Shown here: piece by piece, positions 1 to 32,923 of the stretch
Layout: each line of letters opens with the position of its first letter
Numbering within the stretch: position 1 is the first letter of the stretch
DNA from: Burkholderiaceae bacterium
GTDB lineage: Bacteria; Pseudomonadota; Gammaproteobacteria; Burkholderiales; Burkholderiaceae_E
Assembly (NCBI GenBank): GCA_900299025.1
Contig: OMIE01000064.1
Coordinates: 1 to 32,923 of the forward strand
DNA length: 32,923 nt
Direction of reading: 5' to 3'
Notes under the pieces: generated by a model
What the model saw: the letters and a program-made list of their open reading frames with translations, nothing else
Database searches by the model: none
What the model was told of the DNA's origin: nothing
Translations under genes and position numbers: made by a program

Positions 1-395
1 CCTCGATCCAAGAGGTGAAGACAGTCTTCACAACGCCCTCAGGTGGCCAGGTGCTTATGGATAAGGGCTATCACAATGTGACGGGCTTGGCCTGGTCGGG
101 TCGAGGGCGCGTCAAGCGGGTGGATGTTTCTGTTGATGGCGGGCGCAACTGGCGTACGGCGCGGCTTGAAACGCCTGTGTTGTCGAAAGCCCTCACGCGA
201 TTCAATATCGACTGGGTTTGGGATGGCGGCTCTGCCATTCTGCAAAGCAGAGCGGTCGACGAATCAGGTCATATCCAGCCCATGATGCGACAGCTTCGTG
301 CCGTTCGTGGTACGAGATCTATTTATCATAACAATGCAATACAGTCATGGAAAGTTACCGAAACAGGGGAGGTGTTTAATGTTCAAGTTTCTTAA
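1..395 (+). CDS. soxC: SoxC, sulfur dehydrogenase molybdenum subunit (3' end only)
   Basis: The last 130 codons of a gene that begins before the window; the open frame runs from base 3 to the TAA at 393-395. SoxC is the molybdopterin subunit of the periplasmic SoxCD sulfur dehydrogenase, which oxidises the sulfane sulfur bound to SoxY. What is visible is the C-terminal dimerisation domain of the sulfite-oxidase family: the segment with VDVSVDGGRNW, the FNIDWVWDGG stretch and the final SRAVDESGHIQP region match that immunoglobulin-like fold. The molybdenum-binding domain lies outside the window. A GTG at base 15 is only an internal valine codon. The stop overlaps the start of soxD by 17 bases, so the two subunits are probably translated together. 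The identification also rests on the soxD-Y-Z-A-X-B genes that follow. Confidence 0.9.
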   Translation, partial: SIQEVKTVFTTPSGGQVLMDKGYHNVTGLAWSGRGRVKRVDVSVDGGRNWRTARLETPVLSKALTRFNIDWVWDGGSAILQSRAVDESGHIQPMMRQLRAVRGTRSIYHNNAIQSWKVTETGEVFNVQVS

Positions 396-1485
396 GCCTC
401 AACTGAGTGCAGTTTTATTGTTAGCGAGCATGTTTTGCTCCGCTGAGTCGCTGGCGCAGGCTGCTCTTCCCCAGGCTGCAGGCGCAAAGCCCTGGCTCAA
501 TCTGGGCCGTGCTGCAACCGATGCCGAGGTGAAAGCATGGGACATTGATGTGCGCGCTGACTTTGTAGGCTTGCCCAAGGGCGCAGGTTCGGTTTCTAAG
601 GGTGAAGAGGTATGGGAGGCAAAGTGCGCGTCATGCCATGGCACCTTTGGTGAATCCAATGAAGTCTTTACACCGATCGTCGGCGGGACGACTAAAAAGG
701 ACATCGAGGTTGGCCTTGTGGCTAATCTGACCCGTCCCGACTTCCCACAGCGCACCACGATGATGAAGTTGTCTACCCTGTCGACCTTGTGGGACTACAT
801 CAATCGTGCCATGCCATGGAATGCGCCAAAATCCCTCAAGGTTGATGAGGTCTACGCGGTGACGGCCTATATCTTGCACCTTGCCGAAGTGCTACCGGCG
901 GACTTCACGCTCAGCGATCAAAATATCGCCGACGTTCAAAAGCGTATACCCAATCGCAATGGCAAGGTGAAGTTCACGGGTTTATGGGACCTCAAAGGGA
1001 GGCCTGATGTGCAAGGTGAACTTTGTATGAACAATTGCAAAGTATCAGCCGAGGTTGCATCGATATTGCCTGAATTTGCCCGTAATGCTCACGGCAATAT
1101 TGCCGAGCAAAATCGACTTGTCGGGCCATCGCGCGGAGCCGACACCACAAAGCCGCCGCTACAGGAGCCCCTTAAAGTTGCCATCGCAAGCGGTGCGGCG
1201 CAAGCGCCAAAATTAGCCGTCGCGGCACCGAAAAGCGCACTCACGCTTGCGAAGGAGCAGAATTGCTTGGCATGCCATGGTGTTGAGCAAAAAATGGTTG
1301 GACCAGCCTTTCGTGAGGTTGCGGCGCGCTATAAAGGCAATATGAAAGCTGAGGCCACTTTGGTCAGCAGGATTAGTCAGGGTGGGTCAGGTAATTGGGG
1401 GCAAATACCCATGCCTGCTCAGCCACAAGTGTCTAGTGAGGACTTAAAGACGCTTGCACGATGGATCCTCGAAGGTGCAAAGTAG
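379..1485 (+). CDS. soxD: SoxD, dihaem cytochrome c subunit of sulfur dehydrogenase
   Basis: A 368-residue secreted dihaem cytochrome c that should accept electrons from SoxC. I chose the ATG at 379 because a strong GGGGAGG ribosome site (366-372) lies six bases before it and because the protein then starts with a clean Sec signal peptide (MFKFLK, hydrophobic stretch, cleavage near SLAQA, about residue 28). Earlier in-frame starts lack this. Haem motifs CASCH (about 83-87) and CLACH (about 296-300) are present. A Met in the IPMPA segment (about 345) is a likely axial ligand of the second haem. Two haem domains joined by a long linker, and the overlap with soxC, fit SoxD of the Paracoccus type (about 384 residues). 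A 114-base gap follows before soxY. Confidence is high. Confidence 0.93.
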   Translation: MFKFLKPQLSAVLLLASMFCSAESLAQAALPQAAGAKPWLNLGRAATDAEVKAWDIDVRADFVGLPKGAGSVSKGEEVWEAKCASCHGTFGESNEVFTPIVGGTTKKDIEVGLVANLTRPDFPQRTTMMKLSTLSTLWDYINRAMPWNAPKSLKVDEVYAVTAYILHLAEVLPADFTLSDQNIADVQKRIPNRNGKVKFTGLWDLKGRPDVQGELCMNNCKVSAEVASILPEFARNAHGNIAEQNRLVGPSRGADTTKPPLQEPLKVAIASGAAQAPKLAVAAPKSALTLAKEQNCLACHGVEQKMVGPAFREVAARYKGNMKAEATLVSRISQGGSGNWGQIPMPAQPQVSSEDLKTLARWILEGAK

Positions 1486-1494
1486 TTTTTGGCT

Positions 1495-1519
1495 AGGCCG
1501 AGGGGCTCAACCCAGGCCT
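1495..1519 (+). other. Potential stem-loop in the soxD-soxY gap
   Basis: The arms AGGCC (1495-1499) and GGCCT (1515-1519) are complementary, with an inner GGG/CCC pairing (1502-1504 with 1511-1513) around a short loop. It lies ten bases after the soxD stop. No run of T follows, so I do not call it an intrinsic terminator. It could be an RNA processing or 3'-end-protecting hairpin that sets different levels of soxCD and soxYZ. The pairing is seen; the role is inference. Confidence 0.35.
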
Positions 1520-1599
1520 TACATGGTGGCTTGAATGCCGCTATCGGTTTGTGTTGGCGATACGGCCAATGTCATTTGATATTTTAAAAGGAGAACGGT

Positions 1600-2070
1600 A
1601 TGAGTTTTTCAAGACGTGAAGCGCTAAAGGGCGGTGCAGGTATGGGCGTCTATGGCGCAATGCTTGCCCTCGGCATGATTAGTCCGGGCACTGCCCAAGC
1701 GCAAGCAGCTATGCAGGCGGCTTTTCAGGCCAAGGGTATTCCCGACACCCTAAAAGCACTCGGTGCGGCAGGTGCGACTGAATCGGCTGACATCAGCATT
1801 GTTTCACCTGATATCGCAGAAAACGGAGCGGTGGTTCCAGTTGGCGTGAACAGCAAGATTCCAAACACTGACATGGTTGCGCTGCTGGTTGATAAGAACC
1901 CCAACGCATTGGCAGGAGCTTATCAGTTCATGGACGGCGGTGTTGCCGAGGTGAATATGCGCGTGAAGATGGGCCAAAGCTCTGATGTGGTCGCCATTGT
2001 TCGCGCCGACGGTAAGTTCTACATGGCGAAAAAGGAAATTAAGGTCACCTTAGGTGGCTGTGGCGGCTAG
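1600..2070 (+). CDS. soxY: SoxY, sulfur-carrier subunit
   Basis: The 156-residue covalent sulfur carrier of the Sox cycle. Thiosulfate is attached to its C-terminal cysteine and the intermediates stay bound there through each step. The diagnostic feature is visible: the protein ends GGCGG (152-156), with the swinging-arm cysteine at 154. The N terminus is a twin-arginine signal (SRREALKGG, residues 4-12) with a cleavable region ending near TAQAQA (about 36), so the SoxYZ pair is exported folded through Tat. The start is fixed by AAAAGGAGA (1586-1593) before the ATG. Length and order (soxY then soxZ) are normal. The partner SoxZ lies 100 bases downstream. Confidence 0.97.
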   Translation: MSFSRREALKGGAGMGVYGAMLALGMISPGTAQAQAAMQAAFQAKGIPDTLKALGAAGATESADISIVSPDIAENGAVVPVGVNSKIPNTDMVALLVDKNPNALAGAYQFMDGGVAEVNMRVKMGQSSDVVAIVRADGKFYMAKKEIKVTLGGCGG

Positions 2071-2170
2071 GGTATCGCAAGCGTAGCCGGACCCGATGAA
2101 AGACATGATGCAAACTGTATTGATCTAACTTAGGTAATGGTTGGTCAAGCAAACACTTTAGGAGATTCAA

Positions 2171-2482
2171 ATGGCTGATCCGATGAAGATTCGCGCTGCT
2201 GCGCGGGGTGATGTGGTTGATGTGCGGGTTTTGATGGCGCACGAGATGGAAACCGGTCAACGCAAGGACGCAGCAGGCAAGCTGGTGCCGGCATGGTTTA
2301 TCAGTGATGTAACCGCAAGCCTTAATGGCAAGCCTGTCGTGAAGGCTTTTTGGGGTCCCGCGGTGTCGAAGAATCCCTACCTGCAGTTTAAGGTCAAGGG
2401 TGGCAAGGCTGGCGACAAGATCAGCATCACCTGGGTCGACAATAAGGGCGAAAAGCGAACCGACGAAGTAACCGTAAGCTGA
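2171..2482 (+). CDS. soxZ: SoxZ, sulfur-carrier partner
   Basis: A 103-residue immunoglobulin-like protein without its own signal peptide, which forms the SoxYZ heterodimer and travels through Tat with SoxY. Family features are visible: the start with ADPMKIRA, the VLMAHEMETGQRKD stretch, WFISDVTASLNGKPV in the middle and the last strands with DKISITWVDNKGEK. The ATG at 2171 follows an AGGAG about six bases upstream. Length matches known SoxZ proteins (about 100-110). The 100-base gap before it holds nothing I can identify, and a small hairpin overlaps the stop codon. Confidence 0.96.
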   Translation: MADPMKIRAAARGDVVDVRVLMAHEMETGQRKDAAGKLVPAWFISDVTASLNGKPVVKAFWGPAVSKNPYLQFKVKGGKAGDKISITWVDNKGEKRTDEVTVS

Positions 2483-2498
2483 TGAGCTAAGTGCTCAT
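2482..2498 (+). other. Potential small stem-loop at the soxZ stop codon
   Basis: ATGAGC (2482-2487) and GCTCAT (2493-2498) form a perfect six-base-pair stem around the loop TAAGT. It overlaps the last base of the soxZ stop codon and stands before the soxA ribosome site. There is no T-tract, so it is not a standard terminator. An mRNA-stability or processing element is possible but unproven. Confidence 0.35.
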
Positions 2499-2528
2499 AC
2501 GCCGTCCGTAAAGTAGAAGGAGACAGAA

Positions 2529-3398
2529 ATGAGAACAATAATGACACTTGATCGGCGTCAAGCGAGCGCGATTGGATTAAGCGCTAAGACAGGGCTTAAA
2601 GCCTTCTTGATTGCCATCGGTTTGAGTGCCTCGGCACTAGTGAGTGCTCAGCCTAAGGACACTACCGAGGCAGAAATCGAGAAGTATCGCCAGATGCTTC
2701 AAGATGGCAATCCTGCTGAGCTGGTGTCTCTTAAAGGCGAAGGTTTGTGGAAAAAGAAGCAAGGCCCCAAGCAGGCAAGCCTCGAGAGCTGTGATCTTGG
2801 GCTTGGCCCTGGCGTGGTGAAGGGTGCAAACGCTCAGCTGCCGCGATACTTTGCCGACAGCGACGCGGTGATGGATCTCGAGACTCGCATCGTTCATTGT
2901 ATGGTAACGATCCAGGGATTAGATCGTAGTAAGATCACAGCCCGTCCCTACTCAGGTGCTGGTCAGTCGGCGACCGATATGGAAGCACTGGTGGCTTATG
3001 TTGTTGAGGAATCGCGTGGCATGAAGATCAATGTGCCCCAACACCACCTAAAGGAGAAAGAGGCTTTTGCGCGAGGGGAGAAGATCTTCTACTTCCGCGG
3101 CGGTCCTTATGACTTTTCCTGCGCCTCTTGCCATGCGGTGGACAACCAGCGTATTCGCCTGCAAGGTCTACCCAACCTCACCAAAACCGAGCCGGCACAA
3201 AAAGCGTTTGCCAGCTGGCCTGCGTATCGGGTCTCACAAGGCGCACTCCGAACCATGCAGTGGCGGATTTATGACTGTTTTCGTCAGCAGCGTTTTCCCG
3301 AACTGAAGTACCTGTCACCCGCTTCAGTCGACCTGATTACCTTTTTAGGTGTTCGGGCTAATGGCGGCGTGATGGAAACGCCAGCGATCAAGCGCTAA
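2529..3398 (+). CDS. soxA: SoxA, cytochrome c subunit of SoxAX (one-haem type)
   Basis: A 289-residue catalytic subunit of SoxAX, which oxidatively couples thiosulfate to the SoxY cysteine. The C-terminal haem motif CASCH is at 198-202. The active-site cysteine that carries the persulfide ligand is C250 in IYDCFRQQR, followed by the usual PELKYLSP and TFLGVRANG segments. The N-terminal half has no CXXCH; instead it has single cysteines at 88 and 124, as in one-haem SoxA proteins where a disulfide replaces the first haem. A signal peptide ends near SALVSAQ (about 40). The ATG at 2529 has AAGGAG about eight bases upstream. A second ATG four codons in is a possible alternative start. Confidence 0.95.
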   Translation: MRTIMTLDRRQASAIGLSAKTGLKAFLIAIGLSASALVSAQPKDTTEAEIEKYRQMLQDGNPAELVSLKGEGLWKKKQGPKQASLESCDLGLGPGVVKGANAQLPRYFADSDAVMDLETRIVHCMVTIQGLDRSKITARPYSGAGQSATDMEALVAYVVEESRGMKINVPQHHLKEKEAFARGEKIFYFRGGPYDFSCASCHAVDNQRIRLQGLPNLTKTEPAQKAFASWPAYRVSQGALRTMQWRIYDCFRQQRFPELKYLSPASVDLITFLGVRANGGVMETPAIKR

Positions 3399-3408
3399 GG
3401 AGAAGGTG

Positions 3409-4029
3409 ATGAAAAACATAAAACCATTTTTACTTGCTACTGCTTCGGCCATCTTGCTGAGTGCTTGCGCTTTATCGCCCGATGGGCCAAGCGATGAATC
3501 GATCACGCAGCTGATGAAGCAGTCTTTTGCTGAGCGCGGCGCTGCAAAGCTTGATCGTCTGGAGCAATCAGAGCTACAACGGGTTTGTAGCGAATACACT
3601 GGCAAGGAGTTGCCAAAGGCAGTCAAGGAAAAGCTAGAACAAGCTGCACTCGCCTCAGTAAAATACCCTGCCGATGGTAAGTACCTCGGTGACTTTAGCC
3701 GAGGAGAGCGGATTGCGCAAAGTGGCGTAGGCATGCAGTTTTCTGATGCGCCGGGAACCGTCGCTGGCGGCAATTGTTATGCCTGCCACCAGATCAGCAA
3801 GCAGGAGCTTGCCTACGGCAACATCGGTCCTACATTGTATAACTACGGCAAACTACGCGGCGATTCCGAGGCAATTCTTAAGTATACGTGGGCGCGAATC
3901 TATAACGCGCATGCCTTTAACGCCTGCAATTCAATGCCACGTTTTGGGGCTGCGGGCATTCTCACAGAAGCGCAGATGAAGGATGTGATGGCGCTTTTAC
4001 TCGATCCGAAATCGCCCGTTAATCAGTAA
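3409..4029 (+). CDS. soxX: SoxX, monohaem cytochrome c, predicted lipoprotein
   Basis: A 206-residue small subunit of SoxAX that passes electrons to the c-type cytochrome pool. The haem motif is CYACH (123-127) and the likely distal ligand is M176 in NSMPRFG, both typical for SoxX. The ATG at 3409 is preferred over the GTG at 3406 because the AAGGAG (3397-3402) is then about six bases away. The N terminus is a lipoprotein signal: MKNIKPFLL, hydrophobic stretch, lipobox LSAC with Cys20. A charged extension of about 70 residues separates the lipobox from the haem domain. It starts 10 bases after soxA. Membrane anchoring is a prediction from the lipobox only. Confidence 0.94.
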   Translation: MKNIKPFLLATASAILLSACALSPDGPSDESITQLMKQSFAERGAAKLDRLEQSELQRVCSEYTGKELPKAVKEKLEQAALASVKYPADGKYLGDFSRGERIAQSGVGMQFSDAPGTVAGGNCYACHQISKQELAYGNIGPTLYNYGKLRGDSEAILKYTWARIYNAHAFNACNSMPRFGAAGILTEAQMKDVMALLLDPKSPVNQ

Positions 4030-4038
4030 CTTAAAACA

Positions 4039-5745
4039 ATGCAAAAACGAGAATTTCTCCACCTCCTCGGTGCAGCGTCGGCGGCTGGCATTTGCCTGCC
4101 TGGACCATCGTTGGCCAGTGAAACAAAAATTTCTTATGACGTTCCTGTTTTTGGAAATGTCAGCCTGATGCATTTTACCGACTGCCATGCCCAACTCATG
4201 CCGATCTATTTTCGCGAGCCTAGCGTTAATCTAGGTGTCGGTGACGCCCTAGGAAAGCCCCCGCATGTTGTTGGCGATGCCTTTTTGAAATACTACGGTA
4301 TTGCGAAGGGATCGGCGCAGGCTCATGCCTTCACCTATCTTGGCTTTGAGTCGGCAGCCAAACAGTTTGGGAAAGTGGGTGGATTTGCCCATCTTGCAAG
4401 CCTTGTGAAACAGATCCGAGCAAGCCGCCCATCGGCGCTATTGCTCGATGGCGGCGACACATGGCAAGGTTCAGCCACGGCACTTTGGACAAATGGCCAG
4501 GACATGGTCGACGCATGTAAGTTGCTCGGTGTTAATTTGATGACGGCGCACTGGGAGTTTACCTACGGTGCTGATCGGGTCAAGGAGATCGTTGGCAAAG
4601 ATTTCAAGGGCAGTATTGAGTTTTTAGCGCAAAACGTGAAGACCACCGATTTCGAAGATCCGGTGTTTGCGCCCTACAGCATGCGTCAGATGAATGGACA
4701 GTCCGTAGCAATTATCGGTCAGGCATTTCCGTATACGCCGATCGCTAATCCTCGATGGATGGTGCCTGAATGGAGTTTTGGCATTCAGGACGATCGCATG
4801 CAAAAAATTGTCGATGAAGTTCGGGCTAAGGGTGCCAAGGCCGTTATCGTTATTTCTCATAACGGTATGGATGTTGATTTGAAGATGGCCTCGCGAGTTC
4901 GTGGTATCGATGCCATCCTCGGCGGGCACACCCACGACGGTATGCCAGCGCCGGTTGTGGTGTCGAACCCGGGCGGCAAAACATTGGTCACCAATGCAGG
5001 TTCAAACGGTAAGTTCCTTGCCCTGCTCGATCTTGATGTTGGTTCATCAGGTGTCAAGGATTATCGTTATCGCCTATTACCAGTCTTCTCCAATCAACTT
5101 AAGGCCGATCCTGGCATGCAGGCCTTTATTGACAAGGTTAGAGCACCTTATCTGGGCAAGCTCAACGAAACCCTTGCCATTAGCGACGGCGCCTTGTATC
5201 GACGGGGTAACTTTAACGGTAGTTTCGATCAGCTGATCGTTGACGCTTTGATGGAGGTGAAATCGGCCGATCTTGCCTTCTCACCAGGCTTCAGGTGGGG
5301 TACCTCGCTTTTGCCCGGGCAGGCGATCACCCGCGAACATGTGATGGATCAGACGGCGATTACTTATCCGCAAGTCACAGTGAGCCAGTTCTCGGGTACG
5401 ATGATAAAGACCATTCTAGAAGATGTTGCCGATAATCTTTTCAACCCTGACCCCTACTATCAGCAGGGTGGTGACATGGTCCGCGTGGGTGGCTTGCAAT
5501 ACACCATCGATCCTCGCGCCAAAGCAGGGGCTCGTATCAGTGATATGCGATTAAAGGGTCAGCTTGTTGAAGCCGATAAATCCTATAAGGTTGCGGGTTG
5601 GGCGCCTGTGGCTGAAGGCGCTAAAGGGGAGCCTATTTGGGAGGTGGTCGAGACCTGGCTCAAAGCGAAAAAGCGTATAACGCCGCGCCAACTCAACACA
5701 CCCAAGATTCTCGGTATGGATGGTAATCCAGGGATTGCATTTTGA
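4039..5745 (+). CDS. soxB: SoxB, thiosulfohydrolase
   Basis: A 568-residue dimanganese hydrolase that releases sulfate from the SoxY-bound sulfonate. It belongs to the 5'-nucleotidase/metallophosphatase family. Metal-site motifs are visible: FTDCHAQL (46-53), GGDTWQG (138-144), the SoxB signature AHWEFTYG (170-177), VISHNG (271-276) and GGHTHDG (295-301). The C-terminal nucleotidase-like domain follows from about 370. The signal starts MQKREFLHLLGAAS: a Tat-like layout, but with Lys-Arg instead of Arg-Arg. The ATG lies 9 bases after soxX and has no clear ribosome site, so it may depend on coupling. Length and motifs are otherwise normal. Confidence 0.97.
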   Translation: MQKREFLHLLGAASAAGICLPGPSLASETKISYDVPVFGNVSLMHFTDCHAQLMPIYFREPSVNLGVGDALGKPPHVVGDAFLKYYGIAKGSAQAHAFTYLGFESAAKQFGKVGGFAHLASLVKQIRASRPSALLLDGGDTWQGSATALWTNGQDMVDACKLLGVNLMTAHWEFTYGADRVKEIVGKDFKGSIEFLAQNVKTTDFEDPVFAPYSMRQMNGQSVAIIGQAFPYTPIANPRWMVPEWSFGIQDDRMQKIVDEVRAKGAKAVIVISHNGMDVDLKMASRVRGIDAILGGHTHDGMPAPVVVSNPGGKTLVTNAGSNGKFLALLDLDVGSSGVKDYRYRLLPVFSNQLKADPGMQAFIDKVRAPYLGKLNETLAISDGALYRRGNFNGSFDQLIVDALMEVKSADLAFSPGFRWGTSLLPGQAITREHVMDQTAITYPQVTVSQFSGTMIKTILEDVADNLFNPDPYYQQGGDMVRVGGLQYTIDPRAKAGARISDMRLKGQLVEADKSYKVAGWAPVAEGAKGEPIWEVVETWLKAKKRITPRQLNTPKILGMDGNPGIAF

Positions 5746-6695
5746 TGCATCGCTTGGGTCCTGCACTGCTATGGCTATGGTTTCTAAGCATGGGCTCGTC
5801 TGCATTCGCCCAATTGTTGCCTGCGGTAACACTAGAGGCGCTTAGTAAGCAGGCCTACATGGTTCAGGGTGATTTGGGACCGGCATCAACAAGCAATCGG
5901 GGATTCAATTCAAACGCTGGCATTGTTATTGCTGATGACGCGGTGGTTTTGATTGATGCCCTCGGCACGCCCGCGCTTGCCGAAGAGTTGATACAAGCGA
6001 TACGCCTTATCACTAAAAAGCCGATCACCGATGTCATCGTCACCCACTACCATGCTGATCATTATTACGGTCTTCAGGTATTCAAGCAGCAGGGCGCTCG
6101 CATCATTGCAGCCCGACCTGCTATGCAAGCGATTGGTACAGCCGATATGGCCGAGCGGTTCGCTGAACGAAAGCTGAGCCTATCGCCCTGGGTCGATGAC
6201 AGTTTCCGGTTGATCGCGCCTGACTTGCTGATTGACAAGCCGACACGCATGCTGCTCGGTGGGGCGTGGTTTTGGCTAATACCTGCCGGACCCGCACACA
6301 GTCCTGAAGATCTCATGGCGTTGACCGAGGAAGACGGTGTGCTTTTTGCTGGCGACTTGATGTTTGCGGGTCGTATTCCCTTTGTTGGTAGTGCCGATAC
6401 CAAGGGCTGGATTAGGGGTATCGAGGACCTTATTGCACGCAATCCCAGGATTATCGTCGGGGGGCACGGCCCAGCATCAACACAGGCAGCCAAAGACCTG
6501 GTTTTTACGCTCGACTACCTGCGATACCTGCGCTCGACGATGGGGGCTGCGGTTGCGGATTTAAAGTCATTTGACGAAGCCTATGCCGAAATAGACTGGT
6601 CACGCTACCGATCGATACCCGCCTTTGATGCAGCGCATCGCCGCAATGCCTACAATGTCTTCTTAACGATGGAACAGGAGGCATTGCGGAAATGA
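5745..6695 (+). CDS. SoxH-like metallo-beta-lactamase-fold hydrolase, exported
   Basis: A 316-residue protein with the full metal set of the metallo-beta-lactamase fold: HYHADH (101-106), H185 in GPAHSPED, D204 in FAGDLMF and H241 in GGHGPAS. An N-terminal signal (LLWLWFLSMGSSAFAQ, cleaved about residue 23) sends it to the periplasm. Its ATG overlaps the soxB stop as TGATG, so it is translationally coupled to soxB. Proteins of this type (SoxH, and quinoprotein-relay 'QPE-associated' hydrolases) recur next to sox or c-type redox genes; their substrate is not settled, and thiol-ester or persulfide hydrolysis is an inference. An in-frame TTG one codon earlier is disfavoured. The family is certain; the exact role is not. 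Confidence 0.85.
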   Translation: MHRLGPALLWLWFLSMGSSAFAQLLPAVTLEALSKQAYMVQGDLGPASTSNRGFNSNAGIVIADDAVVLIDALGTPALAEELIQAIRLITKKPITDVIVTHYHADHYYGLQVFKQQGARIIAARPAMQAIGTADMAERFAERKLSLSPWVDDSFRLIAPDLLIDKPTRMLLGGAWFWLIPAGPAHSPEDLMALTEEDGVLFAGDLMFAGRIPFVGSADTKGWIRGIEDLIARNPRIIVGGHGPASTQAAKDLVFTLDYLRYLRSTMGAAVADLKSFDEAYAEIDWSRYRSIPAFDAAHRRNAYNVFLTMEQEALRK

Positions 6696-7456
6696 ACGCT
6701 CCAGATAATCAGCTTGCTGCAAAGCAGGGTGCAGCAGACATACAAACAGCCCGTGAAGACTTGGCGGCGGCCCTTCGTTGGTCGGCTCACCTTGGGCTTA
6801 ATGAAGGTGTTTGTAATCATTATTCGTATGAATGGAAGTCCGGGCAGTATTTGATTAATCCGCAGGGATTGCATTGGAGCGAGGTTTGTGCCAGCGATAT
6901 CCTTTTGATCAACGGGCAGGGTGAACTGATCGAAGGGAGGCATGGTATTGAGCCAACAGCCTTCTTCATTCATGCTTGGATTCACCGGCTTAATCCTCAC
7001 GCAAAGGCGGTTCTACACACCCACATGCCCTATGCAACAGCCTTAACGCTAGTCGCTGGCGGTCGTCTGGCTTGGTGTAATCAGAACGCATTACGATTTT
7101 GGGATCGGATTGGTTATGACGATACATACAACGGTATTGCGCTCGATGATGCTGAAGGTGAGCGAATCGCGCGAACCGTCGCAGGGAAAGATGTCGTGTT
7201 TATGGCATCACATGGGGTGACCGTGGTAGGTCAAAGCATTTCCTGGGCTTTTGATGATTTATATTACTTGGAACGTGCGTGCATGCATCAAGTGCTCGCT
7301 ACGCAAGCCGCAGCTGGCAAACCCCTCCGACTTATTCCTGAGTCGATGTGCAGGGCCACCGCTGCACAAATTGCTGGTGAGCGCCAGCAAAGCGATTTGT
7401 TTTTTGAATCCATCAAGCGAATGCTTGATCGAAATCACAAGGGCTGGCGTCATTAG
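6692..7456 (+). CDS. Class II aldolase/adducin family protein
   Basis: A 254-residue cytoplasmic protein of the class II (zinc) aldolase/adducin fold. Zinc-site motifs are visible: HTHMPYAT (109-116) and ASHGVTVVG (172-180). A glutamate in GIEPTA (E87) sits where the family has its acidic metal/substrate residue. There is no signal peptide. The ATG lies inside the 3' end of the previous gene (ATGA overlap), making it the last gene of the sox operon. Many proteins of this branch, with a short N-terminal region and the LNEGVCNHYS stretch, are annotated only as aldolase-like. The substrate cannot be read from the sequence, and a link to sulfur oxidation is suggested by context alone. Confidence 0.88.
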   Translation: MNAPDNQLAAKQGAADIQTAREDLAAALRWSAHLGLNEGVCNHYSYEWKSGQYLINPQGLHWSEVCASDILLINGQGELIEGRHGIEPTAFFIHAWIHRLNPHAKAVLHTHMPYATALTLVAGGRLAWCNQNALRFWDRIGYDDTYNGIALDDAEGERIARTVAGKDVVFMASHGVTVVGQSISWAFDDLYYLERACMHQVLATQAAAGKPLRLIPESMCRATAAQIAGERQQSDLFFESIKRMLDRNHKGWRH

Positions 7457-7517
7457 CCCAGCAGGCCATAAACCCAGCCTTGTTCCACACCTTAGCATTG
7501 AGGGAAGCAACGGGGCT

Positions 7518-8627
7518 TTAACTTTTCGCCAAGATCCCCGAAAGGCGATGCGCAATCTGTTTGCCTTGCTTGCGAGCGGTTGTCCACTTACCCCCAAGAA
7601 GCGTGACGATGTTCCCGTGGGTGAGTAAGACTGATTCTCTACTGATCGTTCTCGTGTGCTGCATAGACTCGGAGCGATCAACAACAAGTGGCCGCAAACC
7701 AGCCATGGTTTGAATAATCTCTCGGGCTTCGATTCTTGGACTGATATAGCGATTATGGATTTCGATGAGCTCGTCGATTTCGGCTTGCGCAGGCTTTACT
7801 GCGTCGCTGGGATCGGTTGACGTTGCGGGAACCTCGGTTGTTCCCAGGAGCGCACAGCCTTTGTAGGGAAGGTAAAAAACAACCCTACCGTCTTGTTGCT
7901 GAAAAAGGCAACCTGCGCGTAACGGCCGATCCACAACAAGATGACTTCCTCGAAGTTGCAGCAATTGATAGGGGCTATGAAGTTCGCTACGATCTAATAA
8001 TTCTAACGACCAAGGGCCTGCAGCGTTTACAACACCGTCAAAGTGATCAATGCCACGATCTGTCTCGATGCCGCCGTCTTCATAAACTCGGCTAACAGCG
8101 CAGCCCGTGTGTAGCGCTAGACCTCGCTCTTGAGTCCGCGCAAGCGCCCAAAGTCCCAGGGCTTCGTCGTCCATTGCGGCATCCCAGTAGCTGATCGCAC
8201 CGACCAGACCTTCGCTGCGCAGCCCAGGAATCGCCTGCATGATTTGGCTCGGGTCGTGCTTTCTGGATAAGGGCATGTTTGAGCCAAGCGCAAGCAAGTC
8301 ATAAAGCATCGTACCGGCCCTGATTAACCAGGGGCTGCGTCCGCTTTGTCGGTAGTACGGAATAAAAAGTTGGAGCGGGGCAGCTAGGCCAGTTTGCTGC
8401 GATAACCACCAGCGCCTCTCGAGCAACGCCTCTCGGACCATACCGAACTGAGCCTGTTCAAGATAGCGAAGTCCGCCATGCAACATTTTGCTGGAGGCTC
8501 GGCTTGTTGCATGCATAGGCCGTTGTGCTTCGAAGAGGCTTACCGAGTAGCCTTGTTCGATGAGCGCCCATGCTGCCATCACGCCATTGATGCCAGCGCC
8601 GACGATTCCTACGCGTGAATGATTCAT
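7518..8627 (-). CDS. Short GlpD-like FAD-dependent oxidoreductase
   Basis: A 369-residue flavoprotein of the DAO/glycerol-3-phosphate dehydrogenase family. It has the FAD-binding GAGINGVMAAWA loop (10-21), the GlpD hallmark MLHGGLRYLE (48-57), the FDGVVNAAGPWS segment in the middle and GGKWTTAR (about 345-352) near the end. Aerobic GlpD proteins are about 500 residues. This one stops just after GGKWTTAR and lacks the C-terminal helical domain. No remnant of that domain appears downstream in any frame, so it looks like a natural short form rather than a recent frameshift. Glycerol-3-phosphate oxidation is plausible, but another alpha-hydroxy acid is possible. It ends head-on to the sox operon and is divergent from the M20 gene. 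Confidence 0.8.
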   Translation of the reverse strand: MNHSRVGIVGAGINGVMAAWALIEQGYSVSLFEAQRPMHATSRASSKMLHGGLRYLEQAQFGMVREALLERRWWLSQQTGLAAPLQLFIPYYRQSGRSPWLIRAGTMLYDLLALGSNMPLSRKHDPSQIMQAIPGLRSEGLVGAISYWDAAMDDEALGLWALARTQERGLALHTGCAVSRVYEDGGIETDRGIDHFDGVVNAAGPWSLELLDRSELHSPYQLLQLRGSHLVVDRPLRAGCLFQQQDGRVVFYLPYKGCALLGTTEVPATSTDPSDAVKPAQAEIDELIEIHNRYISPRIEAREIIQTMAGLRPLVVDRSESMQHTRTISRESVLLTHGNIVTLLGGKWTTARKQGKQIAHRLSGILAKS

Positions 8628-8674
8628 CCGCGGTATTCTATTCAGTCTTGAGGCTGTGCTTGCGGAGTAATTTC

Positions 8675-10153
8675 ATGAAGCTTAATGATTTACAAGGTTT
8701 GATTGATCAACAGTGGGACGAATCAATTCTGCCGGAATTGATTCAATACGTGAAAATTCCTGCAAAGTCGCCGGCATTTGATCCAAGCTGGGATGCGCAT
8801 GGCCATTTAAAAGCCGTTGTTGCGATGGCGCATGCCTGGACTCAAGCTCAAGCAAGCACGGCGGGCGAAACGCCAGTGCTTGCAGGGATGAAGCTTGAAA
8901 TGATCGAGATTGAAGGAAAAACACCTTGTATCTTCTTTGATGTACCCGCAACCGGCGGGCAAAGCGCCGATCACACCATTCTTTTTTATGGGCATCTCGA
9001 TAAGCAGCCCGAGATGACCGGGTGGCGCGATCATCTTGGACCCTGGAAGCCGGTGATCGAACAAGGAAGGCTTTATGGGCGGGGGAGCGCAGACGATGGT
9101 TATGCAATTTACGCCGCCATGGCTGCGCTCGCAAGCCTTGACCGCCAGTCGATTCCAAGGCCTCGATGTGTTGGGCTCATTGAGACATGTGAAGAAAGTG
9201 GATCGCCTGACTTACCTGCGTATATCGAGCATTTAAAGAGTCGCTTAGGCCAGGTGCGTCTTGTCATTGGCCTTGATTCGGGCTGTGGAAACTATGAACA
9301 GCTTTGGATAACCACATCGCTTCGAGGGCTTGTTGGCGGCGTGCTTTCGGTTGAAATTCTCGAAGAGGGCGTACATTCTGGCAGTGCAAGTGGCATCGTC
9401 CCATCGTCTTTTCGGATTGCTCGAAAATTGCTTAACCGTCTTGACGACGTCGACAGCGGACGCGTGCTTGCCGAGGTCTTCCATGCGTCAATACCTCCGG
9501 AGCGCGTTGAACAGGCCAAGCAGGCAGGTTCGATTCTTGGCGATACGATTTGGAAGCAGTTTCCCTGGGTGAGTTGCTCGCATGCGCCTGCCGGTCACGA
9601 GCAGGCTTGCCTAAGCGCACAACCGACTAGTACCGATCCAGTCGAGGCCATCCTCAATCGAACTTGGAGACCCGCGCTTTCAGTGACAGGTGCTGCATCA
9701 TTGCCATCGCTCGATATGGCAGGAAACGTGCTACGTCCAAAGACGGTCTTAAAGCTATCGATGCGGATACCACCAACGGTTGATGCTGAGCTTGCTAGCC
9801 GAGAGCTCAAACAAATGCTCGAGCGTGATGCACCATATCAAGCACGTGTGAACTTTGAGGCTGACTGGGCTGCCTCGGGATGGCATGCACCAGCCATGCC
9901 GGCAGGACTAAGCGCACTACTCAATGATTTGTCGTTACAAACCTTTGCAAAACCGGCTGCGTACATGGGCGAAGGGGGAACGATACCCTTTATGAATATG
10001 TTGGGTCGGTATTTTCCGGAGGCCCAGTTTTTGATAACAGGGGTACTTGGACCGCAGTCAAACGCTCACGGTCCTAACGAATTCTTAGATATAGCATACG
10101 CGAAGGCGCTTACCCGCCTGGTCGCTGGCGTTGTCGCTCAGGCGCAGGTATAG
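8675..10153 (+). CDS. M20 family metallopeptidase (dipeptidase-like)
   Basis: A 492-residue cytoplasmic amidohydrolase of the M20 peptidase family. Metal ligands and catalytic residues are visible: GHLDKQPE (106-113, H107/D109), GRGSADDG (135-142), ETCEES (170-175, general base and metal Glu), GLDSG (199-203) and a C-terminal His in SNAHGPNEF. The dimerisation domain lies between about 215 and 370. The ATG at 8675 is chosen over the earlier in-frame start at 8615 because GCGGAG lies about seven bases upstream and the earlier start would overlap the divergent gene. The length fits the carnosinase/Cys-Gly dipeptidase-like branch better than the short DapE/ArgE branch. The substrate is unknown. 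Confidence 0.9.
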   Translation: MKLNDLQGLIDQQWDESILPELIQYVKIPAKSPAFDPSWDAHGHLKAVVAMAHAWTQAQASTAGETPVLAGMKLEMIEIEGKTPCIFFDVPATGGQSADHTILFYGHLDKQPEMTGWRDHLGPWKPVIEQGRLYGRGSADDGYAIYAAMAALASLDRQSIPRPRCVGLIETCEESGSPDLPAYIEHLKSRLGQVRLVIGLDSGCGNYEQLWITTSLRGLVGGVLSVEILEEGVHSGSASGIVPSSFRIARKLLNRLDDVDSGRVLAEVFHASIPPERVEQAKQAGSILGDTIWKQFPWVSCSHAPAGHEQACLSAQPTSTDPVEAILNRTWRPALSVTGAASLPSLDMAGNVLRPKTVLKLSMRIPPTVDAELASRELKQMLERDAPYQARVNFEADWAASGWHAPAMPAGLSALLNDLSLQTFAKPAAYMGEGGTIPFMNMLGRYFPEAQFLITGVLGPQSNAHGPNEFLDIAYAKALTRLVAGVVAQAQV

Positions 10154-10186
10154 CAGGCAAATAAATTTTTCGAAAGGGTCGATGAT

Positions 10187-10951
10187 ATGAAATCACTTAA
10201 GTATTGGTTTGCACTCGCGCTGGCTGCCGGATTTGGTTCGCAGGTGCTCGCTGAGGGTAAAGGCAAGGCAGCGCATTGGACCTATGAGGGCGCACATGGC
10301 CCAGACCGCTGGGCCGCGCTTGCGCCTGAAAATGCCAAGTGCAGCCAGGGCAAGACCCAGTCGCCTGTCAACATCATGGATCGTGAAGTGATCGCTTCAG
10401 AACTTGAATCGGTACAATTTCACTATCAGCCCTCGCCATTTCGCTTTGAACACAATGGGCATACGCTGCAAGTCACCCCTTCTGGCGAAAACTATGTGAT
10501 CATCCGCGGCACTCGATATGATTTGCTGCAATTTCACTTTCATGCGCCGAGCGAAGAGCGTATTAACTTTCGAAATTTTTCGATGGTCGCACATTTTGTT
10601 CATAAGAGCGCAGAAGGCAGGCTTGCTGTGATTGGTGTCTTGCTTGACGCAGGAGGGATCAATCCAGCGATGGATTATTTGTGGGCACACCTCCCCTTGA
10701 GCAAAGGCGATACGGTCGAACCCAAAGCTGCTTCGCTTGATATGAATCAATTGCTGCCAAAGGAACGAGCCTACTTTCAATTTATGGGTTCACTGACAAC
10801 GCCGCCTTGTTCCGAAGGCGTGCTTTGGACCTTGTTTCAAGAACCGGTAAAAATCCGGCCCGAGCAGGCGAGTGTTTTCCTCAAAGTGGTCGGTATGAAC
10901 GCTAGACCGGTCCAACCTTTGAATCAACGAATCGTTCGCTATTCGCGTTGA
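10187..10951 (+). CDS. Alpha-class carbonic anhydrase, periplasmic
   Basis: A 254-residue secreted enzyme that interconverts CO2 and bicarbonate. The three zinc histidines are visible: H117 and H119 in QFHFHAPSE, and H136 in VAHFVH. The family signatures WAALAPENAKCSQGKTQSPV (41-60) and SLTTPPCSEGVLW (202-214) are intact, and C52 and C208 are placed to make the usual disulfide. The signal peptide ends at SQVLA (about 22). The ATG at 10187 is preceded by GAAAGGG. It starts 33 bases after the M20 gene, so it may be co-transcribed, and it ends head-on to the ABC operon. A periplasmic bicarbonate/pH role is inferred from export. Confidence 0.95.
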   Translation: MKSLKYWFALALAAGFGSQVLAEGKGKAAHWTYEGAHGPDRWAALAPENAKCSQGKTQSPVNIMDREVIASELESVQFHYQPSPFRFEHNGHTLQVTPSGENYVIIRGTRYDLLQFHFHAPSEERINFRNFSMVAHFVHKSAEGRLAVIGVLLDAGGINPAMDYLWAHLPLSKGDTVEPKAASLDMNQLLPKERAYFQFMGSLTTPPCSEGVLWTLFQEPVKIRPEQASVFLKVVGMNARPVQPLNQRIVRYSR

Positions 10952-10970
10952 AGTGACTTCTTAGCGTTGT

Positions 10971-12104
10971 TTATTTGACTGGCTCGTGTGGGTACACAAA
11001 CCACCGTCCTGGCTGAATCTGAAGCTCGACAAGATCCCCGCGCTTGAAGGTTTGAACCGAGCTTCTTACCCAGACGGCGCCTTCGGGAATCTGCGCGGCG
11101 AGTACCTCCAGGTCACAAAACGGCCCTGCAAACTCGATCCTTCCGACCTGGCCGCGGATTAGCCCACGACCTACAAGGGCTTGTCCGGTAAGACCCTGGA
11201 TCTGCCCTGGGCCACTCTCCATCGCCCCTGGCAAAACGGGCACATCGATTTGTGGAGTGATCAACTCCCAGGTGTTGGGTAGTAGAGCAATACGGCAGGG
11301 GCCTTGGGCAACACCGGGATGAGAGCCCAAGACGAGATCGCCCCAGCACACGCGGTGATCCTGATCGATATGCCCATCGACACAATGCGCCTGCGCCATA
11401 AACTGTGCGGCAAACTCGCTTGCAGGGCTTGTAAACATGCTTGAAGGATCGCCTTCTTGAACGATTCGACCCTGGTCCATCAAGACAATATGGTCTGCAA
11501 TCCGTAATGCTTCGTCTTGATCGTGCGTGACGTAGATGACCGTTAGTCCGAGGGACTCTTGCAGCGCGCGGATTGACCGGCGCACTGTTTTTCTTAACTG
11601 TGTATCGAGGTTTGACAAAGGTTCGTCAAAGAGTACGAGTTTTGGCTCGAGAACAAGCGCACGAGCGAGCGCAACACGCTGTTGCTGACCACCGGATAAT
11701 TGTGCGGGCATACGCTGAGCATAGGGTTCGAGTGACACCGCTTTAAGCGCTTGTTGGACCCTTCGCTCGATGGCTTCGCTCTTGATTCCCTGTGAACGCA
11801 AGCCGTAAGCGACATTGTCAAACACTGTCATATGCGGAAACAACGCATAGTTCTGAAAAACCATACCAACGCCTCGCGCATTGGCGGGCTTATGTTGAAC
11901 CTCTTCGCCTTCGATACATATACAGCCTTGGTCAACGGCTTCAAGGCCTGCAATTAATCGAAGCAAGGTGGTCTTGCCACAACCTGAAGGGCCAAGAAGA
12001 ACCGTTACTCGTGAGCCTGGTATGCGCAAGTTCAAGTTGTCGATAACAGGTGCTGAGCGCTTCAGGTAAGCCTTTGTCAGTGATTTGATTTCAACGCCGA
12101 TCAT
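10971..12104 (-). CDS. ABC transporter ATP-binding protein (FbpC/PotA-like)
   Basis: A 377-residue ATPase with Walker A GPSGCGKTT (38-46), a Q-loop at Q84 in MVFQNYALFPH, signature LSGGQ (136-140), Walker B LVLFDE (156-161) and the switch His in YVTHDQDEALR. The region after about 240 is a TOBE-type regulatory domain, as in the ferric-iron/spermidine/sulfate importer ATPases. I place the start at the ATG whose complement is 12102-12104: it overlaps the permease stop as ATGA, and the 90 upstream in-frame codons are only permease DNA read in another frame. It is the last gene of a three-gene operon. The substrate is not readable; iron(III)-type is the closest class by domain layout. Confidence 0.9.
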   Translation of the reverse strand: MIGVEIKSLTKAYLKRSAPVIDNLNLRIPGSRVTVLLGPSGCGKTTLLRLIAGLEAVDQGCICIEGEEVQHKPANARGVGMVFQNYALFPHMTVFDNVAYGLRSQGIKSEAIERRVQQALKAVSLEPYAQRMPAQLSGGQQQRVALARALVLEPKLVLFDEPLSNLDTQLRKTVRRSIRALQESLGLTVIYVTHDQDEALRIADHIVLMDQGRIVQEGDPSSMFTSPASEFAAQFMAQAHCVDGHIDQDHRVCWGDLVLGSHPGVAQGPCRIALLPNTWELITPQIDVPVLPGAMESGPGQIQGLTGQALVGRGLIRGQVGRIEFAGPFCDLEVLAAQIPEGAVWVRSSVQTFKRGDLVELQIQPGRWFVYPHEPVK

Positions 12105-13939
12105 CGGTTTGCCGCCATTTCCTGACGGCGGATCTGACGCCGATCGCCTAACAAAGCTTGAACGGCAAAGGCCACTGCCGTCATGATCAGGGTCAGAACC
12201 GAGCAGTAGGCAAGGGCAAGTCCATAGTCGCCCTGCCCAATTCGGCCAATAATCCAGGTGGTGGCAAGCTCGTACTCGGCGTTCACAAGAAAAATCACCG
12301 CCGACTCGGTGGTCATCGCACGGACGAAACCATAAAGCAGTGCTGCAACCATCGCTGGTCTGATTAAGGGCCAAATCACCTTGGCTAGTGTTTGCAAAAG
12401 GCTGGCACCGAGTGTCATTGAAGCTTCATCCAAAGAACGGTCTATTTGTTGGATCACTGCGCTCTGGCTTCGAATGCTAACCGGCAAGACACGGACGACA
12501 AGGCAGATCACAATCAGAAGCCCAGTGCCCGTCAACTCAAAGGGTGGCACGTTAAAGGCCAAGATATAGCTCACCCCAATGACAGTCCCAGGAATCGCAA
12601 AGGCAAGAACCGAAAGCCCATTCATTAGTGAACGGCCGACAAATTGTAGTCGGCTCATCCAATAGGCCATCAAAAGTGCAATCAGTGCCGATACAGGCGC
12701 AGCGATCAACGCGAGTTTAAGTGTTGTTAATAGTGAATCCCAGGCGGGACCTGAGAGCAACCAATTGGATTGATCTTGTTCAATCGCGAAGCCACGCATC
12801 AAATGCTCCAAACTGGGGCTGTAGTCGCGTCCCCAGGTTGTTACAAATCCACCCGCAAAGGCAAAGCTGTAGACCGCGATAAGAAGCATAATCCAAAGAA
12901 CACTTAAGCTTGCAAGGCTAAATGACACCGGCGCGGGGAGTCGCATCGCCTGACTGGCATCGGATTTGCCCGAGATACTCACATGCCTTGATTCGGACAA
13001 GAAGAACGATTGAATTGCTATAGCCGTCATAGCGAAGGCGGCGAGCACGAGTGCTTGCGCACAGGCTCTACCAAAGTCAAGTTGAGCTCCAACAACTGAA
13101 AAAAATATATCTGTAGCAAGAACGTTATACGAGCCAGCAAGAATTAAAGGGTTGCCAAAATCGGCGATGCTTTCAATGAAGCCGACAATGCAGGCGTTAC
13201 TGAAGCCCGGCAACAACATGGGCAGGGTTACCGTCCGCAAGATGCGCATTCGGCTTGCACCGAGGCTTTGTGCAGCTTCATCAAGCGCGGGGTTGAGGTT
13301 TTGCACCACGCCGCGCATCATCAAGTATGCGATCGGCGTGAATGAGAAGATTTGCGCAAGTACCAGGCCTTCAAGACCGTAGAGCCACCTTCCCATCGAC
13401 CAGGCAAAGCTTTCCTCAAGCCAGTTATTGATCACGCCAGCGCGCCCAAAGAGCATCACAAGTCCGAGTCCCACAACGAAAGGGGGCATGAGCATTGGCA
13501 AGATTGCAAAAAGCCCAAGGGGCTTACGAAAGGCGGGCAATACCCGCTCCGATGTAAAAGCAAGTACGGTCCCAAGTAAGCTCGTCGTGAATCCGCTAAT
13601 GAGCCCTAGCAGCAAACTGTTCCAAGCAGTTCCACAAGCTTGCAGGCTGACCAGGCAGTTGAGCGACCAAATCCTTGAGTCACTGAGCCTATCCCAGGCA
13701 AGTCCTGGTACTAGTTTTCCAAATTCGTCCTGACCAAGCGTGAGGGCAGCCCGCAATAGCGGGTAGGCCAAAAACAATAACAAGAATCCAAGCAATAGGC
13801 CGGCGCTCGTTCCTGCAAGCCTTGAGCGCGCAAAGTCACCTCGGCTCGCACGCCATGAACCCCAAGAGGCCATGAGTAAGCCAAGCCCAAGCGTCCACCA
13901 TAGACTGATGTAAAAATATGTTTCGTTACCAGCTGCCAT
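12101..13939 (-). CDS. ABC transporter permease, two fused MetI-type domains (FbpB/ThiP-like)
   Basis: A membrane protein of about 612 residues with roughly twelve hydrophobic segments. There are two inner-membrane permease domains in one chain, each with an EAA loop that contacts the ATPase: DEAAQSLGAS (about 219-228) and DEASMTLGAS (about 504-513). This fused layout is typical of iron(III), thiamine and related importers. The start is uncertain: the ATG complementing 13937-13939 (MAAGNETYFY) is preferred, while an ATG at 13951 and a TTG at 13981 are also in frame. Any of these overlaps the 3' end of the upstream lipoprotein gene, so translation is probably coupled. No normal solute-binding protein gene is adjacent. 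Confidence 0.88.
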   Translation of the reverse strand: MAAGNETYFYISLWWTLGLGLLMASWGSWRASRGDFARSRLAGTSAGLLLGFLLLFLAYPLLRAALTLGQDEFGKLVPGLAWDRLSDSRIWSLNCLVSLQACGTAWNSLLLGLISGFTTSLLGTVLAFTSERVLPAFRKPLGLFAILPMLMPPFVVGLGLVMLFGRAGVINNWLEESFAWSMGRWLYGLEGLVLAQIFSFTPIAYLMMRGVVQNLNPALDEAAQSLGASRMRILRTVTLPMLLPGFSNACIVGFIESIADFGNPLILAGSYNVLATDIFFSVVGAQLDFGRACAQALVLAAFAMTAIAIQSFFLSESRHVSISGKSDASQAMRLPAPVSFSLASLSVLWIMLLIAVYSFAFAGGFVTTWGRDYSPSLEHLMRGFAIEQDQSNWLLSGPAWDSLLTTLKLALIAAPVSALIALLMAYWMSRLQFVGRSLMNGLSVLAFAIPGTVIGVSYILAFNVPPFELTGTGLLIVICLVVRVLPVSIRSQSAVIQQIDRSLDEASMTLGASLLQTLAKVIWPLIRPAMVAALLYGFVRAMTTESAVIFLVNAEYELATTWIIGRIGQGDYGLALAYCSVLTLIMTAVAFAVQALLGDRRQIRRQEMAANR

Positions 13940-15251
13940 AGAGGCGACCATCACTAGCGCCGACCAGATAGCCCCAGTCAAAGCTCAAAAAGCTGCGTGC
14001 GCCCGAGAGTTTAGGTGTTATTTGTCGCGACCATGCAAGTCCATCGGTACTTGTAAAAACTTGCCCTAAGTCATCAATCGCCAAGTAGCGACTTGTACGC
14101 CCTAGCCCCAGGATTGTTGAGGCGCCCGGAATCCGCTGTGATGACCAAGTGCTGCCACCATCGCTCGTCAAGGCGATGTAGCCGCCGCTTCCCCCTACCA
14201 AAAAGCGATCGACATCGGTGGCCGTGCTCCCACGCAAATACCCATGCCCAATCGCGTGCAAATCAACGCCGCTGACCTCTGGTAGGTTAATGCTTGACCA
14301 GGTCGAGCCGCTATCGTTGCTCAACAGCAGCGTGCCAGCGTTGCCCGCTGCAAATAAGCGGTTATTGCCAATGCCAATCGCGTTTAACTGCTCAAGCGTG
14401 CCGCTATTACGCTCGGTCCAGCTCAAACCATCAGAGGTGCTTCGAATACTTCCCTTTGCCCCGACGGCGACAAAACTTGAGCTTAGGGCGGTGATTGCGC
14501 GCAAGTCGGGCAAGCCTTCGTTGGGTGCCTGAGCAAGCGTCCAGTCGATTCCATCCTTGCTGGTCAGACTTGTTCCCATTGCTCCAACGGCTACAAAACT
14601 GAGTCCAGGATTAGTAGGCGTATTGAGATTACTGGCATAGCCTGCAACCGCATTCAATGAACCATTCCAAGCGTTAGGGAGCGTTGCAGCCTTCCAGGAT
14701 TTGCCATCGTTACTGTAGTTGATATGACCTTTGTCTGAAACGCTTACAAAGCGTCCCTCAGTCGCGAGAGCCGCTCGCGCCGGGCATGTACTCAGTCTTG
14801 CCATCGCGACGCTATGGGTGGCAAACACGTCGCCAGCAGGTCGGGTAGGAAGGCTAAGCGACTCCCACTGGTCGCCCGCTGGGCGCGGCGTTGAAGAGAT
14901 CTTTTCGCTGCTTGGTCCACCTGGCCCACCATTTTTGCGGCCATTCATAAATAGCCAATAGGTGGTTCCGTTATCCAGACCGCAGAGCACATAAGGCGAG
15001 CTCAATTTGGTCGCACTGCGCGCCCCGGGCGTCAATGACCAGTTATTTCCATCGATATCCGATCTTGGAGCAGCAAAGAGCCAATACTCGACGTCGCTGC
15101 TGCCGTTGAAGCTCAGCGTCAGGCGCGCGTCGCCTGCTTGTGCGCTGAGTTGGCTTGGGGGTGGGGCCGAGCTGCCATTATCGCCGCAGGATGCCAAACC
15201 CATGGCGATGGTTGCAAACGCGGCCGTCACAAAGCATCGTTTTTTCGTCAA
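13926..15251 (-). CDS. Beta-propeller (BNR/Asp-box, Ycf48-like) lipoprotein
   Basis: A predicted lipoprotein of about 441 residues. Starting at the TTG that complements 15249-15251, the N terminus is MTKKRCFVTAAFATIAMGLA followed by Cys22: a classical lipobox (GLASC). A G-rich site lies just upstream. A longer in-frame TTG at 15323 gives a poor signal peptide. After a region like a fibronectin-type domain (about 35-110), the rest has six Asp-box turns of the form SxDGxxW: SNDGKSW, SKDGIDW, STSDGLSW, SNDSGSTW, TSDGGSTW and STDGLAW. These mark blades of a photosystem-assembly/sialidase-like propeller. It overlaps the permease gene by about 14 bases and stands where a substrate-binding protein would be expected. 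Its function is unknown. Confidence 0.8.
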   Translation of the reverse strand: MTKKRCFVTAAFATIAMGLASCGDNGSSAPPPSQLSAQAGDARLTLSFNGSSDVEYWLFAAPRSDIDGNNWSLTPGARSATKLSSPYVLCGLDNGTTYWLFMNGRKNGGPGGPSSEKISSTPRPAGDQWESLSLPTRPAGDVFATHSVAMARLSTCPARAALATEGRFVSVSDKGHINYSNDGKSWKAATLPNAWNGSLNAVAGYASNLNTPTNPGLSFVAVGAMGTSLTSKDGIDWTLAQAPNEGLPDLRAITALSSSFVAVGAKGSIRSTSDGLSWTERNSGTLEQLNAIGIGNNRLFAAGNAGTLLLSNDSGSTWSSINLPEVSGVDLHAIGHGYLRGSTATDVDRFLVGGSGGYIALTSDGGSTWSSQRIPGASTILGLGRTSRYLAIDDLGQVFTSTDGLAWSRQITPKLSGARSFLSFDWGYLVGASDGRLYGSW

Positions 15252-15381
15252 GATCAAGCCCCCGATTTGTATGGATTTCCTCAGACAGGCTATTGTGCCA
15301 AGTTTCGGGCCGAGCAAATTCAACCGAAATCATTTCGACGTTTTCTCTAAACCAATTCAAAGCATTTTTAAGGAGATCCGA

Positions 15382-16425
15382 ATGAAGGACCAGATCATGA
15401 TTGCTTCAACTGCGAGGCAGGCGAGCAAGGACACGTCGGTGAGAAGCATCAAGAAGGTAGCGGGTCGAGGGCTTTTTGCAGCCTTGCTGACCGCGGCGAC
15501 GCTCCTGCAAGGCGGTATGGCAAGTGCACAAAATGCCCTTTCAATAGGCACAGGCGGAACAGGCGGGGTTTACTACCCCTTGGGCGGCGGTATTGCTGCT
15601 GCGTTGTCGAAGCATATTCCAGGTATGGCTGCAACCGCTGAGGTGACGGGTGGTTCGGTCGACAACTTAAAGCTCGTCGGAAGTGGCAAACCTTATTTGG
15701 CGATGACCATGGCTGACGCTGCCAAAGATGCCATCGAAGGGGCTGATAAGTTCAAAGCAACAGGGAAGGTCGACGCCAAAACGCTGCTGGTGCTGTATCC
15801 AAACCGCATGCACGTCGTTACCGTTGAAGGCACAAACATCAACAAGTTTTCTGATTTGAAGGGAAAGCGTGTATCAACGGGTTCACCTGGAAGCGCAACC
15901 GAGGTGATGGCATTTCGCCTGATTGAGGCTGCAGGTCTTGACAAAGACCGCGATATGAAGCGTGAGCGACTGGGGGTTGCCGAGTCAGTAAACGCGATCA
16001 AGGATCGGAAAATCGATGCCTTCTTTTGGGTCGGTGGACTGCCCACCGGTGCTGTAACCGATTTGGCCAATTCGCCGGGCATGAGGATCAAGATGATTGA
16101 TCATGATGATTTGGTGGCTGCGATGAATAAAAAATATGGCAATCTCTACTACGCTGATGTCATCAGTAAGTCGGTTTATCAGGGCATGGCTGGCGATAAC
16201 AAAATGGCCTCGGTGGCTAACTTGTTGGTTGCCCCTGGCAAGATGAGCAATGAGCAAGCTTATGCGATTGTGAAGACCATCCTTGAGCGAAGGGATGATT
16301 TGATCGCCGTACACAAAGAGGCCGCCAATATCAAGCTAGAAGGCCAAAAGAGTTCGGCAAGCCCTGTGGCCTACCATCCAGGAGCGCGTAAGTACCTCGA
16401 AGAGAAAGGCGTTAAGCTTGACTGA
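15382..16425 (+). CDS. TAXI-family TRAP transporter solute-binding protein
   Basis: A 347-residue periplasmic binding protein of the TAXI (TRAP-associated extracytoplasmic immunogenic) family. After a long signal peptide (KKVAGRG, hydrophobic stretch, cleaved after GMASA, about residue 49), the mature protein begins NALSIGTGGTGGVYYPLGGG, the family hallmark. Further signatures are GSVDNLKLVGSG, LKGKRVSTGSPGS and DAFFWVGGLPTGAVTDLA. The ATG at 15382 has AAGGAG about six bases upstream; the longer frame back to 15007 runs antisense through the divergent lipoprotein gene and is rejected. It is followed by its permease 86 bases downstream. TAXI proteins of known substrate bind glutamate and related small carboxylates; the ligand here is unknown. 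Confidence 0.93.
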   Translation: MKDQIMIASTARQASKDTSVRSIKKVAGRGLFAALLTAATLLQGGMASAQNALSIGTGGTGGVYYPLGGGIAAALSKHIPGMAATAEVTGGSVDNLKLVGSGKPYLAMTMADAAKDAIEGADKFKATGKVDAKTLLVLYPNRMHVVTVEGTNINKFSDLKGKRVSTGSPGSATEVMAFRLIEAAGLDKDRDMKRERLGVAESVNAIKDRKIDAFFWVGGLPTGAVTDLANSPGMRIKMIDHDDLVAAMNKKYGNLYYADVISKSVYQGMAGDNKMASVANLLVAPGKMSNEQAYAIVKTILERRDDLIAVHKEAANIKLEGQKSSASPVAYHPGARKYLEEKGVKLD

Positions 16426-16511
16426 GCATGGAGCGTGTTGGGCACCTCGATGTTGGGCGCCCAATCGCAGCCTGTCAGATGCCGTGAGCGACCATACAGT
16501 GAGGCTTTTCT

Positions 16512-18497
16512 TTGAACGATATTGAAAAAAAGCTTGAGGAATATATCGAGCAAGAAGAGGGTGCAAGCCACAGGCTCAAGGGCCTGGCCTTGCTTGTGGT
16601 GAGCTTGCTCGCTGTAGCGATGTCGCTGTTTCATCTTTATGCTGCCTACGAGATCGTGCCGACCCAATTGATGCGAAGCGCCCATGTGGCAATTGTGCTT
16701 TCGTTGGTGTTCTTACTTTTTCCGCTGGCTAAGCGTTTTAGAGATCGTTTGCGCTGGTGGGATATTTGCTTTGCCCTCATACCGCTCTACATTGCTTGGT
16801 ACATGTACGCTGGAGGAGACGATTTCACCGACCGGAATACCATGCCATTGCCGATGGATATGTGGCTTGGCATTTTATTGATCGTACTTATTCTTGAGGC
16901 GGTAAGGCGAACCGGAGGCTGGGTGATGGTTTATGTCACCTCGGCCTTTCTCATTTACGCTTTGTTTGGCGAATATTTTCCGCAACCCTGGACCCATAAG
17001 GGCTATGACCTCGGTCGGCTTGTAGGGCATATGTTCATGACCTTAGAGGGAATTTTCGGCGTAGCTGTCGATGTCTCTGCCACCTTAATCGTATTGTTCT
17101 CCATTTTTGGCGCATTTTTGCAGTTCTCAGGCGCGGGAAAGTTTTTCATCGATTTTTCATTTTCTGCCATGGGTGGACGGCCGACTGGCGTTGGCAGGAC
17201 GGTGGTGCTTTCCTCGTTCTTGCTTGGAGGGCCTTCGGGCTCAGGCGTTGCCACGACCGTCACCATAGGCACAGTGGCCTATCCCATGCTTGCTAAGGCG
17301 GGCTACGAGAAAAATGCCGCTGGTGGTCTTTTGGCGGCTGGCGGGCTTGGCGCGATTATCTCGCCGCCAGTGCTGGGCGCTGCAGCCTTCTTAATTGCAG
17401 AATTTTTAAAGATTTCGTACCTGGATGTCCTGCTTATGGCATGCATCCCAACTATTCTGTTTTATGCGTCCCTCTTTATCATGGTGGAAATTGACGCACG
17501 TAAATATGGCATGCGCGAAGCAAGCTTTGAGGCTGTTGAAGGCGTCTGGGTGCTTGCCGCGCGCTACTGGTTTCACTTCTTTTCGCTCATTTCGATTATT
17601 GCTTTTATGCTGTTGGGGTTCTCACCGACGATGTCGGTACTTTATGCAACCATGGTGAGTCTAATAACAAGTTGCTTTCGCTCAGACACTAGTCTCATAC
17701 CCTATGACTTGCTAAAAGCAGATCATCGGTCATGGTCGCAGCGTTTTCTTGATATTGGATTGATTAAAGCATTGCAAGGCGGTGCGGTTGGGACGCTTGG
17801 CGTTGCCGTGACCTGTGCCTGTGCAGGCCTGATTGTTGGAACCGTAACGCTCACAGGCCTTGGCCTGAAATTCAGCGGTATTGTGATTGAATATGCTGCG
17901 GGATCGTTGCTATTGACAGCGATTTACACTGCATTGATTGTTTGGGTGGTCGGCCTTGCTGTACCGGTGACTGCCTCCTACATCATTTGTGCTGTCGTTG
18001 CTGCGCCAGCCTTGATTAAACTCGGTGTACCTGATTTTGCAGCGCACATGTTTATTTTTTATTACGCTGTACTTTCTGAAGTTTCGCCACCAACTGCGCT
18101 GTCACCTTTTGCCGCGGCTGCGATTACCGGTGGGGATCCCTACAAGACAACGCTACAGAGTTGGAAATATACCTTGCCAGCGTTCTTAGTACCATTTGTG
18201 TTTGTTTTAGATCCTCAAGGTGTTGGTCTGTTGTTGATGGGCTCATTAAAAGCGCTGGCCGATGCAAATTTTATCGATATCGGATGGATAACGCTCACAA
18301 CAGCTTTTGGTATCGTAGCGATGTCGGGAGCATTTCAAGGCTGGCTTTTGGTCGCTGTGAACTCGCTTGAACGCCTCTTGCTGCTGATTGCTGGCATCGC
18401 GCTTGTTTTCCGTTTTGACTATGGGTTGATGATAGGTTTTGGCTCATTGGCGTTTGTTTTTGTCTGGCAATGGTTGCGGCTTCGACAACGAACTTAA
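16512..18497 (+). CDS. TRAP transporter permease, fused 4TM/12TM
   Basis: A 661-residue inner-membrane protein joining the small (DctQ-like) and large (DctM-like) TRAP subunits in one chain, which is usual for TAXI systems. About sixteen hydrophobic segments can be seen. DctM-type signatures are GGPSGSGVATTVTIG, AAGGLGAIISPPVLGAA and the late SEVSPPTALSPFAAAAITGG segment, where ion and substrate sites lie. The start is TTG at 16512 (MNDIEKKLEEYIEQEEG), with GAGG about seven bases upstream; there is no better ATG. TRAP systems use the sodium or proton gradient rather than ATP. It pairs with the TAXI protein just upstream, and the following lipoprotein gene begins five bases after its stop. Confidence 0.93.
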   Translation: MNDIEKKLEEYIEQEEGASHRLKGLALLVVSLLAVAMSLFHLYAAYEIVPTQLMRSAHVAIVLSLVFLLFPLAKRFRDRLRWWDICFALIPLYIAWYMYAGGDDFTDRNTMPLPMDMWLGILLIVLILEAVRRTGGWVMVYVTSAFLIYALFGEYFPQPWTHKGYDLGRLVGHMFMTLEGIFGVAVDVSATLIVLFSIFGAFLQFSGAGKFFIDFSFSAMGGRPTGVGRTVVLSSFLLGGPSGSGVATTVTIGTVAYPMLAKAGYEKNAAGGLLAAGGLGAIISPPVLGAAAFLIAEFLKISYLDVLLMACIPTILFYASLFIMVEIDARKYGMREASFEAVEGVWVLAARYWFHFFSLISIIAFMLLGFSPTMSVLYATMVSLITSCFRSDTSLIPYDLLKADHRSWSQRFLDIGLIKALQGGAVGTLGVAVTCACAGLIVGTVTLTGLGLKFSGIVIEYAAGSLLLTAIYTALIVWVVGLAVPVTASYIICAVVAAPALIKLGVPDFAAHMFIFYYAVLSEVSPPTALSPFAAAAITGGDPYKTTLQSWKYTLPAFLVPFVFVLDPQGVGLLLMGSLKALADANFIDIGWITLTTAFGIVAMSGAFQGWLLVAVNSLERLLLLIAGIALVFRFDYGLMIGFGSLAFVFVWQWLRLRQRT

Positions 18498-18501
18498 GCC
18501 T

Positions 18502-19914
18502 ATGAGGCTTTTGCAATATTTGGGCGCGATAAGTCTTGCTGCTGTGCTTTGTGCTTGTAGTGGTGGCGGTGGTGAGCGCCAGGCCAATGCTGCTTATACA
18601 GGCCTTATTAGCCAACCCGACAGTTGCTCCCTAGCTGCCCAGCAGGCTTGGTTACAGGCATGGATGCGGGATTGGTACTTTTGGTATCAAGACATCCCAT
18701 CTAACCCTGATGCGGTCGATACTCAGCTCGAGCCCGTCGCTGCGATGCGTGCCCATTTCACAAACTTGCTCTCCAAAGGAACTCCTTCAAGGCCAGCTGA
18801 TCGGTGGAGTTTTGTTGAAGCAATCGATCGGTATCAACAATACTACGATGAAGGCATCAATATAGGGTTTGGCCTTTCAGTTGCCGGCCAGCCAGATGAT
18901 CCTTTGCCATTACGGGTCCGTTGGGTTGAGCCTCTGTCGGCTGCGGGCTTGGCCGGTATAAAGCGCGGTGATATTGTCGTGTCGATCCAAGGCAAGCCAG
19001 CGAAGTATTGGAAGGATGCCAATGACTTTTCAGCGCTTGCGGCTAATGAAGTCGGTGAGCGACTTGCCATTGAGATTGAGGGAAGCACCGGGTTTCGAAG
19101 TCTAAACCTTATAGCGACGAGATACGCAGTTAGTTCCATTGCGTTGCCGCCATATGATGCTGCTCCGCTCGTTGTGTCAGGTCGCCGAGTTGCTTATCTG
19201 TTCTTGAAAGATTTTATTGAGCCGTCAACGCCTGCGCTCCGTCTGGCGTTAGATGACATGGTGGCGGGCGGTGTTCGAGACCTGATTCTGGACCTCCGAT
19301 ATCACGGTGGCGGAAGGGTGGATGTAGCAACACGGCTTGCGAGCGCGATTGCGCCATCATCACTGCGATCTGAGGTGTTTTCTCAATTGATTTATAACGA
19401 TAAGCATCCAAGAGCAAATGCGAGCGAACGCTTTGTTGATCCATCTCCGCTACCGTCCATGCAACTCGAACGCGTGGTGGTCTTAACGGGATCAAGAACT
19501 TGCTCGGCCAGTGAAATGCTGATTCACGGGCTCAAGAACAGGCATCCCTCGCTCGATTTTGTCAGTATAGGCAGCCGGACTTGCGGTAAACCCTATGGGT
19601 TTCATCCTGTGAGCGCCTGCGGGCAGAGCTATCACGCTGTCAATTTTGAAGTGCGTGATGCCAAAGGAGTACCATCAAATATCGCTGGCATTGAGCCTAC
19701 GTGTTATGCAAGCGATGACTATCAAAGTGTTTTAGGTAGCGCCTCAGATCCATTGATTCAAGCGGCATTGACGTGGCTTGGCGGAGGCCAATGTGTGGTT
19801 GATAGGGCCGCAATGAGAGCTCAAAGCCTCGGTGTTGGATCGGAAGGCCAGCCGATTGGGCGAAGTTCAAAGCTCATTGAGGACGGCGATGCACCGAAGG
19901 CAATCATCCAATGA
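18502..19914 (+). CDS. S41 (C-terminal processing) peptidase-like lipoprotein with PDZ domain
   Basis: A 470-residue protein, predicted lipoprotein (MRLLQYLGAISLAAVLCACS, Cys19; the Cys before Ala in the lipobox is unusual). Order: N-terminal helical region, PDZ-like domain (about 120-205, with the PLSAAGLAGIKRGDIVVSI-type loop), then the S41 protease core. Catalytic elements are visible: LILDLRYHGGGRVD (261-274), the serine in SRTCSASEM (331-339) and the lysine K363 in RTCGKPYG. Several cysteines may form disulfides. The ATG at 18502 is five bases after the TRAP permease stop, and the next gene overlaps its stop. It probably trims or degrades envelope proteins; the link to the transporter is positional. 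Confidence 0.88.
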   Translation: MRLLQYLGAISLAAVLCACSGGGGERQANAAYTGLISQPDSCSLAAQQAWLQAWMRDWYFWYQDIPSNPDAVDTQLEPVAAMRAHFTNLLSKGTPSRPADRWSFVEAIDRYQQYYDEGINIGFGLSVAGQPDDPLPLRVRWVEPLSAAGLAGIKRGDIVVSIQGKPAKYWKDANDFSALAANEVGERLAIEIEGSTGFRSLNLIATRYAVSSIALPPYDAAPLVVSGRRVAYLFLKDFIEPSTPALRLALDDMVAGGVRDLILDLRYHGGGRVDVATRLASAIAPSSLRSEVFSQLIYNDKHPRANASERFVDPSPLPSMQLERVVVLTGSRTCSASEMLIHGLKNRHPSLDFVSIGSRTCGKPYGFHPVSACGQSYHAVNFEVRDAKGVPSNIAGIEPTCYASDDYQSVLGSASDPLIQAALTWLGGGQCVVDRAAMRAQSLGVGSEGQPIGRSSKLIEDGDAPKAIIQ

Positions 19915-20636
19915 TGGTCGGTAGTGACAATCCCAAGACGGCCGATGAGAAGGGTCATAGCGAGCAATCTTTTGTAACGATTACCCGCGACTCGCTACTC
20001 GATGATGCTGTTCGTAGAAGATTGCAACAACAATATCAGTCAGTGCCATTTTTAACGCCCGAGCAGCAGCGCGAGAGCCTGGCAGCATGTCTATCGCAAT
20101 GGTGCGGCGGCAGGCCCGTACACATTTTTGCCTACGGCTCACTGATTTGGAATCCGGCTATTTTTTGTAAGCCCCTTGGTCCAGGGCGCTTATTTGGACG
20201 GCATCGCCGTATGGCAATGAAGTCTGTTTTTGGCCGCGGTACGCCCGATTTTCCTGGCTTGATGCTTACCTTATTGCCAGGCGGTTGTTGCGATGGCATT
20301 GTGCTGCGGATTGAGGCCTCTCATGCCAGGGATGAGCTTGCTTTGTTGTGGCGCCGTGAGATGGTTTCGGGCTCGTATTGTCCCCGTTGGCTACCTGTTA
20401 AAACGCCTGAGGGCTGGGTCGATTGCCTCGTGTTTGACCATAATCCTTCGCACCCTTCATTTCTTGGAGCGCTGCCATTTGAGGATGAGGTCGCTATCTT
20501 GTCGAAGGCATGTGGTCCGCTTGGCCCAAACAAAGATTATATTTTTCATACGGTTAAAGCACTGTCAGCCTGGAATCTTCGTGACTCGCGTATGGCAAGA
20601 TTGCAAGAAGCCTTGCTTGCCCTCGAATCAGCCTAG
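19911..20636 (+). CDS. chaC: ChaC-type gamma-glutamylcyclotransferase
   Basis: A 241-residue cytoplasmic enzyme of the ChaC family, which cleaves glutathione to 5-oxoproline and Cys-Gly. The substrate loop FAYGSLIWNP (73-82) and the catalytic glutamate E150 in WRREM are visible, as are HRRMAMKSVFGRGTP and the FIHTVK-like stretch near the end (IFHTVKAL). About 45 residues precede the core. The ATG overlaps the stop of the S41 gene (ATGA), with a second ATG immediately after as an alternative, so it ends the TAXI-TRAP operon. It converges on the epoxide hydrolase gene. Glutathione turnover is inferred from the family. Confidence 0.92.
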   Translation: MMVGSDNPKTADEKGHSEQSFVTITRDSLLDDAVRRRLQQQYQSVPFLTPEQQRESLAACLSQWCGGRPVHIFAYGSLIWNPAIFCKPLGPGRLFGRHRRMAMKSVFGRGTPDFPGLMLTLLPGGCCDGIVLRIEASHARDELALLWRREMVSGSYCPRWLPVKTPEGWVDCLVFDHNPSHPSFLGALPFEDEVAILSKACGPLGPNKDYIFHTVKALSAWNLRDSRMARLQEALLALESA

Positions 20637-20658
20637 ACTTGCAGCATGATTTTCGCCC

Positions 20659-21813
20659 CTAAAGGTTCTTAAATGTTTCTCGGATTTCGTGAGCTAAAAC
20701 GTTGCTTTGCTCCAGCGCAGCAAAGTGTCCGCCCCGTTGAGCCTCGTGCCAGCGCACAATATTGTGATAGGTTCTAGATGCAAGTGATCGTGGAGGCTTT
20801 AGGATTTCTCTTGGAAACTGGCAGTAGCCCGTAGGAACCTTGATGCCTTCGCCTTTGGGGATGAACCAAGGCGAATGGAGTCGAGCGTAGTAGGGCCAAA
20901 ATGAGGATCCGATAGCTTCGGTAAACCAATAAAGGGAGATGTTGGCAAGCATCCGGTCAAAGGGAATCACGGATTCGGGTTGCTCATCACAATCGCTCCA
21001 TGCAGCAAATTTTTCACCAATCCAAGCGGCAAGACCGAGAGGCGAATCGTTGAGGGCGTAGGCAAGCGTCTGTGGCCTCGTGGCTTGAATCGCCTGATAA
21101 CCTGCGTGCTCGCGTAAAAATAGCTCAAGTTCTTGTGCATAGCGCTTGGCATCCTCGTCCATTGGCTCCTGAAATAACAACGCATCCCGACGCAAAGGCA
21201 AAAGATTAAGGTGAATCCCTTTGACAGCGTTGGGGTGCCGATAGGCGATGGCTGATGCAAGAAATGAGCCCCAGTCGCCACCTTGAATGTAGTACGCTTT
21301 ATATCCTAGAACTTCATGCATGAGTTCATGCAAGACTTGAGCCATCGCATCGAGACCGAGTCTTGCTTGACCTTTACGGAAAGAAGGGCCAAAGCCAGGA
21401 AGGCTTGGAACAATGACATGAAAACTTTTACCAGCTTCGTTTGCTGCTGTGAGTTGTGGGATTAATTCTAAAAACTCAAAGACGGAACCCGGCCAGCCAT
21501 GCAGCAGTAGAATCGGTTGGGCGCCTTGATGTTGGCTTTTAACGTGCATGAAATGAAGGTCAATTGTCTCAAGCTTGAGTTTCCATTGTTCAAAAGCATT
21601 GAGTTTGTCCTCTTGTGCTCGCCAGTCGAATTCGTCGATCCAGTAACGGTGAAGCTTTTGAAGCCAATGTACAGGTGTGCCATAGCGCCAATGGCCGTGC
21701 TGGGTTTGATCAGGCGCTTCATCGGGCCATCGCGCTCTTGCCAGGCGATCCATGAGATCGTCGACTACCGATTGGGCAACATCAAGTTTGTAAGTTTTAA
21801 GATCGTTCAGCAT
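20659..21813 (-). CDS. Epoxide hydrolase, alpha/beta-hydrolase fold
   Basis: A 384-residue enzyme that opens epoxides to diols. An N-terminal epoxide-hydrolase domain (about 1-100, with RLARARWPDE and WRYGTPVHWLQ) precedes the alpha/beta core. Visible catalytic features are the oxyanion segment HGWPGS (105-110), nucleophile D180 in QGGDWGS and the base His at 363 in RGGHFAALE. The layout matches microsomal-type (mEH/juvenile hormone) bacterial enzymes. I placed the start at the ATG complementing 21811-21813 (GAAGG about eight bases upstream) and rejected a 46-codon extension into the upstream gene. The start overlaps the stop of the next hydrolase gene by 7 bases, so they form one operon. The substrate is unknown. 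Confidence 0.92.
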   Translation of the reverse strand: MLNDLKTYKLDVAQSVVDDLMDRLARARWPDEAPDQTQHGHWRYGTPVHWLQKLHRYWIDEFDWRAQEDKLNAFEQWKLKLETIDLHFMHVKSQHQGAQPILLLHGWPGSVFEFLELIPQLTAANEAGKSFHVIVPSLPGFGPSFRKGQARLGLDAMAQVLHELMHEVLGYKAYYIQGGDWGSFLASAIAYRHPNAVKGIHLNLLPLRRDALLFQEPMDEDAKRYAQELELFLREHAGYQAIQATRPQTLAYALNDSPLGLAAWIGEKFAAWSDCDEQPESVIPFDRMLANISLYWFTEAIGSSFWPYYARLHSPWFIPKGEGIKVPTGYCQFPREILKPPRSLASRTYHNIVRWHEAQRGGHFAALEQSNVLAHEIRETFKNL

Positions 21814-22874
21814 TTTAGTGCCTTCATAGGTTGCTGTTCTTGTTCTAAGCGATGTAATTGAAGCGTCAAAAAATTGCTCAGCGAGTCGATGATGGCGTCG
21901 CTTTTCGTTTGCCTGGTTAGCATATGAAAGCCGTCCTGCTGGACAAGCCATTGGCCTGTCACGCTCTCATGGTTTTTGGCTAACCAGGCGCAATATGCTG
22001 AGCCCGGGATGACTTCATCGCGTGTCCCGATCACAACTAAACTGCGATGTCCCTTTTTTGGCATCAGAAGGCTCGCTTCCGACATCAAGTCGCTTAGTCC
22101 AGCAATCATCGACACTGGGATATCTCGCAGCATCAGCGGATCCTTGGCAAGATAAGCAGCCACTGCGGGATCGTCGGTTGGCCGAACGCCCATTCGCCTC
22201 GCATATTGCGAAGAGACTCGAAGATCTGGCCATAGCTGTGAGAAAAGCTTAAGGCTCAGTACCTGGTACCAAGGCATGGCCGACCAACTCCAAACGGCTG
22301 GTGCAAGCAGTATGGTCGACTGGACCTGAGGGTTTGGTTTGGCTAGGCTTGTTCGAAAAGTTGAAGAGCTTTGCCGTGCAGTAGAGTTGATCTCCATCGT
22401 GGTCTTAAAAAATGCTGAGGTCTTTGGGTGATGCATCGCTACCAACAAAAGCGCTGCGCCCATGCTCTCGCCGACAATATGAATGGGCAGGCCCGGATAT
22501 CGTTCTCCAATATAGAGCAAGACATCATGCAGGTCGGAGATCATGACATCATGGCCTGCCCAGTGGCCTCGGCTTGCTGTATCACCGAAACCGCGCTGGT
22601 CAAAGGCCATCATCAAGCTCGTGTTGGCTGTGTCGAGCGCCGCAAGCATATGTCCAAAGCCCCTTGCGTAGTCGCTAAACCCATGGATACACAGAATAAT
22701 TGCCGAGGGCGCATCTTGCTTGCCCCATAGCCTCAGTGGGATGATTTGCGCATCGCTTGCCTTGACGCGAATTAATCGGTCCTCGAGTCTGGGGCTAAAG
22801 GCACTCGAATCGGTGGACGTGACAGCGATCATGCTCGCCAATAAGCCCCAGGCAAACACCAGAAGTCGTCTCAT
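21807..22874 (-). CDS. Alpha/beta hydrolase, monoacylglycerol-lipase-like (S33 family)
   Basis: A 355-residue serine hydrolase of the Hydrolase_4/serine aminopeptidase S33 group. A signal peptide or N-terminal anchor is seen (RRLLVFAWGLLASMIAV), then the oxyanion stretch LCIHGFSDYARGF (61-73), nucleophile S137 in GESMG, the acid near GTRDEVIPG and the His in QQDGFHMLT. FDQRGFGDT (91-99) is typical of lysophospholipase/monoacylglycerol lipase relatives. It overlaps the epoxide hydrolase gene downstream by 7 bases and starts 9 bases after a small membrane-protein gene. An exported esterase or lipase acting on acyl glycerols is likely; the exact substrate is not known. Confidence 0.87.
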   Translation of the reverse strand: MRRLLVFAWGLLASMIAVTSTDSSAFSPRLEDRLIRVKASDAQIIPLRLWGKQDAPSAIILCIHGFSDYARGFGHMLAALDTANTSLMMAFDQRGFGDTASRGHWAGHDVMISDLHDVLLYIGERYPGLPIHIVGESMGAALLLVAMHHPKTSAFFKTTMEINSTARQSSSTFRTSLAKPNPQVQSTILLAPAVWSWSAMPWYQVLSLKLFSQLWPDLRVSSQYARRMGVRPTDDPAVAAYLAKDPLMLRDIPVSMIAGLSDLMSEASLLMPKKGHRSLVVIGTRDEVIPGSAYCAWLAKNHESVTGQWLVQQDGFHMLTRQTKSDAIIDSLSNFLTLQLHRLEQEQQPMKALKC

Positions 22875-22883
22875 TGGCGCAAA

Positions 22884-23201
22884 TCAGGCGCTAAAACTGA
22901 GAAAACAAATGAACCAGAAGCTAACTGCGGTGGCTCCAGCGATCCAAGGTTTGCTCCGCGTTGAACCGATTCGGCGGATGTCGAGCATCGCCCGCGCTAG
23001 GCTGTATACCGCGGGAGTAAGACCACAGGCTAATCCATAAAGGTAGGCGGAAGTCATACGGGCTGTTGTTAACGATGATTGCATGCTACGCCAGTCTGTA
23101 AAAGAACCCAAGCAAAACAATATGAGCTTCGATTCGACAGGCAGTACTTTTTCAAAACGCCCGAGCTTTTCATCGACAGCCTTGCGATCTTTAATAGGCA
23201 T
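22884..23201 (-). CDS. Small membrane protein, unknown
   Basis: I do not recognise this 105-residue protein. It has a charged N terminus (KDRKAVDEKLGRFEKVLP), possibly a weak hydrophobic segment (about 24-33), then two clearer ones: TSAYLYGLACGLTPAVYSLA (about 50-69) and the stretch from WIAGATAVSF to the end (about 86-103), split by the basic loop RRIGSTRSKPW. The ATG complements 23199-23201; no strong ribosome site is seen. It lies 9 bases upstream of the S33 hydrolase in the same direction and is divergent from the amidohydrolase with a 37-base gap, which supports it being a real first gene of the hydrolase operon. Function is unknown. Confidence 0.6.
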   Translation of the reverse strand: MPIKDRKAVDEKLGRFEKVLPVESKLILFCLGSFTDWRSMQSSLTTARMTSAYLYGLACGLTPAVYSLARAMLDIRRIGSTRSKPWIAGATAVSFWFICFLSFSA

Positions 23202-23238
23202 GGATTGATAAGTCCGAATAACTAAGGGGGGTCGTCAG

Positions 23239-24951
23239 ATGTTGGATTATTTGATTCGCGGTGGAAGCTTGGTCGATGGTTCCGGTGCTACGCGCCGCAC
23301 GGCTGACCTTGGTATCAAAGACGGCAGAATTGTTGCCATCGGTAAGTTAAACGAGGGAGCTCGTCGTACGATTAATGCCGATGGCTTGATTGTTTCACCT
23401 GGCTTTGTCGACGGACACACGCACATGGATGCGCAGGTGATGTGGGATCCGCTTGGCAGTTGCTCTTGCTTTCACGGGGTGACCTCGGTTGTCATGAGTA
23501 ATTGTGGATTTACGCTATCGCCTTGCAAAGCTCAGGATAGGGACTGGTATGCGAGAAGTCTGTCCTATGTAGAAGATATATCAGTTGACGCTATGCGCGA
23601 AGGAATCGACTGGACATGGGAGTCTTTTGCCGAGTACCAGGACGCGGTCAGACGCCGTCCCAAGGCACTTAATCACGCGATGTACATTGGACATTCTGCC
23701 GTGCGCATGTATGTGATGGGAGCGCGTGCACTCAGCAGCGAGGCAAGCGATGATGAAATCGCTCAGATGACAAGCCTCGTCATCGACGCGATACGCTCAG
23801 GAGCGGTCGGATTTTCAAGTTCGCGATCGCATACCCATCTGGCACCGGATGGTAATCCAGTGGCAAGTCGCATAGCGCATTGGCGGGAGATCGAGGCAAT
23901 CGTCGCGGCAATGGGGCGCTTAGGAAAAGGTATTTTTCAGATTGGTCCGGATATTTTGAATCGAAGTAGTAATCAAAAATTTCTAGAGCATATGAAGCAC
24001 TTTGCATTAAGCCACAAGGTGCCGGTGATGTTTGGTGTGATTTCAACGAAGCAGGGTGATGACCCCCCTCGATGGCAAGACCAGCTCGAAACCATTCAGG
24101 CTGTGAATCTCGCTGGTGGCCGGATGTTTGGTCAAGCATCGACACGCTCGATCAATGCAATTTTTTCGCTGAAGTCTTATCTGCCTTTCGATGTGCTTGA
24201 CGCTTGGAAACCGATACGCGCGCTCCCGCTGCCTATGCAGCTCGAAGCCTTGCGTCAACCAAGTCTGCGTCAAGAACTTATCGCTGCCGAGTCGCTCATG
24301 AAACCGCGCGATAACAAATTACAGGGCGGTGGCGCCGCCACGACCGATGCAAGAAAGCCCGATTACGACAATCTTTATGTGATGCGCGATGTCGACTGGC
24401 AGGATAAGACGGTTGGGGAGTTAGCGGTCGAATCGGGCAAGCATCCCGTTGACCTGATGATCGAACTTTGCTTGACAAACAACGATCAAATTTTTGTACA
24501 ACCGATTGTCAACGAATCGCGCGAAGACTTAAAAACACTTTTAGGTCATGAAGAGATTCTGGCAACCTTTTCTGATTCAGGCGCACATGTTGCTCAGGAA
24601 ATGGGATCTTCCTTGCAGACTCATTTTCTTCATTACTGGGTGAATCAGGCGAAGGCTTTCACCTTGGAGGCTGCGGTAAAGAAGCTCAGTCACGATAATG
24701 CTCGTGCATTTGGGCTTGGGCAGCGAGGGATGCTCAAAGAGGGATATTGGGCAGACGTTTTGTTATTTGAGGAGGATCGAATTCGTCCATGCGTTCCAGT
24801 CGTTGAGAACGATCTGCCCGCCGGAGCCCGGCGGCTCGTTCAGAAGGCTGAAGGCATCCGCCGCGTGTTTGTAAATGGCGCTGAGAGCTTTATCGATGGC
24901 GAAAGCACAGGACAATACGCAGGAGGCCTTCTTAGTTCGCAATCCAAATGA
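23239..24951 (+). CDS. D-aminoacylase/dihydroorotase-like amidohydrolase
   Basis: A 570-residue metal-dependent amidohydrolase of the N-acyl-D-amino-acid deacylase group. It opens with the family pattern MLDYLIRGGSLVDGSG, then SPGFVDGHTHMD (53-64, metal His60/His62), the metal-ligand cysteine in MSNCGFTLSPC (86-96; Cys89 fits the family position), GHSAVRMYVMG, RSHTHL and the acidic TFSDSGAH segment. The end (GMLKEGYWADVLLFEEDRIR) is the small beta domain. The ATG follows a run AAGGGGGG about nine bases away. It is larger than classical D-aminoacylases by about 80 residues. Deacylation of N-acyl amino acids is the family's reaction, but cyclic-amide hydrolases share this sequence type. Confidence 0.9.
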   Translation: MLDYLIRGGSLVDGSGATRRTADLGIKDGRIVAIGKLNEGARRTINADGLIVSPGFVDGHTHMDAQVMWDPLGSCSCFHGVTSVVMSNCGFTLSPCKAQDRDWYARSLSYVEDISVDAMREGIDWTWESFAEYQDAVRRRPKALNHAMYIGHSAVRMYVMGARALSSEASDDEIAQMTSLVIDAIRSGAVGFSSSRSHTHLAPDGNPVASRIAHWREIEAIVAAMGRLGKGIFQIGPDILNRSSNQKFLEHMKHFALSHKVPVMFGVISTKQGDDPPRWQDQLETIQAVNLAGGRMFGQASTRSINAIFSLKSYLPFDVLDAWKPIRALPLPMQLEALRQPSLRQELIAAESLMKPRDNKLQGGGAATTDARKPDYDNLYVMRDVDWQDKTVGELAVESGKHPVDLMIELCLTNNDQIFVQPIVNESREDLKTLLGHEEILATFSDSGAHVAQEMGSSLQTHFLHYWVNQAKAFTLEAAVKKLSHDNARAFGLGQRGMLKEGYWADVLLFEEDRIRPCVPVVENDLPAGARRLVQKAEGIRRVFVNGAESFIDGESTGQYAGGLLSSQSK

Positions 24952-25141
24952 TCATGATCCCACCAAGACAGATGATTAGTAGCTGCCCGAGTTGTTTGCG
25001 TAGGGCGAGGTCCTCCCTAATCACTTCAAGTTGATCGGGCCCAAGGCTTTGCTTGAGCTCGCTCGGGATACGCGAGTTTCCAGAGGCCCACAAGGCGAGT
25101 CCAAGGGAGAACACTAAGAGGATCGCAATGGCGTACAGCAT
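24932..25141 (-). CDS. Tiny two-segment membrane protein, unknown
   Basis: A 69-residue protein I do not recognise. It has two hydrophobic segments: LYAIAILLVFSLGLALWAS (2-20) and LLIICLGGIMIIWIAN (54-69), joined by a charged loop with LKQSLGPDQLEVIREDLALR. The ATG complements 25139-25141 with an AGGTAA-like site about eight bases upstream. Its 3' end overlaps the convergent amidohydrolase gene by 20 bases. The clean two-helix hairpin and amphipathic charged loop argue for a real gene, but its short length keeps confidence moderate. It is divergent from the FliG-like gene with a 64-base gap. Confidence 0.55.
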   Translation of the reverse strand: MLYAIAILLVFSLGLALWASGNSRIPSELKQSLGPDQLEVIREDLALRKQLGQLLIICLGGIMIIWIAN

Positions 25142-25205
25142 GCTAATTACCTATCAATTTGTTAACGATTGAGATCATGCAACACAGCTATTGCATCGCA
25201 GCATA

Positions 25206-26237
25206 ATGTCCCCAATTCCCGACTGCAGCGTCAGCCCATTTCAACTCGATGGGGCGACCAAGGCTGCGCTGGTTTTGCTCGCTTTGGGGCCGGACACGGC
25301 TGCGGTGGTGTTGCGTTCACTGAGCGAGACAGCGATTAAGCGCCTCAGCACGCGCCTGATCGCTGTGCGACGGCTTGACCTAACGCAATGGATAGAGGTC
25401 TTGCGAGCGTTCAGGGAGGCAAGCAGCGATCAGCGTTTGCTCGGCATCGACACGGAACAGTTCATGGATCGTGCGCTGCACCAGGCTGATGTTGATGAAC
25501 GATCCTTGGGATTTCGCAATCGGTCCTTCGCGCTCATCGACCAAAACGCACTTGCTGCGATTGAGGCATTCGATTCGGATTTGCTACACGCGCGGATCAG
25601 TGACGAGCACCCTCAGATCATTGCGAGCCTGCTTGCCCTCATGGATGCCTCAGCGTCAGCAGCCTTAGCCGCTTGCTTTGAGGATGCGCTTCGTAATGAA
25701 TTGTTATTGCGGGTGGCTTTGCTCGATCATGTCCACCCGATGGCCATCGAGGACTTAAACGAGGCTTTGCGGGCAATCGCCCTTGATCCTATTGATAAAC
25801 AAAGCAGGCTTGGCGGCACCAAACATGCAGCCGCCTTGATCAACGCCTTTGATGAGCCGCTTGATCAAGAAGCGCTCGACAGGATGAGGGTATTTGAACC
25901 CGAGCTGGCGGATAGTGTTGAAGCTCAACGCTTCCTCTTCGAAGATCTCTTGGGCATTCCCAAACGTTCTTTGCAAACACTTATCATGACTGTAGGGCCT
26001 GAGGAGCTTGCATTAGCGATGCAGTCTTGCTCTGATACGCTTCGCCATTATTTATTGGCCGCAATGCCTGCCCCGCTTGCTGAAGCCGTTCGTGACGCCA
26101 TGCAGATCGTAAAACAAAATAGCACGAGCGAATCGCAGGCCGCGCAACGACGTATGCTCGCTCGCGGTCGAAGTCTTCACCAAGAAGGTCGCATACAACT
26201 TAAAGTGATCCCTTCGCATCGCGAAGAAGACGTTTAA
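25206..26237 (+). CDS. Stand-alone divergent FliG-like protein
   Basis: A 343-residue homologue of the flagellar motor switch protein FliG. The N domain holds TKAALVLLALGPDTAAVVLRS (split around residue 18-38). The middle domain has the FliG signature EHPQIIASLLALM (134-146), then GGTKHAAALINAF (203-215). The C domain has RFLFEDLLGIPKRSLQ (242-257) and ends in SLHQEGRIQL. Length matches FliG (about 330). The charged torque-helix positions appear mostly lost: by eye alignment, E. coli K264, R281 and D289 become Gln273, Pro290 and Ala298, and only D288 is kept (Asp297). No other flagellar gene is in the window. The start is the ATG at 25206; a TTG at 25191 is an alternative. The role is unknown. 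Confidence 0.78.
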   Translation: MSPIPDCSVSPFQLDGATKAALVLLALGPDTAAVVLRSLSETAIKRLSTRLIAVRRLDLTQWIEVLRAFREASSDQRLLGIDTEQFMDRALHQADVDERSLGFRNRSFALIDQNALAAIEAFDSDLLHARISDEHPQIIASLLALMDASASAALAACFEDALRNELLLRVALLDHVHPMAIEDLNEALRAIALDPIDKQSRLGGTKHAAALINAFDEPLDQEALDRMRVFEPELADSVEAQRFLFEDLLGIPKRSLQTLIMTVGPEELALAMQSCSDTLRHYLLAAMPAPLAEAVRDAMQIVKQNSTSESQAAQRRMLARGRSLHQEGRIQLKVIPSHREEDV

Positions 26238-27855
26238 GTACCTTGCCCAGGGCATTCCGTGGAAATTCCTTTCGAAACTCGACTCCAACCAATTGTTGTG
26301 GCTTAGCAAGACGTGCATTAGCCCATTGTCTTATCGCTTCTGCATCGACAGATTCACCTTCGCGTGGAATAACTAAAGCAAACGCTGCTTCGCCCCAGCG
26401 CGCGTGTTCAACACCGATGACGGCAACATCGAATACATGTGGGTGTTGAGCCACGATCGGTTCAATATCACTTGGGAAGACGTTAAAACCACCCGAAATA
26501 ATCATATCTTTCTTGCGATCGACAAGCCGAAGGAATCCCTCATCATCAACGACGCCGATATCACCCGAACGAATGAAGCTGCGACCGCGTGAGTCGCGCC
26601 AAATGAGCTTTTCGCTTGCCTCAGCTTGCTTGTGATAAGCCTGCATCATGCCGCCACCGTATCCAGCGATTTCTCCGATTTGGCCAGCAGGGAGTTCGTG
26701 CCCGTCCTCGGAGACAATCGCAAGCTCAAAGCCAATCACCGGTGTGCCAACCGTGTCAAACTTATCGTGCTGGCGCGCAGGCTTAAGCATGGTGGCAAAG
26801 CCCTCGGAGAAACCGTAAAGTTCTATTAACCGATTGCCAAGTTTCTCGATCACTCGTTGCTTAACATCCCGGCGCAAGGGCGATCCCGCGCAAAGCAGCA
26901 CTTCAACCGTATCGAAAGCTGCAGGATCGAACGCTGGATGCTCAAGCAGCATCAGGTATTGCGTTGGTACCATAAAGCTGTGGGTAATACGCTCCGATTT
27001 AACAATCGATTGAAAGGCTATGGGATCAAATTGCTGCATGGCAATTAGACTCGCGCCGCAAAATAACGCGGGCAGCATCATCAGCCATGTACCGTTTGAA
27101 TAGAGCGCCGTCGTTGTGAGTACCCGTGAAGCTTGAGAAAATCCCATCTCGAGGCTGTTTGACCAGGCCCAATGAAGTCTAGCGGCATGGCTTTGAACAA
27201 TGCCCTTTGGTAGGCCTGTCGTACCTGAGCTATAAATAATATTAAATGGATCACTGGCTTCATAGGTTCGTGTGAGCACCGGATCTTGGTGACCCTGGCT
27301 TAACCAGTCAGTCCATGCGATAAAGGGCTCATAGCAAGACTTGAGCGGATCAGAGGCTTGAACGCCGTTGAGGGTCTGAGTGCTCGCAGCGAAGTTATTG
27401 CCGGTGACGACAACCAAGAGCTCGTCCCGAAGCGCAGGGCAATGCAGACTCAGCTTGTTTTGAGCGGTTGTTGTGTCGTCGGCGTTTGAAGTACTAAGAA
27501 GCTTCTCAGCGTATTCTTGAGATACCATCAGTCCGACAGCATCGCTATCTCGAATTAGTCCTAAGCTTTGTTCTGCGGTCAGTAATCCAGACAATGGCAC
27601 CACGCATGCGCCGCTACTAACGATCCCGAAGATCGCCGTGAGTAGCTCAACGCGATTGTTCATCAGCACAGCAATCTGGCACCCGCGCCCGACGCCAAGT
27701 GCTTGCAATCGCCTTGCGACGCGATCGATCGATTGACCGAACTCGGCCCAAGTCAGACGCTGACTGCCACAGACGAGTGCCTCGTGTTGTGGCCGGTAGC
27801 GCGCATGAGAGCGCAATAAATCCGGAATGAACACCTGGGGCGAGTCGATGGGCAT
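26200..27855 (-). CDS. AMP-forming acyl-CoA ligase
   Basis: A 551-residue member of the adenylate-forming family, which activates a carboxylic acid with ATP and joins it to CoA. Motifs in order: the P-loop IIYSSGTTGLPKG (206-218), the ELYGFSEGFA adenine-binding stretch, SGDIG, the hinge RKKDMIISGGFNVFPSDIE and the catalytic lysine region ALGKVLKR near the end. Length and motifs suit fatty-acid or aromatic/alicyclic acid ligases. The ATG complements 27853-27855; a TTG four codons earlier is also possible. Its 3' end overlaps the convergent FliG-like gene by 38 bases. It is divergent from the lipoprotein-thiolase-P450 operon, with about 51 bases between, so a shared substrate pathway is plausible. 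Confidence 0.9.
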   Translation of the reverse strand: MPIDSPQVFIPDLLRSHARYRPQHEALVCGSQRLTWAEFGQSIDRVARRLQALGVGRGCQIAVLMNNRVELLTAIFGIVSSGACVVPLSGLLTAEQSLGLIRDSDAVGLMVSQEYAEKLLSTSNADDTTTAQNKLSLHCPALRDELLVVVTGNNFAASTQTLNGVQASDPLKSCYEPFIAWTDWLSQGHQDPVLTRTYEASDPFNIIYSSGTTGLPKGIVQSHAARLHWAWSNSLEMGFSQASRVLTTTALYSNGTWLMMLPALFCGASLIAMQQFDPIAFQSIVKSERITHSFMVPTQYLMLLEHPAFDPAAFDTVEVLLCAGSPLRRDVKQRVIEKLGNRLIELYGFSEGFATMLKPARQHDKFDTVGTPVIGFELAIVSEDGHELPAGQIGEIAGYGGGMMQAYHKQAEASEKLIWRDSRGRSFIRSGDIGVVDDEGFLRLVDRKKDMIISGGFNVFPSDIEPIVAQHPHVFDVAVIGVEHARWGEAAFALVIPREGESVDAEAIRQWANARLAKPQQLVGVEFRKEFPRNALGKVLKRLLRDAKGSL

Positions 27856-27906
27856 GGTCACTCTCAATGGAATCTGAGGCAGCGTAAGAGGCTAGAATCA
27901 TTACAT

Positions 27907-29421
27907 ATGCCGCAGCGTCTATCCAATTGGCCCTTGTTGCTCGCAAGCTTTTGCCTCCTGGCGGCATGTTCGAGCTTACAGCATCCAACATCTGTAACAG
28001 CTTCGCTTGAATGTTCCACTAAGCATATCGAAGAAACGGCCAAGTCAGCAAGAGGAGACTGGAAGCTGAGTTATCGAGCAGGTTGTACAGATAAGCTGGG
28101 ACGCCGAGCGGGAGGGTCTGAAATTCTCCATCTTGTTGCACACCGCGGCGCACTTTTTGCGGCCAATGGTTATTGGATGGATGAGGACCATGAATGGTAT
28201 GGAGGCAAAGCCAGGCCGATTCCTTGGGGTCAAGTTTTGCGTCTTGATGCTGTTGCCGAAGGCTGGCAGGTCGATGCAATGTTCGATAAGCATTTGCGTA
28301 TTGAGTCGCTATCCTCGGTACGTTTTACAACCGACCATCAAGGGCGAGCTTTAGACGAGCCGATTGATATGCTGATTGCGGCAGCGTTTGAAGGCAATGG
28401 TCAGGCTGGCATTAATCTTTTTCAGCGTGACGACGCTCGTGCTCGGTGGACCAAGATACCGCTGGTCAAAGGGCCGCTGGGCGAGCGAGGCGTTGCGAAT
28501 TCGGTGAGGGTGATCACGCTTTATCACGATAAGCGAACCGGGGTTGATCGCTTGTTTATCGCGGCCGGGACCCATGGCATTTGGTCGGGCAGCTTGGTCG
28601 AGCCACAAACGCTTAAACTTCATTGGGATCGTGCTCCGGAGTTTGGTCCTATTCCGATTAGAGCGCTATCAATGATAGAAGCTAACGGTGCGCTTCATTT
28701 GTCCGTAGGCTCTCATATTTATCGTCGGATTGATGGTGAGCGGCCGAGCTACGAGCTCGTTGCAAGCCTCGATTCGGTTGGCTCCGATGGATTGGTGCCA
28801 TCGGTTGGAGGAATCCGGGGTATGACAGCGATTCCTAACCCCAGTGGGCAAGGGCAGTCATTGCTGTTCTTGTGGTCGCCTGGGAAGTTCTCACGTGCTT
28901 GCATCTTGCGACTCGATCCTGATCCGGCCGATTGGCTTCGTTACCAAGCGCCGGTGGTTGAAAGCTGCCTTGATGATTTAATCGAACGTCATCTGCGCGG
29001 CATACCAGTGCGCTATGTTTTAGGCGCTTACAACCACATGTATGCCCTAAAGGGGCCATTAGAAAGCGAACCGATTCTACTCTTTGGTGTTGAGGCCGTG
29101 GTTGGAGATCGTGAGGCACCGACCGCTAGCAACCAGGCGATGGGTGAAGGAGGATTTTATGCTGGTGCCATTGTGGTTGCCCGCAAGGGCCCAAACAATT
29201 ACCGATTGACCGAGGTCAACTGTTATACATTCCCATCGGAGTCTGCGCTTGTTGCTGTGCGCACGATTACAGCTTCACCATTTAAGGATGAGGCCGACGG
29301 CGAGCTTTTTATTGGAGGCTATGACGCAAACTTTCATCGAGGTCGCGATACTGCTTGGATATTTAGAGCAAAACCCGAAGTCTTTCTCAGACTCTTCGCA
29401 TCACCGGAGAGCGCTTGTTAG
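27907..29421 (+). CDS. Large lipoprotein, unknown, probable beta-propeller
   Basis: I do not recognise a named family. The protein has 504 residues and a clear lipoprotein signal: MPQRLSNWPLLLASFCLLAA followed by Cys21 (lipobox LAAC). The remainder is rich in short beta-strand repeats such as GALFAANGYWM, DRLFIAAGTHGIWSG, GALHLSVGSHIYRR and GELFIGGYDANF, which read like blades of a propeller. Cysteines at about 36 and 60 and others near the end could form disulfides. The ATG at 27907 lacks a strong ribosome site. It precedes the thiolase by 26 bases and is likely in the same transcript as the thiolase and P450. A role in binding or capturing a lipophilic substrate is only inference. Confidence 0.7.
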   Translation: MPQRLSNWPLLLASFCLLAACSSLQHPTSVTASLECSTKHIEETAKSARGDWKLSYRAGCTDKLGRRAGGSEILHLVAHRGALFAANGYWMDEDHEWYGGKARPIPWGQVLRLDAVAEGWQVDAMFDKHLRIESLSSVRFTTDHQGRALDEPIDMLIAAAFEGNGQAGINLFQRDDARARWTKIPLVKGPLGERGVANSVRVITLYHDKRTGVDRLFIAAGTHGIWSGSLVEPQTLKLHWDRAPEFGPIPIRALSMIEANGALHLSVGSHIYRRIDGERPSYELVASLDSVGSDGLVPSVGGIRGMTAIPNPSGQGQSLLFLWSPGKFSRACILRLDPDPADWLRYQAPVVESCLDDLIERHLRGIPVRYVLGAYNHMYALKGPLESEPILLFGVEAVVGDREAPTASNQAMGEGGFYAGAIVVARKGPNNYRLTEVNCYTFPSESALVAVRTITASPFKDEADGELFIGGYDANFHRGRDTAWIFRAKPEVFLRLFASPESAC

Positions 29422-29447
29422 CCGAATAATCAAAGTGGAGTGATTCA

Positions 29448-30707
29448 ATGAGTGATGTTTTTATCATCGGAACGGCTTGCACAGTCTTTGGCAAGCAAGC
29501 GGACAAGTCGTTTCACCAACTTGTTCGAGAGGCTTATTTGGATGTGATTGCAGATGCCGGTCTTACACCGGATGACTCATCGCGGATCGAACAGGCATGG
29601 TTTGGGAATTGCGGCATGGGTCAGTGGGGTCAGGGCGGCATTCGTGGCCAGGTCTGCTTCACACCACTGGTTGAGGAAGGATTGTTTGCCCAACGCGTGC
29701 CCATCATTAATGTGGAAGGCGCTTGCGCCACGGGATCGTTCGCTTTTCATGGTGCCTGCAAGGACATTCTTTCGGGCGAATCGCAGATGAGTCTTGCCTT
29801 AGGTGTTGAGAAGCTTGTGAGCCCTGATGCACCGGAGCGAGTCGCTTCAATTTTTGCAACAGGGATTGATCAGTTAGAGCCCGAGCGCTGGCGTCGCTAC
29901 TACCAAGCGGCTGGCGAGGAAAGCGGCAAGCCTTTCGAAACAGGACCCGGACGCACTTTGTTTATGGACACGTATGCGATGCAGGCTGCCTGGCATATGA
30001 AAGCATTTGGAACGACCCAGCGCCAAATTGCAGAGGCTGCATCAAAAAGCCATTTCCACGGCAGCCTCAATCCCAAGGCGCAGTATCAGTTCGAACTCAC
30101 GGTGGATGAAGTGCTTGAGGATCGGGAGGTAAGTTGGCCGCTGACACGATCGATGTGCTCGCCCATGGGTGATGGGGCCGCAGCGGCCTTGTTGTGTTCG
30201 GCATCGATGCTCAAGACGCTGCCGGGGGATACCCAAAGGCGTGCTGTGAGAGTCTGTAGCTCCCAACTTTCAGGGGGCAAGTATCGAATGCTCAATGAGC
30301 CGGGTCTGTCACGAGTAGCCGCAGATAAAGCTTATGCTCGCAGTGGGCTTGGGCCGCAAGATATCGATATCGTTGAGCTTCACGATGCCACAGCATTTTG
30401 TGAACTTTATCAACTCGAAATGCTTCGCTTGTGCGAGTCCGGAAAAGGGGGAGAGATGGCGGCCTCGGGAGTAACTCGTCTGGGTGGGCGATTGCCAGTG
30501 AATTTGTCGGGCGGCCTGATCAGCAAGGGGCATCCAGTCGGTGCTACAGGCCTATCCATGGTCTATGAAGTTTGCCTGCAATTGCGTGAAGAAGCCGGTA
30601 AGCGGCAGGCCTATGGGGCAAGGGTAGGTCTCATTGAAAACGGAGGTGGTGTTATGGGTTTCGATGAAGCTGTTTGTGCAGTCCACATTTTGGAGCGTTC
30701 GCGATGA
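29448..30707 (+). CDS. SCP-x-type thiolase (acetyl-CoA acetyltransferase family)
   Basis: A 419-residue thiolase-superfamily protein. The nucleophile region EGACATGSFAF (90-100, Cys93) and the active-site KGHPVGATG near the end are present, with NGGGVMGF at the C terminus. The HDCF-type motif of SCP-x thiolases appears as HDATAFCEL, so the second cysteine expected in that motif is missing at its usual place. Such enzymes shorten acyl chains of beta-keto acyl-CoAs, often of sterol-like or branched substrates. The ATG follows GTGGAGTG. The P450 start overlaps its stop (ATGA), so the two are translationally coupled. Family certain, substrate and exact chemistry unknown. Confidence 0.88.
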   Translation: MSDVFIIGTACTVFGKQADKSFHQLVREAYLDVIADAGLTPDDSSRIEQAWFGNCGMGQWGQGGIRGQVCFTPLVEEGLFAQRVPIINVEGACATGSFAFHGACKDILSGESQMSLALGVEKLVSPDAPERVASIFATGIDQLEPERWRRYYQAAGEESGKPFETGPGRTLFMDTYAMQAAWHMKAFGTTQRQIAEAASKSHFHGSLNPKAQYQFELTVDEVLEDREVSWPLTRSMCSPMGDGAAAALLCSASMLKTLPGDTQRRAVRVCSSQLSGGKYRMLNEPGLSRVAADKAYARSGLGPQDIDIVELHDATAFCELYQLEMLRLCESGKGGEMAASGVTRLGGRLPVNLSGGLISKGHPVGATGLSMVYEVCLQLREEAGKRQAYGARVGLIENGGGVMGFDEAVCAVHILERSR

Positions 30708-31924
30708 CTGTGCAGTCAATCGATTGGAGACCTGAGGACCCGGCGGTATTAGCAAATCCCTATCCGATTTTTCAGCGCATGCGCGATGAGGCGCCCTGCT
30801 ATTGGAGCGATAGGCTGAGGTCCTGGGTGATTACAAGGTATAACGATGTGAAGGCTATGTGCTTGGATAAAGAGCGTTTGTCATCAGATCGCCTTCGACC
30901 TTTTTTTGAAAGTTTACCGGGATCTGAAGCCTCACGCATATCGGAGATTATTCGCTATTTATCCTTATGGATGGTCTTCAAGGATCCGCCCGAACATACG
31001 CGACTGAGAAGACTCACGGGCAAGGTCTTTAGTGCCCGATCGATGCAGGCGATGCGCCCACAGGTTGAAGCGATAGCGAAGCAACTTTTAGATGCAATGG
31101 TTGAGCATGATGAAATCGACTTGATTGCGGATTATGCAGGTCCCTTACCCTGTCTGGTCATCATGGCGATGCTTGGTGTGCCAGTCCATGAGCTAGGGGA
31201 ATTAAAGCGTCTGTCAGATGAGATCGCGCTATTTATTGGAAGTTCACGCATGAGCTCTGATAAGTATGACAAAGCTGAGCAGGCAACCAAGGAAATGGCA
31301 GCATTTTTCAAGGCCTTAATAGCGTCGAGGCGAGTTCATCCTCAGAGCGATGCCATCAGTGAGCTTGTTCACCTCCGCGACGCCGATGATCAGTTTAGCG
31401 ATGACGAACTCATTGCAAGCTGCATTCTGATGCTTTTTGCCGGGCATGAGACCACCACGAATTTAATCGCTAACGGGATCTACTCTCTCATGCACTTTCC
31501 AGATGCCATGACTGATCTGCGCTGCGACAGCAAATTGGCGTCAAATGCGGTCGAAGAACTGCTTCGCTACGATGGCCCTTCTGGCTCGCAGGTTCGTGTT
31601 GTTCGCGAGGGCTTTTCGATACACGGCGAGCATCTTGAGCCGGGGCAACGGGTCTTCATGATGCTCAATGCGGCTAATCGGGACCCAAGAGCCTACCCCG
31701 AGCCTGATCAACTTGATCTTAGGCGAGACGGCGCACCCCATCTTGCCTTTGGCTTTGGTACACATATTTGCCTTGGCTTTCCGTTAGCCCGGCTGGAAGG
31801 CGCTGTAGCCATTCCTGCATTTTTGGAGCGCTATACAAGGCTTGAGCTTCGCCAAGAGCCGGCGTGGATCAACTCGCTTGTGTTTCGGGGTATGAGGGAG
31901 TGCCTACTAAGCGTGAGACGGTGA
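30704..31924 (+). CDS. Cytochrome P450 (bacterial soluble type)
   Basis: A 406-residue haem monooxygenase. The I-helix motif MLFAGHETTTN (243-253), the ExxR motif EELLR (284-288), and the haem-cysteine loop HLAFGFGTHICLGFPLAR (346-363; C356) are all intact, and KDPPEHTRLRRL is typical of class I enzymes such as P450cam/CYP107 types. It has no membrane anchor. The ATG at 30704 overlaps the thiolase stop; a longer in-frame reading from 30674 is rejected. No ferredoxin or reductase partner lies in the window. The thiolase and divergent acyl-CoA ligase suggest hydroxylation of an acid-type or isoprenoid-type substrate. Confidence 0.95.
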   Translation: MTVQSIDWRPEDPAVLANPYPIFQRMRDEAPCYWSDRLRSWVITRYNDVKAMCLDKERLSSDRLRPFFESLPGSEASRISEIIRYLSLWMVFKDPPEHTRLRRLTGKVFSARSMQAMRPQVEAIAKQLLDAMVEHDEIDLIADYAGPLPCLVIMAMLGVPVHELGELKRLSDEIALFIGSSRMSSDKYDKAEQATKEMAAFFKALIASRRVHPQSDAISELVHLRDADDQFSDDELIASCILMLFAGHETTTNLIANGIYSLMHFPDAMTDLRCDSKLASNAVEELLRYDGPSGSQVRVVREGFSIHGEHLEPGQRVFMMLNAANRDPRAYPEPDQLDLRRDGAPHLAFGFGTHICLGFPLARLEGAVAIPAFLERYTRLELRQEPAWINSLVFRGMRECLLSVRR

Positions 31925-31940
31925 CAATAGAAGAGATATG

Positions 31941-32923
31941 CTAGGCTCCAAAATCCCTAGCTAATCCAAGTACTTCTCGAGCTTGATCCTCGGGCATGCC
32001 GCTTGCGATGAGCCGTGCTAAGGCTAATTGGAGTCCAGCAGCCTCGCCTTTAAGGATCCCCGCAGCCTCGCCTTTAAGGATCCCCGCAGTTTCACCCTCG
32101 GCCCTCGCCGCATGCAACTCCATCTGCTCAATCAAAAGCGCGCGCTCGCGCTCAAAGGCAAACTGCTGCTCAATCTCATCGGCGCTCATCGCTCTGAGCA
32201 TATTGAGTGCCTTTTGTACCGGTGGATGATTCATTGACGACATGACTTGATCCTCCTGCCAACGTTTGAGAAAGTTTACCCAGAAAGCGAGGGCAGAGGC
32301 GAAGTTTGTGGACACAAGTCCAGGGTCGCTGCTTCCAGCGTCGCCACTTCTTACCTCAGGACTTGCCCTCAACGTGTTTTCCCTCGACGGCCCGCTCAGC
32401 ACCCGCAAAGCCTTGGGTAATTCCAGAAAGTGCAATTGAAGCTCTTCGCCCATCGTGATCTGCGGCTGATCTCGATCACGAAGGGCAAAGCACCAAACGT
32501 ACTGCTCGCCATTGACACGATCGGTACCACTGACCGCGTTAGCGGCGTGAACCACCTCTTGCACATTGAAGTAGTCAAAATCGATGATGTGGATCCCAAC
32601 CACGGGTCTGAGCGACTCATAGCCTTCGCCGGATTTGAGCTGACCGCTCAAAAGCTTGGCAAGGTAGTACAAGGACCTTGAGCTCCAGGCTCGATGACGC
32701 TGAACTTGCATTTCCACATTAAAGCGCCTGCCCTCGACATCAACCGCCAAAACATCCAAAACGATATGTTTACCGCTTAGGGTTTGTGGATCAATGTAGG
32801 GATTAAGGATCTCAAGGGACGCGATCGGCGGTTCACGATCCCGGATCGCATTGATGAGCGACACGAGCAGCTCGGGTGCTTGGGTAAAGAGGCGCTTAAA
32901 GACGTAATCGTTTTTGGGGTCAA
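31941..32923 (-). CDS. Rpn/PD-(D/E)XK nuclease-family protein, 5' end outside window
   Basis: A gene cut by the window edge: the frame stays open to base 32923, reading DPKNDYVFKRLFTQAPELL upstream of the first in-window start, the typical N terminus of this family. So the GTG at 32864 is not the start. Core strands with LDVLAVDVEGRRFNVEMQVQ carry the Asp and Glu-x-Gln of a PD-(D/E)XK active site. These proteins are called recombination-promoting nucleases or 'transposases', but no IS ends are seen here. The C-terminal tail has Gly/Ala/Glu repeats (GEAAGILK twice) encoded by a perfect DNA duplication. It converges on the P450 gene with a 16-base gap. Confidence 0.85.
   Translation of the reverse strand, partial: DPKNDYVFKRLFTQAPELLVSLINAIRDREPPIASLEILNPYIDPQTLSGKHIVLDVLAVDVEGRRFNVEMQVQRHRAWSSRSLYYLAKLLSGQLKSGEGYESLRPVVGIHIIDFDYFNVQEVVHAANAVSGTDRVNGEQYVWCFALRDRDQPQITMGEELQLHFLELPKALRVLSGPSRENTLRASPEVRSGDAGSSDPGLVSTNFASALAFWVNFLKRWQEDQVMSSMNHPPVQKALNMLRAMSADEIEQQFAFERERALLIEQMELHAARAEGETAGILKGEAAGILKGEAAGLQLALARLIASGMPEDQAREVLGLARDFGA
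32041..32088. repeat. Perfect 24-bp in-frame tandem duplication
   Basis: Two identical adjacent 24-base copies, 32041-32064 and 32065-32088, each beginning GCCTCGCCTTT and ending CCCCGCA. They encode the repeated octad GEAAGILK in the C-terminal tail of the Rpn-family gene. Identity at synonymous positions points to a recent duplication. Being a multiple of three, gain or loss would keep the frame. Confidence 0.9.

Follow-up and report, generated by a model that had tools for sequence, protein, structure and literature searches.

A gene that encodes an intact FliG-like protein, but stands by itself among metabolic genes and has lost most of the charges with which FliG meets the stator, raises the question of what its product can still do and why the gene persists. 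Such a gene lies in the window analyzed here, which comprises the 32,923 bp of contig C64 of a Burkholderiaceae bacterium (genome G000; assembly 2.97 Mb, 97.73% complete). The gene, designated P0001 together with its product of 343 amino acids, occupies positions 25206–26237 of the plus strand, with an amidohydrolase gene upstream (23239–24951, plus strand) and a convergent AMP-binding (acyl-CoA synthetase-like) gene downstream (26200–27867, minus strand), whose 3′ end overlaps that of P0001 by 38 bases. Upstream of P0001, and divergent from it, lies a 69-aa open reading frame with a hydrophobic stretch (24932–25141, minus strand), the DNA of which aligns in the relative G001 and, nearly whole, in the relative G002. 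The stand-alone position among metabolic genes noted in a preliminary description of this locus was thus borne out, and P0001 differs from known fliG genes in having no flagellar genes beside it.

The frame of P0001 runs through its 343 codons without an internal stop, and its product exceeds the Pfam cut-offs for all three FliG domains. These are FliG_N (PF14842; residues 13–94, positions 25242–25487; 53.1 bits), which in FliG binds FliF; FliG_M (PF14841; residues 129–189, positions 25590–25772; 57.8 bits), which in FliG binds FliM and here includes the EHPQ motif; and the stator-facing FliG_C (residues 228–332, positions 25887–26201; 78.9 bits), all on the plus strand. The linker GG was located by alignment at residues 203–204 (25812–25817, plus strand), and the FLFEDL motif was also found. 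The score of P0001 against the NCBIfam FliG equivalog TIGR00207 was 163.7 bits, which is below the cut-off of 226.7. Its relatives among solved structures amounted to 14 distinct sequences, all of them FliGs or a FliF-FliG fusion, the best being Salmonella FliG (8umd_B, E 1e-34).

A structural model of P0001, built from 26 sequences and of modest confidence (pLDDT 68.2, pTM 0.48), agreed with this assignment, since all 13 matches at E under 0.001 were flagellar C-ring or FliG structures. The predicted C-domain superposed on 1qc7_B with a TM-score of 0.91 by target length (rmsd 1.0 over 86 columns, E 0.04) and the predicted M-domain on 4fq0_C with a TM-score of 0.82 (rmsd 2.0, E 0.7), whereas the fit of the N-domain to 5tdy_D was loose (TM-score 0.66, rmsd 13.3). 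Superposition of the whole chain on full-length FliGs was poor, with TM-scores of 0.26–0.36 by query length. The structure prediction that had been proposed as a check thus returned a FliG fold, in which the C- and M-domains superpose well and the N-domain loosely.

In E. coli FliG, R281, D288, and D289 are ranked as residues of primary importance, and K264 and R297 as secondary (PMC6079164). Alignment of P0001 to Salmonella FliG (8umd_B) revealed, in E. coli numbering, the replacements K264→Q273, R281→P290, D289→A298, and R297→S306, with D288 (D297 in P0001) as the sole stator charge kept, which is exactly what had been read by eye and excludes the possibility that the torque charges of P0001 are conserved. 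In 48 other FliGs aligned from the family and the order, R281 and D289 were invariant (48/48 each), K264 was lysine in 47 and arginine in one, position 288 was Asp or Glu in 48/48, and position 297 was Arg or Lys in 48/48. At the five positions, the nine canonical FliGs aligned from the window's own genus all read K, R, E, D, and K. The broken P0001 ortholog of G002 has the same five residues as P0001, and the loss of the charges is therefore old.

The loss did not emerge as a specific signature, however. P0001 keeps only 46 of the 85 positions conserved in the family at the 85% level; retention was 12/28 in the torque half versus 34/57 elsewhere (Fisher p = 0.17), and at the overall retention rate of P0001 the binomial probability that no more than one of five charges survives is 0.14, so that the charge loss is not significant beyond general divergence. 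The charges were not removed selectively from an otherwise preserved protein. Given the residues at these positions, P0001 should not bear normal torque.

P0001 is not the only FliG of its genome, as G000 holds three FliG_C matches, located on contigs C31 (P0002), C40 (P0003), and C64 (P0001). Both P0002 (287.4 bits) and P0003 (285.4 bits) pass the TIGR00207 cut-off, carry K, R, E, D, and K at the five stator positions, and are 93% identical to each other. Their genes likewise have metabolic or regulatory neighbors, that on C31 being flanked by LysR and MaoC genes and that on C40 by genes for TauD and a Cys/Met PLP enzyme. No match to FliF, FliM, the FliM/N C-domain, FlhA, the MotB plug, or the rod domain was found in G000 at E 0.001, and a search with the FliF protein of a relative returned nothing there. 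The genome therefore does not present a complete flagellar operon served by P0001 as its only FliG, an arrangement that would have spoken against the preliminary description; it has two other FliGs, and six flagellar families are unmatched. It is unlikely that flagellar genes of G000 were missed as too divergent, because the same type of search finds FliF, FliM, and rod genes in close relatives. A search of PLSDB, which covers known (sequenced) plasmids, with the FliF of one relative (L071) gave 116 records, none of which reached 60% identity or covered 80% of the query.

In a survey of 101 genomes, in which g1 denotes the window's own genus and g11 a second genus, FliG was found in 73 genomes and FliM in 66. 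FliG without FliM occurred in eight (G000, G002, G003, G013, G023, G031, G046, and G047), six of which belong to g1 and g11; G046 and G047 have a single FliG copy each and are 79% and 83% complete. More than one FliG_C match was found in G000, G001, G002, G003, G013, and G031, the last with three matches located at the ends of contigs and possibly representing two genes, and outside g1 and g11 only in G086 and G094. The FliG counts of G001 are unreliable, because this bin, 62% complete, is a mixture of contigs apparently from several related species (L067, L068, L069, and L070), whose dS to G000 or G002 ranges from about 0.02 through 0.23 to saturation.

In the relatives, pieces of the flagellar gene set were found in G001, G003, and G023. 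The gene order on contig C427 of G001 (L071) is fliF-fliH-fliI-fliJ-fliK-fliL-fliM, and that on contig C122 of G003 (L181) is fliF-fliH-fliI-fliJ; fliG is absent from both, the spacing from fliF to fliH being 61 bases in L071 (5611–5671) and 71 bases in L181 (5325–5395). The position between fliF and fliH is the one that fliG generally takes, and Polynucleobacter (L093) has it there, in the order fliF-fliG-fliH-fliI-fliJ-fliK-fliL-fliM-fliN. The Pfam scores for FliH of L071 and for FliJ in both L071 and L093 are under the cut-offs, and these proteins were named by position and resemblance, as were FliH and FliJ of L181, which have no Pfam match. FliG of Polynucleobacter is 62% (L093) and 64% (L122) identical to P0002. 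In G023, pieces of FliF, FlhA, and rod genes are present, and the contig with FliF stops short of where fliG would lie. The comparison of these orders suggests that fliG apparently moved out of the operon and is now multiplied and very conserved at unrelated loci. In G001 and G003, the genes for FliF, FliI, and FliH are intact, with protein sequences far more conserved than their saturated synonymous sites, and the operon lacking fliG is thus presumably in use. G003, a 93% complete bin, holds fliF to fliJ, yet shows no match to FliM, FlhA, the MotB plug, or the rod; expected flagellar genes can therefore go missing from such a bin, which makes their absence from the bin of G000 a weak indication that the cell lacks them.

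The canonical copies of the genus hardly change at the protein level, in dN/dS comparisons confined to unsaturated pairs. Their dN/dS was 0.000–0.005 in five pairs within the genus, as compared with 0.008 and 0.018 in g11 and 0.033 in Polynucleobacter. The copies on C40 of G000 and C74 of G002 differ by 47 synonymous changes and by no amino acid over 365 codons, those on C69 and C188 by 50 synonymous changes and one amino acid over 366 codons, and those on C40 and C244 by 183 synonymous changes and two amino acids over 365 codons. The neighbors of such near-unchanging copies (L005, 13286–14383; L073, 8207–9304; L069, 370–1482) change more; TauD beside the C40/C244 pair differs at 27 of 275 residues. 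Paralogs of a single genome have diverged further than these pairs, those on C31 and C40 being 93% identical. The FliG gene of L069 lies between a TauD gene, as on C40, and an AcrB-type gene, as on C188 and C69, an arrangement that suggests one ancestral FliG locus, later split in two.

These results bear on the possibility that species without a flagellum kept several FliG copies, P0001 among them, for another job. FliGs are present in G000 (97.7% complete) and G013 (99%), neither of which matched any of the flagellar families for which it was searched; the identical proteins of C40 and C74 come from two genomes without detected flagellar genes; and the scanned FliG neighbors are metabolic or transport genes, apart from two without a family. 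Mild support comes from g11, whose five FliG copies extending into the torque region (L077, 9458–10552; L078, 5188–6288; L079, 2477–3580; L081; L082) have K, R, E, A or S, and K there, so that D289 is gone from 5/5. As D289 is a primary residue in E. coli (PMC6079164), the motor of g11, if any, would itself be unusual. However, the canonical copies of the window's genus keep the five charges or like ones in 9/9, which is hard to account for without a stator; the flagellar gene pieces of G001, G003, and G023 are intact and conserved; and the gaps of G003 show that such genes can escape a bin. We regard a non-flagellar job of this kind as quite unlikely. In a wider form, FliG of both g1 and g11 would have been uncoupled from the flagellum to become a core, multi-copy, near-unchanging protein that species without a flagellum keep for a non-flagellar job, a set of which P0001 would be the torque-free member, and this too seems unlikely to us. 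A PUCC-family gene (L077, 10562–11923, minus strand) adjoins one fliG of g11 and hints that g11 may be phototrophic.

To place P0001 among these proteins, a FliG tree was computed, from which rows of fewer than 300 residues were dropped except for the G001 piece, and from which the partial copies of G031 and the G002 remnant were left out. A branch with support of 100/100 separates the long-type FliGs of g1, g11, Polynucleobacter, and family f17 from 51 other FliGs, which take in the rest of the window's own family. The FliGs of g1 and g11 thus group with Polynucleobacter and f17, apart from the rest of their own family, and genes of the flagellum may have passed from one lineage to another. 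The point at which P0001 attaches lies between the g1 group (81/73) and the remaining FliGs, and its branch is very long, at about 4.2 changes per column (3.7 plus 0.54 on either side of the drawn root). This placement makes its split old, and it carries a long-branch warning as well as a flag from the tree program for a composition unlike the rest. The relatives that score best against P0001 are long-type FliGs from f17, from its own genus, and from Polynucleobacter-like genomes. Its bit scores reach 203 against f17 FliGs and 199 against the copies of its own genus, and the slightly better score against f17 makes an origin by transfer possible.

P0001-type genes, 82–100% identical, occur in three of the four genomes of the genus and were not found in the fourth, G003 (93% complete). 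In the other 70 genomes of the family, the best match to P0001 is 37% identical. In an order sample of 399 genomes, the only P0001-type gene at E 1e-30 among the matches listed, which include none from G001–G003, is that of its own genome, and the best others listed are long-type FliGs of f17 and f31 (34–37%). The G002 ortholog, which the AMP-binding gene adjoins as in the window, has two in-frame stops as well as a frameshift of one base and is thus a pseudogene. Being broken in a sister species, P0001 is dispensable.

The dN/dS of P0001 was 0.155 between G000 and G001 (213 codons, Fisher p = 7e-10), 0.188 between G000 and G002 (340 codons, p = 1.5e-14), and 0.11 between G001 and G002 (210 codons, p = 2e-12). 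The selection test that had been proposed thus indicated purifying selection (0.11–0.19 in three pairs, well below 1), in agreement with the earlier argument from the intact frame against simple decay. The AMP-binding neighbor gene has a dN/dS of 0.136 between G000 and G002; P0001 therefore evolves like an ordinary metabolic gene and not like a FliG. Judged from sequence comparison, P0001 is still under constraint in two lineages, whereas another has a disrupted copy and the search of one more did not find it.

It may accordingly be asked whether P0001 is a decaying duplicate, that is, a redundant fliG freed by the canonical copies, which lost its motor surface, is bound to vanish, and in G000 is merely not yet broken. 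The stops and frameshift of the G002 copy, the failure to find the gene in G003, a dN/dS that greatly exceeds the values of the canonical copies, and a charge loss that matches general divergence all accord with such a fate. However, dN/dS is well below 1 with tiny p-values in 3/3 pairs, even those with the broken G002 copy, and the frame has outlasted about 4.2 changes per column, which a neutral frame would not. In simulations restricted to substitutions, only 2.8% of 2,000 neutral frames survived at 0.12 substitutions per site. Decay is, on balance, a possible explanation that we do not favor.

The locus also provides a reason to consider whether P0001 is mobile or horizontally exchanged within the genus instead of being a stable chromosomal paralog. 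When contig C155 of G001 (L070) was compared with the window, identity jumped at the start codon of P0001 from about 70% upstream to about 93%, which may reflect either a chimeric contig or a replacement of the gene. As G001 is a mixed bin, its P0001 ortholog may lie on a chimeric contig, and an assembly chimera would explain the jump. Moreover, the P0001 locus is syntenic in G000, G001, and G002, and the single match to P0001 among viral contigs is a distant FliG of 29% identity. We consider exchange of this kind highly improbable.

Taken together, the best reading of P0001 is an old, torque-incompetent, dispensable FliG paralog, which would be either an auxiliary subunit of a rotor or scaffold or a gene on its way out; as between the "repurposed scaffold" and the dying duplicate of the preliminary description, it may be either. 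We lean slightly toward an account in which a dispersed fliG ancestry is combined with P0001 as an extra non-torque FliG. The departure of fliG from the operon and its multiplication would date from the ancestor of the genus. The conserved canonical copies would build the rotor, while P0001 would have diverged into a FliG that takes no part in torque, acting perhaps as a minority subunit of the C-ring that, with FliF and FliM, tunes or limits torque, or else as a scaffold, and it would now be disappearing from parts of the genus. A point against this account is that, with six flagellar families unmatched in G000, a rotor for P0001 is only presumed in this cell. Further points against it are the mixed composition of G001, the relative that has the longer operon without fliG, the lack of significance of the charge loss, the bit scores that slightly favor f17, and the modest confidence of the structural model. 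The earlier interpretation holds as regards the stand-alone gene, the lost charges, and the rejection of simple neutral decay; what it lacked were the metabolic sites of the other two fliG genes, the operon without fliG in two relatives, and the pseudogene of G002.

With the FliGs of E. coli, Salmonella, and Thermotoga, P0001 shares the three domains, the EHPQ motif, the GG linker, and the fold of the C-domain, but it differs from them in having four of the five stator charges replaced and in falling short of the equivalog cut-off. It lies on the same side of the 100/100 branch as the long-type FliGs of Polynucleobacter and f17 (L093, L122, L085, and L189–L191), although long-type FliG of Polynucleobacter is encoded inside fliF-fliG-fliH and not dispersed. 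As far as titles and the beginnings of abstracts disclose, no dispersed or torque-dead FliG has been recognized in the literature outside spirochetes. A genus that combines an operon lacking fliG with unlinked, near-unchanging copies and a torque-dead copy would allow the mixing of FliG isoforms in rotors to be tested, as well as the way in which FliG dosage is set once the gene leaves the operon. A parallel is Borrelia burgdorferi, in which, of FliG1 and FliG2, one is described in a review (PMC7225975) as required for the synthesis of flagella and the other as required for torque and unevenly distributed within the cell. Both systems have multiple FliGs in a single genome, with a division of roles in Borrelia; in the genus studied here, by contrast, the torque residues are missing from one copy, the ortholog of which is broken in a sister species, and the canonical copies have themselves been duplicated outside the operon.
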